Part shown: positions 1 through 64,000 of the stretch, in pieces | How the letters are laid out: every line of letters begins with the position of its first letter | Numbering within the stretch: the stretch's first letter is position 1 | NCBI GenBank assembly: GCA_018058095.1 | Contig: JAGPCO010000027.1 | Span: 1 to 64,000 of the forward strand | DNA length: 64,000 bases | Source: Kofleriaceae bacterium | Lineage (GTDB): Bacteria; Myxococcota_A; Polyangia; Haliangiales; Haliangiaceae | Direction of reading: 5' to 3' | Program-made: the position numbers and the translations under genes | The notes under the pieces: generated by a model | The model's input: only the letters and a program-made list of their open reading frames with translations | The model's database searches: none | Told to the model about the DNA's origin: nothing

Positions 1-250
1 TGCGCAGCCTGGGCAGGGTGTCGACGGTGCGCAGGCTGACGTGGTGGACGGTGGTCCTCGCGAAGCGAGGTCTCCGGCAGCGCTTGACCGAGTTGCGGTG
101 CTGCATGGGCGGACGGCCGCGGCGGCGCCGGCGCGGCTGCCGTGGCGGCGTGGTGATGCCGCGCACGAGGTCGGCGAAGCTGACCTGGGCCCCGGCCGGC
201 ACGGCGTGGCGGCGTCGGTCGCTGCGGGGGCGGGCGGCGGGCGAGACCAT
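1..250 (-). CDS. RAYT-like (REP-associated) transposase, N-terminal part only
   Basis: An open frame reads leftward from an ATG at 250 and leaves the window with no stop. The visible 83 residues have a very basic, Arg-rich N-terminus (about residues 10-60) and end with the segment TTVHHVSLRTVDTLPRLR. This resembles the HPVHVTLR...LPSLR start of the Y1/HUH domain in many proteobacterial REP-associated tyrosine transposases. The HUH and tyrosine motifs would lie outside the window, so activity cannot be judged. Upstream the DNA is locally AT-rich (TATATATAAT on the minus strand near 259-269), a plausible -10 region, and then comes a dense block of inverted repeats (381-767), as is typical next to RAYT genes. 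No clear Shine-Dalgarno is seen. The family call is by motif similarity only. Confidence 0.6.
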   Translation of the reverse strand, partial: MVSPAARPRSDRRRHAVPAGAQVSFADLVRGITTPPRQPRRRRRGRPPMQHRNSVKRCRRPRFARTTVHHVSLRTVDTLPRLR

Positions 251-380
251 TTAGGGCTTATATATAATCTCGACGTTCGGGACCAGGGATGTCGTCGAAG
301 CGTCGACGATTTTCGGGACGGCGCGGGCTCGGAGAGAGGGGTGTAGGGTGTGGACCGGCCCGGGCGTCGGCTGAAGCCTC

Positions 381-453
381 CTGCTGTGGACAGGCGCAGG
401 GCGTGGCGCGGGTGGGGACGGGCGTGGAGAGGGGCAGCGCCTGCCCACAGCAG
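381..453. repeat. Long inverted repeat, 17-bp arms
   Basis: The left arm CTGCTGTGGACAGGCGC (381-397) pairs with the right arm GCGCCTGCCCACAGCAG (437-453) with a single mismatch. The loop is 39 nt. There is no T-tract, so a terminator role is not evident. It is the largest palindrome in the cluster beside the RAYT-like gene. Confidence 0.75.
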
Positions 454-505
454 TCCGCCCGAGCCTGGACATGCGGACCCTGAGGGGTGTTTCCACCCTG
501 GACCG

Positions 506-539
506 TGACCCAGACACCCGCCTTCGCCGGGTGGGGTCA
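506..539. repeat. Bulged hairpin repeat
   Basis: TGACCC, a 3-nt bulge (AGA) and CACCCG pair with CGGGTG and GGGTCA around a 7-nt loop. It belongs to the same palindrome cluster as the repeats on either side. Confidence 0.6.
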
Positions 540-550
540 GGGTCAGGGAC

Positions 551-566
551 GGATTCGAATGAATCC
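551..566. repeat. Short perfect hairpin
   Basis: GGATTC-GAAT-GAATCC is a perfect 6-bp stem with a 4-nt loop. It is AT-richer than its surroundings and part of the palindrome cluster at 381-767. Confidence 0.55.
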
Positions 567-586
567 GGTTGGGGGAGCCGCGACAG

Positions 587-621
587 CCCCGGGGAGCGCG
601 AGGCCGAAGGCCGACCCGGGG
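587..621. repeat. Inverted repeat CCCCGGG/CCCGGGG
   Basis: Seven-base arms at 587-593 and 615-621 flank a smaller GGCC-GAA-GGCC motif. Such GC palindromes can occur by chance in this genome, so its meaning depends on the neighbouring repeats. Confidence 0.4.
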
Positions 622-649
622 CGATCCGAAGTCGTTACGGGGTCGGACT

Positions 650-682
650 CCTAGCAGGATGCTGAAGAAGCATCCTGCTAGG
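650..682. repeat. Perfect 14-bp hairpin (CTAGCAGG family)
   Basis: CCTAGCAGGATGCT and AGCATCCTGCTAGG form a perfect 14-bp stem around the 5-nt loop GAAGA. Its outer part (CTAGCAGG) is the same as the tip of the next repeat (CCTGCTAG at about 760-767) and of a degenerate copy at 11861. This suggests one dispersed repeat family, perhaps mobilised by a RAYT or left as the end of an insertion element. Confidence 0.8.
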
Positions 683-700
683 CATTTTCGATCTCGCAGC

Positions 701-760
701 CTGCTGAAAACACGGAGCCCGTCCCGTCGGCAGGAGCCGCCGGCACGGGTTTTTCAGCAG
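701..760. repeat. REP/MITE-like stem-loop at the operon end
   Basis: The outer arms CTGCTGAAAA (701-710) and TTTTCAGCAG (751-760) are perfect. An inner stem (CCCGT CGGC with GCCG and ACGGG, 2-nt bulge) folds the middle. It lies a few bases beyond the stop codon of the minus-strand signalling operon (stop at 765), so it could also end transcription there, although no clean U-tract follows. Confidence 0.65.
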
Positions 761-764
761 CCTG

Positions 765-1748
765 CTAGCCGGCCAGCGGCGGCCGCTCGATCAGGTGCAG
801 GGACGGCGGCATGGTGCGGGCCTCGCGCGCGGCCACGTCCATGTCGAAGTAGGCCAGCACGCTGGTCTGCTGCCCGGGCAGGAGATCGATGATGGTGACG
901 GCGCTGCCGGTGTAGATGCGCCACAGGCCGAGGCCGGCGCCGCCGCCGGAGGTGTCGACCACCTGGGCGCTGGCGTCGTCGCTGGCGCCGGCGGCGCCGC
1001 GGGCGATGCCGGCGGCGACGTGGTCGCGGGTCAGGCGTCCGAACGGATCGGTGACCTGGATGCCGATCATCAGGCCGTCGGTGCCGAACCGCACGATCGG
1101 CACGTCGGCGTCGTCGAGGGTGATGTCCACGGTGCGATCGTGGGCGTAGCGGGCGCGGCCGTACTCGTCGGCGGGCGCGTCGTACATCGCGTTCATGATC
1201 AGCTCGTGCGCGACCTCGCCGACCCGGGCCGCCAGCCTGGCCCCGGCGCCGGCGCGCTCGGCCAGGGTGCTGATCTCGGCCACCACCGCGTCGCGATCGG
1301 CCGAGGTGCGGGGCCGGAACTTGGCGGTGTGTGGTGGGTTGGCGAACACCTCGGCGACGTGGGTCGGGTCGCGACCGGGGTCGAGCACGTTGCGGGTGAC
1401 CAGGCCGATCTCCCACGGCCGGGGCATCGACTGGAACGACGGCCACCCGAGCAGGCTGACGATCTGAGCGTGGCGGGCGATGCGGGTGCACAGCGGCGGC
1501 ATCTCGCCGGCGTTCCAGAACGCCAGCTTCATGCCCGGGTACAGGCGCGTCGACCACTCGAGCGCGAGGTCGGCGTCGACCGCGTCACACAGCATGAGCT
1601 GCGCATCGGGGGCGAGCTGGGCCCGGACCTGCTCGGGATCGTCGCCCGCGGCGACCGGGACCAGGCCGGCGGTGGCCGAGACGATGCGGGCGCTACGTTG
1701 CAGCACCGCGCGGTTGCGCTCGAGCACGGCGATCCGAGGGGCGCTCAT
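765..1748 (-). CDS. Receiver-like / HATPase (anti-sigma-type kinase) protein
   Basis: The product is 327 aa. Residues about 1-120 resemble a response-regulator receiver (Asp in LMLCD), but the usual conserved Lys region is not evident, so it may be a pseudo-receiver. Residues about 165-310 form a histidine-kinase-like ATPase fold: an N-box HELIMNAMYDAP near residue 180 and a glycine box GGGAGLGLWRI near 266. No histidine phospho-acceptor domain is seen, so it looks more like a SpoIIAB/RsbW-type protein kinase or anti-sigma ATPase than a classical sensor kinase. Its ATG overlaps the stop of the upstream kinase gene by 4 bp (ATGA), so the two are translationally coupled. It is the last gene of the four-gene operon. 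Its target is unknown; no sigma factor gene lies next to it. Confidence 0.8.
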   Translation of the reverse strand: MSAPRIAVLERNRAVLQRSARIVSATAGLVPVAAGDDPEQVRAQLAPDAQLMLCDAVDADLALEWSTRLYPGMKLAFWNAGEMPPLCTRIARHAQIVSLLGWPSFQSMPRPWEIGLVTRNVLDPGRDPTHVAEVFANPPHTAKFRPRTSADRDAVVAEISTLAERAGAGARLAARVGEVAHELIMNAMYDAPADEYGRARYAHDRTVDITLDDADVPIVRFGTDGLMIGIQVTDPFGRLTRDHVAAGIARGAAGASDDASAQVVDTSGGGAGLGLWRIYTGSAVTIIDLLPGQQTSVLAYFDMDVAAREARTMPPSLHLIERPPLAG

Positions 1749-4700
1749 GGTTCGACCTCGACCTGCTGCGTGAGGCCACCACGTTCCACGTCGAGCGTCA
1801 ATGGTCGCCGCGAGGCCAGCTCGGTCAGCGCGGCGGCGCCGATCACCGCCTCCTGCGCCGCGGCCAGCACGCGATCGCCGACCAGCAGTGGGCAGCCGGC
1901 GCCCGCGCCCACCACGACCGCGCCCAGGCCGCGGCTCGGGTGGGCCGACACCAGGTCGCATCCGAACACGGCGTGCGCGGTGCCGTAGTAGGCCAGCGCT
2001 CGATCGTAGCTGGCGGCGGCCAGCGCCAGGGTGACCGTGACCTCGTAGCCGGCGTCGGTGCGGCGGCTGCGCACGTCGTGACGATCGGGCGCGGCGAAGG
2101 CGCCGACCTGGCGATCGAACACGTCGGCGATGGCCCGGTCGGACGTGGTGGCGCCGCCGCCGGCCTGAGCGAACCGCGCCGGCAGATCGACCTCGAGCTG
2201 CCCGACCAGGCGGGCCACCGCCTGGGCCCGCGCCGCGCCGAGCGCCGCCTCGCTGGTGGCGCCCTGGCCGACGCCGACCGCCATCCAGCGATCGCGCTCC
2301 GACCAGACCACGCGAGCGGCCGGGGCAGGGCCGGGTGCAGCCGGTCGGGGCGCGTCGCGGGTCACGATCGCGACCACCACCCCCAGCGCGCCGACCGCGC
2401 CGAGGCCGAGCACGACCGGCCACAGGCGCCGGCGCGGCGCCGCCGGCCGCGGCGTCAGGCCCGGGGCCGGGTCGCTCGGACCGGCCGCCGCGGGGTCGAC
2501 GATCACCGCGGCCAGCTCGGTCGGCGCCATCGCCAGGCGGTTCGCGTCGAGCGCCGCCGGGGCGCGTGCCGCTGGCGCCGCGGCCGGGCCGGTCGGCACG
2601 GGCGTCGGCGTCGGCGTCGGCGCCGGCGTCGCCGCCGCGGCGGTCGCCGGTGCAGGCACCGCAGGATCGAGGCCAGACAGATCGATCTCGATCAGGTCCG
2701 CGTCGCAGCGGCGGCACACCGGGACGTGGCTGCCGTCGCGCAGGCGATCGAGCTGGCGGCGTGACATCGTCACCGTGCGCCGGGCGTTACAGGCGGGGCA
2801 CTTGCCCTCGACCGCGACCGACACGACGGTGAGAGGAGGGCCGCTGGTCCCCCCGCCCGGGCTCCCGGTCGACGGCAGCAGGGTCGACATCGCGACCGGG
2901 CAGCCGGCGATGTCGACCGCGGGCACCTCGGGGCCGAGCCCGCGCAGGGCGGCGAGGATCCCGGCGTGGACGTCGGGGCCGAGCTGGCCCGCCGCCAGCA
3001 GGTCGAGCACGACGCGGCCCTCGAGACCATCGAGCACGCGGCTCCACCGGAACGAGGGCTCGATCGGGCGCAGCACGCGCAGGCGGGTGACGTTGCCCTC
3101 GATGATCTTGTCGATCGGGCCATCGGTGTGGGCGGCACCCTCGAGGCGATCGAGCATGACCCGCACCAGGGGCGGGATCGGCTGGCCCAGGTGCGGGATG
3201 ATGCCGGCGAAGTAGTTGACGTGGTCGTCGAACTGCGAGGCGCCGCCGCAGCGCGGGCACGGTACGTCGGTGATGCGACCGCGCAGGATCTGGGCGGCAT
3301 CCCGCTCGCTGTCGAGCACGTGCGGAAAGTCGTGCCCGCAGCTGCGGCACAGGAACGGGACCTGGAACGACACCACGCGAGCCGGGCCCGCGAAGCCGCG
3401 GATCATCGCCAGCTGGGTCACCACCGCCTCCGAACAGCGGGCCAGGTAGACCCGGGCGACGTCGCCGCGCTCGACGATGGCGCTGTTCATCTCCATCCAC
3501 TCGCGCACCCCGTACGAGCTGATGCGCTCGATCGCCGACAGGTCCATCACGACCATCCCGCGCAGGCTGTGGCCGAGCGCGCCGCCGCGGAAGGTCTCGT
3601 TGAGGCGCGGCTCCGGGGTGATGACCGTGATGCCGTCGCGGTTGGCGGTGCCTTCCTCGAGCGGGGCGTTGCCGTGCGCGTAGATGACCGGCTGCGACAT
3701 GTCGCGGGTGGTGCCGGCCAGCTCGGCGATGGGCGAGGTGAGCGTCGTCTCGCCCAGCTCACGCGGCTGGATCGTCGTCGGGTCGAGCGAGTCGTCGACG
3801 GCGGCGCGCGCGCGCGCCAGCGACGCCACCTCGTGCGCCAGGTCGCCGTGGCCGGCGACCGCGGTGTTCCAGCGCGCGCCCTGGTCACCGAACAGCTCGA
3901 CCATGTAGCCCGCCAGCGCACGGGCGTCGGCGGCCAGGCCCTGGTCGCGCGCCAGCTGCTCGATCGCCAGCTGCATGTCGCGCATCGACCGGTAGCGGCT
4001 CTCGGGGCGCGCGGCCAGCGCGGTCATGACCACGTCGTCGAGCGCGGCCGGCACCTCGACGCTGACCGCCGTCGGGGGCACCACCTCGTGGCCGACGATG
4101 GCCATCATCAGGCTGAACTCGCCCTGGGGTTCGGCGTCCTCGCCCCGCACCACGTACGGCCGCCGGCCGACGGCGAGCTCGTACAGGATGACGCCGGCGG
4201 CGTACACGTCGGTCCGCCGGTCGAGCGCGCTGCCGCGGATCTGCTCGGGCGCCATGTACGGCACCTTGCCCTTGAGCGCGCCAGCCCGGGTCTGGTGCAC
4301 CCGGACCCGGCTCTTGGCGATGCCGAAGTCGACGATCTTGACCGCGCCGTCGAAGGTCACCAGGACGTTCTGGGGCGACACGTCGCGGTGCACCACCTCC
4401 ATCGGCTGGCCCTCGGTGGTGGTGGCCTCGTGGGCGTGGTGCAGCCCGGCGCAGATGCCGCGGACGATGAGCAGGGCCAGCGGCAGCGGCAGCGGGGCGC
4501 CGTGCTGGTGCGCGGTCCGCATCAGCGTGCGCAGGTCGACCCCGTGCAGGTACTCCATGGCCAGGAACGGCACCCCGGCCTCGAACCCGGCCTGGAACAT
4601 CCGCACCACGTTGGGATGGTCGAGCGCCGCCGTGATCCGACCCTCGTCGACGAACATCTCGACGTAGTCGGGGTCGACCAGGTGCTCGGGCAAGAGGCGC

Positions 4701-4834
4701 TTGACCACCGCGACCGGCGCCGCGTCCGCCGCCACACCGCGCGCGACGTGGATCTCCGCCATCCCGCCCGAGGCGATGCGGGCGACGAGCTGGTAGTTGC
4801 CGATGCGACCGGCCCCGCTGGTGACGCTGCTCAT
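1745..4834 (-). CDS. Ser/Thr protein kinase with STAS-like and zinc-ribbon domains, one TM segment
   Basis: The product is 1029 aa from the ATG at 4834. This start is 25 bp after the previous gene and opens directly into the kinase domain. The kinase (about 10-290) has a glycine loop (ASGGMAEI), VVKRL lysine, HRDVSPQN near 145, DFG near 168 and APEQ, so it looks active. Next comes a STAS-like domain (about 400-490; DLSAIERISSYGVREW), a CxxC zinc ribbon (CRSCG...CPRCGG), a second weaker STAS-like domain (about 578-650), a second zinc ribbon (CPAC...CRRC), a Pro/Ala/Thr-rich linker, one transmembrane helix (about 803-825) and a C-terminal domain recalling LPP20-type lipoproteins. The STAS-zinc-ribbon-TM block is shared with the neighbouring double-FIST protein. 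I infer that it phosphorylates a STAS domain in a partner-switching pathway at the membrane. Confidence 0.88.
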   Translation of the reverse strand: MSSVTSGAGRIGNYQLVARIASGGMAEIHVARGVAADAAPVAVVKRLLPEHLVDPDYVEMFVDEGRITAALDHPNVVRMFQAGFEAGVPFLAMEYLHGVDLRTLMRTAHQHGAPLPLPLALLIVRGICAGLHHAHEATTTEGQPMEVVHRDVSPQNVLVTFDGAVKIVDFGIAKSRVRVHQTRAGALKGKVPYMAPEQIRGSALDRRTDVYAAGVILYELAVGRRPYVVRGEDAEPQGEFSLMMAIVGHEVVPPTAVSVEVPAALDDVVMTALAARPESRYRSMRDMQLAIEQLARDQGLAADARALAGYMVELFGDQGARWNTAVAGHGDLAHEVASLARARAAVDDSLDPTTIQPRELGETTLTSPIAELAGTTRDMSQPVIYAHGNAPLEEGTANRDGITVITPEPRLNETFRGGALGHSLRGMVVMDLSAIERISSYGVREWMEMNSAIVERGDVARVYLARCSEAVVTQLAMIRGFAGPARVVSFQVPFLCRSCGHDFPHVLDSERDAAQILRGRITDVPCPRCGGASQFDDHVNYFAGIIPHLGQPIPPLVRVMLDRLEGAAHTDGPIDKIIEGNVTRLRVLRPIEPSFRWSRVLDGLEGRVVLDLLAAGQLGPDVHAGILAALRGLGPEVPAVDIAGCPVAMSTLLPSTGSPGGGTSGPPLTVVSVAVEGKCPACNARRTVTMSRRQLDRLRDGSHVPVCRRCDADLIEIDLSGLDPAVPAPATAAAATPAPTPTPTPVPTGPAAAPAARAPAALDANRLAMAPTELAAVIVDPAAAGPSDPAPGLTPRPAAPRRRLWPVVLGLGAVGALGVVVAIVTRDAPRPAAPGPAPAARVVWSERDRWMAVGVGQGATSEAALGAARAQAVARLVGQLEVDLPARFAQAGGGATTSDRAIADVFDRQVGAFAAPDRHDVRSRRTDAGYEVTVTLALAAASYDRALAYYGTAHAVFGCDLVSAHPSRGLGAVVVGAGAGCPLLVGDRVLAAAQEAVIGAAALTELASRRPLTLDVERGGLTQQVEVEP

Positions 4835-4859
4835 GGACGTGGCGGCTCGGGCAGGCGGC

Positions 4860-7800
4860 TCAGCGCGGGTCGGGGCGGAGGAAGCCGACGTTGCGAGAGG
4901 CGCCCGCGCTCTCGAGTTCGACGATGACACGCTGGTCGTACGGGGTGTCGACCCAGGCCTGCAGCGCCGCGGACTCGAACGCCTTGGCCCCGGGGTGGGG
5001 CTTGCCGGCGACCTTGAGCACGACGTCGCCCGGGCGCACGGCGGCTTGCGCGGCGGCCGTGCGGGGCTCGACCGCGAGCACGATCAGATCACCCTTGGTC
5101 GGGATGGTGGCGTCGAGCCGTGGGAACAACAGGCCGAACGTCATGCCGCGGAACCGCCCGGTGGCGCGGTACGACTTGACCACGTCGTCGTAGGCGGCGC
5201 GCGTCAGCTTGAAGCGCGCGTACACCTCGATGCCATCCGCGCTCTTGCGGGTGGAGGTGTCGACCCGCTCGATCCCGGCGATGGCCGGCTGCTGGCGCGC
5301 GAACCGGGCTGCGGCGCCCGGGCCGGCGGGCGGCATGCTGGCGGCGCGGGCGTCGAGGAACTTGCCGATGGTGGAGCCGACCAGGTCCTGCTGGACCCGG
5401 TCGAGCAGGCGCAACGAGGCGTCGAGGCGAGCGCCCTCGATCGCCGCCTCGGCCGACGGCGCGACCACGCTGCGGCCGACCGCGTAGACCGCGTCGGCCT
5501 CGACCACCAGCGCGCGATCGACCCAGCCCGGCGGTAGCTCACCGCCGCCGGTCCAGGTCGGCTCGGCCTCGGCCTCCGGCGCCGCGCTGCCCGAACCCGC
5601 GGCCGGGGCCAGCACCGCCGCCGGCGTGGCCCCATCGCGGCGGCCGCTGGCCAGCACCATGATCAGGGCGCCGATCGCGCCGGCCAGACCGACCGCCAGC
5701 ACGAACGTGGCCAGGCCTGGGCCTCGCCGCGCCGGCGCGACCGCGGTGGCCACCGTGGCCGGCACCGTCGGCGCCAGCATCGACGGCAGCGGCACCGGGG
5801 CGCTCGCCTCGTCGACCGGCCCGAGCATCGGCGGCGGCAGCGTCGGGCTGCCGACCCGGCGGGCCAGGATCTCGATGCCGGGTGGGATGGCGATCTCGAG
5901 CTCGCCGTTGCAGCGCTTGCACCGCACGACGTGGGCTCGCCCGGCGGCGCGATCGGCGGCCAGGTCGGGCACCCGGACGGTCGCGACCCGGTGCACGCCG
6001 CAGGTGCCGCACCGGCCCTCCAGGGTGACCGAGGTGATGCGGATCTTGGGCGAGGCCAGGCGCAGCTGGCTGGCCAGCGCGAACGTGGCGCCCTCGACCG
6101 ACGCCTCGCTCACCTCGCCGGGGAGCGCCCGCAGCGCGTCCTCGAGCGCGCTCACCCCGGCGGCGTCGACGCCGGTCGAGTTCGCGAAGTCGAGGATGAG
6201 CCGTCCCTCGATCCCGTCGAGGATCCGGCGCCAGCGCAGCTGCGGGGTCAGCCGGGTCTGGATCCGGACCCGGGTGCTGTCACCCTCGACCACCTTGTCG
6301 ATCTCATCCCGGCGGGTCGGCGCCGCGGCGTTGGCCAGGCTGTCGTGCAGCGCGCGCAGGTCGGCCGGGACCGGCTGGCGCAGGTGGGCGGTGGCGAAGC
6401 CGAGGTAGGTCCGGGCATCGTCATCGAAGCGAGCCGGCTCGCTGCAGCTCGGGCACTTGACGGTGTCACGCGCGCCGCCCTCGATGACCTCGGCCTCGAA
6501 CTCGCAGTCGAACAGGCGCTCGAAGTTGTGACCGCAGGCGTCACACAGGTAGGGCGCGAAGAACGAGATGATGCGGGCGCCGCCGTCGAACTTGCGGATC
6601 ATGCCCAGCTGGTTGACGACCGACTCCGAGCAGCGCCCGAGGTAACACTCGGTCACGTCCCGATTGGCCGCCGCGAACATCGACAGCCACTCGCGCACGC
6701 CGAACGAGGTCACCCGATCGACCGCGCCGAGGTCGAACAGGACGCGCCCGCGCAGGGTGCGCCCGAGCGCATCGCCCTTGAACGCCTCGGTCAAGCGTCC
6801 GGCGATGCGCACCACGGTGACGTCGCCGTGGCTGATCTTCTCGATCGTCGCCTCGGCCGGACCGGGCGGCTGCTGGGCCCGGAGCAGGGGCCCGGTCAGC
6901 TCGCGCGCCGGCGGCGGCTGGGCGGCGGCCTTGATCGGGTTGGTCATGTCGACCGTCGACAACCGCGTGAACGGCGCCGACGCATCGACCGCGGGCAGCC
7001 GGCCGGTGCCGCGGCCCGGATCCGTGCCGGTGGCGACGACCCGACCCGACGGCGCCGCCGCCCGTGGTCCGGTGCCGGCGGCGATGCCGCCGCTGCTGCT
7101 GGCCGCTCGCGGCAGCGGCGTCGGCGACTCGGAGATCAGGGTCACCGTCATGGTCTGGTTGTGCAGGTCGCTGTGCCCGATCGCGAACGGGCTGATCTGG
7201 CTGTAGGCGTAGAAGCCGGTGAGGTGCACCGTCTTGGCCGAGATCCCGGCCCGCACCGCCTCGAGCTCCTCGCTGGTGCGATCGCCGAGCACCAGCCGGC
7301 GGCCGATACACGACACCGCCAGCGCCAGGCAGGCCTGACCGACCGGCTTGCCGGTCGACATGGCGGCGGCGGCGGCCAGCCCGCCGCTGTCGATCAGCCG
7401 ATCGTAGTCGGCCTTCATCAGCTGGGCCCGCCAGCCGCTCGGGATCTCGCCGGCGAAGGTCAGGCTCTGGGCCCGGGCGTCGACCGCGAGCACGGTGCGG
7501 ATGACGACCTTGTCGTCGCTGGCGCTGGCGCGCAGCGCGAGCGGGAACAGCAGGCCGACCGACGGCAGATCGCGCGCCCGGTCGCCCAGGTACTCGGCGT
7601 ACAGCGCGAGCGCGGGCTTGCCGTCGAGCTCGTACAGGACGTTGCCCTCGGCGCGGGTGACCGTGCGCTCGGGCCCGAACTTGTCCCAGCCGCCCTTGCT
7701 GCCGTGGCCGAGCACGACGTGGTCGCCGTAGAAGCCGACCGCCGCCACCAGGTTGGGCTTGAGCTTGGAGCCGACCGCGACCCAGGTCCGACGGAAGTTG

Positions 7801-9806
7801 GCGCCGTCGCCGGCCAGGCCGCCGGTCACCACGACGCTGTCGGCCAGCACCGCGTTGAAGCCGCGCAGCAGCTCGGTGCCGCTGACGTTGAGGCCCTCCG
7901 ACAGCACCAGCACCCCGCGCAGGCCGGCCTTGATCGACAGCCGCTTGGCCAGCTGCTGGCCGGCGGTGAAGCTGTCGGCCGCGGAGCGGACCTCGAGCGA
8001 GGCCAGCGCGATGTCGGTCTGGTCGAACCGGGCCACGCTCACCGCGAGGGAGTGATCGCGCACCTCGGCGCCGCGCACCTCACCGGCGGTGGAGCAGCCG
8101 ACCACCAGCGAGTTGGGGAAGGCCTGGCCGAGCTGCTCGAACGCCGCCGGATCCTCGGCGAACTCGGGCGCGCCGAAGGCCAGCACCAGGGTGCGCGGTG
8201 AGTCGAGCGGCGGGAACGGGCCCGACCACGATCGGCTGCCGATGTCGTAGGACACGTCGGCGATCGCCAGGCCGGCGCCGGTGGTGGCGGGCGCGGCGCC
8301 AGGCGCCGCCGCGCCGGGCGCCGGTGGCGGCCGGGTCGCGGGCTTGGCCTGCCGGGCCACCGCCGGCAAGGTGGTGGTCATGACCCGGCCGGGCCGGTTC
8401 TGCGCGGCGGCCTGGGCCTGGGCCTGGGCCAGCGCCTGCGCCTGGGTCGGCGCGACGCCCGGCCGCGGCGTCGTCGGGCTCGCCGGTGCCGTCGTGGGCG
8501 CGGGGGCGGGCGCGGGCGCGGTGCCGTGGACGGTCGCACGCAGCGCAGGCACCGGGCCGGTCGGTGTCGGCGCCGGTCGGGTCGGGACCGGGCCGGTCGC
8601 CCCGGGGCTGGTCCGCGGCGGGGGCGTGGTCCGGCTGCGCGGCCGCGGCAGCGGCGTGGCCGACTCCGACAGCACGGTGACCGTGAGGGTCTCGTTGTGC
8701 AGCGCCGGGTGCCCGGTCGGCGCCGGGCTGATCTGGCTGTAGGCGTAGAAGCCGATCAGCTGCGCGCCGGCGGCTGGCAGCGCCGCCCGCACCCCCTCGA
8801 GCTCCTCGCCGACGCGGTCGCCCAGGACCAGGCGCCGGCCGATACACGACACGGCGATGGTGAGCGAGGTGTCGCCGGCTGGCTGGGTCGTGGTGGCGGC
8901 GCCGACGACGGCGGTGGCCGCGTCGACCAGGTGGTCGGGGTCGGCCTTGAGGAGCTGGCATCGGCCGCCGGCCGGCACGTCGCCGGCGAAGGTGATGCTC
9001 TGCGCCTGGGGGTCGACGGCGAGGACCAGGCGGACGGTGGCGCGCTCGTCGGTGGCCGAGGCGCGCACGGCGATGGGGAAGGCGACGCCGGCGGAGGGCA
9101 GGTCACGCGCGCGTTCGCCGAGGTACTCGGCGTACACCGCCAGCGCCGGCCGGCCGTCGAGCTCGTACAGCACGTTGCCCTCGGCCCGGGTGATGGTGCG
9201 CTCGGGCCCGAGCTTGTCCCATCCACCCTGGGCGCCGTGGCCGATCACGATGTGATCGCCGTAGAAGCCGATGGCGGCGACCAGGTTGGGCTTGACCTTG
9301 CCGGCCACCGCGACCCAGGTCCGCTTGAAGTTGGTGCCGTCGCCGGCCAGGCCGCCGGTGACGACGACGTTGTCGGGCAACACCGCGGACAGCCCGCGGA
9401 CCAGGTCGGCGCCGTTGATGCCGAGGCCTTCGGACAGGACCAGGACCCCGCGCAGGCCGGCCTTGATGGACAGGCGCTTGGCCAGCTGCTGGCCGGCGGT
9501 GAAGCTGTCGGCGGCGGCGCGGACCTCGAGCGAGGCCAGCGCGATGTCGGTCTGATCGAAGCGGGTGACCGCCACCGCCACCGAGCGGTCGCGCACGGCG
9601 GTGTCGTGGATCTCGCCGGCGGTCGAGCAGCCGACCACCAGCGCCTTGGGGAAGGTCTTGGACAGGTCCTCGATGATGCGGGCGTGGTTGGCCACGTCGG
9701 CGGTGCCGAACGCCAGGACCAGGGTCCGCGGCGAGTCCAGCCCACCGTCGGGGGCCGCCGACCAGGTCCGGCGGTCGAGATCGTAGGAGTAGGACTGGCT
9801 GTGCAT
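4860..9806 (-). CDS. Giant double-FIST sensor protein with STAS-like, zinc-ribbon, TM and PDZ domains
   Basis: The product is 1648 aa from the ATG at 9806, preceded by a GGAGT ribosome-binding site; the frame is open further upstream but without a domain. Two tandem FIST (N+C) sensory domains lie at about 15-385 and 525-890 (LDSPRTLVLAFG, VVGCSTAGE, VLVLSEGL, VTGGLAGDG, NVLYELDG in both). They are separated by a Pro/Ala/Gln-rich linker. Then follow a STAS-like domain (about 997-1085; DLGAVDRVTSFGVREW), zinc ribbons (CDACG/CPSC, later CGTCG/CKRC), a second STAS-like segment, a TM helix (about 1360-1382), an LPP20-like domain and a C-terminal PDZ-like domain (about 1550-1648). FIST domains are thought to bind small ligands such as amino acids. 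It is probably the sensory input of this operon. The two FIST copies are very similar, which suggests internal duplication. Confidence 0.88.
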   Translation of the reverse strand: MHSQSYSYDLDRRTWSAAPDGGLDSPRTLVLAFGTADVANHARIIEDLSKTFPKALVVGCSTAGEIHDTAVRDRSVAVAVTRFDQTDIALASLEVRAAADSFTAGQQLAKRLSIKAGLRGVLVLSEGLGINGADLVRGLSAVLPDNVVVTGGLAGDGTNFKRTWVAVAGKVKPNLVAAIGFYGDHIVIGHGAQGGWDKLGPERTITRAEGNVLYELDGRPALAVYAEYLGERARDLPSAGVAFPIAVRASATDERATVRLVLAVDPQAQSITFAGDVPAGGRCQLLKADPDHLVDAATAVVGAATTTQPAGDTSLTIAVSCIGRRLVLGDRVGEELEGVRAALPAAGAQLIGFYAYSQISPAPTGHPALHNETLTVTVLSESATPLPRPRSRTTPPPRTSPGATGPVPTRPAPTPTGPVPALRATVHGTAPAPAPAPTTAPASPTTPRPGVAPTQAQALAQAQAQAAAQNRPGRVMTTTLPAVARQAKPATRPPPAPGAAAPGAAPATTGAGLAIADVSYDIGSRSWSGPFPPLDSPRTLVLAFGAPEFAEDPAAFEQLGQAFPNSLVVGCSTAGEVRGAEVRDHSLAVSVARFDQTDIALASLEVRSAADSFTAGQQLAKRLSIKAGLRGVLVLSEGLNVSGTELLRGFNAVLADSVVVTGGLAGDGANFRRTWVAVGSKLKPNLVAAVGFYGDHVVLGHGSKGGWDKFGPERTVTRAEGNVLYELDGKPALALYAEYLGDRARDLPSVGLLFPLALRASASDDKVVIRTVLAVDARAQSLTFAGEIPSGWRAQLMKADYDRLIDSGGLAAAAAMSTGKPVGQACLALAVSCIGRRLVLGDRTSEELEAVRAGISAKTVHLTGFYAYSQISPFAIGHSDLHNQTMTVTLISESPTPLPRAASSSGGIAAGTGPRAAAPSGRVVATGTDPGRGTGRLPAVDASAPFTRLSTVDMTNPIKAAAQPPPARELTGPLLRAQQPPGPAEATIEKISHGDVTVVRIAGRLTEAFKGDALGRTLRGRVLFDLGAVDRVTSFGVREWLSMFAAANRDVTECYLGRCSESVVNQLGMIRKFDGGARIISFFAPYLCDACGHNFERLFDCEFEAEVIEGGARDTVKCPSCSEPARFDDDARTYLGFATAHLRQPVPADLRALHDSLANAAAPTRRDEIDKVVEGDSTRVRIQTRLTPQLRWRRILDGIEGRLILDFANSTGVDAAGVSALEDALRALPGEVSEASVEGATFALASQLRLASPKIRITSVTLEGRCGTCGVHRVATVRVPDLAADRAAGRAHVVRCKRCNGELEIAIPPGIEILARRVGSPTLPPPMLGPVDEASAPVPLPSMLAPTVPATVATAVAPARRGPGLATFVLAVGLAGAIGALIMVLASGRRDGATPAAVLAPAAGSGSAAPEAEAEPTWTGGGELPPGWVDRALVVEADAVYAVGRSVVAPSAEAAIEGARLDASLRLLDRVQQDLVGSTIGKFLDARAASMPPAGPGAAARFARQQPAIAGIERVDTSTRKSADGIEVYARFKLTRAAYDDVVKSYRATGRFRGMTFGLLFPRLDATIPTKGDLIVLAVEPRTAAAQAAVRPGDVVLKVAGKPHPGAKAFESAALQAWVDTPYDQRVIVELESAGASRNVGFLRPDPR

Positions 9807-9898
9807 CGTTGGGACTCCGGGCCGAGCGCGGCAGGGCGGACGTGACAGGACGAAACCTGAGGCGTGCGACGTGGCGCGACGCGGGGGGCGAGGGCAGC

Positions 9899-11113
9899 TT
9901 ACTTCACGTAGGTGACGACGATCGTGATGTCGTCCCCCAGCGGCAGATCGGGGCCGCGGAACGTCGCGAGCGCCTCGATGATCGCGTCGCGCACCGCGAT
10001 GGCGCCGCCGCTGGCCGCGCGCAGGCTGACCGCGCGCAGGCGACGCTCGGTGAACTGTTCGCCGTCGGGGTTCTCGGCCTCGACCACGCCATCGGTGGTC
10101 CACACCAGGAGGTCGCCCGAGCGGACCGGCGTGGTCTCGGTCCGGTACCGGCTGTCGGCGGCGGCGCCGAGCGGGGGGCCCTCGACCACCAGCGGGTGCA
10201 CCACGCCGCCGCGCAACAGGATCGGGAAGTGGTGGCCGGCGTTGGCCGAGGTCACGGTCATGGCGCGCGGGTCGATGATCGCCGCGACGCAGGTCATGAG
10301 GACCCGCCGCTTGGCGGTCTCGAACAGCGCCAGGTTCATGTGCCGGAGCAGCTCGTCGGCGGTGATGGCGGCGCCGGTCAGCTGGCGCGACAGCTCACAG
10401 GCCGCCTTGGCCGCGCCGGTGAAGATGGCCGAGGCGATGCCGTGGCCGGTGACGTCGCCGAGCACGAGCAGGGTCCGATCACCGCCGACGTCGGCCACGC
10501 TCCACCAGTCACCGCCACACTCGGCGGCGGGCTGGAAGTGACCGGCGATGACCAGGCCCTCGCGGTCGAGCTCGTTCTCGCCAGGGACCAGCAGCTGTTG
10601 CACCGCGCGCGCCACCTCGATCTCCTTGCGCGCCGAGGTCTGCTCCGCCATCTCGGTCATGAGCCGGGTCAGGTCCTCGGCCAGGCGGATCATGTGGCCA
10701 CGCACGATCGACAGCTCGCTGGTGTGCTCCGGAATGCCGGCGCGCTGGCGATCGAGCAGGGCGCCGAGCTTGATGGCCAGCTCGCGCTTGGACGACTCGA
10801 TGCCACCGGTGAGCGCCTCGTCGCGCACCAGCTGGCCGAACTCGGCAAGGGTCGACGACACGTTGCTGACCAGCTCCTGCACGGTCGCGCGCTCGAGATC
10901 GACCTGGTGACGCCACTGCTCGATCTCGTTGTTCGACAGATCGACCGACCGCGTGAGCAGGGCGCGATCGTCGTTCATGTGCTGGTAGTGCTCGTTGATG
11001 GTCGCCAGCAGGCGGGCCCAGGCCTCGGCGCTGGGCGGATCGGACTCGCTGGCGATCCCCAGCCTCTTGAGCTGGCGCGCCAGCACCGGATCCAACGAGC
11101 GTGGTCCCATCAT
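9899..11113 (-). CDS. SpoIIE-type PP2C serine phosphatase
   Basis: The product is 404 aa. The N-terminal half (about 1-185) is helical and probably coiled-coil, with no known sensor domain. The C-terminal half (about 190-404) is a PP2C/SpoIIE phosphatase with metal-binding motifs intact: FQPAAECGGDWW, LGDVTGHG, WTTDG and LGDDITIVV. Two consecutive ATG codons (11113, 11110) fit the start; I use the first. It is the first gene of the four-gene minus-strand operon, 92 bp ahead of the FIST protein. In partner-switching systems such phosphatases dephosphorylate STAS proteins, and the two downstream products contain STAS-like domains with Ser/Thr at the expected position. A weak TTGCAG/TACAGT promoter-like pair lies at 11154-11124, with non-ideal spacing. 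Confidence 0.9.
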   Translation of the reverse strand: MMGPRSLDPVLARQLKRLGIASESDPPSAEAWARLLATINEHYQHMNDDRALLTRSVDLSNNEIEQWRHQVDLERATVQELVSNVSSTLAEFGQLVRDEALTGGIESSKRELAIKLGALLDRQRAGIPEHTSELSIVRGHMIRLAEDLTRLMTEMAEQTSARKEIEVARAVQQLLVPGENELDREGLVIAGHFQPAAECGGDWWSVADVGGDRTLLVLGDVTGHGIASAIFTGAAKAACELSRQLTGAAITADELLRHMNLALFETAKRRVLMTCVAAIIDPRAMTVTSANAGHHFPILLRGGVVHPLVVEGPPLGAAADSRYRTETTPVRSGDLLVWTTDGVVEAENPDGEQFTERRLRAVSLRAASGGAIAVRDAIIEALATFRGPDLPLGDDITIVVTYVK

Positions 11114-11221
11114 CCCCAGTGAAGACTGTAACGCGAGACGCTGTCGGCCCTGCAAGCCATGGGTGACAAAGGCGCCGGTGCGGACAAGTGGTTGCAGGCC
11201 CGACACCAGCGCGGCGAGCGG

Positions 11222-11851
11222 TCACGGCGAGCGGTAGTGGAACGCGAGCTGGTCGGGGCCGTAGCGGTGGTCGCGGCCCAGGGGACAGGCGTCCCGAACC
11301 GCGATCCACCGAGCCGGCTCCCACCCCGCCTCGGCGCGGGCCCGCTCAAAGGTCGGACCACACCCGGTCGCGCACGAACAGGCCGCCGGCGCCATCGCGA
11401 CCCACGGGCCGGCCTCGGCGTCGACCACCACCAGCGCCCGCAGCGCGATCCACGGCCCGGCCTCGGGATCGATCGCCAGGTGGCACGCGCCGACCTTGAG
11501 GCCGGCCGCACGCGCGACCGCGGTCAGCGGCACGAAGTCCGGCGCGGCCACGTGGGCGAGGTGGAGATGATGGCGCACGGGCAGGTCGCGCAGCGCCGAG
11601 GCCAGCGCCGCGTCGACGTAGCGGTCGAGCGGGTCCGGGCTGTCGACCCAGCCCGGCGCGGCACGGGCGGCCACGAAGTGAGGCCACAGCGCGCGCGTGT
11701 TGCCGACGAGCAGGGCGAGGGGATCCGGCCGGGCGAAGCCGTGCTGGCGGACCCGGGCCGGGACCTCCGTCGGCAGGGCGCGGACCGGCACGGGCCACAT
11801 CCGGTCGAGCCCGTGCTCGGCCAGGCGTCGTCGCAGCGTGTCCCGCCACAT
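11222..11851 (-). CDS. CblC/MMACHC-like protein (cobalamin-processing family)
   Basis: The product is 209 aa. By eye it matches the layout of animal MMACHC (CblC): LLVGNTRALW near the N-terminus, DPLDRYVD, an AGPWIALRALVVVDAEAGPW strand pair matching GWFAIRGVVLL, and a C-terminal AGWEPARWIAVRDACPLG matching the FNFHWRDWTYRDAV segment of CblC. CblC removes the upper ligand of incoming cobalamin using flavin or glutathione. Here a CSCATGC cluster sits where animal proteins have none that I recall, and a redox role for it is possible. The start codon ATG at 11851 is the only good one. The gene stands alone, upstream of the SpoIIE operon on the same strand. The family call is fairly good; the reaction is inferred. 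Confidence 0.65.
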   Translation of the reverse strand: MWRDTLRRRLAEHGLDRMWPVPVRALPTEVPARVRQHGFARPDPLALLVGNTRALWPHFVAARAAPGWVDSPDPLDRYVDAALASALRDLPVRHHLHLAHVAAPDFVPLTAVARAAGLKVGACHLAIDPEAGPWIALRALVVVDAEAGPWVAMAPAACSCATGCGPTFERARAEAGWEPARWIAVRDACPLGRDHRYGPDQLAFHYRSP

Positions 11852-11860
11852 GCGCGCAGC

Positions 11861-11875
11861 CTAGCAGGCCGCTGA
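11861..11875. repeat. Degenerate copy of the CTAGCAGG repeat end
   Basis: CTAGCAGGCCGCTGA matches the reverse complement of the repeat end at 753-767 (CTAGCAGGCTGCTGA) with one difference. Only one arm remains. It sits in the divergent gap between the CblC-like and hydrolase genes. Confidence 0.5.
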
Positions 11876-12012
11876 CAGACGGCGCCGGCCGAGCGATCGG
11901 TCACGAGCACGGGCAGGATGCTGCAGACGCCGCTGCGCCGCCCTGGTCAGCACCCCGGGGCGACCTCGGCGCCCACGGGTTGACCGCGCCGGCCGACCTG
12001 GCAAGCTGGGGC

Positions 12013-12864
12013 GTGGTCGATCTCGCCGTCGAGGAGCTGGTCGGCGCCGACGGCGCGCCGGCGCGCTGGCTGGTGCTGACCCACGGCATCTACGGCAGCG
12101 GCGGCAACTGGCGCAGCATCGGCCGTCGCCTCGTCGCCGCGCGTCCGGGCTGGGGCGTCGCCCTGGTCGACCTGCGGGGCCACGGCCGCTCGCCTTCGGG
12201 AGCCGCGCCGCACGATCTCGCCGCCTGTGCCGCCGACGTCGACCGGGTGATCGACCGGCTCGAGGCGCGGGCCCCGGTCGCCGCGGTGGCCGGGCACAGC
12301 TTCGGCGGGAAGGTCATGCTGGCGCTGCGCCAGGGTCGGGCCGGTCGGTCCGGCCCGGCTCAGACCTGGGTGCTCGACGCCAGCCCGAGCGCCCGGCCCG
12401 ACGCGCTGGGCGATCCCGACAACAGCGTGGTCGCGGTGCTGCGGGCCATCGAGGACGGTCCGTCGACCTGGCCCGATCGCGCCGCCCTGGTGGCGCACCT
12501 GGGTCAGCGCGGCATCATCGCCGCGGTCGCGCAGTGGTTCGCGATGAACCTGGTGCCGGCGGCGGCCGGCTACCGGCTGCGGCTCGATCCGGCCCAGCTG
12601 CGTGCGCTCCTGTCCGACTACTTCGCGCGGGATCTGTGGTCGGCGATCGATCCCGTCGACGCGGCCGGCACCGCGCTGCCGGGCGTGGTCCACGTCGTCG
12701 TCGGCGACCGCTCGCCGGCGCTGAGCCCGGCCGACCGCGCCCGCCTGGCCCGCCTGCAGGCGACGCCTGGGGCCGGCCTGACCGTGCACCACCTCGACGC
12801 GGGACACTGGCTCAACGCCGACGCCCCCGACGCCGTGGTCGCCCTCCTCGCCGCCACCCTGTGA
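12013..12864 (+). CDS. Alpha/beta hydrolase
   Basis: The product is 283 aa from GTG 12013. The fold is a typical alpha/beta hydrolase of the YbfF/abhydrolase_1 kind: the HGIYGSGGNW oxyanion-hole motif, LVDLRGHGRSP, the nucleophile elbow GHSFGG (Ser near 100), the acid Asp in the VVGDRS region and a late His in LDAGHWLN. The substrate is not evident; an esterase is likely. A TTG at 11980 would add 11 residues but has no Shine-Dalgarno. GTG 12013 follows a GGGG stretch and starts closer to the first strand. It is convergent with the GNAT gene; the 36-bp gap holds a GC palindrome (GGCCGGCGCCGGCC) that may help termination. Confidence 0.8.
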   Translation: MVDLAVEELVGADGAPARWLVLTHGIYGSGGNWRSIGRRLVAARPGWGVALVDLRGHGRSPSGAAPHDLAACAADVDRVIDRLEARAPVAAVAGHSFGGKVMLALRQGRAGRSGPAQTWVLDASPSARPDALGDPDNSVVAVLRAIEDGPSTWPDRAALVAHLGQRGIIAAVAQWFAMNLVPAAAGYRLRLDPAQLRALLSDYFARDLWSAIDPVDAAGTALPGVVHVVVGDRSPALSPADRARLARLQATPGAGLTVHHLDAGHWLNADAPDAVVALLAATL

Positions 12865-12900
12865 ACCCGCCTCCGCCGCGTGGCGGCCGGCGCCGGCCGG

Positions 12901-13590
12901 TCAGCCGCCCGTGGGCTCGCGCTCGGGCGGCAGCGCCCGCGGCGGCAGCAGCTCGGGCTCGGTGTCGATGGCGCAGGCCATGAAGATGGCGGCGTCGAGC
13001 TTCTTGAAGTCGCGCTTCTTGTACCAGGCCAGCGCGTTCTCGTTGTTCTCGGCCACCTCGAGCACGAGGTGGGTCAGGCCGTTGACGCGGGCCAGGTGGT
13101 GCAGCTGCTCGAGCACGAACGAGCCGACGCCGCGGCCGTGGTAGTCGGGGTGTACGGCCAGCTCGTCGACGAACAGCGGCCGCATGTCGCGCTTCTCGAA
13201 GTAGCGCGGGTTGATCCAGTTGTCGGAGCCGGTCACCTCGAAGCTGCACTCGGCGTACGCGACGATCTGGCCGTCGACCTCGAAGATGAGCTGCTCGATG
13301 CCCTCCTCCTCGTAGATCTCGTCGAACCGGTGCTTGGAGCGTGGCCGCTGGTACTCGACGGTCTCGGCGTTGACGTCGCGGAAGCTGACCTTGAGGAACT
13401 CCCAGGCCCGGTTCAGATCACGCCGGTGGATGCGTCGGACCTCGATGACCGGGCCGACCGGGGCCTTGGGCTTGCCCTTACCCTTGGCCTTGCCGCTGCG
13501 GGCTGGCGCCGAGGCGGTGGGGGCGGCCACCGTGGTGGTGGTCGCAGTCGAGGTCCCGCTCCGGGTCGTCGATCGCTGGCGTCGCGCCAT
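12901..13590 (-). CDS. GNAT-family N-acetyltransferase
   Basis: The product is 229 aa. After a low-complexity, Thr/Ala/Lys-rich tail (about 1-45) comes a complete GNAT domain: the acetyl-CoA-binding strand and loop FVDELAVHPDYHGRGVGSFV, then LVLEVAENNENALAWYKKRDFKK, which is motif B. The substrate is unknown; it could be a small molecule or a protein N-terminus. It follows def by 102 bp on the same strand, so it may share the transcript. The disordered tail is unusual for the family and could be a linker. Confidence 0.85.
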   Translation of the reverse strand: MARRQRSTTRSGTSTATTTTVAAPTASAPARSGKAKGKGKPKAPVGPVIEVRRIHRRDLNRAWEFLKVSFRDVNAETVEYQRPRSKHRFDEIYEEEGIEQLIFEVDGQIVAYAECSFEVTGSDNWINPRYFEKRDMRPLFVDELAVHPDYHGRGVGSFVLEQLHHLARVNGLTHLVLEVAENNENALAWYKKRDFKKLDAAIFMACAIDTEPELLPPRALPPEREPTGG

Positions 13591-13692
13591 GGCGCGCCAT
13601 CGTAGGGGCTGTGCCCTTCGAGGGCCAGTCCCTGTCCACCGTACTTCACCGGTCCTGGCGTGGCCGGGCGCGGGGACAGCGCCGGCGGCGGG

Positions 13693-14268
13693 TCACGAGC
13701 CGACGCGGGCGACCAGGGCCGCCACCTCGTCGACGAAGGCGGCGCGGTGGTGGCGATCGAACTCGGTCCAGGTCGCGAACGTGGTCGGATCGGTCACGCG
13801 GTCGACGAAGATCGTGCCGAGCAGGTGGTCGACCTCGTGCTGGTAGGTCCCGGCCTTGAGGCCGTGTACGACCTCGTCGACCGGGTTGCCCTCGCGATCC
13901 CACGCCTGCACCCGCAGGTGGACGAAGCGGCGAACCTGCCCGCGCAGGTTGGGCACGCTCAGGCACCCCTCGTAGTTGGCGAAGGTCTCGTCGCCGACCG
14001 GCGTCAGGACCGGGTTGACCAGCACGGTGAGCGGGATGCGCGGCTTGTACGGGTAGCGCGGGTTGTCGCGCACCTCGATCGCGCACACCTGGATCGGCTC
14101 GTAGATCTGCGGCGCCGCCAGCCCGGCCCCGTCGGCGTCGCGCATGGTGTCGATGAGATCGTCGATGAACACCTGCATGGCCGGGCTGGCCAGCTCGTCG
14201 CGGCCGACGGGGCGCGACACCTGGCGCAGGACCGGGTGCCCGATCTGGGCGATCTTGCGGATGGCCAT
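13693..14268 (-). CDS. def: Peptide deformylase
   Basis: The product is 191 aa and removes the formyl group from the initiator methionine of new proteins, in the cytoplasm. The three metal/active-site motifs are all present: GAGLAAPQI (motif 1), EGCLSVP (motif 2, metal Cys) and QHEVDHLLG (motif 3, metal His pair and catalytic Glu). The length is usual. It starts 25 bp after pyrD on the same strand, in a lipoprotein-pyrD-def run. Confidence 0.96.
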   Translation of the reverse strand: MAIRKIAQIGHPVLRQVSRPVGRDELASPAMQVFIDDLIDTMRDADGAGLAAPQIYEPIQVCAIEVRDNPRYPYKPRIPLTVLVNPVLTPVGDETFANYEGCLSVPNLRGQVRRFVHLRVQAWDREGNPVDEVVHGLKAGTYQHEVDHLLGTIFVDRVTDPTTFATWTEFDRHHRAAFVDEVAALVARVGS

Positions 14269-14293
14269 GCCGGCAGGATAGCAGGCGGGCCGG

Positions 14294-15346
14294 TCAGCGC
14301 CGCGTGCGCCGCCGCGTCAGCCCACGATGGATGGCGCGGGCCCAGCCCGGGCCGCCGTAGACGAACCCGGTGTAGGCCTGGCACAGGGTGGCGCCGTCGG
14401 TCAGGCGGGCGGCCACGTCGTCGGCGTGCTCGATGCCGCCGACGGAGATGATGACCAGGTCGGGGCCAACCGCGGCGCGCAGGCGGCGCAGGACCTGGCG
14501 CGACCGCTCGGCCACCGGGCGGCCCGAGATGCCGCCGGCGCCGAGCCGCTCGACCTCGGCCGCCGGGGTGGTGAGGCCAGCGCGGGAGATGGTGGTGTTG
14601 GTGGCGACCAGGCCGTCGAGCCCGAGCTCGAGCGCGAGCGCGGCCACGGCGTCGACGTCGGCGTCGGCCAGGTCGGGCGCGATCTTGACCAGGAGCGGGA
14701 CGCGGCGGTCCGGGCAGGCGCGGTCGGCCGCGGTCCGCACCGCCTGCAGCAGCGGGCGCAGCTTGTCGATCGACTGCAGGTCGCGCAGGCCTGGGGTGTT
14801 GGGCGACGACACGTTCACCACCAGGTAGTCGGCCACCGGCGCGACCTGCGTGGTGCTGGTGACGTAGTCGGCGATGGCCTCGGCCTCGTCGACCCGCTTG
14901 GTCTTGCCGATGTTGACGCCGACCACGCCACCGCGGTGGCGGCGACGGGCCAGCCGGGCCGCGGCGGCGGCGGCGCCCTGGTTGTTGAAGCCGAGCCGGT
15001 TGAGCAGCGCGTGGTCACGCGGCAGCCGGAACATGCGCGGGCGCGGGTTGCCCGGCTGGGCCTGGCCGGTCACCGTGCCGACCTCGACGAAGGCAAAGCC
15101 GAGCGCGAGCAGCGCGTCGACGCCGCGCCCGTCCTTGTCGAAGCCGGCGGCCAGGCCGAGCGGGCCGGGGAAGCGAAGGCCGAGCGCGTCGATGCCCAGG
15201 TCCGGATCGCGGAGGCGGCCCCACCACGCCAGCAGCGCGCCCAGGCCGGGCGTCGCCCGCAGCATCCGCAGCGCGGCGAACGCGACCCGGTGGGTGCCCT
15301 CCGCCGGCAGGTGGCGGAGCAAGAGCCAGTACAGCAGCCGGTACAT
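14294..15346 (-). CDS. pyrD: Dihydroorotate dehydrogenase (quinone), class 2
   Basis: The product is 350 aa and oxidises dihydroorotate to orotate with membrane quinone as acceptor (pyrimidine synthesis, fourth step). The amphipathic N-terminus ([12 protein letters not shown]) is the class 2 membrane-contact helix. FMN and substrate motifs are [19 protein letters not shown] and [12 protein letters not shown], with serine as the catalytic base. Later come [14 protein letters not shown] and [11 protein letters not shown]. It is the middle gene of a tight run (18 bp after the lipoprotein, 25 bp before def). Confidence 0.96.
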
Positions 15347-15364
15347 GCCTCGTGCCTGCGGCCG

Positions 15365-16267
15365 CTAGCGCGCGATCACCTGGTGGCTGGCGACCAGGCT
15401 CCAGCCGGACGCGGCGTCGTCGGCCGGCATCATCACGTGCAGCACCCGGATGGGCAGGACCTTGCCGTCGACGTCGAGCTCGAGCGTGCCGAACACCCAG
15501 CCCAGCTCACCATCGGCGCTGGTGCGGGCGTGGGCGTCGGCACGCACCGCGTAGCTGACCCCGCTCTTGAGCGCCTTCTTCCACGCCTTGCGCACCGCCT
15601 TGGCGCCGGTCCGCGCCTTGCCGGTGACGTCGACCACGATGGCCGGCGGCTCCTCGCGCAGGGCGTCGGCGGTGGCGGCCAGCGAGGCGGCGCTGGTCCG
15701 GAACGCGGCCAGCAGCGGCGCCGGCCCCGGGCCCGGGGTCCATGGCGCCGGCGCGGCCACACCGGCCGCGAGCAGCGCGTCCTGCTCCTTCTTCGACGCC
15801 GGCCGGCCGACGTGGACGGCGGCGATCGTCCACAGCTCGTCGGCCTCGATCAGCACGAACGCGACCGCCAGGCGCTGGCCATCGAGATCGACGAGATCCG
15901 TGGCCCAGGCGGCGTGACCCGATGGGGTGGCCTGGACCCGCAAGGCGCGGGAGGTCAGCTTGTGCTTGGGGCTGGCGGCCAGGTGCTGGCCGAGGGCGAC
16001 CAGGGTGGCGGTGCGGTCGGTCGAGACCTGGTCGGCCCCGGGCCCGGCCAGCAGCGGCGCGGCGTCGACCAGGCCGAGCAGGCCCTCTGGCTTGCCCCGC
16101 CGGATGGCGGCATAGGTCTCGACGATCACGTCCCGGGCCCCGCGCGCGGCGACCGAGGGCTCGACCGCGGCCGGCCCCTCCGGCGCCGGGGTGGCGGCCG
16201 GGCCACAGGCGACGAGAAGCACGCCGAGCACCGCGGCCTGGGCGGCGATCTGAAGGAACGGCCTCAT
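15365..16267 (-). CDS. Lipoprotein with two SnoaL/NTF2-like halves
   Basis: The product is 300 aa with a signal peptide and the lipobox LVAC (Cys near 21), so it is lipid-anchored. The mature part appears to hold two repeats of an NTF2-like fold (AAIRRGKPEGLLGLVDAAPL... and the later KSGVSYAVRADAHARTSADGELGWVFG), as in SnoaL/DUF4440 proteins that measure or bind small ligands. No catalytic residues can be assigned. It heads the run lipoprotein-pyrD-def and is divergent from the RRM gene with a 180-bp shared upstream region. Confidence 0.7.
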   Translation of the reverse strand: MRPFLQIAAQAAVLGVLLVACGPAATPAPEGPAAVEPSVAARGARDVIVETYAAIRRGKPEGLLGLVDAAPLLAGPGADQVSTDRTATLVALGQHLAASPKHKLTSRALRVQATPSGHAAWATDLVDLDGQRLAVAFVLIEADELWTIAAVHVGRPASKKEQDALLAAGVAAPAPWTPGPGPAPLLAAFRTSAASLAATADALREEPPAIVVDVTGKARTGAKAVRKAWKKALKSGVSYAVRADAHARTSADGELGWVFGTLELDVDGKVLPIRVLHVMMPADDAASGWSLVASHQVIAR

Positions 16268-16447
16268 GGGCCCTTGGTATCATGCGGGGTGGTACCCCGA
16301 CACACCCGGGCGACCCCCGATACGTCAGGCGCACTGGCCGGTCGACCGCCGACGGGATCGTGATACCGTGGCGGCACGGGCCCGCTTCGGAGGCTCGCAA
16401 CTTGCGCCGCTGACGACGACCCCGGACATCAGGAGAGTACGGATCTC

Positions 16448-17116
16448 ATGGGCACGAAGCTCTACGTGGGCAACCTCAACTACAACACGACGGAAGCCTC
16501 TCTGCGGCAGGCGTTCTCGGCCAACGGCCGGGAGGTCGCGAGTGTCTCCATCATCGTCGACAGGGAGACCGGTCGACCCCGCGGCTTCGCGTTCGTCGAG
16601 ATGGCCACGGCTGAAGGCGCCCAAGAGGCGCTGCAACAGCTCGACGGCACCGAGCTCGAGGGGCGGACCTTGCGCATCAACGAAGCGCGCGAGCGCGAGG
16701 CGCGTGGTCCGCGGCCGGGCGGGTATGCCGGAGGCGGCGGAGGCGGCGGTGGAGGCGGTGGAGGCTACGGCGGCCCGCGTCCCGGCGGCGGCTACGGCGG
16801 CGGCGGCGGCGGCTACGGTGGCCCGCGCCCCGGCGGCGGCTTCGGCGGCGGTGGCGCTCCGGCTGGTGGCGGCTACGGCGGCGGCGGCGCTCCCGCGGGC
16901 GGCGGCTATGGTGGCGGCGCGCCCGGTGGTGCGCCGGGCGGGGCTCCCGGCTGGGGCGCACCTGGCGGCGGTCCCGGCGGTCCCCCGCGCGGCCGTGGCG
17001 GCCCGCCTGGTGGGGACGCCGGTCGGCGCGGGGCCAAGCGGCCTGAGCCTCGTCGCGATGAAGAGGGCGCGGCGCGCAAGAAGCGGCGCGATCAGGACGA
17101 CGGGGACGATTGGTAG
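16448..17116 (+). CDS. RRM RNA-binding protein with Gly-rich tail
   Basis: The product is 222 aa. Residues 4-80 are one RNA-recognition motif with RNP2 (LYVGNL) and RNP1 (RGFAFVEM) intact, as in the cold-inducible Rbp proteins of cyanobacteria and myxobacteria. Residues about 90-200 are a Gly/Pro/Arg-rich low-complexity tail (GGYGG-type repeats), and the end is highly charged. It probably binds single-stranded RNA and may act as a chaperone or phase-separate. An AGGAG lies about 13 nt before the ATG. The 180-bp upstream region may hold a long leader. The repetitive GGCGGC DNA may vary in length between strains. Confidence 0.9.
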   Translation: MGTKLYVGNLNYNTTEASLRQAFSANGREVASVSIIVDRETGRPRGFAFVEMATAEGAQEALQQLDGTELEGRTLRINEAREREARGPRPGGYAGGGGGGGGGGGGYGGPRPGGGYGGGGGGYGGPRPGGGFGGGGAPAGGGYGGGGAPAGGGYGGGAPGGAPGGAPGWGAPGGGPGGPPRGRGGPPGGDAGRRGAKRPEPRRDEEGAARKKRRDQDDGDDW

Positions 17117-18285
17117 CCTCGGCGGCGGCCTCGCCGTCCGTGGTTCCCGCATTTGATCCAGCCGCGCCCTCGAGCGCGGGACCCGCTGCGCCTTCGAGCC
17201 CGGGCCTGGCCGACCCCGAGGTCGACCTGCTGCCGGATGTGCCGATCAGCGGCCCGGCCGACGACCTGTTCGCGCGGGCGCCGGTGGCCCGGCGCCTGGT
17301 CGAGCTGGCCCTGGCCACACCGGTCGCGCAGCCACGCGTGGTCGCCCTGGTCGGCCAGGGCGGCGCCGGCAAGTCGTCGCTGCTCCGGCTCGTCGCCAGC
17401 CTGCTGGCCGACCGCGCCGAGGTGGCGGTCGTGCACCTCGACGCGGCGGCCGTGCCTGGCGCGGCGGCGCTGTGGACCGCGCTGGCCGAACAGCTGACCG
17501 CGCTGTTCGCCGCGGCCGGGGCGGTCGACATGTCCGACGCGGTGCGGGACCGGGTCGCTGGCTACGGCTCCGTGGTGTCGGGCCTGGCCAAGATCGCCGG
17601 GGTCAAGGTCGACGTCGGTGACGCGCTCCGGCGGACGCCCGAGCAGGTCCGGGCCGAGCTGATCGAGATGACCCAGGAGGTCGGCAAGCGGGTGGTGGTC
17701 GTGCTCGATCACCTGGATCGGCTGCCCACCGCCGAGCTGCGCCCCGCGCTGGAGCTGCTGCGGCGCTGCGCCGAGATCCCGTACCTGGCCGTGGTGCTGG
17801 CGTTCGACCGGCAGGCAGTGGCGCGCCGGCTGAACGAGGCCGGCGCCGACCCGGCCGCGCTGGCGCGCGCGATCGAGGTCGAGCTGGCGCTTCCGCCGGT
17901 CGAGCGGACCCTGCTGGCCCGGCTGGTCGCGGGCGGCGCGGCCCGGGTGCTGGCCCGGCTCGGGCGCGAGCTCGACCCGGTGATCGAGCTGTTCGATCCC
18001 GACGGCGGTGTGCTGGTCGGCCTGCTCAGCACCGCCCGCGACGGCAAGCGGGCCTACAACGCGATCGCGGCGGCGGCGCCGCTGTTGCCAACCGGACCGG
18101 CGCTCGGGCCGGCGCTGGTCGAGCTCGTCCTCCGCTTGATGGTGCCCGAGCTCGACGGCCCCGACTTCGACCCACGCGCGGGCGACCGGGCCCGACGGCA
18201 GGCGGCGCTGACCGCGCGGATGGCCGATCACCCGCGGGCCGTGGCCATCGCCGCCGCGCTGCGGGTCGTGTTCGAGGCGGCCTGA
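17110..18285 (+). CDS. P-loop NTPase, KAP/AAA-like
   Basis: The product is 391 aa if it starts at TTG 17110, which overlaps the RRM stop; GTG 17140 is the alternative. After a Pro/Ala/Ser-rich leader come Walker A VGQGGAGKSSLL (about 79-90) and Walker B RVVVVLDHLDRL, followed by a helical C-terminal region. This resembles KAP-type or signal-transduction NTPases that gate membrane or regulatory complexes. No transmembrane segment is seen, unlike many KAP proteins. It lies in a forward run RRM - NTPase - pseudouridine synthase - small protein with near-zero spacing. The function is not known. Confidence 0.7.
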   Translation: MVASAAASPSVVPAFDPAAPSSAGPAAPSSPGLADPEVDLLPDVPISGPADDLFARAPVARRLVELALATPVAQPRVVALVGQGGAGKSSLLRLVASLLADRAEVAVVHLDAAAVPGAAALWTALAEQLTALFAAAGAVDMSDAVRDRVAGYGSVVSGLAKIAGVKVDVGDALRRTPEQVRAELIEMTQEVGKRVVVVLDHLDRLPTAELRPALELLRRCAEIPYLAVVLAFDRQAVARRLNEAGADPAALARAIEVELALPPVERTLLARLVAGGAARVLARLGRELDPVIELFDPDGGVLVGLLSTARDGKRAYNAIAAAAPLLPTGPALGPALVELVLRLMVPELDGPDFDPRAGDRARRQAALTARMADHPRAVAIAAALRVVFEAA

Positions 18286-18287
18286 CC

Positions 18288-19210
<923 letters not shown>

Positions 19211-19214
<4 letters not shown>

Positions 19215-19513
19215 GCCGCGCGGTCGATCGTTTCGTGTTCGCCAAGCTGGTCGAGGCCGAGGTGGCGGGGCGCGCCACGCTGGCGGCGACGGTGCGGGCG
19301 GCGCTGACCGCGGCGATCGGCGCCGACGGCGAGGTCACGGTCGGGCTGCCGGCCGACGCCAGCGCGCGGCGGTGGGATCTGGCGATCGTGGTGCGGGTGC
19401 GCGACCTGGCCGGGTGGGAGGTGCTGGCGGCGCGGCCGGCGGTGGCCGCGCTGATGCGCGACCTCGAGGCGCGCGCCGAGGTGGTCAAGGCGTGGACCTT
19501 CACGGTCGAGTAG
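19211..19513 (+). CDS. Small Dabb-like protein
   Basis: The product is 100 aa. The second half (WDLAIVVRVRDLAGWEVLAARP...AEVVKAWTFTVE) resembles the Dabb (stress-responsive alpha/beta barrel) fold, with a central WDL strand and a final VKAWTF strand. These proteins are dimeric ferredoxin-like barrels of varied, mostly unknown function. The ATG overlaps the stop of the pseudouridine synthase (ATGA), so it is translationally coupled to it. Function unknown. Confidence 0.7.
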
Positions 19514-19525
19514 CCCGGGCCCGGG

Positions 19526-19546
19526 GCGAACGCTGGTGGCGTTCGC
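19526..19546. terminator. Bidirectional hairpin between convergent genes
   Basis: GCGAACGC-TGGTG-GCGTTCGC is a perfect 8-bp stem with a 5-nt loop. It lies just after the Dabb-like gene and touches the stop codon of the convergent HAD gene. There is no long T-tract, as is common for terminators in GC-rich genomes. Confidence 0.6.
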
Positions 19547-20394
19547 TACAGGCCGGATAGCAGGTAGGTCGGACGCGGCAGGTCGGGATCCGATCGCCAG
19601 CGCGACACACCTTCGATCAGCGCGCCGGCCATGCCGGCGGCGGCGGCGGCGGCGATGTCGGTCTCGAGCTGATCGCCGACCATGACCGGGCGCTGGCTCG
19701 ACAGCGCGCCGGCGGCCAGGTGCAGCAGGTCGGGCTGCGGCTTGCCGAGGCGGACGAACCGGGGCGCGCGTGGCCCGAACCGGCGCGCCAGCGCGGCCTC
19801 GAGCATGAGGGCGGCGGCGCCGGCGGTGAAGCCGAGCTCGTCGGGCGACTTCGGGTAGACCAGGTCGGGGTTGGGCAGCAGCAGCACCGGCTGGCGGCCG
19901 GCGTCGACCGCTCGCACCAGCGCCGACAGCACGGCCTCGAGGGCAGGCAGGAAGTCGTAGCCGGCGTCGTCGGACAGGGCCAGCACGTCGAGGTGCATGC
20001 CGGGCCGGGCCGCCACCGTGGTGGCGCCGGCGGCGTGGGCGTAGTCGGCGGCCTCGGCCGGGCCGAGCACACAGACCGCGGCGCCGGCCAGGTCGCGCGC
20101 GCGCAGCGCGGCCGTCAGCAGCATGCCCGAGGTGAAGATGCGCTCGGCCGGGATGGGCAGGCCGTAGCCGGCCAGGCGGCGAGCGATGGTGGCGGGCGCG
20201 CGCGACGCGTCGTTGGTGACCACCGCGTGCGGCACCGCGCCGGCGTCGAGGTGGGCGATCAGCTCGACCGCGCCGGGCAGGACGCCGCTGGCGTCGACCA
20301 GCACGCCGTAGGCGTCGAGCAGCACGCCGTCGTGGCCGGCCAGCACGTCGATGAGGCGGGGCCGCGGCGCGCCCGGGGTGAGGTCGGCGCTCAC
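19546..20394 (-). CDS. HAD-superfamily IIA-type phosphatase
   Basis: The product is 282 aa from GTG 20394. HAD motifs: LLDAYGVL (nucleophile Asp), VTNDAS (motif II, with the N-x-S of IIA phosphatases), GKPQPD (motif III Lys) and [10 protein letters not shown] (motif IV). It resembles NagD/TIGR01459-type sugar- or nucleotide-phosphate phosphatases; the substrate is unknown. Only 1 bp separates its start from the thyA stop, so the two are co-transcribed and it may act in nucleotide metabolism. Confidence 0.88.
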
Positions 20395-20395
20395 G

Positions 20396-21175
20396 TCACA
20401 CCGCGATCGGGAACTTGATGAACGGGTGGTGCTGGTAGTCGTCGAGCTGGATGTCCTCGAAGCGCAGCGCCAGCGTCGGCTTGTCGGCCAGGCGCAGGCG
20501 CGGCAGCGGCAGCGGCGCGCGCGCCAGCTGCACCCGCAGGCCGTCGACGTGGTTGAGGTAGATGTGGGCGTCGCCCAGGGTGTGGACGAAGTAGCGCGGG
20601 GTGAGCCGGCACTCCTGGGCGATCATCGCCAGCAGCAGGGCGTAGCTGGCCAGGTTGAACGGCACGCCGAGGGCGAGGTCGGCCGAGCGCTGGTACAGCT
20701 GGCAGTCGAGCGCGTCGCCGGCGACGTAGAACTGGAAGAAGGCGTGGCACGGCGGCAGCTTCATGCGCGGCAGGTCGGCCACGTTCCACGCGCTGACGAT
20801 GATGCGGCGCGAGGTCGGGTCGCGCTTGATGGTGTCGATGGCCACGCTGATCTGGTCGATGCCCTGGCCGCCCCAGTTGCGCCACTGGTAGCCGTAGATC
20901 GGGCCGAGTTCACCGTCGGGACCGGCCCACGCGTCCCAGATCGGCGTGTGCTGGGTCAGGTCGTCGTGGATGTTGGTGGCCCCGCGCAGGAACCACAGCA
21001 GCTCGCGCACCACCGCCGGGAACAGCACCTTCTTGGTGGTCAGGAGCGGGAAACCCTCGCGCAGGTCGTACCGGCTCTGCGCGCCGAACACCGACAGGGT
21101 CCCGGTGCCGGTGCGATCGGTCCGGCGCTCGCCGTGGTCGAGGACGTGCTGGATGAGGTCCAGGTACGTGCGCAT
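20396..21175 (-). CDS. thyA: Thymidylate synthase
   Basis: The product is 259 aa and methylates dUMP to dTMP using methylene-tetrahydrofolate. Landmarks: [12 protein letters not shown], the active-site Cys in [32 protein letters not shown] (dUMP binding), [12 protein letters not shown] and the C-terminal [10 protein letters not shown]. The length is close to the E. coli enzyme. The ATG at 21175 gives the canonical start MRTYLDL. It is co-transcribed with the HAD phosphatase and divergent from a membrane/GAF gene (88-bp shared gap). Confidence 0.97.
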
Positions 21176-21263
21176 GAGGACGGATATACACCCGTCGGTT
21201 GCTCCTCCGCCCGTGCCCGACCGGTCGGAACGCCGCGCAGGTCCGGGGTACAGTTCCGCCGCC

Positions 21264-23333
21264 GTGCCCCTCGAGCTCGCCTGGTCGATCTGGGTCGTGC
21301 CGTTTGCGGCGCTGGTGCTGGCGTTGCTGGCGCTGGCGGTGGTCGTCGTCGTGCTGGCCGGAGATCGCCTGCTGCGGCTGGCGGTGGTGGCCGTGGTGGT
21401 GGCGGCGCTGCCGTGGGCCGCGGCCTCGTTGCTGGCGGCGCTGGTGGTCGACGCCGAGGTGGCGACCCGGGTCCTGCGGGTCGGAAACGGCCCGGTCTCG
21501 TTGATCGGCCCGGCTCTCCTCATCCTGCTGCTCGCCGCGACCGGGCAGCTGGCGCAGCGGCGCGCGCTGATCGCGCTGGCGGTCGCGGTCGGGACCGCGT
21601 CGATGGCGCTGGCGCTCGGGACCGAGCTGGTCGTGCCCGGCGTCCGTCGGGTCGGCGGCGGCATGTGGTACCCGCGGCCTGGCCCATGGATGCCGGGGCA
21701 CGTGGGCCAGGTCGTGTTGTGGGCCGCGGTCGGGGCCAGCCTCGGGCGCGGCGCCCTGGCCCAGGCCCGTCTGGCCGAGCACGGCCCGACGGTGCGGCTG
21801 GCGCTGGCGCTCGCCGCGCTGGGTGGGCTCGATCTCGTCGTCGTGTACGACCTGGCGCCGCTGGTGCCGCTGGCGTGGTTGCCGGCGCTGGTGGCGACGG
21901 TGGCCGGCCTGGCGTGGCTGGTGCGCGCCGAGGTGCGCAGCGGCAGCATGGTCGATCGCCCGGCCGCGCTCGAGCTCGGCCTGGTCGCGCTGGCCCTCGT
22001 GCTGGTCGCGCTGCTGGCGGCCACCGTCGGTGCGCGCTTGCACCCGCTCGGGCTGGCCGCGCTGGCGGCGCCGCTGCCGGTGCTGGCCGGGCTCGTGGCC
22101 GACCGGGCCTGGCGTCGCCGCCACGGCGAGGATGCCGAGCGGACCAGCGCGATCGAGGCAGCGGTGGCCGGCGCCATCGACGTGCGCGCGCTCGAGGCGA
22201 CGCTGGCGGCCTGGCTGGGTTCGCACCTGGGCGCGAGCACCACCCGGCTGTGGCGGACCGACGGCGCACGGCTGGTCGGGGCTGATGGCGCGACCCACCC
22301 GGTGCCGCTGACCGAGGTGGTGCGGTCGTACCTGGTGGCCCACCCGCGGCCGATCACCCCGACCGAGCTGCCGAGCCTGCGCCTGGGCCCGGCCCGGGCC
22401 GAGCTCGGCGCGCTGGTCGCCGCGCTTGGGCCGCAGGTGCTGATCCCGATCGTCGACGGCGTGCGTGTGCTGGGGCTGGTCGGCGTCGCCCGTCCGGGGC
22501 GGCGCGTCCTGCTCGACCAGGATCGCGCCGGGCTGCGGCCGCTCGCGGTCGCGGTCGCGCGTGCGCTCGACCACATCGCGCTCCGGCGCGAGGCGGCGGT
22601 GGCCACGGTGGCCGAACGCGCGGCCGAGCTGGCCGAGGTGGTGGCGGCGCAGCGCGAGGCCTACCGCCGCGCCGACCTCGGACGCTGGCGAGTCTCGGCC
22701 GCGCATCGCGGCGCGGAGGAGGCTGGGCGCGCCCAGCTCGGTGGCGGCGTGTGGGCGTGGGATCTGGACGGCGCTGATCGGCTGGACGTGCTGGTGGCCG
22801 AGCTCGAGCTGACCGGGCTCCCCGGCGCGCTGGTGGCGTCGGCGCTGGTCGGCGCGTTCGCGGCCAGCGCGGGCACGGGCCGGGCCGCGTCCGACCGGCT
22901 CGAGGTGGTCACCCGGGCGGCGGCCGCGGTCCACGTCGCCGGCGAGGGCGCGCCGGTGATGGTGGTGCAGCTCGACGGTGCGCGCGGCCAGGTGCGCTGG
23001 GCCGGGCGTGGCGCGATCGCCGCCGCGGCGATGCGGGCCAGCGGGTCGGTCGACCTGCTGACCGGTGCGGACGGGCAGACCGGCCTCGGCGCCGGCGACT
23101 GGATCGTGGTCGCCTCGCCCGGCCTGAGCGAGGCCGTCGATACGCGCGGGCGGACCTGGGCGGCGACGTGGCCTGGCCTGCGCGCCGACGCGCTGGCAGC
23201 GCGCGAGCACCCCGCCGAGACCCTCATGCACCAGGCGCTGGCGCACGCCGGGGGCGCGCCCGGCGCCGACGCGGTGGTGGTCGTGGTCGGCTGGAGCTCG
23301 GAGACAAGGTCTCGCTCGGAGACAAGGTCGTGA
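21264..23333 (+). CDS. Polytopic membrane protein with GAF-like and degenerate SpoIIE/PP2C domains
   Basis: The product is 689 aa from GTG 21264. Residues about 1-290 hold seven or more hydrophobic helices. About 310-450 is GAF-like, followed by a short coiled coil and a C-terminal SpoIIE/PP2C-like domain (about 480-680). The metal ligands of that domain are missing: the DVTGHG equivalent reads ELELTGL, TDG reads SPG, and DDIT reads GADAV. Compare the intact set in the phosphatase at 9899-11113. It may be a pseudo-phosphatase acting by binding. The C-terminus carries a tandem SETRSR duplication (18-bp repeat at 23296-23331). It is divergent from thyA. Confidence 0.7.
23296..23331 (+). repeat. 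18-bp tandem duplication at a gene end
   Basis: GCTCGGAGACAAGGTC occurs twice in tandem (23296 and 23314) inside the last codons of the membrane/GAF gene, adding SETRSR. It is A-richer than the surroundings, so it is a recent duplication or the scar of an event. Confidence 0.6.
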
Positions 23334-23526
23334 GGACGTGATCAGGGGCCGCGTCGCGGAGTGGGGCGTTATGTAAACCGGCGAGATGGCTTGGGCCGGG
23401 TGTCCGGGAGTGGGCGAGGGGCGGACGGGGCGGACGAGGGCGTCCGGTGGGCCGGACGGTCGGGTTGGCAAGTGGCGGGAATGAGGCGAAAGGTTGGTTG
23501 GCGCGGGATGTGCTGCGGGTGGGGGT
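23334..23526. other. Upstream region of the RAYT-like gene with a palindrome
   Basis: No gene is seen. It is G-rich on the plus strand and contains the perfect hairpin CGTCCGG-TGGG-CCGGACG (23441-23458), with related GGACGG/CGGACG words nearby. A REP-type palindrome upstream of a RAYT is expected; this is a weak candidate. Confidence 0.4.
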
Positions 23527-24546
23527 ATGGTGACGGAACGGCAGAAGGAGACGGGCAAGGGTGGGGTGGTGCGGCGGATCCGGTATCTGCCGCTGGAGAC
23601 GACGATGCCGGAGGGCGGGGCGGGCGGGATGGTGGAGGTGACGATCAGGACGATCGCGGCGATGCTGCTGTGCCGGCCGTCGGAGCGGCTCAATCAGCGG
23701 ATCTTGGGCGTGATCGGAAGGGCGCTGGCGCTGTACCCGGTGGCGCTGCACGCCTTCGTCTTCATGTCGAATCACTGGCACGCGCTGCTGACGACGCCGG
23801 ATGGCGAGACGCTGGCGCGGTTCGTTCAGCACGTGAACAGCAATGTCGCCAAGGCGATCAAGGAGGAGACGGGCTGGACGGGCAGGGTCTGGCAGCGGCG
23901 AGCGGCGAACATCGCGGTGCTCGATGACGACGCGGCGGAGGACCGGCTGCGCTACGTGCTGGCGCACGGGGTGAAGGAGGGCCTGGTCGAGCGGCCCCAG
24001 GACTGGCCGGGGGTGAACTGCGTGAGCGCGCTGCTGGGCAAGGAGCGGCTGGTGGGGCGGTGGGCGACGAAGAAGGGGCGCAAGCGGGTGGTGGAGACGT
24101 ACTTCATCGACCTGGCGCCGCTGCCGGGCTGGCGCGTGCTGCGCGAGGAGCAGCGGCTGCACCGGGTCCGGCGTTTGCTGGCCGGCATCCAGCGCGACGC
24201 GGCGGCGGCGCGGGGCGAGGCGCCGCCGCTCGGCCGGGCCGCGGTGCTGGCGCAGGATCCGCTCGACCGGCCGAGCCGCAGCAAACACGGCGCGGCGCCG
24301 CCGTGCCACACGACGGAGCGCCACCGGCGCGACGCGTTCAAGGCCGGCCGCGAGCACCTGTGCGCGGCGTACGCGGCGGCGCGCGAGCGGCGATGGCGGC
24401 GCGAGCACGAGGCGCCGGCCTTCCCGGCTGGCTGCTTCCCCAGCCCGCCGCGCTTCGTCGCGCCGATCGACCCGGCGGTGGTCGCCGCCCGCCGCGCCCG
24501 CGTGCTGGCGGCGCACCAGCGGACGCGGTGGCAACCCATGGCGTGA
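23527..24546 (+). CDS. RAYT-like HUH/Y1 transposase, REP-associated group
   Basis: The product is 339 aa from ATG 23527, which follows a G-rich ribosome-binding stretch. The Y1 transposase fold is recognisable: VIGRALALYPVALHAFVFMSNHWHALL contains the HUH motif (HWH), then a helix FVQHVNSNVAKAIKEETG, WTGRVWQRRA and the RLRYVLAHGVKEGLVERPQDWPGV segment typical of RAYTs. The Tyr that usually lies in the helix after HUH is not evident (Val or Ala there), which suggests altered or lost strand cleavage. A basic C-terminal extension (about 200-339) follows. No flanking inverted repeats or target duplications are clear. Confidence 0.8.
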   Translation: MVTERQKETGKGGVVRRIRYLPLETTMPEGGAGGMVEVTIRTIAAMLLCRPSERLNQRILGVIGRALALYPVALHAFVFMSNHWHALLTTPDGETLARFVQHVNSNVAKAIKEETGWTGRVWQRRAANIAVLDDDAAEDRLRYVLAHGVKEGLVERPQDWPGVNCVSALLGKERLVGRWATKKGRKRVVETYFIDLAPLPGWRVLREEQRLHRVRRLLAGIQRDAAAARGEAPPLGRAAVLAQDPLDRPSRSKHGAAPPCHTTERHRRDAFKAGREHLCAAYAAARERRWRREHEAPAFPAGCFPSPPRFVAPIDPAVVAARRARVLAAHQRTRWQPMA

Positions 24547-24676
24547 GCAGCGGCGCACGGCGTCAGGCCCGCGTTCGGGTTCGGTCCGGCCGGGGACGGT
24601 GAGCACATGCGGCGCGCCCACCGCCGCGGAGACGCAAGTGGGTGCCGGCGCCAGAGATCGAGCCTCGAGTCGCCGC

Positions 24677-27517
<2,841 letters not shown>

Positions 27518-27581
27518 CGCCGTCGTTCCTACCGCATCCGCCGCCGCGCCACCACCGCGGCCGTGGCCGGCGTGAAGCCCC

Positions 27582-28028
27582 TCAGCCGGCCAGGTTGCCG
27601 CCGACCAGCGCGGCGACCGAGACCGCGCCGAGGTAGCAGGTCAGGCCGAGGGCGACGAACACGGCCGCGGTCGACAGCGCGCGCTGCTGGCGGTTGCGGC
27701 GGTGGATGACGGTGATCGCGGTCGCCACCAGGTCGTCGCCGAGATCCTGGCTGACCCAGCGCAGCGCGGTGATCGTGCGCAGGCAGGTGACCAGGCCGAC
27801 CAGCACCAGGCTGATGCCGATCACCATCAGCGTGGCCGCGAGCGAGCCGGACCGGATCATGTGCGCGCCGGAGAACCCGGTCACGGTCACGGTCAGGCCA
27901 CACAGGCCGATGAGGACCTGGGCGTAGGTCTTGACCGTGGCGATCTGGCTCGACAGGTACTGCACCAGCTGGGCCGGCGCCGCCTCGAACAGCCGGTGCA
28001 GCCGGCGCGCCTCGTCCTCGACCTGCAT
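27582..28028 (-). CDS. Small three-TM membrane protein
   Basis: The product is 148 aa from ATG 28028. After a short charged N-terminus there are three hydrophobic segments (about 33-60, 61-85 and 115-142; GLCGLTVTVTGF, LMVIGISLVLVGLVTCL, VFVALGLTCYLGAVSVAALVG). No motif is recognised. It lies 5 bp after the upstream Hsp70 gene and between two Hsp70-like genes, which suggests a membrane partner for the chaperone-like system. Confidence 0.72.
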   Translation of the reverse strand: MQVEDEARRLHRLFEAAPAQLVQYLSSQIATVKTYAQVLIGLCGLTVTVTGFSGAHMIRSGSLAATLMVIGISLVLVGLVTCLRTITALRWVSQDLGDDLVATAITVIHRRNRQQRALSTAAVFVALGLTCYLGAVSVAALVGGNLAG

Positions 28029-28033
28029 CGGCG

Positions 28034-29803
28034 CTACTCGGTCCGCTCGCGCACCGAGTACTCCAGCTTCCACCGGCCGCGGCCGTCGCGGGCCAGGCAC
28101 CACAGCTCGAGCGTTCCGACCTCGGTCACCTTGGCCTCGAGCCGGATCGGCACCAGGTCGCCGGCCCGGCGCTCGCCCTCGGCGTCGATCGTGCGCTCGA
28201 CCGGATCGAGCTCGACCAGGGCCGGGTCGTCGCCGGCGGCGACCGTGCCGGCGCGGTCGTCGGGCCGGGCCGACGAGGCGAAGAAGCGGAACGTGCACAG
28301 CTCGCCGACGGTGAGGCCGAGCTCGTCGTCGGGCAGCTCGACCGCCTGGCCCTCCTCCAGCCCGGCCGGCGCCACGCACAACGCGCGCACCGGCGGCTCG
28401 AACCCGGGGATGGCCGGCATGGTCGACTCGATGCCGATGTAGTAGGCGCGGGCGGTGCCGCCGCGGATACGCACGCCCTTGCCACGGCGGACGTGGCCGA
28501 CGTGGGCGGCGCCGAGGGCGACCGCGAGGTCGAGGTCGGCCGGCGGCAGCTCCGGCACCGGGCGGCCCAGCCAGGCGGCCAGCACCTCGAGCACGCGCGT
28601 GCGCAGCCGACGCGAGCGCATCACGCCGCCATTGAACAGGACGTGGGTCGGGCGGCGATCGTGGCGGCCGAGCAGCTCGGCCAGGTGCCGGGTGATGGCC
28701 GGGTCGTGCGCGTACGGCAGGCCCATCTCGCGCAGCGCGCCGGCGCGCCGACGCTGCGGGCGGGCGTCGGCCGGCACACGCGGGAAGAAGCCGTCGACGA
28801 TGAGATCGATCACCGCCGGCTGCGTCAGCTCGGTGCGCAGCGTGTTGCCGATGAGCTTGCTGCCCTTGCCGACCAGCGCGACCTGCGCGCTGGCCGGGCC
28901 GTCGTCGGCCAGGAGCTGCTCCTTGGCGGCGCGGGCGGCGTGGACCAGGGCGCGCTCCTGGACCGGGTCGAGCACCTTGCCGGCCTCGGTCAGCTGGCGC
29001 CGGGCCAGCGCGGCCACCGCCAGGTCCATGTTGTCGCCGCCGAGCAGGATGTGATCACCGACGGCGACGCGGTCGAGCGCGAGCGCGCCGCCGTCGTCGA
29101 CGACCTCGATCAACGAGAAGTCGGTGGTGCCGCCGCCGACGTCGCACACCAGCACGACGTCGCCCGGGCGCAGGTCGCGCCGCCAGGCGTCGCCGCGCGC
29201 GGCCAGGTAGGCGTAGAACGCGGCCTGCGGCTCCTCGATCAGCGTCAGGTTGTCGAGGCCGGCCTCGCGCGCGGCGACCACGGTCAGCTCGCGCGCGACC
29301 GCGTCGAACGAGGCCGGCACCGTCAGGTACACCTCCTGCTCGGCCAGCGCGTCGTCGGGGTGGGCGTCGTCCCAGGCCGCGCGCAGGTGGGCCAGGTAGC
29401 GGGCCGAGGCGTTGACCGGCGAGGCGCGCTCGCCGTCGGGGTGGTCGCGCTCGGTGCCGCGCCACGGCAGGACCTGGGCGGTGCGATCGATGGCCGAGTT
29501 GCACAGCCACGACTTGGCCGACGACACCAGCCGGTGCGGCAGGTCGGCGCCGCGGGCCCGGGCCAGCGTGCCGACGGCGTAGCGCATCGGCCCCGACCAC
29601 GGCAGCTGCAGCTGGGCCGGCGCGACCTCGTGCTCGCTCGGCAGCAGCAGGAACGACGGCAGGGTCGGCCGCGTCGCCACCTCGCCCGGGCCGACCAGCT
29701 GCGGCACCGCCACCCCGGCCGGGGCGGCGTCGCCGTCGGCCAGGGTCGCGGCCAGCGCGCTGTTGGTGGTGCCAAGATCGATGCCGACGACGTAGCGGGT
29801 CAC
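28034..29803 (-). CDS. Hsp70-like ATPase protein
   Basis: The product is 589 aa from GTG 29803, whose GTGA overlaps the stop of the DUF2760 gene. It has the full Hsp70-type ATPase layout: VVGIDLGTTNSALAA, EEPQAAFYAYLA, CDVGGGTTDFSLIEV and FNGGVM. It is shorter than its partner at 24677-27517 and similar to it in the ATPase half, so the two are paralogues. The C-terminal part is a small beta domain rather than a standard lid. The clients are unknown; the operon suggests it acts with the DUF2760 and membrane proteins. Confidence 0.87.
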   Translation of the reverse strand: MTRYVVGIDLGTTNSALAATLADGDAAPAGVAVPQLVGPGEVATRPTLPSFLLLPSEHEVAPAQLQLPWSGPMRYAVGTLARARGADLPHRLVSSAKSWLCNSAIDRTAQVLPWRGTERDHPDGERASPVNASARYLAHLRAAWDDAHPDDALAEQEVYLTVPASFDAVARELTVVAAREAGLDNLTLIEEPQAAFYAYLAARGDAWRRDLRPGDVVLVCDVGGGTTDFSLIEVVDDGGALALDRVAVGDHILLGGDNMDLAVAALARRQLTEAGKVLDPVQERALVHAARAAKEQLLADDGPASAQVALVGKGSKLIGNTLRTELTQPAVIDLIVDGFFPRVPADARPQRRRAGALREMGLPYAHDPAITRHLAELLGRHDRRPTHVLFNGGVMRSRRLRTRVLEVLAAWLGRPVPELPPADLDLAVALGAAHVGHVRRGKGVRIRGGTARAYYIGIESTMPAIPGFEPPVRALCVAPAGLEEGQAVELPDDELGLTVGELCTFRFFASSARPDDRAGTVAAGDDPALVELDPVERTIDAEGERRAGDLVPIRLEAKVTEVGTLELWCLARDGRGRWKLEYSVRERTE

Positions 29804-30405
29804 GATCGCGCTCCGACCTCGACCTCGGCCGGCGCCACCACGGCGCGGTCGACGCCCTCGGCCAGCGCCGGCAGGCGCAGCTCGGTCGCGCGCCAGCCGT
29901 GGTGGCGCAGCGTGCCGGCAAACGGCGGCTCGCCGCGGGTCTCGCCGATGAGGCGGATCTCGGCCGGATCGAACCCGAGCGGCACGGTGACCGCCGCGTC
30001 CTCGGCGCCCGGCAGCATGGGCTCGAGCGTGACGACCTGCTCGAGCACCTTGCGGCAGCCGCGGTGGACGTCGCGCGCGGCGGCGCCGATGTCGGCGTCG
30101 CTGTGGCCGTCGAGCGACTCGCGCGCGAAGTCGACCAGCCGGCCCTCGCGCTGCAGCAGGGCGAGCAGCGCCAGCGCGCCGTCGCGCTGGGCCGCCTGGT
30201 CGCGATGGCGGTTGGCCTTGCCATCGCGCTCGGCCGGCGCGCTCGGCGCGGCCGGCGCGCTCGCTGCGGCGCTGGCGCCGGCGGCGGGCAGGCCCGGCGC
30301 GGCGCGGCCATCACCCGCCGGCAGCAGCGGACGCGCCGCGTCAGGCAGCTGGCCCTTGAACAGGACCCGGAAGAAGCAGGAAAACGCGAGGCCAATCCGA
30401 GACAT
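29800..30405 (-). CDS. DUF2760 protein, first gene of the Hsp70-like operon
   Basis: The product is 201 aa from ATG 30405, preceded by a GGGAGT ribosome-binding site. It has the DUF2760 layout: the N-terminal SRIGLAFSCFFRVLFKGQLPDA, then an Ala/Pro-rich linker, then LALLALLQREGRLVDFARESLDGHSDADIGAAARDVHRGCRKVLEQ. DUF2760 genes are usually next to Hsp70-like genes, as here. The role is unknown; it could be a co-chaperone or regulator. Confidence 0.85.
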   Translation of the reverse strand: MSRIGLAFSCFFRVLFKGQLPDAARPLLPAGDGRAAPGLPAAGASAAASAPAAPSAPAERDGKANRHRDQAAQRDGALALLALLQREGRLVDFARESLDGHSDADIGAAARDVHRGCRKVLEQVVTLEPMLPGAEDAAVTVPLGFDPAEIRLIGETRGEPPFAGTLRHHGWRATELRLPALAEGVDRAVVAPAEVEVGARS

Positions 30406-30589
30406 GCGACACTCCCGACGGGGACCGTGGGTAACCCCGAGATCCGGGCAAGTCAAGCCTCGGAAATCTGAGATACTGGCCGACAAGCGCGAGCGATTGC
30501 GGCGAGTTGGGCCGCCGGGTGAGGTGGCGCGGCGCTTGCTGAGACGGCTGGCAACTCGCTTCAACCCCCCTGCCTCGATGGAGATTCCT
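30406..30589. other. Divergent regulatory gap
   Basis: The 184-bp gap lies between the DUF2760 operon (minus) and the Cys-rich lipoprotein (plus). It must hold two promoters. I see only the ribosome-binding sites GGGAGT (minus) and GGAG (plus) and no convincing -35/-10 pair. Confidence 0.5.
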
Positions 30590-32095
30590 ATGAAGACCTG
30601 GTTGCGCCTGGCCGTGGTGGTCGCGGTGCTCGCCCCTTCGGTGGGCTGTACCTTCTACTTCGGTGGTGATGACGACCCGTGTGAGGACGGCGGGGACCGT
30701 GCCTTCTGGGGCTACCGCGATCCCAACAGCGGCGAGTGCATCAACTTCGGTGGCGGCGGTGGCTCCTGCGGCGGCGACGCCGTGCCGGTGGCCGATGCCG
30801 AGGGCGCGGCGCTGGCGCAGCCCAACTGGGCGTCGTGCCCGGGCGTGTGCGAGGGCCTCGACGAGGCGTCGTGCCAGGCCGCGCCGGGCTGCCGGGCCGC
30901 CTACGTCGATGGCTGCAGCGGCGGAACCGGTGCGGACTGCGCGCCGACGCCGCGGTTCCTCGAGTGCTGGGGCGTGGCCCAGACCGGTCCGGTCCAGGGC
31001 ACCTGCGACGGTCTCGACGCCCAGGGCTGCTCCGAGCACGACGACTGCCTCGCCATCTACTATCCGGCCGGCTTCGACGGCTTCGCGCCGAGCCTGGCGT
31101 TCGGCTACTGCGCCCCCGAGCCGACCAACGGCGGCGGCTGCTACAGCGACGCTGAGTGCGGCGCCGGCTTCGAGTGCACCGCCGACACCGAGTGCCTGCC
31201 CCCGCCCGGGTGTGACCCGACCGACCCGACCATGGGCTGCCCGGCGGTTTGCTACGGCCGCTGCGTGCCGTCCACCTCGACCTGCGACGCGGTCGACTGT
31301 GGCCTGGGCTCGCACTGTGAGGAGGTCTGCACCGGCACCGGCGGCGGGCCGATCCCGCCGGCCGGTGACGAGGCCGGCGCGCCCTGCCTCGACGAGAACG
31401 GCGATGGCCGCTGTGACCAGTGCCTCGACAACAACGGCGATGGCCTGTGCGACGAGGAGTGTTTCCCGGTCTGCGTGCCCGACACCACCGGGTGCGAGGC
31501 GATCGACTGCGGCCCCGGCTTCGTGTGCGACCTGCAGTGCTTCCCGTGTGACCCGCTGCCCGACGGCACCGGTTGCCCGGTCGGCCCGGTGTGCGAGCCG
31601 TTCTGCCGCCCGATCGACCCGCCGAACTGCGGCGGCATCATGTGCCCGACCGGTTCGCACTGCCAGGAGGAGTGCTTGGGCTGCGATCCAGCGACCGGCC
31701 CCGGCTGCACCGACGTCTGCCGCGCCACCTGCGTGCCCGACGAGCCGCTCGGCTGCGCCGCGGTCACCTGCGCGCCGGGCACGCACTGCGAGGAGACCTG
31801 CTTCCCGTGTGACGCGCCGCCCGGCGCCGACTGCGCCGCCTTCTGCGACGTGGCCTGCGTGCCCGACGCCGGCCCGGTGTGCGAGACCATCACCGACGAG
31901 ATGACCTGCATCGGCAGCCTGGGCTGCACGCCGGTGTACTGGGGCGACAACTGCACGTGCGACGCCAGCGGCGTGTGCACCTGCACCACCACCGAGTTCG
32001 CGCGCTGCGAGACCGGTGGATGGTGGGATCCGCCGATGACCGGCGGTGGTGGCACCTCGGGCGGGCAGCCGCGTGTCGTGCCGCGCCCGCGCTGA
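30590..32095 (+). CDS. Large Cys-rich secreted lipoprotein
   Basis: The product is 501 aa. ATG 30590 follows GGAG by about 6 nt and opens a signal peptide ending in a lipobox-like SVGC. The mature protein has dozens of Cys in degenerate repeats (GSHCEE.C, GTHCEETCFPCD, DGLCDEECFPVC, CGPGFVC), as in eukaryote-like Cys-rich repeat proteins of myxobacteria. It also has DENGDGRCDQC / NNGDGLCDEEC units that resemble EF-hand-like Ca2+ loops (DxNxDG). Probably a surface protein stabilised by disulfides and possibly by calcium. Function unknown. It is convergent with the first VWA gene. Confidence 0.75.
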   Translation: MKTWLRLAVVVAVLAPSVGCTFYFGGDDDPCEDGGDRAFWGYRDPNSGECINFGGGGGSCGGDAVPVADAEGAALAQPNWASCPGVCEGLDEASCQAAPGCRAAYVDGCSGGTGADCAPTPRFLECWGVAQTGPVQGTCDGLDAQGCSEHDDCLAIYYPAGFDGFAPSLAFGYCAPEPTNGGGCYSDAECGAGFECTADTECLPPPGCDPTDPTMGCPAVCYGRCVPSTSTCDAVDCGLGSHCEEVCTGTGGGPIPPAGDEAGAPCLDENGDGRCDQCLDNNGDGLCDEECFPVCVPDTTGCEAIDCGPGFVCDLQCFPCDPLPDGTGCPVGPVCEPFCRPIDPPNCGGIMCPTGSHCQEECLGCDPATGPGCTDVCRATCVPDEPLGCAAVTCAPGTHCEETCFPCDAPPGADCAAFCDVACVPDAGPVCETITDEMTCIGSLGCTPVYWGDNCTCDASGVCTCTTTEFARCETGGWWDPPMTGGGGTSGGQPRVVPRPR

Positions 32096-32117
32096 CCGCC
32101 GCGGGGTTCCGCGAGTG

Positions 32118-32151
32118 ACCGGGCCGCCAGGGGCAACCTCGGCGGCCCGGT
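32118..32151. terminator. Strong bidirectional hairpin
   Basis: ACCGGGCCGCC (32118-32128) and GGCGGCCCGGT (32141-32151) form a perfect 11-bp stem with a 12-nt loop. It lies between convergent genes ending at 32095 and 32181. A TTTC follows on the plus side; no long T-tract. Confidence 0.65.
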
Positions 32152-32180
32152 GCCGTTTCGGGCCGGGTCGCCGGCGGTGC

Positions 32181-34265
32181 TCACGGCGGCGCGGCCAGCG
32201 TGAAGGTCGGGGCCGCGTGGTCGGGCCCGTTGAACTCGAACGAGGTGTCCCAGATCGCCGCCTCGGCGCAGGCGGCGGCCTGGGCGGCGCCGCGGCCGGT
32301 CGCGCGGACCTGGACGGCGGCGATCTCGCGCCGCGTGGTCTCGAGGCGCACGTCGAGCGTGAGGCCAGGGCCAAGGCAGTGGGCGACCGCGGCGCGGAGC
32401 AAGACGCCCAGCTCGGGGCCGCGCGGGATGCCGTGGCCGACCCCGTCGACCCGGGTGCGTTCACGGATGGTCGGGCTGCGCACGCCCCACGCCAGGTCCT
32501 CCGGGCCGAGGTCGGCGTAGCCGGCGTCTCCGCCCCAGGTGGCGAGCAGGGCCCAGCGTGGTCCGACGTGGCCGCCGAGGTCGTCACCACGCCGCCGCAG
32601 CGGGGTCAGGATGGGGTCGGTCGGTCCCGGGTCGGGACCGAGCGCGCGGGCCAGCGCTGGCGCCTCGGCGCGCGGCAAGGTCAGCGTGCGCGACCACGGC
32701 TGGTTCCACAGCAGGCCGTCGACGCGAAGCGCGGGCGCGCCGGTGGTGGCACCCCACCAGGCGCAGCCGGTGCCCTCGTCGAGATCGAGCTGCCCGCTGG
32801 TCGGCGCACGCCGATGGTGCGCGCACGCGCCGAGCGGTAGCGGCGCGTCCAGCTCGTGCCAGGCGGCGCCGATCGTGACGTGATCGAGGGAGGTCGGGCG
32901 CCACAGAGGCAGGGCTCGCGCGCGGGCCGAGGCCTCGGCGTCGAGGCCGCGCGCCACGCCGTGAGTCATGGCGATCCCGCCAGTGGCCGCGGCGGTCGCG
33001 GCGAACAAGGCGTGGTCGGCGCGGACCAAGGCGTCGCCGGTGGTGAGGTCGACGGCGACGAGCCGGGCCCCGGCCGGGAGCCGCTGGTGCAGCGCCGCGG
33101 CGTCGGCCCGTTGCCCCGTGCGCAGGTGCTGGTCCGACATCAGGAGCACCCGACGCTCGCCGCCGACTCGGCGCAACCAGCGCCCAGCCTCGGCGACGGC
33201 GACGCTGACCTCCGAGCCGTTGCCGAGCGCGAGCTGGCGCAGCGCGCCACGCACCGCGCTGCGGGCCTGGCCGGCGTCGAGCCAGCGCGGCACGAGCGGG
33301 CGCGCGGTCCGCGCGTACGGCACCAGCAGGACCTGGGTCGCCGGCGGCGCGGCCGCGAGGAACCCGTCGAGCAGCTCGAGCTGGCTGGCCCACGCCAGAT
33401 CGTCGAGGGAGCGCGAGGCATCGATCAGGACGACCACGTGGGGCGCGCGCGGCATCGGCGCCAGGACCCGGCCGAGCGCGAGCTCGACCCGGGCCAGGCG
33501 CTGACCGTCGACCCCGAGCCGGTCGACCCCGACGTGGATCTGGGCCGGGCCGGGAGCGTCGGTGCGGAGCCTGGGATCGGCCAGCCCGACCCACACGCGA
33601 CCGTCCTCGAGCACGGTGCCGGTCGGCTGGCCGGCACACCGGCCCGCGAGCGCTGCGGCCTCGTCGTCGCGGGCGCGCCGCGCCGGCGAGCGCGGAGCTT
33701 GCTGGGTGGCCCAGCGCTCCGGCACCCGGACCCAGCGCTGCTCCTTCCACACGCAGGTCGGCGCGCGCACCTGCAGGGCGACCCGCAGCACACCCGGGCC
33801 CGGCACGCCGAGGTGGACCTCGATCGCGCCGCGGGCGTCGGCGCTGACCAGCGCGAAGCCACGTCGCTGCCGGCCCCCGGGCTCGGCGGCGTAGCGGGCG
33901 ACCCGGGCCAGCGCCTCGGCCGCCGGGGTCCGGGCCAGCGCGAGGCGGCCGTGATCGGCCTCGACCACGGCGCCGATCACCGCGCCGTGGTCGGGCAACG
34001 CCAGCGTCGGGCCGCCGGTCGCGTGGGCGACCAGGTCGAGCTGCGTCGCCGCGCTGGCGCGCACGGCGTACGACAGCGTCGCCGCCAGCTCGGCCCCGAC
34101 CAGCCCGAGCTCGACCTGGGTCAGGTCGACCTGGGTCACGCCGACAGGTTCCCTGTCCTGGCCTGGATCCTCGGCGGGCGCGGCGCGCAACGGCGGCGCG
34201 CCGGCGAAGATCACCGAGGCGAGCAGGACGGCGCGCCGGAGCGAGGGCAGGCGTCGTGACGACAT
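32181..34265 (-). CDS. Secreted VWA-domain protein (paralogue 1)
   Basis: The product is 694 aa with an N-terminal signal sequence. A von Willebrand A domain is centred at about 280-470 and has the MIDAS motif DASRS (PHVVVLIDASRSLDD), followed by VLLVPYA and VLLMSDQHLRTG. The preceding part may be a VIT-like beta domain, and the C-terminal third (LLWNQPWS, GGHVGPRWALLATWG, AEAAIWDTSFEF) is shared with the paralogue at 36469-38523. VWA proteins bind partners through a metal ion. No transmembrane anchor is evident. The clustering and repeated domain layout suggest surface assembly. Confidence 0.82.
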   Translation of the reverse strand: MSSRRLPSLRRAVLLASVIFAGAPPLRAAPAEDPGQDREPVGVTQVDLTQVELGLVGAELAATLSYAVRASAATQLDLVAHATGGPTLALPDHGAVIGAVVEADHGRLALARTPAAEALARVARYAAEPGGRQRRGFALVSADARGAIEVHLGVPGPGVLRVALQVRAPTCVWKEQRWVRVPERWATQQAPRSPARRARDDEAAALAGRCAGQPTGTVLEDGRVWVGLADPRLRTDAPGPAQIHVGVDRLGVDGQRLARVELALGRVLAPMPRAPHVVVLIDASRSLDDLAWASQLELLDGFLAAAPPATQVLLVPYARTARPLVPRWLDAGQARSAVRGALRQLALGNGSEVSVAVAEAGRWLRRVGGERRVLLMSDQHLRTGQRADAAALHQRLPAGARLVAVDLTTGDALVRADHALFAATAAATGGIAMTHGVARGLDAEASARARALPLWRPTSLDHVTIGAAWHELDAPLPLGACAHHRRAPTSGQLDLDEGTGCAWWGATTGAPALRVDGLLWNQPWSRTLTLPRAEAPALARALGPDPGPTDPILTPLRRRGDDLGGHVGPRWALLATWGGDAGYADLGPEDLAWGVRSPTIRERTRVDGVGHGIPRGPELGVLLRAAVAHCLGPGLTLDVRLETTRREIAAVQVRATGRGAAQAAACAEAAIWDTSFEFNGPDHAAPTFTLAAPP

Positions 34266-34337
34266 GGCCGTGCGACACCGGCGCGGCCGCGAGGGTTCCC
34301 GCGAGCGTCGGTGGACTGCCCCGCCAGCGAGGTCGCG

Positions 34338-34928
34338 TCAGAACGCGCCGGCCAGCCCAACGCTGCCGCCGCCCGGGGCCAGCGTCGCCGTCGGCGACCA
34401 CCGGGCTGGACGGGCCGGCCGCGTGTGGCTCAGCCAGCGCGCGTCGATGAGGATGGCCGCGCCGGTGCCGACGAGCGCGCCGACGACCATGCCGGACATC
34501 GAGCCACTGCTACATCCGTCGCCATCGGTCGCGCACACGACGTCGGTCGGGCCCAGCTGGTAGCCGGCCATGGCCCCGGCGTAGGGCAAGCCGACGCGCA
34601 GGCCGAGGCTGATCAGGGCGCCCCGGGTGTTGCCGCGGGTCAGGTGCACGATGGGCGCGCCGACGACGAGGCCGGTGATCCCGGTCGCGGTCAACATCGC
34701 GCTGCCCTCGCTGGCGCGCGCGCTGACCGCGGCGGCGATGATCCCGAGCGAGACGGCGTCCACCGCGAGCACCGCGCCTGCATAGGACCGGGCCGGCGCC
34801 GCGTCGGCGGGTGCGGCCGAGGGTGCGGCGGCAGGCGCGGCGCCGGGGGCCTGGGCCCGGGCGGCCGGGGCGACGAGGAGCAACAAGGCGGAGGTGAGGG
34901 TGGCGGCGGCGCGCGGCGCGGGCGACAT
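34338..34928 (-). CDS. Small secreted or membrane protein
   Basis: The product is 196 aa from ATG 34928. An N-terminal signal sequence ends near ARAQ, then an Ala/Pro linker leads to hydrophobic stretches rich in small residues (AVLAVDAVSLGIIAAAVSA, TGITGLVVGAPIV, SGMVVGALVGTGAAILI). These could be membrane helices. A Cys pair (CATDGDGC) lies between them. No family is recognised. It sits between the first VWA gene and the Gly-rich lipoprotein on the same strand. Confidence 0.62.
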   Translation of the reverse strand: MSPAPRAAATLTSALLLLVAPAARAQAPGAAPAAAPSAAPADAAPARSYAGAVLAVDAVSLGIIAAAVSARASEGSAMLTATGITGLVVGAPIVHLTRGNTRGALISLGLRVGLPYAGAMAGYQLGPTDVVCATDGDGCSSGSMSGMVVGALVGTGAAILIDARWLSHTRPARPARWSPTATLAPGGGSVGLAGAF

Positions 34929-35038
34929 GCCGACCGTGGACTGCACGCTTCGCGCCAGCGGCCAAGTCGTGGATTCCACGATGCCGCAGCCTGGACAGTT
35001 CAGGTCGATCCGGCAGATCGGGGCACCGATGTCAGGCC

Positions 35039-36421
35039 TCACCGGGTCCGGACCGGGACCACGATCGGCGCCGGGCTGGTCAGGGTCGGGGCGCCGGAGC
35101 TGGTGTGGCACCGAGTGACGATGACCCCCGCGCCGCCGCCGCCGCCGCCGCCGGCGGCGAGCGCGCCGCCCGTGGTGGCGGCGCCGTCGGCCCCGCCCGG
35201 GCTGGTGCCGGCGCCTCCCGCGCCTCCGTCGCCGCCCGGGGCCGCGCCGTCGCCGCCTTTCGCGGGCTCTGGGGTGTCACTGCCATCGGCGCCGGGCTGA
35301 CTCGAGGTGGCGGCCTCCTGGGTGCCGCCGCCGCCGCCGCCGCCGTTGGCGGCGACATACGCGCCGGCGAGGTCACACGTGATGGCCTCGAGCAGCACGC
35401 CCCCGCCGGCGCCACCTCCTCCTCCGCCACCGCCGCCGATCCCCGCCAGGCCACCACCCGCGCCACCGCGACCGTGGCTGCGGATCCGCCCGGCGATCGA
35501 GAGCTGCTCGAGCGCCGTCAGCTGGATCGCCCCCCCGCCGCCGCCGCCCTGGCCCCGACCGTCGGTGGGGCCAAGCAGGGTCGACCCACCGCCGCCCGAG
35601 CCGCCGCGCAGCGGCTCGAGCTCGCTGCCGGCACAGGTGAGGCCGCCGGGCGTCGACGGTCCAGCATTGCCGCGCCCGCCGCGCCCGCCGCCGCCGCCGT
35701 GCCCGCCGCCGCCGCCGCCGGACCGCGAACCGAGCTCGGCGCTGTCGCCGGGGCCACACCCGGTCGCGCGCTCCCCGGCGAGCGGATCGCCGCCTGCACC
35801 GGTGCCGCCACCCGGGCCGGGGCAGGTCCGGTCGACCCCGGGGCCCGAGCAGCGCGCCGACACGTCGACGATCGCCTCGGCGCCGACCTGGAGTTCGCGC
35901 GCGAGCAGCACGAGGGGGATGCTGCCCTCGACGATGATGGTGCCACGCTCGATGATCAGCGTCGACGCCCGCAGCACGGCGACCTCTTCGCCCGGCGGGC
36001 CACTCACCTCGAAGGCGAAGGTGGTGTCGACCCCGAAGCCGGCGCGGGACACGGCACCCGAGAGCGTACCGGTGCTGGTGTCGATGAGGGTGTCGCCGTC
36101 GATGATCAAGGTGCCGGTGCCGGCCAGCAGGGCCGGATCGAGGCCATTGCTGGGCGCCAGCTCGAGGCAGTGCGGGTCCGGCGTGGTGGTGCAGCCGAGC
36201 GGGCACGGGCGCTGTCCCCCGCCCTCGAGCAGCAGCACGTCACCCGCGCCGCAGCCGATGGCCCGGGCGTCAGGGCCGGCCTCGGCGTCGGTCGCGGCCT
36301 GGCACACCTCGGCGACGCAGGTCAGCGGCGCCGGGCACCAGCCGTCGCTGCACGGGACCGCCGCGCTGTCGGGCCGGAAACACCCGGCGGTCACTACCAC
36401 CAGACCGAGCCAGCGATACAT
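35039..36421 (-). CDS. Gly-rich lipoprotein
   Basis: The product is 460 aa. ATG 36421 (a GTG lies directly before it) starts a lipoprotein signal with lipobox TAGC, then a Cys-rich segment (CSDGWCPAPLTCVAEVC). A beta-rich part (GTLIIDGDTLIDTSTGTLSG..., ASTLIIERGTIIVEG) follows, and then about 230 residues of Gly-rich sequence containing runs of GGGGGG separated by short hydrophobic stretches. This layout is common in myxobacterial surface proteins. It probably forms a stalk or adhesive surface layer. It lies between genes for the two VWA paralogues. Confidence 0.75.
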   Translation of the reverse strand: MYRWLGLVVVTAGCFRPDSAAVPCSDGWCPAPLTCVAEVCQAATDAEAGPDARAIGCGAGDVLLLEGGGQRPCPLGCTTTPDPHCLELAPSNGLDPALLAGTGTLIIDGDTLIDTSTGTLSGAVSRAGFGVDTTFAFEVSGPPGEEVAVLRASTLIIERGTIIVEGSIPLVLLARELQVGAEAIVDVSARCSGPGVDRTCPGPGGGTGAGGDPLAGERATGCGPGDSAELGSRSGGGGGGHGGGGGRGGRGNAGPSTPGGLTCAGSELEPLRGGSGGGGSTLLGPTDGRGQGGGGGGAIQLTALEQLSIAGRIRSHGRGGAGGGLAGIGGGGGGGGGAGGGVLLEAITCDLAGAYVAANGGGGGGGTQEAATSSQPGADGSDTPEPAKGGDGAAPGGDGGAGGAGTSPGGADGAATTGGALAAGGGGGGGAGVIVTRCHTSSGAPTLTSPAPIVVPVRTR

Positions 36422-36468
36422 CACCTGGTGAGCCTAGCGCGAACCGCGCGTCGGCACGGCCTCGGAGG

Positions 36469-38523
36469 TCAGCGCGGCGCCTGGATCGTGAACGTCGACG
36501 CGGCGTGGTCGGCGCCGTCGAACTCGAACGGCGTGTCCCAGATGGCAGCCTCGGCGCAGGTGGCGACGTCGACGCCAGCGCGGCGACCGGTCGGATCGGC
36601 GCCGCGCGCGGTCACCTCGACGGCGACGATCTCCGATCGGGTCGTCTCGAGCGCGATCTCGAGGCCCACGCCTGACACGAGGCAGCGCGCCACCGCGGCC
36701 CGCAGCAGCGGCTCGAGCGGGCGGGGCGGGCGTCCCTGGCCTCGGCCAAAGCCGACGTCTCCCGGCCCGCCGCAGTCGCAGATGGAGCCGCCCATGATCG
36801 ACGGCGTGTCCTGGTAGCCGCCGCCGCTGCCCCAGGTGACCAGGAGCGACCAGGCCGGGCCCACGTGCCCGCCCGCCTCGGCGGCCCGGCGCCACATCGC
36901 CGCCAGGTCCGGTCGGGGCGGGGTCGGCCCGAGCTGGCGGGCCAGCGCCGCGCTGGCGACCGCGGTGGCGCCGCCGGTCCACGGCTGGTTCCACAGCAGG
37001 CCACGAACCTGGATCGGCCCGGCCGCGCGGGCGGGGCTGGTGGCCCACCACGAGCACCCGGTGCCCTCGGCTAGGTCGAACGCCGCGTCGTCGCCCCGGC
37101 GCAGGCCGGCACACGCCGCCGGCCCCGACGGAGGCGCCAGCTCGGTCCAGGCCGCGGCGCCGACGGAGATCCGGTCGAGCGAGGTCGGGCGCCACAGCGC
37201 GGTGGCGTCGAACGGGGCCGGCTCGGCCTGCGCCGGTCGGTCTTCGGAGGTCATCGCGATCCCGCCGGTGGTGGCGGCGGCGGCGGCGAAGCGCGATTCG
37301 TCGTGACGGGTCAGCAGCTCGCCGCCACGCACGTCGACGGCGATCAGGCGGACGCCGGCGGGCAGCAGCTGGTGCAGCTCGGCGGCGCGGCCCTGTTCGC
37401 GCAGGCGCAGCAGCTGGTCCGACACCAGCAGGACCCGCCGCTCGCCCTGCACGGCGGCGAGCAGGCGCGCGGCCTCGGCCACCGCGGCGCTGACCTCCGA
37501 GCCGTTGCCGCGCACCAGCGTGGCCAGCGGCCGGCGCAGCGCACGCCGCGCCGCCCCGGCCTCGACCCACCCGGCCACGACCGGCCGCGTGGTGCGTGTG
37601 TAGGCCAGGACCGCGACCCTCGTCCCGTGCGGCGCGCGCGCCAGGAACGCGTCGACCAGCGCACGCTGCACGTCCCAGTCGCCGTCGTCGAGCGAGCGCG
37701 AGGCGTCGAGCAGCACCACGACGTGCGGCGCGACCGGCATCGGGGTGAGCGCCCGGCCCAGCGCCAGCTCGACCCGGGTCAGCTGGTGGTGGTCGTCGTC
37801 ACCGAACTGCTCGGCGCGGACTTGCACGCGGGCCGGGCGCGGCTGCAAGCGGCGCAGCGCCGGATCGGGCAGGCCGAGCCAGACCCGGTCGTGGGCGCCG
37901 TCGCCCGCGTGGTCGCTCCCGTCGCTCGAGCCAAGGCACGCCGCCCGCAGCTGGGCGACCTCGGCGGTCGACGCCTGCCGCGCGCCGGCCGCGCCGCGCA
38001 GCCGCGGCGCCCACGCCGTCGGGACCTGGGCCCAGCGCCGCTCGTCGAGCACACAGGTCGGCGCGTGCACCTGCAGCGACAGCGTGCGGCGCCCGGCGCT
38101 GGGGAGCCCGAGGCGGACCGAGACCTGCCGAGCCTCGTTGGCGCTGACCAGGACGTAACCCTGTCGGCGCGGCGCCGGGGCTGCGTCGTCGATCGCGGCC
38201 ACGCTGGCATCAGCCGTGCTGGCGGCGGTGCGGGTTCCGGCCCGGCGAGTCACGCCGTCGGCCAGCGTGACCGCGGTCACGGTCGCGTCGGCGGGCAGCG
38301 GTAGACCGAGCCCGAGGTCGAGCGCGATCACCTCCGGGCCGGTGGTGCGTACGGCGAAGGTGAGCTCGGCGGTCAGCTCGGCGCCGGCCAGGCCGAGCGC
38401 CACCGCGCGCAGCGCGTGGTCGTGGTCGAACCCTCCGCCGCGGCCGTCATCGTCGCCGGGCGCGGCGGCCGCGGGTGAGGCGGCAAGCGCAGCGACCAGC
38501 AGGAACCAGGTGGGGCGGAGCAT
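36469..38523 (-). CDS. Secreted VWA-domain protein (paralogue 2)
   Basis: The product is 684 aa from ATG 38523, which opens a signal peptide (ending near SPAAAAPGD). It has the same architecture as the 32181 protein: a beta domain, a VWA domain with MIDAS DASRS and VLLVSDQLLRLR, then LLWNQPWTGG, GGHVGPAWSLLVTWG and AEAAIWDTPFEFDGADHAASTFTI. It is longer around a Cys-containing insert (ICDCGG). The two paralogues bracket two other surface-protein genes on the same strand. Confidence 0.85.
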   Translation of the reverse strand: MLRPTWFLLVAALAASPAAAAPGDDDGRGGGFDHDHALRAVALGLAGAELTAELTFAVRTTGPEVIALDLGLGLPLPADATVTAVTLADGVTRRAGTRTAASTADASVAAIDDAAPAPRRQGYVLVSANEARQVSVRLGLPSAGRRTLSLQVHAPTCVLDERRWAQVPTAWAPRLRGAAGARQASTAEVAQLRAACLGSSDGSDHAGDGAHDRVWLGLPDPALRRLQPRPARVQVRAEQFGDDDHHQLTRVELALGRALTPMPVAPHVVVLLDASRSLDDGDWDVQRALVDAFLARAPHGTRVAVLAYTRTTRPVVAGWVEAGAARRALRRPLATLVRGNGSEVSAAVAEAARLLAAVQGERRVLLVSDQLLRLREQGRAAELHQLLPAGVRLIAVDVRGGELLTRHDESRFAAAAATTGGIAMTSEDRPAQAEPAPFDATALWRPTSLDRISVGAAAWTELAPPSGPAACAGLRRGDDAAFDLAEGTGCSWWATSPARAAGPIQVRGLLWNQPWTGGATAVASAALARQLGPTPPRPDLAAMWRRAAEAGGHVGPAWSLLVTWGSGGGYQDTPSIMGGSICDCGGPGDVGFGRGQGRPPRPLEPLLRAAVARCLVSGVGLEIALETTRSEIVAVEVTARGADPTGRRAGVDVATCAEAAIWDTPFEFDGADHAASTFTIQAPR

Positions 38524-38597
38524 GCTGCTCCGACACCCAGATCCGCCGGCGGTTCCCGCCAGAATGGCGCGGTTGGCGGCTGCCGCCTGAGACCGGC

Positions 38598-39506
38598 TCA
38601 GTGCCGGACCAGGAACTGGAAGCGGGTGGCGACCTCGAGCCGGACGTAGCCCCCCGGGATGGTGGCGTAGCCGACGCTGAGGCGATCGATGCTCGACGGC
38701 GGGCAGTCGATGGCCACGCAGATCGGGGCGCCGCTGAGCTCGGGCATGGCGGCCACCATCGCGGCCGGGATGGTCAGCTCGCCGGCGGCGTCCGGGGCCT
38801 GGCACTCGATGATCGCCTCGAGCGGCTGGCCGTGTCCGCCGTACGTGGTCGAGTTGATGGTGACCCGCACCTCGGATCCGTCGCCCGTCGGCGTCCAGCG
38901 CAGGACCTCGTCCTCGCCGTCGACCAGCACGATCTGGCCCTCGGCGTTGAGCGGCAGGTCGATGGCGTCGACGCCGCGCGCGCTGGTCGAGAAGGCCGGG
39001 ATGGCGCCGGCGCCGGCGGCGCTGGCGGTGACGCTGGCGCCGGGGCTGAACACGTCGACCAGGGCCGCGTCCTGGTAGTAGTAGACGCCGTTGGAGGACG
39101 GCTCGAGCGTGACCGGGCGGGTCAGGCCGGTCAGGGTGATGGGCCCGACCGCGCTGTAGGTCGGCCACGGATGACAGGTGGTGCCGACGCAGACGCCGTC
39201 GCACGGCGTCGGGCACTGGCTGCCGGGGAACTCGTACAGCGTACACGCCCCACTGGCCTGGGTCTGCTCCTGCCAGCGCACCTCGGGGCCGATCGCCGCC
39301 GACAGGTCCCCGTACGTGGTGTTGAGGTCGTAGGTGGACTCGAAGACCTTGATCGCGCCGAGCGGATCGCCGGCCGGCACCGGCATGGCGTCGGCGGTCG
39401 GGCCGGCGTCGGCGCGGTCGACGTCGCCGCCGTCGTCACCGCAGGCCACGAGGGCCGGGTGCAGCGCCAGCACGAGCACGCAGGCAGAGAGAGGCAGGGC
39501 ACGCAT
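38598..39506 (-). CDS. Lipoprotein, unknown function
   Basis: The product is 302 aa from ATG 39506. Signal peptide and lipobox LVAC are clear, followed by an Asp/Ala linker. The mature part has no domain that I recognise; it holds a Cys-rich stretch (CTLYEFPGSQCPTPCDGVCVGTTC) and a beta-rich C-terminus. It lies upstream of the second VWA gene on the same strand, so may be co-expressed with it. Confidence 0.65.
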   Translation of the reverse strand: MRALPLSACVLVLALHPALVACGDDGGDVDRADAGPTADAMPVPAGDPLGAIKVFESTYDLNTTYGDLSAAIGPEVRWQEQTQASGACTLYEFPGSQCPTPCDGVCVGTTCHPWPTYSAVGPITLTGLTRPVTLEPSSNGVYYYQDAALVDVFSPGASVTASAAGAGAIPAFSTSARGVDAIDLPLNAEGQIVLVDGEDEVLRWTPTGDGSEVRVTINSTTYGGHGQPLEAIIECQAPDAAGELTIPAAMVAAMPELSGAPICVAIDCPPSSIDRLSVGYATIPGGYVRLEVATRFQFLVRH

Positions 39507-39574
39507 GGGCACCCACGGAGCAAGCCGCGGGCCACGACCATCACGTGCGATCTCGCGGGATTCGAGTTGGTCGA

Positions 39575-40741
39575 TCACGGTTTTTCGAGGTCCGGCCCGG
39601 TCGGGCTGACCACCGCGACCGAGAAGCCGACCCGGGCGCCGCCGCCCGGTCGGTCCTCGGCCCAGGCCCGGCCACCGTGGGCGGCGGCGATACGCGCGAC
39701 CAGCGCCAGGCCGAGGCCGAGGCCGCCCGCGCTCGACGGCACGAAGGCGCGGAACCCGTCGGCGCGCCGATCGGGCGGCAGGCCGGGGCCGGCGTCGTCG
39801 ACCTCGACCGCCACGACCTCGCCGCGGCGCTCGACCCGCACCGCGACGGCCCCGCCGGCGTGGATCCGGGCGTTGCCGAGGAGGTTGGCCACGGCGCGGC
39901 GCAGCAGGGTCGGATCGACCTGCGCCGTGGTGTCGCCGTCGCTGCTGACCTGCTCGGGCGCGACGCCGTCGGCCAGCGCCGCGTCGGCGACCTCGGCGGC
40001 GACGTCGAGGCGGCGGCGGTCGAGGCTGGCGAACTCCAGGCGCGACGACGCCAGCAGGCGCGCGACCAGATCGTCGACGACGAGGATGTCGCGCTCGAGC
40101 TGATCGAGCGCGCGCGCCCCGGCCGCTGGTTCGGCCTCACGCGCGCTCTCGACCAGGACCCGCATGTGGCCGAGCGGCGTGCGCAGCTCGTGCGAGACCG
40201 CGGCCAGGAGCTGGCGCTGATCCGCGAGCTGGCGCTGGAATGCCGCGGCCATGTCGTTGATGGCGTGGGCCAGCACCCGGACCTCGCCGTGGTGGTGGTC
40301 GACGTCGAGCCGGGTGTCGAGCTTGCCGTCGCCGAGGTCGCGCGCCGCCTTGACCGCGAGCAGCAGCGGCCGGGTCAGGCGCCAGGCCACGGCGCCGGCC
40401 GCGGCCCACAGGCCGAGGAACAGCAGCAGCACGTGCCACCAGCGCAGCCCATCGTGGCCGAGCTGGGTGCCGAGCACGAGGCCGATGGCCAGGGCGACGC
40501 CGAGCCACGAGAAGATGCGCCGGCGCATGCGCGCGCGCAGCCACCACGGCCACCACCGGCTGCGCTCGGGCGAGGCCTGCCACAACGCGCGCTCCTCGCG
40601 CCAGGCCGCGCGCTCGCGCTCGCGCCAGGCGCGGCGGTGGCGCCATGGCCCGTGCCCGTGCCCGTGCCCGTGCTCGTGCTCGTGCCCGTGCTCGTGCCCG
40701 TGCCCGTGCTCGTGCCGGTGTCGCCGGGGCGCGCCGCTCAC
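39575..40741 (-). CDS. Sensor histidine kinase with a His-rich N-terminus
   Basis: The product is 388 aa from GTG 40741, whose GTGA overlaps the response regulator stop. Residues about 8-32 are a (His-Gly/His-Glu) tract before two transmembrane segments (about 75-92 and 100-121), with almost no periplasmic loop. HAMP-like linker, dimerisation/phospho-acceptor motif AAVSHELRTPLGHMR (His), then the HATPase domain (NLLGNARIHAG; DDAGPGLP; GGLGLGLALVARI). The His tract is cytoplasmic and would bind metal such as Ni, Zn or Cu. It is the third gene in the CpxP-like / regulator / kinase operon. Confidence 0.88.
   Translation of the reverse strand: MSGAPRRHRHEHGHGHEHGHEHEHGHGHGHGPWRHRRAWRERERAAWREERALWQASPERSRWWPWWLRARMRRRIFSWLGVALAIGLVLGTQLGHDGLRWWHVLLLFLGLWAAAGAVAWRLTRPLLLAVKAARDLGDGKLDTRLDVDHHHGEVRVLAHAINDMAAAFQRQLADQRQLLAAVSHELRTPLGHMRVLVESAREAEPAAGARALDQLERDILVVDDLVARLLASSRLEFASLDRRRLDVAAEVADAALADGVAPEQVSSDGDTTAQVDPTLLRRAVANLLGNARIHAGGAVAVRVERRGEVVAVEVDDAGPGLPPDRRADGFRAFVPSSAGGLGLGLALVARIAAAHGGRAWAEDRPGGGARVGFSVAVVSPTGPDLEKP
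40650..40720. repeat. Hexanucleotide repeat coding the His tract
   Basis: About a dozen units of CGTGCC or CGTGCT in tandem code for the alternating His-Gly/His-Glu stretch of the sensor kinase. A six-base unit keeps the frame when it expands or shrinks, so tract length may vary between strains. Confidence 0.75.
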
Positions 40742-41430
40742 GCTTCCTCGTCGACGCTGCGCGCCAGCGTGTAGCCGACGCCACGCACCGTGCGGATCCG
40801 CGCCCCCGCCGCCTCGCCCAGCTTCTTGCGCAGGCGCGACACGTGCACGTCGATGGCCCGGTCGCCGACGGTGGTGTCGCGCCCGGCCAGCTCGAGCAGC
40901 GCGACCCGGGTCACGACCCGGCCGGCCCGGCGGACCAGCGCGACCAGCAGATCGAACTCCAGCCCGGTCAGCTCGACCGCGGCGCCATCGACCGTGGCCT
41001 GGCGCGCGCCGACGTCGACGGTGATGCCGGCCGCGCTGAGCTGCTCACCGACCGCCGCCGGGCTGGCCCGGCGCACCACCGCGCGCAGGCGGGCCAGCAG
41101 CTCGCGCGGCGCGAACGGCTTGGCCACGTAGTCGTCGGCGCCGAGCTCGAGCCCGACCACCCGGTCGGCCTCGTCGCCGCGCGCGGTCAGCATGATGACC
41201 GGCGTGTGCGGGTCGCGCGCGCGCAGGGTGCGCAGCACCGACAGCCCGTCCTGGCCGGGCATCATCACGTCGAGCAGCACGGCGTCGACGCCACCGCCGG
41301 CGAGCTGGGCCAGCCCGGCCTGGCCGCCGCTGGCGTGGGCCAGGGCCACGCCCTGCGGCTCGAGGTAGGCCCGCAGCAGCTCGGCCAGCCGGGCGTCGTC
41401 ATCGATCAACAGGACCCGCACGCTCGCCAT
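40738..41430 (-). CDS. OmpR/PhoB-type response regulator
   Basis: The product is 230 aa from ATG 41430, preceded by GAGGTG. The receiver domain (1-120) is complete: acidic pair DDD, phospho-acceptor in VLLDVMMP, Thr in MLTA and Lys in VAKPF. A winged-helix DNA-binding domain (about 130-225) ends in IDVHVSRLRKKLG and IRTVRGVGY. It is partner to the His-rich kinase. It may bind the direct repeat in front of the CpxP-like gene (42083-42116). Confidence 0.94.
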   Translation of the reverse strand: MASVRVLLIDDDARLAELLRAYLEPQGVALAHASGGQAGLAQLAGGGVDAVLLDVMMPGQDGLSVLRTLRARDPHTPVIMLTARGDEADRVVGLELGADDYVAKPFAPRELLARLRAVVRRASPAAVGEQLSAAGITVDVGARQATVDGAAVELTGLEFDLLVALVRRAGRVVTRVALLELAGRDTTVGDRAIDVHVSRLRKKLGEAAGARIRTVRGVGYTLARSVDEEA

Positions 41431-41465
41431 CTTGGCACCTCGCTGGACGACCGTCCTGTCTCGGG

Positions 41466-42014
41466 TCAGCCACGGTATGGCCCGCCGCCGGCGAAGCGGC
41501 GGCTGAGCAGGAGGTCGGCCAGCTTGCCGCGCTGGCCGTCGTCGAGCAGGGCGTGGATGGCGCGGGTGGCGTCGATCAGCGCGGCGCGGACCTCGCCGGT
41601 GGTGGCGTCGACCCGGCCCAGGACCGAGGTCAGCGCGGCGTCGTCGAGGCTGGGCCCGCGCAGCGCCTCGGCCAGGTCGGCCCGCAGCGCGGCGCCGGCG
41701 TCGCGGCTGGCCACGAGGCGGGTCCGCAGCCGCTCGAGCTCGGCGACGATCGCGCGCTCCTGGGCCGGGGTCGCCTCGAGGTGGACCAGCGCCCGCCCGA
41801 GGATGACCCGCCGGGTCAGGTGGTGACGGCCGTGTCGCCATCCGCCGCCCCATCCATGGGCCTGATGGTGGTGCCACCCACCGCCGCAGGGGCCGCCTGG
41901 GCCCGCACCGTCCCAGCCGCCGGCGAAGGCATGGGCGTGGCGCCAGCGGCGTCGGTGCACGAGCTTGTGCAGGACGACAGCGGCGAGAACTCCGGCTCCG
42001 ATCGCGATCAGCAT
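41466..42014 (-). CDS. CpxP/Spy-like protein with a His-rich segment
   Basis: The product is 182 aa from ATG 42014, with an AGGAG ribosome-binding site. A hydrophobic N-terminus (MLIAIGAGVLAAVVLHK) is followed by a His/Gly/Trp-rich stretch (HHHQAHGWGGGW, HGRHH) and then about 100 residues of helix-rich sequence with LEATPAQERAIVAELERLRTRLV..., like the LTxxQ-type motifs of the Spy/CpxP family. Such proteins are periplasmic chaperones or metal sensors that hold back the sensor kinase. First gene of the operon with the regulator and kinase. Metal binding is inferred from the His content. Confidence 0.72.
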   Translation of the reverse strand: MLIAIGAGVLAAVVLHKLVHRRRWRHAHAFAGGWDGAGPGGPCGGGWHHHQAHGWGGGWRHGRHHLTRRVILGRALVHLEATPAQERAIVAELERLRTRLVASRDAGAALRADLAEALRGPSLDDAALTSVLGRVDATTGEVRAALIDATRAIHALLDDGQRGKLADLLLSRRFAGGGPYRG

Positions 42015-42082
42015 GAGGGGCTCCTTTGGTCTGTCCCCACCGTGCGACCGGCGTGTTGCGGGAGGTCGCGTCCGGACATGAA

Positions 42083-42116
42083 GAAACCTTGCGGCCGGCG
42101 GTGGGCGAAAACTTGC
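42083..42116. promoter_or_regulatory. Direct-repeat candidate operator
   Basis: GAAACCTTGC (42083-42092) and GAAAACTTGC (42107-42116) are direct repeats 24 bp apart, 69 bp upstream of the CpxP-like start. OmpR-family regulators bind direct repeats, so it is a candidate site for the regulator coded in the operon. The same gap also serves the divergent gene at 42151. Confidence 0.4.
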
Positions 42117-42150
42117 CCGCCCCGGCGGCGGCGGCGAGCCTGGGTTCACG

Positions 42151-42753
42151 ATGAGAGGCCCCTCGAGCTACGTGCATTGCCCGTCGTGCCAGCGCGCCTT
42201 CGACCTCGGCGCCGGGACCGGGTGCCCGCGCTGCGTCGCGCAGCCCGTCGCCTCGGCGCCGGCCGCGACCCCGCCGCGCGCCGCCACGCCGTCGCCGGCC
42301 GCGGTCGCGGCCACCCGCGTCTGCTACGTCCCGGTCGTGGCCAGCGTGACCGCCGCGCCTTCCGCTCCGGTGACCGCGGCGCGCGCCTGCCCGCGCGCCC
42401 GGATCACCGCCGCCACCGGCGAGCTGCTGGCCGCCATCTCCGACGCCGGCCCGGCCGACCTCGACGCCGTCCTGGCCGAGGGTGCCCTGGTGCCCGACGC
42501 CGCCGACGACCCGTGGGCGGCCCTGCTCTTGTCGGCCATCGTCGCCTCGATCGCCGAGCGGCGGGGCCGGCCGACCGCTCCTCTATTGATCGCGGCGCCG
42601 GCCCCGGCCGCCGCCCCGCCGCCAGCGTCGAGCCCGACCCCGCAGCAGGCCTTCTGGCTTGGGGTGCTGGTCGGGCTGCTGGCCCGGGTCGAGCGCCGGT
42701 TCGACCAGGTGCTCGATCTGACCCGGCGCCTGCCGCTCGACCGCCTGGGCTGA
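42151..42753 (+). CDS. Zinc-ribbon protein, unknown function
   Basis: The product is 200 aa. The N-terminus is a CxxC-x(n)-CxxC zinc ribbon (HCPSCQRAF...CPRC, residues about 9-28). An Ala/Pro-rich linker and a helical C-terminal part (AFWLGVLVGLLARVERRFDQVLDLTRRL) follow; the latter has one hydrophobic helix. Unlike its neighbours it points away from the metal-type operon. No family is recognised. The stop at 42753 is followed by a hairpin at 42763-42782. Confidence 0.55.
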   Translation: MRGPSSYVHCPSCQRAFDLGAGTGCPRCVAQPVASAPAATPPRAATPSPAAVAATRVCYVPVVASVTAAPSAPVTAARACPRARITAATGELLAAISDAGPADLDAVLAEGALVPDAADDPWAALLLSAIVASIAERRGRPTAPLLIAAPAPAAAPPPASSPTPQQAFWLGVLVGLLARVERRFDQVLDLTRRLPLDRLG

Positions 42754-42762
42754 CCGGCCGCC

Positions 42763-42782
42763 GGACCCCTCGCTGGGGGTCC
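42763..42782 (+). terminator. Hairpin after the zinc-ribbon gene
   Basis: GGACCCC-TCGCTG-GGGGTCC has a perfect 7-bp stem and a 6-nt loop, right after the stop codon. No T-tract follows, so it is only a possible terminator. Confidence 0.45.
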
Positions 42783-42832
42783 GCTGACCCCGGGTAGCGG
42801 CTACTACACCCACCGGATCGCGCGGTTGTCAC

Positions 42833-42850
42833 CGGCTAGCCGCCTAGCCG
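42833..42850. promoter_or_regulatory. Inverted repeat upstream of the cytochrome gene
   Basis: CGGCTAG-CCGC-CTAGCCG is a perfect 7-bp inverted repeat about 90 bp before the start of the triheme lipoprotein. CTAG is rare in this DNA, so two occurrences in one palindrome suggest a protein-binding site. Confidence 0.5.
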
Positions 42851-42883
42851 ATGACCGTCGTGACCGCCGGATTTCGGACGCAA

Positions 42884-42910
42884 GTGTCCGGAACTACGGA
42901 TCCCGGACAC
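42884..42910. promoter_or_regulatory. GTGTCCGG-N11-CCGGACAC operator-like palindrome
   Basis: Perfect 8-bp arms at 42884-42891 and 42903-42910 with an 11-bp spacer, about two and a half helical turns in total, 30 bp before the start codon. A further CGGAC half-site lies at 42876-42880. This is the layout of a homodimeric regulator site overlapping the promoter. Confidence 0.55.
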
Positions 42911-42939
42911 TGGCGCGAGGGTTGCGTAGAGCGCAGCCC

Positions 42940-45900
42940 ATGCGGACCACTCGACCGGCCACCCGGCCTCTGCTCACTACCCTAGGCGCCTTGCTGGTGC
43001 TCGGCTCGGCCGCCTGCGGGGGCGACGAGCCGACCATCCAGGCGCTGTACAACCCCAACACCCAGCGTGTCCTGATCGACATGGTCCGCGAGCTCGAGGA
43101 CGGGGAGACCATGATGGTCTCGGTCCGCCGCGGTAACTTCGGCCAGCTCGACTGCGCGGCCCAGGCCAGCGCGATGGACAGCGTGGTCGACCACGACGGC
43201 CTGCGCTTCTACGGCCCGGTGGTCGACCAGTCGCTGCTCGACCCGTTCTACGGCCCGGAGTGGGCATACGAGCCGACCCCGGAGATGCTGGCCGCGCTCG
43301 ACGCCGGCACCGACTCGATCATCGACTTCTGCGTGATGAAGGGCTCCGAGGTCGTCGAGCAGATCGAGTTCGATCTGTTCAAGGCGGTCGACAACGGCGA
43401 GAACGACGGCCTCGGCGGCAAGGCCGACGACAACGAGCACGGCGAGGTCGGGGTCAACTCGGCCCAGGCCTACGGCGAGCTGTGTGTCGGCCAGATGGGC
43501 GAGATCCCCTTCTTCGAGAAGCAGGGCGAGTTCAAGTACGGCACCTACAACTGCCTCGACTCGACCCCGATCCCGATGACCGTGACCGACGCCGGCGGCA
43601 ACGTCGACCGGCCCGACGGCGAGGTCAGCAAGTGCGACAAGCCGCAGTACATCTACTCGCTGTGCGAGCAGGGCCCGCGCGTGGCCTCGCGCATCAACGA
43701 CCAGGGCACCCGCTGGGTCCTGCTGTGCCGCAAGAGCATCGGCGGCCTGGCCTCGGACCAGTTCAACGACATCGCGATGATCGGGCACAACCCGTTCACC
43801 GGTAAGACCTGCTTCTTCCAGAACGCGCTGTACCAGAAGAAGGACGGCGGCAACGTGCCGCACCCGGCCGACCGCGAGAAGTCGACCAACCTGTGGTCGG
43901 GCGTACACGGCGGCCTCGGCAGCGGCATCCAGTGCAGCAAGTGCCACGACGCCGACCCGTTCGTGCACAGCCCGTGGATCGACGGGGCCAAGGACGCCAA
44001 CGGCCGCTCGGTGGTGCCGAAGATGGGCGAGGACCAGGACATGCCGATCGGCGCCAACGACGCGCCGTACTACCTGGTCAACCAGCGCGGTCAGAACTGG
44101 CGCGTCATCGACAGCCTGACCAGCCCGGCCGTCGCCGCCTGCACCAAGTGCCACCGCATGGGCAAGGGCGGCGAGTGGCAGCAGTGGGTCACCCGCATCG
44201 AGCAGACCGACGCGTCGTGGGAGAACATCGTCACCGACCACGGCAAGAAGTTCGAGAACGCGCGCTGGATGCCGACCGACCTGAGCGGCCTCACCGCCGC
44301 CACCTGGGCCAGCTCGCCGTACGCGACCGCCATCGCCGAGATCAAGCGCTGCGGCCAGAGCAGCGACTGCGCGTCCGAGAAGATCCCGACCGCGCCGGGC
44401 GGCAACACCGACGGCAACGGCCGCCTGCGTAACCCGGTCACCCTGTCCGACTCGACCCTGGCCACCCGCGCGGTCGGCATCCTCGCCGCCAGCGGCTGCA
44501 AGGACTGCCACACCTCGAGCCGCACCACCTTCCGCAAGTGGGCCGACCAGACCGCCGAGGCCGAGGGCCAGTGCCTGGCCAACCTGACCGGCGGCAGCGA
44601 GAAGCAGTCGACCCCGGCCGAGAACGAGGGCGTCGGCAAGGACGAGGTCAAGACCTACGGCCCGTACGACGTCGCCATCGGCGGCACCTTCAAGGCGCAG
44701 ATCACCGGCTCCGGTGACGCCGACCTCTACGTCAAGCGCTTCGCCAAGGCGACCAAGGACAACTACGACTGCCGCCCGTTCAAGACCGGCTCGCGCGAGA
44801 CCTGCGGCGCCGACCAGTTCAAGAACTTCGGCCCCGGCAAGTTCTACGTCACCATCATCGGCAAGTCGGCCAACACCAGCAAGTTCACCCTCAAGGTGAC
44901 CCACACCGCCAAGGGCGACGGCCAGCAGACCCCGGCCGAGGTCATCAGCTGCCTGCGCCAGGAGCCGCGCGAGGACTCGCCCTTCCTGCCGCACAAGCTC
45001 GGCATGTACACGGTGCTGTCGTCGCACGGCTGGTTCTCCGACCTGTTCCACGCCGCCTACAACGACGCCGAGAGCCGCGACGCCTGGGTCATCAACTTCG
45101 CCAAGTTCAAGGCCCGGACCTCGATGCCCAAGGGTAACCACCCGCGCCTGTCGCAGGCCGACGCCGATGTCGTCGTCGAGTGGTTCGCCCGCGGCGTGCC
45201 CAACCTCGACAGCGTGGTCCAGAACGACCCGCCGCCCACCACCTGCAGCAACTCGATCTCGTCGGAGATGTCGACCCACGCCAGCACGATGGCGACCCAG
45301 GGCTGGCGCGCGGTCAACGCCGAGCGCGGCCTGGCGATGTACGGCTGCAGCGGCAACGGCAACCCGATCTCCTGCCTCGGCAGCCTGGCTCGCGCCGGCA
45401 CCAAGGCGTACGGCGAGGGCTGGGAGCTGCTGGCCGGCGCCAAGCTCCGCATCCTGCGCGAGTTCAGCTTCAAGACCTTCTTCTGGATGCGGTCGTCGGC
45501 CGACGGTCGCTTCATCGGCAACGGCGCGTCGAGCTCGACCGGGGCGATGATCTCCGACCTGCAGCGCGACAAGGACATCCCGGTCCACGCCTCGTACGAC
45601 CCCGGCTTCTTCCCCGACAACTCGGGCTTCATGTTCCAGTCGACCCCGATCGGCGCCGGCTTCTGTGGCACCAACCTGCTGACCAGCAACCCGCGCGAGA
45701 TCAACTTCGGCGAGGCGCAGTGCTCGTCGGCCACCAACGTCGGCCTGTACCAGCACCTGGCCTCGGGCCTGGGCGGCGCCGACCACTACGCCATCAACGG
45801 CCAGTTCACCTCCGACAACGGCGGCGACGGCCCGGACGAGGAGCCCATCGCCGACTTCGGCTCGGACTCGACCATCAAGCTGACCGCCCTGGCCTACGAC

Positions 45901-46422
45901 GGCAACCACTACGTCGAGAAGACCCCGGTCACGACCGACTCGCCGTTCGAGGGTGACAACGTGCTCTCGCCGTCGAGCCGCCTGGTCATCAGCCGCCTGG
46001 CCGGCCCGAACAACAAGCAGCTCGGCTACGTCGTCCGCAAGATCAACGTGAGCGCGACCAGCCTGTCGACGACCGAGGTCGGTCGGTACTGCGTCAAGGG
46101 CGCCAAGCCGGCCATCTCGTTCGACGAGCGCTACGCGGTGCTGCACCACTACGTCGAGGAGGGCGACTTCGCCGAGCTGGGCTTCGCCTCGGCCAGCGAC
46201 GCCGGCTTCCAGGCGCTGCTCGACGCGGGCTCGGCCAACATCTACGTCCTCGACCTGGTCACCGGCGTCAAGACCCGCGTCACCAACATGAAGCCCGGCC
46301 AGTTCGCCCTGTTCCCGCACTTCCGCTCGGACAACTGGTTCTACTTCCTGGTCCGCGACAGCAAGTCCGGCAAGGAGTACGCGGTGGCCTCGGACGCCGC
46401 CCTGGTGCTGGCCGGCCAGTAA
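42940..46422 (+). CDS. Triheme cytochrome-type lipoprotein with PPC-like domain
   Basis: The product is 1160 aa from ATG 42940. It has a lipoprotein signal (lipobox-like GSAAC) and an acidic mature start. Three CxxCH heme sites are seen: CSKCH (Cys332), CTKCH (Cys401) and CKDCH (Cys520). A PPC-like beta domain lies at about 571-660 (YDVAIGGTFKAQITGSGDADLYVK... FYVTIIGKSAN). The rest is a large secreted domain without a match I recognise, with many Cys. The Lys/Asn content and uniform C-ending codons differ from neighbours and suggest high expression. It probably carries electrons at the outer surface. The operator-like palindromes upstream and the intrinsic terminator downstream show that it is a separate transcription unit. 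Confidence 0.85.
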   Translation: MRTTRPATRPLLTTLGALLVLGSAACGGDEPTIQALYNPNTQRVLIDMVRELEDGETMMVSVRRGNFGQLDCAAQASAMDSVVDHDGLRFYGPVVDQSLLDPFYGPEWAYEPTPEMLAALDAGTDSIIDFCVMKGSEVVEQIEFDLFKAVDNGENDGLGGKADDNEHGEVGVNSAQAYGELCVGQMGEIPFFEKQGEFKYGTYNCLDSTPIPMTVTDAGGNVDRPDGEVSKCDKPQYIYSLCEQGPRVASRINDQGTRWVLLCRKSIGGLASDQFNDIAMIGHNPFTGKTCFFQNALYQKKDGGNVPHPADREKSTNLWSGVHGGLGSGIQCSKCHDADPFVHSPWIDGAKDANGRSVVPKMGEDQDMPIGANDAPYYLVNQRGQNWRVIDSLTSPAVAACTKCHRMGKGGEWQQWVTRIEQTDASWENIVTDHGKKFENARWMPTDLSGLTAATWASSPYATAIAEIKRCGQSSDCASEKIPTAPGGNTDGNGRLRNPVTLSDSTLATRAVGILAASGCKDCHTSSRTTFRKWADQTAEAEGQCLANLTGGSEKQSTPAENEGVGKDEVKTYGPYDVAIGGTFKAQITGSGDADLYVKRFAKATKDNYDCRPFKTGSRETCGADQFKNFGPGKFYVTIIGKSANTSKFTLKVTHTAKGDGQQTPAEVISCLRQEPREDSPFLPHKLGMYTVLSSHGWFSDLFHAAYNDAESRDAWVINFAKFKARTSMPKGNHPRLSQADADVVVEWFARGVPNLDSVVQNDPPPTTCSNSISSEMSTHASTMATQGWRAVNAERGLAMYGCSGNGNPISCLGSLARAGTKAYGEGWELLAGAKLRILREFSFKTFFWMRSSADGRFIGNGASSSTGAMISDLQRDKDIPVHASYDPGFFPDNSGFMFQSTPIGAGFCGTNLLTSNPREINFGEAQCSSATNVGLYQHLASGLGGADHYAINGQFTSDNGGDGPDEEPIADFGSDSTIKLTALAYDGNHYVEKTPVTTDSPFEGDNVLSPSSRLVISRLAGPNNKQLGYVVRKINVSATSLSTTEVGRYCVKGAKPAISFDERYAVLHHYVEEGDFAELGFASASDAGFQALLDAGSANIYVLDLVTGVKTRVTNMKPGQFALFPHFRSDNWFYFLVRDSKSGKEYAVASDAALVLAGQ

Positions 46423-46520
46423 CCGGCACTCCCCGGCGGCGCGCACCGGAGGCGCCGACGGTCTTCGTTTTTTGGCGAGCGCCCAAAAATCTCCGGTGGT
46501 CGCATAGCGCTCACACGTCA

Positions 46521-46550
46521 CCCCAGGAATGGTCCTGGGGTTTCGTGTTT
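46521..46550 (+). terminator. Intrinsic terminator of the cytochrome gene
   Basis: CCCCAGGA-ATGG-TCCTGGGG (46521-46540) is a perfect 8-bp stem followed by TTTCGTGTTT. It is the clearest rho-independent terminator in the window, 100 bp after the stop codon. A second AT-flanked palindrome (TTTTTGGCGAGCGCCCAAAAA, near 46470-46490) precedes it. Confidence 0.75.
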
Positions 46551-46575
46551 TCGGCGCGCGCGCTACCGTCGACCG

Positions 46576-47487
46576 GTGAAGCGTGACCAGGTCGGAGGCT
46601 TCGAGCTGCTCGAGCGGCTCGGGACCGGGGGGCGCGGCGAGGTGTTCCTGGCCCGGCCCACGGGTGGGAGCGAGCTGGTCGCGCTGCGTCGGATCCACTC
46701 CTCGTTGCTGGCCGATCCGGCCCAGCGGGCGCGGGTGCTCGAGGCGGCGAGGACCGAGGTCGGGCTGCGCCACCCGGGCATCGTCGCGGTCATGGCGCCG
46801 GTGCTGCTCGACGACGACGTGCTGGTGCCGATGCAGTACGTGCCTGGCGTCGACCTGCGTGACCTGCTGGCGCCCGCACGGACCCGCCCGGCGCCTCCCG
46901 GCGTGGTGGCGCGGATCGGCGTCGCAGTCGGCGAAGCGCTCGAGGCGGCCGCCGCGTCGCCGGTCCCGGTCCTGCACGGCGACCTGCGGCCGGCGGCGGT
47001 GCGGCTCGGCCTCGACGGCGCGGTTCGGGTGCGTGACTTCGCCGGGCTGCACCCGGCGGCGGGGTACATGCGGAGTGGTTCGCCCCTGCTCGGTCGGTTC
47101 CGCTACTGGGCCCCGGAGTGGATCGAGGCAGGCCTCGACCAGCCACGTGACCTCGCCGGCCAGGTGTTCGCCATCGGCGGCATGTTGTGGGAGCTCAGCA
47201 CCGGCGCGCGCCTGTTCGGAGGGCAGGGCGACCTGGCGCAGCTCCAGGAGATCCTGACCGGGCCGATCCTCGCCCCGTCGAGCCGAGCCCCTGACGTGGC
47301 GCCGGCGCTCGACGCGGTCGTGCTGCGCGCGCTGGCCCGCGATCGCGGCGCGCGGTATCCCGCGCCGGCGGCGCTGGCCGAGGCGCTGCGGGCGGCGGCG
47401 GCGACGCATGGGTGGGACACGAGCGCCGCCGCGCTGGTGGCGTGGATCGCCGGCGCACGGGGGATGCCCCGGTGGGGGCCGCCGTGA
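46576..47487 (+). CDS. Pseudokinase of the Ser/Thr kinase family
   Basis: The product is 303 aa from GTG 46576. The overall kinase fold is recognisable (FELLERLGTGGRGEVFLAR, then RYWAPEW), but catalytic positions are changed: the VAIK lysine is Arg (VALRRI), HRD reads HGD, the Asn after it is replaced (HGDLRPAAV) and DFG reads DFAG. It is therefore probably inactive as a kinase and may act as a binding or scaffold protein. No sensor or membrane domain is present. It overlaps the next gene by 4 bp and follows a strong terminator. Confidence 0.8.
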   Translation: MKRDQVGGFELLERLGTGGRGEVFLARPTGGSELVALRRIHSSLLADPAQRARVLEAARTEVGLRHPGIVAVMAPVLLDDDVLVPMQYVPGVDLRDLLAPARTRPAPPGVVARIGVAVGEALEAAAASPVPVLHGDLRPAAVRLGLDGAVRVRDFAGLHPAAGYMRSGSPLLGRFRYWAPEWIEAGLDQPRDLAGQVFAIGGMLWELSTGARLFGGQGDLAQLQEILTGPILAPSSRAPDVAPALDAVVLRALARDRGARYPAPAALAEALRAAAATHGWDTSAAALVAWIAGARGMPRWGPP

Positions 47488-47837
47488 TACCAGGGCCCGT
47501 GGCTGCCAGCGACCTGCCGCCGTCCGCGCCCTCACTCTCGCCATCACCGTCGCCGCCGACGCGGCGGGACCGCCTGGTCGCGCTGTTCGCCGAGTATGGC
47601 AAGCTGGCGGTGATCGTGTACCTGGTGCTGTCGCTGGCGACCATCGCCGGCTTCGCGGTGGCGCTGGCGACCGGCTGGGAGCCGTCGTCGGCGACCGGCG
47701 TGCTCGGCGTGCTCGGGGCCGCCTGGCTGGCGGCCAAGGCCACCATCCCGGTCCGGATCGTCGTGACGCTGGTCGTGACGCCGCCGCTGGCTGCGCTGCT
47801 GCGGCGCCGTGGCCGCACGGCCGCTACGGGTCGGTGA
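47484..47837 (+). CDS. DUF1279-like small membrane protein
   Basis: The product is 117 aa from GTG 47484, whose GTGA overlaps the pseudokinase stop. After a Pro/Ser-rich leader come RDRLVALFAEYGKLAVIVYLVLSLATIAGFAVAL and a second hydrophobic helix, as in DUF1279 (FAM210) proteins. Those are membrane proteins of uncertain function. Its 3' end overlaps the convergent lipoprotein gene by 14 bp. The start is uncertain because no clear ribosome-binding site is seen. Confidence 0.65.
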   Translation: MIPGPVAASDLPPSAPSLSPSPSPPTRRDRLVALFAEYGKLAVIVYLVLSLATIAGFAVALATGWEPSSATGVLGVLGAAWLAAKATIPVRIVVTLVVTPPLAALLRRRGRTAATGR

Positions 47838-49002
47838 GCGAGATGACCAGGTTGCGGGCGTAGGTCCCGCACGTCGCGCGGTTGATGCTGCCGGCGGTCA
47901 GGTCGGCCACGGTGATGGGCACCGTGCAGCCGCCGATGGTCTCGAACAGGCCCAGCCCGTCGGAGTCACGCAGCACGACCTCGACGCCCTGGGCCAGCAG
48001 GTCGCTCTGCAGGTAGTTGCCGATGGGGTGGTTCCAGTTCGGGGTCAGCGTGTTGTCGATGGTGGGAGTGAAGCCGTCGATGAGGAGGTCACCGGCGAGG
48101 GCCAGGCCGGCGTACGGATCGGGCAGCGGATCGGTGAACAGCGCCGAGTCCCACGGCTCACCATCGTGGAGCTGGTTGATCACGACCGACACCACGCTGA
48201 CCCGCCACGCCTGGTCGGCGACGCAGGCGCCGGTGACGCAGCTGAGCTGGCCGCCACACGCCGCGCACGCCTCGGGCCCGGTGTCCCCGCCGCAGGTGGC
48301 CGAGCCCTGGGCCGCGAACGGGATACATTGCCCGGCCGCGGTGCAGCAGCCGTCGTTGCAGAAGTCGAGGCAGCTCTGGCCGGCGACACACGTGCCCTGG
48401 ATGCAGCCCGACGACGAGGCCGGGCACACCGCGCAGGCGTCGCCGCCATCTCCGCACGCCTGCTCGGTCTGTTGATCCACGGTCAGGCACACGCCGTTGG
48501 CGGTGCAGCAGCCATCGCAGGTGGCCGGGTCGCACGTGCTGACGACGCAGGCGCCGGTGTCGCCGTCGCAGCCGCTGCCTGGGGCGCACGTCACGCACAC
48601 GTTGCCGCCGGTGCCACAGGCGTTGACGGCGTTGCCGGGGACACACTGGGTGCCGCCCAGACAGCAGCCGTCGCAGTCGGTGCAATCGGCGACCGGGACA
48701 CACGCTCCGCCGGCGCAGGTGTCGCCGCTGCCACACGTCTCGCACGCCGCGCCGGCGCTCCCGCAGGCGGCGCTGGTCGGGCTTTCGACGCACCGATCAC
48801 CGTCGCAGCAACCGTCACAGGTCTCGAAGCTGCACCGCTCCTCGGCCACCGGCGCGTCGACGGGGTAGGTCTGGCCGCCGCCGTCGTCGCCGCCACACGC
48901 CGCGGCCAGGGCGGCGGTGAGCACGAGCCACACCAGGGTCGCGGCCGTCTGGCTCCCTCGCGGGCGCCTCTCTCGTTTCGTCGTCGCTGCAGGGTTCTTC
49001 AT
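47824..49002 (-). CDS. Cys-rich lipoprotein with CDGCC repeats
   Basis: The product is 392 aa. It has a basic N-terminus, then a signal helix and lipobox LAAAC. The mature part has about six Cys-rich repeats of the type CxxCDGCCxxxxCV (TCDGCC, DCDGCC, CDGCC, CNDGCC), a pattern seen in surface proteins of myxobacteria. The C-terminal third (AWRVSVVSVVINQLHDGEPWDSALFTDPLPDPYAGL) is a beta-rich domain of unknown kind. Probably disulfide-linked at the surface. Its 3' end overlaps the DUF1279-like gene. Confidence 0.72.
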   Translation of the reverse strand: MKNPAATTKRERRPRGSQTAATLVWLVLTAALAAACGGDDGGGQTYPVDAPVAEERCSFETCDGCCDGDRCVESPTSAACGSAGAACETCGSGDTCAGGACVPVADCTDCDGCCLGGTQCVPGNAVNACGTGGNVCVTCAPGSGCDGDTGACVVSTCDPATCDGCCTANGVCLTVDQQTEQACGDGGDACAVCPASSSGCIQGTCVAGQSCLDFCNDGCCTAAGQCIPFAAQGSATCGGDTGPEACAACGGQLSCVTGACVADQAWRVSVVSVVINQLHDGEPWDSALFTDPLPDPYAGLALAGDLLIDGFTPTIDNTLTPNWNHPIGNYLQSDLLAQGVEVVLRDSDGLGLFETIGGCTVPITVADLTAGSINRATCGTYARNLVISLTDP

Positions 49003-49062
49003 GCGCCGTAGTAGGGGCGCGGCCGGTCTTGTCGCACCGAAATCGACCGACCGGAGGCGATC

Positions 49063-49698
49063 TCAGAAGACGTAGCCGGCGCGGACGGCGAAGCCACCCG
49101 TGACGCGGGTCGAGCCGTGGCCCGCGCCCTCGGCCGGGCTGACCCGGTCGAGCGCGACGATGAACTCGGGCCCCGCCTGCAACACCAGGCGAGGGCTCGG
49201 GAAGTACGCGATCGGCGCGGCCAGCTGGACCAGGCCGGTCACGACCGTGGCGCTGGCGAGCTGACCCGGTCCGAGCTCGGTGCGCTGCCGGCCGAGCAGC
49301 AGCCCGATGCCGGCGCCAGGCCGCAGGAACGCGCCGAGCCCGAGCCGCCAGTGGTGGGTGGTGGAGACGGCGGCACCGGCCGCGCTGACGCGGACGCCTC
49401 CGCCCAGATCCTCGTAGCTGGCCAGCAGCGTTCCTCCGACCGAGACATTGGCGCGCAGGAAGTGTTGCAGCCCGATCCCGGCCAGGGTCGAGATGCTGGT
49501 GGTGGTGGCGCCCGCCTCGGCCCGAAGGCTGAAGAGGAACAGGCCGCCGACGTCGAGCTCCTTCACGCCGGGCCCGACCCGGGTCACCCGGCCCGGATCG
49601 GATGGGGCGGCGCCGAGGGTGTCGGCGGCGGCGGTGCTGGCCAGGGCGAGCCCGAGCGCGAGGACGGGACTCAGGATCGAGACGTGACCAGAGCGCAT
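49063..49698 (-). CDS. Outer-membrane beta-barrel-like protein
   Basis: The product is 211 aa from ATG 49698, with a signal peptide ending near TAAADT. The rest is alternating short strands ending in aromatic residues (GGLFLFSLRAEAGATTTSI, HHWRLGLGAFLRPGAGIGLLLG, GGFAVRAGYVF), with a C-terminal Phe, as in small OmpA/OmpW-type barrels. It lies between the lipoprotein and the kinase/TPR gene. Function unknown. Confidence 0.68.
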   Translation of the reverse strand: MRSGHVSILSPVLALGLALASTAAADTLGAAPSDPGRVTRVGPGVKELDVGGLFLFSLRAEAGATTTSISTLAGIGLQHFLRANVSVGGTLLASYEDLGGGVRVSAAGAAVSTTHHWRLGLGAFLRPGAGIGLLLGRQRTELGPGQLASATVVTGLVQLAAPIAYFPSPRLVLQAGPEFIVALDRVSPAEGAGHGSTRVTGGFAVRAGYVF

Positions 49699-49757
49699 GC
49701 CCCTGGTGGGGCCCAGGCCGGCCAGGTCGCAAAAAAAAGAGAGGACGGGGCCGCGGT

Positions 49758-52700
49758 TCAACGGCCAGGCGGCGAGGTGGCCCGGACCGGGTGGGCACGC
49801 TGCCAGGTGGCCACGGCGCGCGCCTCGGCCGCGACCTGGGGGCCGCCGGCCAGGCCGAGCGCACCCAGGATCTGCGCGGCCTCAGCCGCCAGCACCTGCG
49901 CGCGCGCGCGATCACCGCCGGCCATCCACAGCGCCTGCGCCAGCGCGAAGCGGGTGGTGGCGGCGACGAACGGGTAGTGATCGGCGCGGTACTGGGCGGT
50001 CGCACGCTCGAGCGGGCCGATGGCCTGTGCGCCGCGCCTGGCGGCGACGAGGGCGCGACCGAGGGAGGCGTCGACCTCGGCGCGGACCGCGGCGTCGTCG
50101 CCTCGATCGAGCGCGGCCAGCGCCTGCTGGCGCAGCGTGATGACCCGCGGGTCGGCCGGCCGGCGCTGCTCGATCGTGCGCGCCTCCAGCTCGAGCGCGC
50201 GGGCCACCATCGGCCAGGTCTCGCGGCCCGGTCGCTGCGCCGCGACCGCCAGCTCGCGCGCCAGCGTCGCGGCGCGGTCGAGGTCGCCCGAGCGCTCGTG
50301 GGCGAGCACGACGTTGTAGCGCGCGCTCAGGGTGCGCGGGTCGTCCGGTCCATACGCGCGCGCGCTCAGCTCACTCGCCTCCTGGTATGCGGCGATGGCC
50401 GCCGCGACGTTGCCTTCGGCCAGCTCGATCGTGGCCAGGCCCTGCAGCGGGATGGTGCGCTGCACGTGCTCGGGGTGGTGCTGCGCGAACAGGTCGACCG
50501 CCCGCGCGAAGGCGCGCCGGGCCTGGGCCAGGTCACCACGCCGGGTCCAGACCAGCCCGGTGTTGGAGTAGGCCAGGGCCAGCGTGCGGTCGCCGACCCC
50601 GGTCCGCTCGAGGGTCTCGATCACCGCCCCGAACCGGGCCAGCGCGGCGTCGTTGTCGTTGCTGGCGAGCTCGAGCGCGCCCCAGGTGTTGTAGGTGCCG
50701 ACCACGGCCGGGTGGTCGGGCCCGACCGCGGCGACCAGGGTCTCGATCGCCTGCTGGCAGGCGGCGCGGCCGGCGGTGAGGTCGCCGAGCTGGACGGCGG
50801 TGGTGCAGAGCACGCCGAGGATGCCGCCGCGGGTGAAGGGCCGGCTCGACGGATCGGCGGCCAGCGCCTGCTCGAGGTGTTTCCTGGCGGCGGCCGCGTC
50901 GCCGCGGGCGAGCGCGGTGGCGCCGACGGCCGAGGCGAAGGCCATCCGCAACGAGGGGCCCGGCTCGGCCCGCGCGAACGCGGCCTCGGCCGCCTGCTGG
51001 TGCGCGGCGGCGGCGTCGAACCGGTGCATCTGCGAGCCGCTCAGCTGCAGCAGCTCGACCCAGATCTCGCCCACCAGCTGATCGGCGTGGGCCTTCTCGG
51101 CCGCGGCCACCGCCGCCGACAGCGTGGCCTCGGCGGCCTCGAACCGTTCGCTGCTCACCTCGGCCTGGCCGCGCAGGGTCAAGGCCTCGGCCGTGGTGGC
51201 CAGGTCGGGCGTGCCAGCCAGCACCGCGGACGCCAGCTCGATGGCGGCCACCTCCTGGCCCGCCAGCAGCAGCGTGCGCGCGCGCTCGAGCCGTGGGTCG
51301 ACCGTGGCCGGGGAGACCTCGGGGCTGCAGGCGCGTGGATCGGACAAGCCCTCGACCGCCTCGATCGCCGTCGTCGCCAGGGATGGCTCGGTGGTGACCA
51401 GGCGGGTCAGCTCGACGAACTGGCGATGCCCGCGATCGAGGCAGGTCAGGCGTGCGGCCAGGACGCGCTCGGGCAGCTCACCACGCACCCGGGTCGCCTC
51501 GCACGAGTCGCGCCGGGCCGCGCGCCACGTGCCCTCGTAGCCCTCGAGCGCGGCCAGGACCCGGGGCCCGGTCGGGCTGGCGCCGAGCGCGCTCACCAGC
51601 CCGGCTCGATCCCAGGCGAACGCGCCGCGATCGGAACAGCCAGGGCGCCGGTCGAGGCTGGTCACCACCAGCGCGCCGAGGGCGGCGGCGGTGACGCCGG
51701 CGCCGGCCAGGTACGGCCACCACCGTCGTCGCGGCGTGGCCGCGGCCAGCAGCGCCTCCATCGACGGGAAGCGACGCGCCGGATCGGCCGACAGCGCGCG
51801 CAGCAAGGCGGCGCGGGTGGGCGCGGGGAGCCCGGGGCCGACCGGCGCCGGCCGGACCACGCCGGTCGCCACCGCCACGCGGAGCTCGGCGACCGAGGCG
51901 CCGGCGAAGGGCCGCGCGCCGGTGAGCGCCTCGTAGGTGGTGACCGCCCACGCGAACTGGTCGCTGGTCGCGCTCGCCGCCGCCCCGGCCCATAGCTCGG
52001 GCGCCAGGTACGCCGGGGTGCCGGCCAGCGCGGTGGCGGCCGGCGCCGCTTGATCCTCGACCGGGCCAGGCGCCTCGAGCCGCGCCAGCCCGAAGTCCGA
52101 CACCAGCACGCGACCGTCGTCGGCGCACAGCACGTTCTCTGGCTTGAAGTCGCGATGGACCAGCTGGGCCCGGTGGGCCGCGGCCAGCCCGTGACCGGCC
52201 CGCAGGCAGATCGCCAGCAGGTCGGGGCGCGGCGCGCTGGCCATGCGGTCGCGCAGCGTGGCCCCGGCGACCAGCTCCATGGCGACCGCGAGGCGAGGCC
52301 CATCGGTGGTGACGTCGTACACCTGCACCACGTTGGGGTGGGACAGGCGGGCCATGGCCTGGGCCTCGCGGCGGAGCCGCTCCCGCGCCTCGTCACCGTC
52401 GGCCCAGCGTGGTGCGAGCACCTTGATCGCGACGTCGCGGGCCAGCTCGGGGTCATGGGCACGCACCACCACGCCCATGGCCCCGCGGCCGAGCTCGGCC
52501 ACGACCCGGTACCGGCCCAGCGTGGTGCCGGGGCGGACCTCGAGCGCCTCGGTCAGGTCGGCGCCGAGCCCATCGCCTGGGTTGGCGGCGGGCGGCCGCG
52601 GTGGCGCCGGCGCTGGCACGGGGTCGGCGGTGCGGTTGACCGCGAGCAGCGACAGCTCGGTCCGGCACGACCCGCACGTGGCGACGTGGTGATCGACCGC

Positions 52701-52811
52701 GGCGCGCTCCGTCGCCGGCAGGGCCCCGTCGACGTAGCCGGCCAGCAGCTCGGGCTCGACGCAGGCCGACGTGGTGGGAGGAACGGCCGGCACGACGGCG
52801 CATGCTAGCAT
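49758..52811 (-). CDS. Zinc-finger anti-sigma-type / Ser-Thr kinase / TPR protein
   Basis: The product is 1017 aa from ATG 52811 (GTG 52793 is an alternative). Residues about 25-50 form a zf-HC2-like anti-sigma zinc finger (HHVATCGSC). Then a Ser/Thr kinase domain (about 99-360) with [24 protein letters not shown] and AYLAPEL, which looks active. One TM helix (about 360-383) leads to a long TPR region (about 480-1000). It is divergent from a sigma factor gene only 6 bp away. The pair fits the myxobacterial pattern in which the kinase/zinc-finger protein is the anti-sigma regulator of the ECF factor. Confidence 0.88.
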
Positions 52812-52817
52812 CGCGCC

Positions 52818-53690
52818 GTGTCGATCCTGGCGCAGCTCGAGCCGGCCCGCCGCGCCGAGGTCGCGGCCGTCGTCGACCTCGAGGCCTTGATCGACGCGCA
52901 GTACGCCGAGGCCCGCGCGGCGTGGCCGGGCGTGGAGCTGTCGCGCCCCGACTACGAGCGGGCCCTGGCCGACCGGATCGCGGCGCGCAGCGCCGAGGCG
53001 GCCGACCACGTGGTGCGGACCATGCCGGGCCCCGACCTGTACCTGGCCGCGGCCTGCGCCGCCGGGGACGCGGCGGCGATCGCCGCGTTCCACGCCGAGG
53101 TCATGCCGGCGGTGCGACCGGCGCTGCACGGCCTCGGCCTGTCCCCGGCGGCGATGGACGAGCTCGAGCAGGTCGTGCTGGTGCTGGTCCTGGTCGGCGA
53201 TCCGGCGCGACCGGCCATCGTCGGCTACGGCGGTCGCGGCCGGCTGCGCAGCTGGGTCCGCAGCATCGCGGTGCGAACGGCGCGCCGCCACGCCGGCGCC
53301 GCGGCCGGCGCCGCCAGCGCGGCCAGCGCCGACGAGCTCGAGCTCGACCGCCTCGTCGCCGGCGTGGCCGACCCGGAGGTGGACCTCCTGCGCGGGCGCT
53401 ACCGCGAGCAGGTCGGAGGCGCGCTCGGCGCGGCGCTGACCGCGCTGCCCGACCGGTCCCGCACCGTGCTGCGGCAGTACTACGTCGACGGCCTGACGAT
53501 CGATCGGCTGGCGACGCTGCATCAGGTCGACCGCGCGACCACCGCCCGCTGGGTCATCGCCGCCCGCACCGCGGTCCTCGACGGCACGCGCGCCCGCCTG
53601 CGCCAGGCCCTGGGCGCCTCCGCCGACGAGGTCGAGTCCATCCTGCGCCTGGTTCGCAGCCAGCTCGATCTCAGCCTGCGCCTGCTGTGA
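52818..53690 (+). CDS. Myxobacterial-type RNA polymerase sigma-70 family factor
   Basis: The product is 290 aa from GTG 52818. A sigma-2-like region ([25 protein letters not shown]..., [17 protein letters not shown]) and a sigma-4 region ([40 protein letters not shown]) match the sigma factors of the Myxococcales family (TIGR03001-like) that sit beside kinase/zinc-finger genes. The last part of the protein is short. No ribosome-binding site precedes the start, which may mean a leaderless or very short leader message. Its regulon is unknown. Confidence 0.82.
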
Positions 53691-53733
53691 CGGGCCAGCC
53701 CGGCTCAAGAGCGAAGGCGAGGGCGGAACCTGC

Positions 53734-55890
<2,157 letters not shown>

Positions 55891-55961
55891 GGGCCCACCG
55901 TACGGGCGCCGGCGCGGGCCGTCAACCGCGCGATGCGGCCCCGGCCTTGCTACGCTGACGC

Positions 55962-57758
55962 ATGGACTGCCCTCGGCTCGATCACGCAGCGGTCGGCAAC
56001 GGACGGGTCCTGGCGCTGGTGGCACCGACCACCGCGATCGAGTGGCTGTGCCTGCCGCGGTTCGATTCGCCGACGGTGTTCGCGTCGCTGCTCGATCGTG
56101 AGCGCGGCGGCAGCTTCACCATCACCCTCGGGACGGAGGCGCGCGCCGGCCAGAGCGCCTACCTCGCCAACAGCAACGTGCTGCGCACGGTGCTCGAGGA
56201 CGGGCCACACGCGGTCGAGGTCATCGACTTCGCCCCACGCACCTTCGGCGCGCGCGGCCGCATCGACGCGCCGCGCGAGCTGATCCGCATCGTCCGCCCG
56301 CTGCGTGGGCAGCCTGGCATCCAGGTCCGGTTCGATCCTCGGCCCGACTACGCCCGCCGCGACGCCCAGCTGGTCGCCTCGGCCGAGGGGCTGATCGTGG
56401 CCGGCCACGACCGCGCGGTGTTCCTGCACAGCAACGTCGCGCCCGATCACCTGCTGGCCGGCCGGGTCGTCCCGGTCCGCGCCCCGCTGTACTTCGTGCT
56501 GCGCCACGGCGTGCCGGGTGATCCACCCTCCCTCGCCGAGGTCGAGCTGGCCGAGCGCGAGACCACCCGCGCCTGGCGGGTCTGGGCCCAGACCTGCGCG
56601 CTGCCGTCGTTCGCGCCCGCCGCCGTCCTGCGCTCGGCGCTGTGCCTCAAGCTGCACGTGTACGAGGACACCGGGGCGATCATCGCCGCCGCCACCACCA
56701 GCATCCCCGAGGCGCTGGGGACGCCGCGGACCTGGGACTATCGCTACTGCTGGCTGCGCGACGCGGCGTTCGTGGTCGAGGCGCTGCGCCGGCTCAGCCA
56801 CCTGGCCGAGGGCGAGCGCTTCATCTCGTTCCTGCGCGACGTGGCCGAGGCCGGGCCGCTGCAGCCGCTGTACGGGATCGCCGGGGAGCGCGAGCTGCCG
56901 GAGTCCACCCTCGATCACCTGGCCGGCTTCGCCGGCACCGGCCCGGTCCGCATCGGCAACGCAGCCGCCGTGCAGCAGCAGAACGATCTGCACGGCGAGC
57001 TGATCCTGTGCCTGCAGACGGTGCTGCTCGATCCGCGCATCATCGTCGAGGACGCCGACGCGTACTGGCCGCTGGTCGAGCGCCTGGTCGAGGAGGCCAT
57101 CGTGCTGGCGCCGATGCCGGACACCGGCATCTGGGAGTTCCGGGCCATCCCGCGCCCGTACACGTTCTCGCGCGCGATGTGCTGGGCCGCCGTCCAGCGC
57201 GGCGCCGAGGTCGCCACCCACCTGGGGCACCACGACGTCGCCGCGCGCTGGCGAACCACCGCCGACCGCGAGCGCGAGGTCGTGCTGGCGCGCGGGTTCA
57301 ACCCGACGCTGGGCGCGTTCACCCAGGCCCTCGACGGCCAGCACCCCGACGCCGCCAACCTGCTGCTGCCCAGCATCGGCCTGGTCGACGCGCGCGACCC
57401 ACGCTTCCTGTCGACCCTCGACGTCTACGCCCGCACGCTCGGCCGGAGCGGCCTGATGCTGCGCTACCAGAACGCCGACGACTTCGGCGAGACCACCAGC
57501 GCGTTCACGATGTGCTCGTTCTGGTGGGCCGAGGCGCTGGCCATGGCCGGCCGCATCGACGAGGCCATCACCGTGTTCGAGCGCGTCGTCGCCCACGCCA
57601 ACCCGCACGGCCTGTTCTCCGAGGACATCGACCCGGCCACCGGCGCCCTCCTCGGCAACTTCCCGCAGGCCTACACCCACGTCGGGTTGATCCACGCCGC
57701 CATGACCATCGCCGAGATGCGCGAGGCCCGCGACGGCCGGGCCCGGGCCTGGACGTGA
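55962..57758 (+). CDS. GH15-family glycoside hydrolase (glucoamylase/trehalase-like)
   Basis: The product is 598 aa. It has the bacterial GH15 layout with an N-terminal beta-sandwich (NGRVLALVAPTTAIEWLCLPRFDSP) and a catalytic helical barrel. The signature TWDYRYCWLRDAAFV is at about 256-270, ETTSAFTMCSFWWAEALAMAGR is further on, and the C-terminus is NFPQAYTHVGLIHAAM. Proteins of this group have been reported to cleave trehalose or maltodextrins. Beside the trehalose fusion gene, trehalose is a likely substrate. No signal peptide, so it is cytoplasmic. The divergent start of the fusion gene makes a coupled expression plausible. Confidence 0.88.
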   Translation: MDCPRLDHAAVGNGRVLALVAPTTAIEWLCLPRFDSPTVFASLLDRERGGSFTITLGTEARAGQSAYLANSNVLRTVLEDGPHAVEVIDFAPRTFGARGRIDAPRELIRIVRPLRGQPGIQVRFDPRPDYARRDAQLVASAEGLIVAGHDRAVFLHSNVAPDHLLAGRVVPVRAPLYFVLRHGVPGDPPSLAEVELAERETTRAWRVWAQTCALPSFAPAAVLRSALCLKLHVYEDTGAIIAAATTSIPEALGTPRTWDYRYCWLRDAAFVVEALRRLSHLAEGERFISFLRDVAEAGPLQPLYGIAGERELPESTLDHLAGFAGTGPVRIGNAAAVQQQNDLHGELILCLQTVLLDPRIIVEDADAYWPLVERLVEEAIVLAPMPDTGIWEFRAIPRPYTFSRAMCWAAVQRGAEVATHLGHHDVAARWRTTADREREVVLARGFNPTLGAFTQALDGQHPDAANLLLPSIGLVDARDPRFLSTLDVYARTLGRSGLMLRYQNADDFGETTSAFTMCSFWWAEALAMAGRIDEAITVFERVVAHANPHGLFSEDIDPATGALLGNFPQAYTHVGLIHAAMTIAEMREARDGRARAWT

Positions 57759-57814
57759 CGGCCTGGCCCGGGCGCTGACGGCCGCGTTGCACTGAACGCA
57801 TACGTCGAGCCAGA

Positions 57815-57890
57815 TGGTCTCGAAAATCCAAAATGGAACATTGATTCCAATATAGAGTGCTCTGCATCAATCAAATAAACACGTTAGATG
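57815..57890. promoter_or_regulatory. AT-rich island with inverted repeats, upstream activation candidate
   Basis: Roughly 75 bp of clearly AT-rich sequence in a GC-rich genome. It contains TGGAA-CATTGA-TTCCA (57834-57849) and TTGATT-N22-AATCAA (57841-57874), which overlap. It lies directly upstream of the sigma-54-like promoter. It could be the binding site of a sigma-54 activator and a bent or IHF-type spacer; the nearest activator gene is at 58768. Confidence 0.55.
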
Positions 57891-57906
57891 TGGCCTGGTC
57901 CGTGCA
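57891..57906 (+). promoter_or_regulatory. Candidate sigma-54 (-24/-12) promoter
   Basis: TGGCCTG-N4-GTGCA fits the sigma-54 consensus TGGCACG-N4-TTGCA, with GG and GC at the required spacing and 9 of 12 defined bases matching. Transcription would start near 57917, only about 2 nt before the ATG at 57919, so the message would be leaderless or nearly so. Its position next to a sigma-54 activator gene supports the call. Confidence 0.5.
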
Positions 57907-57918
57907 AATCACGATGCC

Positions 57919-58452
57919 ATGAACCGCAAGACGACGCCCCTCCTCCTCCTCCTGGCCGCCTGTGGCGGCGCCTCGGCCACCAGCCAGCCGCGGGTCACCG
58001 CGGTCGGCGTGCCCGAGATCCGCAGCAGCGACGACCCGTGCGCGGGCCCCGAGGGCAGCTGCGCGGCCTGGCAGACGTGGCCGGCGATGACCGCTGCGCC
58101 GTTCAAGTCGGAGGGCCACCAGGACGCCTGGGTGTCGGTCCACGTCGAGCCGACGCACCTCGGCGCGTACCAGGCCGGGACCGGGCCGATGCCGGTCGGC
58201 ACCCGCATCGTCAAGTCCAACCACGGCGGCGGCGCCAAGCCCGGCGAGGTGGCGATGATCACCGTGATGGTGAAGATGGCGGCCGGCTACGATCCGGCAC
58301 ACGGCGACTGGTTCTACGGCGTGTACGACGCCGGCGGCAAGAAGGCCAAGATGGCCGGCAAGCTGGAGATGTGCCAGGAGTGCCACGACTCGTACGAGGA
58401 CCACGACTTCCTCGGCGGCGCGCCTGGCCTGTGGGGCACGCCGGTCCAGTGA
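57919..58452 (+). CDS. Cytochrome P460-type heme lipoprotein
   Basis: The product is 177 aa with a lipoprotein signal (lipobox LAAC). The mature part resembles the cytochrome P460 family: VSVHVEP...GTRIVKSNHGG, MVKMAAGYDPAHGDWFYGVYDA and a C-terminal heme c motif CQECH (Cys152-Cys155-His156). P460 proteins oxidise hydroxylamine or bind NO. No ribosome-binding site is seen. It is followed after 25 bp by the NrtS-like gene and then by the sigma-54 activator, so it is the first gene of a nitrogen-oxide type locus. Confidence 0.78.
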   Translation: MNRKTTPLLLLLAACGGASATSQPRVTAVGVPEIRSSDDPCAGPEGSCAAWQTWPAMTAAPFKSEGHQDAWVSVHVEPTHLGAYQAGTGPMPVGTRIVKSNHGGGAKPGEVAMITVMVKMAAGYDPAHGDWFYGVYDAGGKKAKMAGKLEMCQECHDSYEDHDFLGGAPGLWGTPVQ

Positions 58453-58477
58453 CGGGCGTGGTGCAGGAGGTGGTGGC

Positions 58478-58741
58478 GTGAGCCGCGCGGTCTGGCGCGC
58501 GCTCGCCATCAGCGCCGTGGTCGGCGTGGTGCTGACGATGATCAACCACGGCGATCACCTGCGCGCGCACTGCGACGGCCGGGCCCACTGCCCGTACTTC
58601 GCGCTCAAGCTGCCGCTGACCTTCCTCACGCCGTTCCTGGTGTCGCTGCTGACCTCGTGGCTGGCGACCCGGGCCGGCGCGGCCCCGGCGGCGGCCGTCT
58701 CTCGTGGCGCCGAGGCGCCGCGTCACCCCGACCGAGGCTGA
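58478..58741 (+). CDS. nrtS: NrtS-like nitrate/nitrite transport membrane protein
   Basis: The product is 87 aa from GTG 58478, with a strong GGAGG ribosome-binding site 8 nt ahead. Two hydrophobic segments (ALAISAVVGVVLTMINHGD and LKLPLTFLTPFLVSLLTSWL) match the NrtS family (VVGTVLTLINQGD... YLVPFLVST). NrtS proteins are small nitrate/nitrite transporters. A Cys/His-rich hydrophilic loop lies between the helices. It is co-directional with the P460 gene and the activator (27-bp gap). Confidence 0.72.
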   Translation: MSRAVWRALAISAVVGVVLTMINHGDHLRAHCDGRAHCPYFALKLPLTFLTPFLVSLLTSWLATRAGAAPAAAVSRGAEAPRHPDRG

Positions 58742-58767
58742 AAGCCACGTATGGTGCGAGCGGAGCG

Positions 58768-60450
<1,683 letters not shown>

Positions 60451-60467
60451 GCACCGCGGTACCCGGG

Positions 60468-61619
60468 TCAGAAGCCGCGTCGACCGAGGTCGCGCGCCAT
60501 CTGCCGGTAGAACGCGGCCGGGTCGAAGCCGGTGCGCGGGTTGGCGCCTTCCTCGTCCTGTCCGATCAGATCGAAGTGGTCACCCATGACGGCGCCGCGG
60601 TAGTTGCCCCAGCGCGCGCTGTCGACCGGGACGGCGCCGTCGTTGAGGCCGCCGCTGGTGAGGGCGCCGAGGTACAGCGCCGGGTGCAGGCGGTCGGCCC
60701 GGCGCGGGTCGGCCGGGCGGTCGTGGATGGGGCCGACCTGGGCCAGCTCGGCGTCGTCGAGCCCACCGTCGAAGGTCGACAGGCCGGCCCACGACTGGTA
60801 GTAGACGCCGGGGCGATCGGGGTTGGCGGCGTTGAAGCGCTTGGCCTCGCCCGAGGTCATCGAGCCGACGGTGCCCAGCACGTCGGCGTTCTCGGCCATG
60901 GGGTTCTGGTTGACGTGTTTACCGACCCAGCGGCCGACGCTGTCGAGCGCCGGCTTGGCCGCGGCCGGCATCGCGCCGGCCACCAGGTCGGCGGTCGGCG
61001 TGCCGTGGTGCGGCGTGCCCAGCGTCGACAGCGAGGCGATGCGGTCGGCCCAGCCGAGCGACGAGATCAGGAAGCGCGCGTCGAGCCCGCCGAGCGAGTG
61101 GGCGATCAGGTTGAGCTTGCTCGCCCCGGTCTTGCGCAGGATCTGCTCGAGCTGCGGGGCGATGGCCTTGGCCCGCTCGGCCGGGGTCTGGAACGGCGGT
61201 GCGGTCACCTCGAACACGAGGGCGCCGTCGCCGCGCATGCCGTCCTTCACGGCGTCGGCGAACGACATGCCGTCACCCGGCCCGGTGTTGAACCCGTGCA
61301 GCAGCACGATCGGCAGCTTGGCCGTCTTGCTCGGGGTGCCAGCCAGCTCGGCCAGGACCTCCTGCACGAAGCCGTTGCCGCGGTGGTCCTGCAGCCAGGT
61401 GGCGATGCCAGGCCACTCGGACCGCGCGGTGCGGGCGATGGCGGCGATCTCCTCGACCGCGGCCCAGCCCGAGCTGCGCACCGCCTGGATCTGGGCCAGG
61501 GCCGGGCTGGCGCCGGCGGCGTGCGCCGGGGCACCCGCCGCCGTCCGCGCCGGTGTCGCGTCGGCGTGGGCCAGCTCGTGCTGGGCCTGGGCCGGGTCGA
61601 AGGAGGTCCGGCTGGCCAT
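60468..61619 (-). CDS. Lipase-like alpha/beta hydrolase
   Basis: The product is 383 aa from ATG 61619. It has the bacterial lipase layout: IVLLHGFNTGPGD oxyanion-hole motif, nucleophile elbow LIAHSLGGLDARF (Ser near 173), TLGTPHHGTPTADL and a distal VPVDSARWG...GDHFDLIG region with the catalytic His. It resembles the Burkholderia/Pseudomonas class I lipases but no signal peptide is seen and no foldase gene is next to it. The substrate is inferred. The N-terminal 90 residues are an Ala-rich tail plus a helical segment. Confidence 0.8.
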   Translation of the reverse strand: MASRTSFDPAQAQHELAHADATPARTAAGAPAHAAGASPALAQIQAVRSSGWAAVEEIAAIARTARSEWPGIATWLQDHRGNGFVQEVLAELAGTPSKTAKLPIVLLHGFNTGPGDGMSFADAVKDGMRGDGALVFEVTAPPFQTPAERAKAIAPQLEQILRKTGASKLNLIAHSLGGLDARFLISSLGWADRIASLSTLGTPHHGTPTADLVAGAMPAAAKPALDSVGRWVGKHVNQNPMAENADVLGTVGSMTSGEAKRFNAANPDRPGVYYQSWAGLSTFDGGLDDAELAQVGPIHDRPADPRRADRLHPALYLGALTSGGLNDGAVPVDSARWGNYRGAVMGDHFDLIGQDEEGANPRTGFDPAAFYRQMARDLGRRGF

Positions 61620-61705
61620 GACGCGTGCACCAGGGTAACAAGCGCACGCGTCGGCCGACAACCCCGATCCGGCGCCTGTACCCCGCGCGCCAGCCGGTGG
61701 CGGGC

Positions 61706-63127
<1,422 letters not shown>

Positions 63128-63672
63128 CGGCGCCGACACTAGCATCGACCCTGCCAGCACGGCGCCCGCGCTCCGCGCGCTGGTCCCGGCGGCCCCGTCC
63201 GAGGCCGCGACCTCGCCGAGCTGTGCGGCGCCGACCTCGACGAGCGCTCAGCGGACCCGCCGCCTGTCGTGGGCGGAGCTCTTGCGTCGCGTGTTCGCCG
63301 CCGCCGCCCTCCGCTGCCCATGCGGCGGTCGCCGCTCGGTGATCGCCATCGTCGCCGTGCCTGCGATCGCGCGTGTCGTACTCGTCGGGCTCGGCCTTCC
63401 CGCCGAGGCCGCGACCTTCGCGCCCGCGCGCCTGCGTCCATGGCCCTCGCCGACAGGAGCTGGCCTACGTGACGCGCAGCGGTTCCCATCGCTCGCTTCG
63501 CCCACGGCCTCGTGACCGCACCTGCACCGAGGCAGGTTCCGCCTCCACACTCGACCTTGTCCTGAAGGCTTCGCTCGACACCTCCACGCCGGACGGAGTC
63601 TTCTCGACCACCGGCATCATCTCCTTCACGATCGAGTAGTCGCCGCGCCCCGCCGCATGCCATCGTCACTGC
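63128..63672. other. Gap with transposase remnant and no intact gene
   Basis: About 540 bp between the permease start and the last gene. Only the IS91-type remnant (63190-63515) is recognisable. The last 150 bp hold no motif that I can name. Confidence 0.6.
63190..63515 (+). pseudogene. Remnant of an IS91-type transposase (C-terminal part)
   Basis: The frame 63190-63515 reads TRRLSWAELLRRVFAAAALRCPCGGRRSVIAIVAVPAIARVVLVGLGLP. This is the C-terminus of IS91-family (Y2) transposases, with the usual RLSWAELLRRVF...CP.CGGRR and ..RRVL..LGLP ending. No start codon or upstream transposase domain is present, so it is a decayed fragment. The preceding DNA is antisense to the permease gene. No terminal ori/ter ends are seen. 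Confidence 0.75.
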
Positions 63673-64000
63673 ATGTCCGCGACGCGCACCTGGACGCTGG
63701 CCGACGACACGACGCTCGACGTGATCCGCCTCGACGGGGCGCGGGTCGACATCGAGACCACGCGGGGAGGCAAGACCCGGGCGACCGCGAAGGCGCTGGC
63801 CGATGCGACCGCCGCCCACGTCTTCGCGCGCAAGCAGGTGAGCGCGCGGGTGGCCAAGGGCATGTTCTCCCGTGACGTGGTGTTCGAGCGGGTCGGCTGG
63901 GCCGAGGTCAAGGACCGGATGCGAATGGCCGGAAACTCCGAGAGGCCCGATGACGTCGTCCTGGTCCACCGCGGCGACCTGCGGGTGCCGCACGACCTGT
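63673..64000 (+). CDS. Unrecognised protein, N-terminal part (open at the right edge)
   Basis: An open frame from ATG 63673 reaches the window end with no stop: the first 109 residues are visible. It starts MSATRTWTLADDTTLDVIRLDGARVDI, followed by helices with KTRATAKALADATAAHVFARKQVSARVAKG. This weakly recalls WGR-type short DNA-binding domains, but the match is not good enough to name. The codon use fits the genome. It lies after the IS91 remnant; a CCAT/CAT context gives no ribosome-binding site. Confidence 0.55.
   Translation, partial: MSATRTWTLADDTTLDVIRLDGARVDIETTRGGKTRATAKALADATAAHVFARKQVSARVAKGMFSRDVVFERVGWAEVKDRMRMAGNSERPDDVVLVHRGDLRVPHDL

Follow-up and report, generated by a model that had tools for sequence, protein, structure and literature searches.

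A double-FIST operon of Kofleriaceae as a candidate membrane-anchored partner-switching module within a wider STAS–zinc-ribbon family of Myxococcota

Ser/Thr kinases and STAS proteins are unusually numerous in myxobacteria, and little of their wiring has been worked out. The locus described here raises the question of what kind of circuit is formed when a sensor, a kinase, a phosphatase and a HATPase are encoded in a single run of genes. We find four genes on the minus strand of the window, by which we mean the whole stretch of DNA analysed (64,000 bases of contig C190, which is 64,016 bases long and one of the 227 contigs of a 7.6-Mb assembly), and all gene and domain coordinates below refer to that strand. 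They encode a SpoIIE/RsbU-type PP2C phosphatase of 404 aa whose N-terminal helical domain is conserved (9899..11113), a double-FIST protein of 1648 aa that we call FIST2 (4860..9806), a Hanks-type Ser/Thr kinase of 1029 aa (1745..4834) and HAT, a 327-aa protein in which a degenerate receiver precedes a SpoIIAB/RsbW-like HATPase domain (765..1748). The coordinates given in the initial annotation hold, as do the couplings it described, namely a gap of 92 bp between the phosphatase gene and FIST2, a gap of 25 bp between FIST2 and the kinase gene, and an overlap of 4 bp between the kinase gene and HAT. Coding bias is strong in all four genes, with a third-position GC of 0.94–0.96 against 0.47–0.56 at position 2. 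On balance, we think it rather probable that the operon is a membrane-anchored partner-switching module.

A dispersed palindromic repeat of 118 bp abuts the operon near the contig end (651..768, no strand assigned). It has terminal inverted repeats (CTAGCAG..../....CTGCTAG), and the HAT gene takes its TAG stop codon from the CTAG at the end of the element. The 19-bp end of the element has 113 matches in the genome (none for the reversed control), with more than 30 paired elements. We do not regard it as part of the mechanism.

The two enzymes at either side of FIST2 appear to be intact. The phosphatase matches Pfam SpoIIE at 3e-40, and its metal-binding Asp residues (D202, D220, D341, D394/395) are kept in all ten operon orthologues. 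The kinase matches Pfam Pkinase at 5e-31; K45, E64, D151 and the DFG motif are found in 12/12 sequences, and HRD in 11 of them. FIST2 matches both FIST N and FIST C twice (5e-96 and 7e-59), which makes two complete FIST domains, so that the phosphatase, the two sensory domains and the kinase were all correctly recognized at the outset.

The first FIST domain (residues 21–385; 8652..9746) and the second (residues 534–900; 7107..8207) are 69% identical to each other. The nearest functional comparison is with NosP, a haem-type FIST sensor of NO that acts with the histidine kinase NosK (PMC12570481). As with NosP, a FIST domain is here encoded beside a kinase, and the first domain matches NCBIfam NosP at 1e-36; this match scores 126.6 bits against a cut-off of 450, which does not make the protein a NosP equivalog. 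The operon differs in joining FIST to STAS within one protein and in its Ser/Thr chemistry, and it contains no two-component kinase. The conserved residues His190, His370, Cys60 and Cys321 are no more than candidates for haem binding. We also note that the paired FIST domains are 69–99% alike in most two-FIST proteins (window 7107–9746, L103, L104, L106, L112, L114), roughly matching or exceeding the likeness to FIST domains of other genera, the exception being L105 (37%), and that some FIST2 orthologues have one FIST domain only. This likeness within proteins, together with the single-FIST orthologues, suggests from sequence comparison that the domains have been repeatedly duplicated or gene-converted.

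Behind the FIST domains lies a block that FIST2 shares with the kinase protein. FIST2 949–1602 and residues 360–1009 of the kinase protein are homologous (33% identity, E=6e-80), and the block consists of two STAS–zinc-ribbon units, a TM helix, a conserved C-terminal segment and a PDZ-like end. The shared cassette reported in the initial annotation is thus real, although it holds two such units and not one. Together with Pfam and the orthologues L103–L114, this comparison gives FIST2 the order FIST, FIST, two STAS–zinc-ribbon units, TM, conserved C-terminal domain and PDZ. Its first unit (residues 988–1129; 6420..6845) has four Cys, the zinc-ribbon cysteines of first units being invariant in the alignment; the second unit follows at 5895..6302 and the TM helix predicted by hydropathy, residues 1368–1386, at 5649..5705. 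In the kinase protein the units lie at 3224..3640 and 2693..3115, and the predicted TM helix, residues 807–825, at 2360..2416. The C-terminal conserved and PDZ-like domains of FIST2 (4863..5546) are probably periplasmic. The conserved segment had been called LPP20-like; it is homologous between the two proteins, but none of ten C-terminal segments gave a Pfam match to LPP20. The PDZ-like assignment was borne out, with PDZ_6 at 2e-4 in the window, where both STAS and PDZ stay below the Pfam cut-off, and with PDZ above the cut-off in several orthologues (for example 7e-13 in Sorangium).

Structure prediction confirmed the STAS-like segments, both units being predicted to adopt STAS folds. An AlphaFold model of the tandem, built from a 64-sequence alignment, has a mean pLDDT of 93 and a pTM of 0.65, which leaves the relative placement of the two units uncertain. 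Unit 2 matches SpoIIAA (1th8_B) with a Z of 10.7 over 92 residues. Unit 1 matches RsbV/SpoIIAA at 7.5–7.7, where a Z below 8 is weak when taken alone, and a Haliangium anti-sigma antagonist at 8.2; the STAS profile finds this antagonist by sequence as well (E 0.001), and 34 of the 64 members match Pfam STAS individually. Foldseek rows to SppA, with an rmsd near 18 Å, were discarded as spurious. Ser47 of the model starts a helix after the strand 33–45, the same placement as that of Ser58 in SpoIIAA.

To ask how general this serine is, a set is needed that was not chosen for it. A contig scan with the first-unit alignment pattern gave 76 loci, but that pattern itself demands serine, so the invariance seen in that alignment is biased; a contig scan with the FIST2 C-terminus alone gave no match. 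We therefore counted in a pattern-free set of 85 units gathered by profile from genomes of the family, without selection on serine. At the SpoIIAA-Ser58 position, 34/35 first units and 14/15 single units carry Ser, against 2/35 second units. The STAS–zinc-ribbon units thus include STAS proteins with a Ser at the SpoIIAA-Ser58 position. For the window, the proposal of a Ser or Thr at the phospho-site stands for both first units, as Ser1034 of FIST2 (codon 6705..6707) and Ser440 of the kinase protein (codon 3515–3517), and fails for both second units, of which that of FIST2 has Ala and that of the kinase protein likewise lacks Ser; Thr1033 and Ser439 are the residues preceding the Ser58-equivalent position. 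By their residues, then, the second units are not phosphorylatable at the canonical site. Ser1034 is kept in the FIST2 orthologues read, whereas the first unit of the kinase protein is degenerate in the G015 orthologue and missing in that of G011. The latter unit is consequently not an essential substrate, and the serine of FIST2 is the better switch candidate.

The second units keep the fold while lacking the phospho-serine, and the tandem cassette occurs twice in the operon, in FIST2 and in the kinase protein. Alternatively, this could mean that the STAS units of these two proteins assemble with each other, by way of second units, zinc ribbons and PDZ tails, into a membrane-anchored, stressosome-like hub whose output is local and not a sigma factor. 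A Listeria stressosome chain and RsbS are indeed among the fold matches of the STAS units, and no sigma factor was seen in the flanks scanned. G011 and G015, however, have a shortened cassette in the kinase protein, and single STAS–zinc-ribbon proteins without a partner cassette also pair with HATPases, and we consider such a hub decidedly unlikely as the full account of the operon.

HAT gave no match to Pfam and none to HisKA. Its AF2 model (pLDDT 92) has an intact Bergerat fold and a receiver-like N-terminus, in agreement with the initial description of the protein. The HATPase domain is closest to SpoIIAB (1l0o_A), with a Z of 11.9 across 138 residues, and to RsbW, with one of 10.9, and the N-terminus matches receiver domains at a Z of about 9. 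The ATPase boxes are well kept (E182 in 44/44 and N186 in 43/44 sequences; D234, G269, G270, G272 and G274 invariant). The receiver, on the other hand, is degenerate: while the overall fold is present, the operon group has E-R-N instead of the acidic pair, Asp55 in only 5/10 and Trp-Pro in the Lys region in 10/10, and it is not a canonical receiver with acidic pair, phospho-acceptor Asp and Lys. Control of HAT by Asp phosphorylation is unlikely for this reason. The top Foldseek match of full-length HAT is LvrC of Leptospira (PDB 9qih), a receiver-controlled putative anti-sigma factor (PMC13269768). The two share the same REC–Bergerat architecture, but the receiver of LvrC is canonical with phospho-acceptor D53, whereas that of HAT is without the usual acidic pair and Lys.

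The operon thus has a PP2C/SpoIIE phosphatase with its metal Asp residues and a SpoIIAB/RsbW-type HATPase without HisKA. It resembles the RsbU–RsbV–RsbW and SpoIIE–SpoIIAA–SpoIIAB systems of Bacillus in its PP2C phosphatase, in a STAS protein with Ser at the Ser58 position and in a Bergerat-fold ATPase without a histidine phospho-acceptor domain. It differs from them in that its STAS domains are tethered to the membrane, come in duplicate with zinc ribbons linked to them, and have FIST or a Hanks kinase as fusion partner. To our knowledge, canonical partner-switching STAS proteins are soluble and without zinc ribbons, which counts against the partner-switching reading. A further difference is that no sigma factor or other obvious target was found among the ten flanking genes scanned from the window and five other loci. 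The partner-switching proposal of the initial annotation therefore gains from the STAS folds, the near-invariant Ser, the SpoIIAB/RsbW-like HATPase, the intact catalytic residues and the pairing of STAS with HATPase genes, while the second STAS units without a canonical site, the degenerate receiver and the lack of a sigma factor in the flanks scanned do not fit it as well.

We suggest that a partner-switching module of this kind could work as follows. FIST2 would span the membrane once, and its FIST domains, on the cytoplasmic side, would sense a small ligand, with Ser1034 in its first STAS–zinc-ribbon unit as the putative switch. HAT would bind the unphosphorylated first unit and phosphorylate it, as its fold, its conserved N and G boxes and the gene pairing suggest, and the SpoIIE-type phosphatase, having intact catalytic residues, would reset the serine. 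The Hanks kinase, tethered by the same cassette, may be a second input that phosphorylates the STAS units or HAT. The ligand state of the FIST domains, and possibly the state of the envelope through the periplasmic PDZ-like tail, would shift the phospho-balance and so free or sequester HAT, which could then act on an unlinked target, perhaps a sigma factor, perhaps some other effector. Canonical phospho-sites have been lost from the second STAS units and from the HAT receiver, which probably serve in assembly.

As there are two candidate kinases, HAT and the Hanks kinase, the direction of phosphorylation is ambiguous. The Hanks kinase could phosphorylate the STAS serine, with HAT as a non-catalytic, ATP-dependent partner, which would turn the operon into a kinase/phosphatase pair with a HATPase adaptor. 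Its residues indicate that the kinase is catalytically intact, it shares the cassette with FIST2, STAS–zinc-ribbon units are fused to kinases at several other loci of the family, and fusions of STAS to kinases were noted in Sorangium cellulosum (PMC2887360). We nevertheless hold this to be unlikely, since the N and G boxes of the HATPase are strictly conserved and STAS–zinc-ribbon/HATPase pairs occur without a fused or same-orientation adjacent kinase (L035, L098 and loci of the C112 type), and we favor HAT as the kinase of a partner-switching module.

The pairing of these genes extends well beyond the operon. STAS–zinc-ribbon matches are present in 29 of the 30 genomes of the family to which the window belongs, often about eight per genome, and phylum-wide in 39/284 genomes. 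Among 27 full-length HAT homologues in the genomes of the family, 25 have a STAS–zinc-ribbon match no more than about 4 kb away on their contig (by hand tally the window's own HAT, two orthologous operons and 22 other loci), against a chance expectation of about 0.2 at about 8 matches per 8-Mb genome; the two without such a neighbour are both on short contigs. When loci were seeded with STAS, 52/59 HAT genes had a STAS–zinc-ribbon gene on their own strand no more than 500 bp away, in a set biased by the seeding. Such loci are related by descent, and the adjacency counts are not independent. The initial annotation had called the shared cassette unusual; it is instead family-wide and common beyond the operon, as the 25 HAT homologues beside a STAS–zinc-ribbon gene illustrate, and the idea that it is special to this operon can be dismissed given the 29/30 genomes with STAS–zinc-ribbon units. 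What the operon does is to add a FIST input to a lineage-wide STAS–zinc-ribbon signalling family.

Arrangements in the family include two STAS–zinc-ribbon units with TM and PDZ beside a REC–HATPase, two units with a kinase beside a HATPase, single units beside a HATPase or after SpoIIE, and a REC–PilZ protein with a STAS–zinc-ribbon unit. The first of these, as at L034:5666-8893 (G000:C112), is a gene pair without FIST or kinase that occurs in most genomes of the family, where the opposite strand often has a Hanks kinase gene close by, and it is more widely conserved than the FIST operon. Several genes for two units with a kinase are interleaved with HATPase genes at L083 and L084 (G014:C42, G004:C133), apparently as local expansions. 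The receiver–PilZ protein at L037:5142-6455 (G000:C207) could link c-di-GMP to the STAS family, and at L038:4392-6536 (G000:C18) a HATPase of the same subtype is fused to PEGA domains in a protein of 714 aa without an adjoining STAS gene.

The operon itself is rarer. Its gene set is conserved in other Myxococcota, though in varying gene order, and the partner-switching proposal holds up against the check on conservation in relatives as it does against that on the STAS folds. All four components occur together in the window, in G011 of the same genus (L041/L103), at L105 and L113, and in three complete Sorangium genomes (L104, L106, L107), although the kinase of L106 was not called as an intact frame, its STAS units being present. 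They are spread over two contigs each in G015 (L042 and L082) and in MAG P-RSF-IL-17 (L114 and L131). The gene for HAT closes the set in Kofleriaceae and L105 and opens it in Sorangium and L113. At L112, the kinase is fused to FIST-FIST, two STAS–zinc-ribbon units and PDZ, followed by HAT and SpoIIE; with HYD in place of HRD, this may be another kinase that was acquired in a separate event, in which case the link between the components would be the stronger. The FIST2 C-terminus was found in at least 2/284 genomes of the phylum, a lower bound with about ten candidates per genome scored.

The four genes might still be transcribed together and yet encode signalling proteins with separate functions, which by chance have a duplicated membrane module in common, and with STAS–zinc-ribbon units in 39/284 genomes of the phylum such a co-occurrence is easier here than in other bacteria. 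The same four components come together in three gene orders, and once with a kinase–FIST fusion, across Kofleriaceae, Sorangium cellulosum, Polyangiaceae and other Myxococcota, which makes this very improbable and supports reading them as one module.

A count of 71 STAS proteins (COG1366) in S. cellulosum, with fusions to eukaryote-like kinases, was published in 2010 (PMC2887360); these fusions are of the same kind as the kinase of the operon, and the main text of that paper mentions neither FIST nor this operon. Among open-licence papers, we found no published description of the operon and none linking a FIST domain with SpoIIE or with myxobacteria, and a STAS domain and a zinc ribbon appear together only in unrelated work. 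While the abundance of STAS proteins and their fusions to kinases in S. cellulosum were thus known, the FIST–STAS operon would be a new form of partner switching.

Looking further, we entertain as a tentative possibility that Myxococcota have expanded a membrane-tethered form of partner switching built on the STAS–zinc-ribbon unit. One and the same STAS switch would then be the target of both a SpoIIAB-like ATPase and a Hanks kinase, tandem pseudo-STAS units would form a stressosome-like hub, and FIST would be one of several interchangeable sensor heads. A sensor, a kinase, a phosphatase, a switch domain and a HATPase in one conserved set amount to a testable circuit leading from Hanks kinases to partner switching, and the set is found in the complete genomes of cultured S. 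cellulosum strains (So ce26, So ceGT47 and So0157-2). In conclusion, a STAS–zinc-ribbon family with a near-invariant serine predicts which of the many STAS proteins of these bacteria are real switches, and which HATPases are their partners.

Follow-up and report, generated by a model that had tools for sequence, protein, structure and literature searches.

A putative triheme c-type cytochrome lipoprotein and the sigma-54-type promoter at its start codon in a Kofleriaceae genome

What kind of protein is encoded by a gene of the window (the whole stretch of 64,000 nucleotides of Kofleriaceae DNA analysed here) that an earlier note, made from the sequence alone, had read as a possible triheme surface electron carrier, and how is that gene transcribed? 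The observation as a whole was confirmed as real. Of its interpretation, an exported, probably lipid-anchored c-type cytochrome under dedicated regulation was retained and the palindromes as simple operators were not: the presumed operator region appears to be mostly a sigma-54 promoter that had been overlooked. Features of the locus are collected in Table 1.

Table 1. Features of the cytochrome locus, in window positions
Feature	Position	Strand	Basis
GTAGC-G-GCTAC, short perfect palindrome	42794..42804		read from sequence
First inverted repeat, core GGCTAG-N4-CTAGCC (42834-42849), candidate enhancer-binding-protein site	42828..42855		repeat search, consensus
Second inverted repeat, right arm overlapping the -24 element, palindromy not seen at relatives	42879..42915		repeat search, comparison
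Putative sigma-54 (-24/-12) promoter TGGCGCGAGGGTTGC, GG-N10-GC, 10/11 consensus positions	42911..42925	+	promoter comparison
14-nt gap between promoter and start codon, no GGAG/GAGG/AGGA	42926..42939	+	sequence
Putative triheme c-type cytochrome lipoprotein, 1160 aa, ATG to stop	42940..46422	+	ORF read from sequence, motifs, alignments
Lipoprotein signal peptide and lipobox LGSAAC, lipid cysteine Cys26	42940..43017	+	read from sequence
Heme site 1, CSKCH, aa 332-336	43933..43947	+	sequence, alignment
Heme site 2, CTKCH, aa 401-405	44140..44154	+	sequence, alignment
Heme site 3, CKDCH, aa 520-524	44497..44511	+	sequence, alignment
PPC domain, aa about 551-660, after heme site 3 and before its likely Met ligand	44590..44919	+	Pfam, alignment
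Met729 of SMPKG, likely axial ligand of heme 3	45124..45126	+	invariant in 24/24
Beta-propeller domain, aa 828-1157, TolB/WD40-like fold	45421..46410	+	fold comparison
Intrinsic terminator hairpin with T-rich tail	46513..46548	+	repeat and terminator search, folding

The protein and its domains

The three CxxCH motifs claimed for the protein begin at residues 332, 401 and 520, and its PPC-like domain is recognised by Pfam above the family cut-off (PF04151, aa 581-639, E 4.2e-7, 31.2 bits against 25.9), with 2luw_A as a solved relative (E 3.4e-9). Most of its length indeed belongs to no recognised family: outside the PPC domain no family scored above its own cut-off in Pfam or NCBIfam, and PHROGs gave no match at E up to 0.01. 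The signal peptide and lipobox are a by-eye reading of the sequence and not the output of a signal-peptide program; C26 is nearly invariant in alignment A1. At each of the three heme sites the C, C and H are kept in all 24 sequences of alignment A2, and what marks a multiheme c-type cytochrome, CxxCH together with export, is found here as three invariant motifs and the by-eye signal peptide and lipobox. Judging from the lipobox and the three conserved heme sites, the protein is probably an exported c-type cytochrome anchored by lipid.

The PPC domain sits within the third cytochrome domain. In the 12 genus-type proteins its region is 107-110 residues long; 8 of the 24 aligned sequences have 0-4 residues there and lack the domain. 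M729 is the likely axial ligand of heme 3, a role assigned by analogy with class I cytochromes c. TolB chains head the list of structure matches to the C-terminal region (2w8b_A, Z 16.9, rmsd 3.2, 231 residues aligned), which is a TolB/WD40-like propeller by fold only, a likeness that implies no function. For the N half the best Foldseek hit had E 9.2e-3, and the highest Z was 6.9, with 88 residues aligned to cytokine-receptor-type sandwich domains; neither is convincing, so no fold is asserted for that half.

Lipid-anchored c-type cytochromes are known from the OmcA/MtrC family of outer-membrane cytochromes (Pfam PF22113, TIGR03507), which carry ten hemes, whereas the window protein combines three hemes with a propeller. 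Membership in that family was rejected: the Pfam match, a weak one in the region of heme sites 1 and 2, reached 15.5 bits against a cut-off of 30, the protein has three CxxCH motifs, and TIGR03507 is not listed for it. The gene opens an unnamed myxobacterial cytochrome family not described in any curated library used here, and a literature search by title found nothing on a cytochrome family of this kind. The family shows a visible evolutionary record in its split and fused genes and in the PPC domain lying within a cytochrome domain.

The downstream terminator proposed earlier was recovered as a hairpin of -24.6 kcal/mol (z -5.6); a second terminator-like match at 46447-46467 folds no better than shuffles (z +0.3). 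The effective number of codons, 24.4, is the lowest in a set of 51 genes, all 200 codons or longer, called in four stretches of the own genome. This bias fits the heavy expression that had been suggested, although it is not calibrated against ribosomal genes; around the L3 match no ribosomal operon was recognised in the own genome.

A putative sigma-54 promoter adjoining the start codon

In the promoter TGGCGCGAGGGTTGC, GG at -24 and GC at -12 are spaced by exactly 10 nt in a TGGC/TTGC context; scoring used the 11 positions of the sigma-54 consensus. Sigma-54 geometry places the expected transcription start near 42937, with a leader of about 0-3 nt, and because a promoter of this type lies so near the gene, the mRNA is probably almost leaderless.

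All 14 genus-type promoters carry a motif with GG-N10-GC scoring at least 8/11 at 13-17 nt before the ATG; in shuffles the rate is 0.8% per promoter. These promoters do not amount to 14 genomes: two belong to the own genome, L058 and L062 to one MAG, and L063 occurs twice in another MAG. L067 was left out because its contig starts inside the gene, and L079 because its start is not fixed. Shine-Dalgarno-type GGAG, GAGG or AGGA is present in 3 of the 14 gaps (L034, L062 and L080). A comparable site stands 14-16 nt before the ATG in 8/8 divergent split-gene loci. Among 12 N-half genes the site occurs at gaps of 10-20 in 8 (shuffles 0.6%) and at gaps of 8-40 in 12 (shuffles 1.6%), those with no divergent C half (L085, L088, L089 and L094) having it at 26-29 nt. 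Of 17 C-half and partner genes in loci L035-L053, two have a site that scores 8, one at 29 nt and one at 36 nt. The remaining 12 of the 26 promoters come from relatives outside the genus type, with start codons picked by hand and L079 outside the set. All 12 lack the abutting site; four (L070, L071, L073 and L074) have a site scoring at least 8 at 31-39 nt, and the other eight have none within 40 nt.

Across the own genome the promoter pattern was found at 61 places, against 2 for a reversed control pattern. The count takes in chance matches within other genes, and C109 and C168, near contig ends, probably represent one place twice. Gap 13 accounts for 25 of the places, gap 14 for 14 and gap 12 for none; gaps of 21-50 gave 32 matches over 30 spacings (control, 6). 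Of the 39 genes at gaps 13-14, 27 have a hydrophobic N-terminus and 12 have none, and 20 pass a strict lipobox test; for the 22 genes at other gaps a hydrophobic N-terminus was found in 6, and 2 pass. Furthermore, the genome encodes one rpoN (a single PF04552 match) and holds 62 matches to the sigma-54-activator domain PF00158, 54 of them at E below 1e-50. These figures point to a class of sigma-54 transcripts, nearly leaderless and coding for exported proteins; a sigma-54 box 13-14 nt before the ATG serves as a rule that singles out dozens of genes, of which about half encode lipoproteins.

We give roughly even chances to the wider proposal that Kofleriaceae-type myxobacteria have sigma-54 promoters fixed genome-wide at 13-14 nt from the ATG, so that activator-dependent transcription would yield leaderless mRNAs, mainly for envelope lipoproteins and including the triheme cytochrome. 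If transcription starts there, activator-dependent sigma-54 transcription and leaderless translation, usually separate themes, would cooperate; were the proposal true, enhancer-dependent transcription would be coupled with leaderless translation in one mode of expression for the cell's exterior.

Several known systems offer partial parallels. In Geobacter sulfurreducens the RpoN regulon takes in cytochromes that serve extracellular electron transfer, from which the present family differs, and the promoter figure of that paper underlines ribosome-binding sites, whereas here the promoter adjoins the start codon (PMC2725144). An account of sigma-54 as controller of the bacterial exterior shares the theme of sigma-54 and surface components, including lipoproteins, but its main text does not contain "leaderless," "start codon" or "cytochrome," and the gene set here was picked by promoter-to-ATG spacing (PMC3162934). 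Myxococcus xanthus is reported not to survive deletion of sigma-54 (PMC12316311). The -10-adjacent leaderless promoters of Deinococcus-Thermus, as described in the text available, are likewise placed so that transcription starts at the open reading frame, with a -10 element of the usual sigma type in contrast to the activator-dependent sigma-54 type proposed here (PMC12340547). In one genome of Sinorhizobium meliloti, 171 mRNAs are reported to be leaderless and 112 starts to carry sigma-54 motifs; the text available treats the two separately, whereas the layout proposed here combines them (PMC3616915). Titles and abstracts of open-licence PMC papers gave no report of sigma-54 combined with leaderless mRNA in this way, which does not prove its absence.

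The inverted repeats upstream

Two inverted repeats exist where perfect palindromes had been described, each with one mismatch: the first has 12-nt arms (42828-42839 and 42844-42855) and a loop of 4, the second 13-nt arms (42879-42891 and 42903-42915) and a loop of 11, both 92% complementary, with perfect cores of 7 and 9 nt. Allowing loops up to 14, the window has 38 repeats as good as the first and 16 as good as the second in its 64 kb, which for a stretch of 187 bp gives expectations of about 0.11 and 0.05; each is thus mildly unusual. The GTAGC-G-GCTAC palindrome, perhaps the "extra half-site" of the earlier note, overlaps inverted-repeat arm I7 and may hold further activator half-sites.

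The two repeats fared differently when sought elsewhere in the genome and upstream of orthologues. The second-repeat pattern, GTGTCCGG-N6..14-CCGGACAC, is present as a single copy in the own genome and in 4/28 other genomes, there on contigs other than the listed family-match contigs. With this single genomic copy and with palindromy not seen upstream of relatives, a conserved operator was rejected; the second palindrome looks private to this locus. The first repeat lies 77 bp upstream of the -24 box and matches the site consensus at 12/12 positions, the consensus being partly defined from the same repeat. Modified and shifted, it recurs in part of the relatives: a similar inverted repeat stands at 54-55 bp in 8/14 genus-type promoters, a shift of 22 bp from the window copy, and the consensus is not reached at the conserved distance in the window, L034, L058, L062, L064 and L065. 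The corresponding shuffle test (8/14 against a mean of 0.085) is partly circular because the consensus came from the same sequences. The first repeat is a candidate activator site of the type that sigma-54 promoters need.

For the first repeat a large regulon site is unsupported: allowing up to 1 mismatch, its pattern occurs at 50 places genome-wide, and the reversed version at 381. Exact copies number five in all; besides the window copy, only that at L130 has a sigma-54-type site scoring at least 8 (it scores 9), which lies 74 nt downstream of the repeat and precedes the start codon of a lipoprotein gene, an ATG, by 13 nt. The product of that gene is amidase-like in sequence, a label given by eye.

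Proposed mechanism and its alternatives

We consider it probable that the gene encodes a lipid-anchored triheme cytochrome transferring electrons near the surface, and that it is transcribed from the start-abutting sigma-54 promoter into a near-leaderless mRNA. The gene, its motifs and their conservation, the position of the PPC domain, the promoter motif with its position and the genome-wide enrichment come from the sequence; from them we infer the transcription start, the activator site, heme attachment, electron transfer and surface location. The protein would face the envelope, with an N-terminal two-heme module, a third cytochrome c domain split by PPC and a C-terminal propeller, and would most likely relay electrons at or near the cell surface, the propeller serving as docking or substrate face. 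Transcription by sigma-54 RNA polymerase from the -24/-12 promoter would require an AAA+ enhancer-binding protein, for which the first inverted repeat is the probable binding site. The mRNA would then have nearly no leader, and the gene would be a member of a genome-wide near-leaderless sigma-54 set rich in lipoproteins.

That the protein is instead an enzyme, with its active site in the propeller, hemes that only feed electrons in cd1-type or quinohemoprotein style and a neighbouring heme protein as partner subunit, seems rather unlikely. Cytochrome cd1-type proteins (NirS/NirN) have a cytochrome c domain followed by a beta-propeller; NirN appears in the Foldseek list (E 5.5e-5, TM 0.14/0.29), whose first row is a hydrazine synthase chain (E 1.0e-6). 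However, the likeness to cd1-type proteins is a weak fold match to NirN, the window protein differs by its three hemes and PPC insert, and the NirS/NirN family is not among its Pfam or NCBIfam matches. The propeller matches are general ones (TolB, WD40) at about 10% identity, and no catalytic residues were identified. A second heme protein directly downstream of the family member in 12/20 homologous loci (one CxxCH in 10, two in 2; fused to class I cytochrome c in L048 and L050; no gene call for L045 in this survey) would suit a partner subunit, but neither the window gene nor its full-length paralogue has such a neighbour.

It is far less probable that the protein is a structural lipoprotein whose hemes have been lost or are vestigial. 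The heme 1 and heme 3 motifs do vary in Labilithrix-type relatives (CX3CH, CX4CH), yet these are known variants of heme attachment, and the C, C and H are intact throughout the alignment. Equally improbable is a classical repressor or activator acting through the palindromes on an ordinary sigma-70-type promoter, the sigma-54 match being due to chance. Two inverted repeats near the start would agree with it, but the second is private to the locus and a consensus scan of 42000-47200 found no sigma-70-like promoter, such scans missing other promoter types. The sigma-54 motif is kept in every genus-type promoter and in the split relatives, and is enriched genome-wide.

Anatomy and relatives of the cytochrome

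The earlier note had described a large triheme lipoprotein with a PPC-like domain, mostly without recognised family and followed by a strong terminator, and all of these elements were recovered: the open reading frame, a lipoprotein signal (MRTTRPATRPLLTTLGALLVLGSAAC) read from sequence, CxxCH motifs at aa 332, 401 and 520, a PPC domain (Pfam) and a downstream hairpin. Apart from PPC, no family exceeded the cut-off in Pfam or NCBIfam and none was found in PHROGs; the closest named cytochrome was the Pfam MtrC/MtrF domain (15.5 bits against a cut-off of 30). The codon bias of the gene was the strongest among 51 compared genes of its own genome. The best supported reading is that of a lipid-anchored triheme cytochrome, which would serve as an electron carrier or as the electron-feeding part of an enzyme.

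Features of the cytochrome gene and its flanks (window positions)
Feature	Positions	Strand	Details
First inverted repeat	42834-42849 (core)		
Second inverted repeat	42879-42915		
Sigma-54-type element	42911-42925		TGGCGCGAGGGTTGC; GG/GC spacing 10 nt; 14 nt before ATG
Open reading frame	42940-46422	+	1160 aa; from sequence
Hairpin terminator, 3' of gene	46513-46548		z -5.6

In an alignment of 24 sequences, two of them with the C-terminus cut off, the two cysteines and the histidine of each of the three heme sites were invariant, together with M729, H343, M444 and H780. By the class I cytochrome c pattern, M729 (of SMPKG) would be an axial ligand. The PPC region sits between heme site 3 and M729, so that it was inserted into, or lost from, the cytochrome domain; the segment at this place spans 107-110 residues in the 12 genus-type proteins, 70-91 in four others and 0-4 in eight. 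AlphaFold2 models reached pLDDT 78.6 and pTM 0.64 for the entire protein and pLDDT 83.4 and pTM 0.64 for aa 29-546. Residues 828-1157 are predicted to be a propeller, and structure comparison of this segment placed TolB chains at the top (Z 16.9, rmsd 3.2, 231 aligned); a fold search with the N half (hemes 1 and 2) gave no convincing match.

The protein was matched at E <= 1e-3 in 57 of the 144 genomes searched, its own among them, many through the PPC domain only, and single-piece matches of whole length were confined to its own genus. Two genomes (G031 and G095) matched in two pieces with the PPC part missing, and likewise a third (G043), broken by a contig end. The own genome holds one full-length paralogue (62%, contig C193) and two further paralogues that represent the C-terminal half, with a single CxxCH each. 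A scan of named genomes returned 39 loci, 37 of them in records of myxobacterial type or loosely labelled (Kofleriaceae, Polyangiaceae, Polyangia, Nannocystaceae, Sandaracinaceae, Labilithrix, Myxococcales, or merely Deltaproteobacteria, proteobacterium or bacterium) and two, weak and partial, in gammaproteobacteria. The latter two proteins (L095 and L096, in open frames of 571-574 aa; one is from Cellvibrio) resemble the N half as far as heme site 1 and its surroundings. Eight loci from Labilithrix and other Myxococcales have separate neighbouring genes in divergent orientation for the N half and for the C half (heme 3 and propeller), and CX3CH or CX4CH stands at some of their heme sites.

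Of 20 homologous loci, 12 encode a second heme protein immediately 3' of a family member and in the same orientation; none adjoins the window gene or its C193 paralogue. These partners measure 411-698 aa (gene-caller lengths) and carry one CxxCH in ten cases and two in two. Five were scanned, and besides PPC and class I cytochrome parts no family exceeded the cut-off: the PPC cut-off was passed by the partners of L037 and L044 but not by that of L036, all three belonging to the window's family, and those of L048 and L050 fell below it and end in a class I cytochrome c. The gene next after the window gene is kinase-like (Pkinase, E 7e-16). In another part of the window, the product of 57919-58452 (+) is a putative small lipoprotein that combines a single CxxCH with a cytochrome P460 domain (E 1.5e-11).

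A probable sigma-54-type promoter abutting the start codon

Alignment of upstream regions revealed a -24/-12 element. All 14 genus-type promoters examined, which include two from the own genome and two pairs from single MAGs, score at least 8 of 11 consensus positions at a gap of 13-17 nt to the ATG (shuffled upstream regions, 0.8%). An element of this kind is found 14-16 nt ahead of the ATG in the N halves of all eight divergent split genes and at 26-29 nt in four lone N halves; the corresponding shuffle rates are 0.6% (gaps 10-20) and 1.6% (gaps 8-40). None of 12 relatives outside the genus type has an abutting site, four having one at 31-39 nt, and among C-half and partner genes (L035-L053) a site was found in two of 17, at 29 and 36 nt. 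The -12 C of the window promoter falls at 42925, from which sigma-54 geometry predicts a transcription start near 42937 and a leader of about three bases. The reading with the best support is activator-dependent sigma-54 control of the window gene, from a promoter that would abut the start codon. The own genome encodes one rpoN and 54 strong sigma-54-activator domains, one of them within the window (59479-59979). The gene at 58768-60450 (+), 12 kb beyond the cytochrome gene, encodes an enhancer-binding protein. Another short stretch, GAGATCA, is conserved in several genus-type promoters (upstream regions of L058-L066), where it precedes the -24 box by about 20 nt.

The earlier note had taken two upstream palindromes to be operators. 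The second repeat overlaps the -24 box, and its left arm was not seen upstream of aligned relatives. The first matches a site of the AGCTAC-N4-GTWGCC type that precedes the -24 box by 54-55 bp in eight of the 14 promoters (shuffles, mean 0.085), a test that is partly circular, the consensus having been drawn from the same sequences; the window copy lies 77 bp from the box, about two helical turns farther out. It is the best candidate for an activator site, and no more than a candidate. The genome search suggested for the palindromes, once run, returned the exact second repeat a single time and no enrichment of the first-repeat site across the own genome.

A fixed spacing in a lipoprotein-rich gene set

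Searching the own genome for TGGCNCN5TTGC-N10..20-ATG returned 61 places, compared with 2 for the reversed pattern; a variant with TTGCT and a gap of 0-30 gave 49 against 3. The 61 gaps are concentrated at 13 nt (25) and 14 nt (14), with 3 at 11 nt, 2 at 15, 5 at 16, 5 at 17 and 7 at 18-20. Gaps of 21-50 gave 32 matches across 30 spacings (control, 6), several being second ATGs of the same genes. Genes at gaps 13-14 encode a hydrophobic N-terminus in 27 of 39 cases and a strict lipobox in 20 of 39, an undercount given that this test misses the window protein itself; at other gaps the figures are 6 of 22 and 2 of 22.

At gaps 12-15, counted across 235 genomes of the phylum, the own genome gave 41 against 1, a genome of the same family (G019) 33 against 3, one of the same order (G030) 18 against 0, and most others a few against about 1. 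A distant genome (G331) gave 47 against 1; its listed sites are near-identical to one another and perhaps represent a repeated gene family or mobile element carrying a sigma-54-type promoter.

The view that sigma-54 controls the cell exterior is established (PMC3162934), and cytochromes under RpoN control are known in Geobacter (PMC2725144). What looks new is the cytochrome family, together with the fixed, near-leaderless sigma-54 spacing across a lipoprotein-rich gene set; none of the titles and abstracts listed by searches of the open-licence literature reports such spacing.

The same sigma-54 box (39504-39534 region) stands 13 nt before the ATG of a second window gene, 38598-39503 (-), whose product is a putative lipoprotein that matched nothing in Pfam or NCBIfam. 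In six of the 39 layout genes the encoded protein has GKAD or GKED beyond the lipid cysteine, at aa 35-42, and L147 has GKGD; in this group (L099, L104, L106, L109, L114, L120 and L147) the motif may be a common signal for sorting or anchoring. Four loci with the same promoter type at gaps 14 and 16 (L112, L142, L144 and L146) encode peptides of 53-63 aa with an MKK start and a Gly-rich stretch, which look like precursors of modified peptides.
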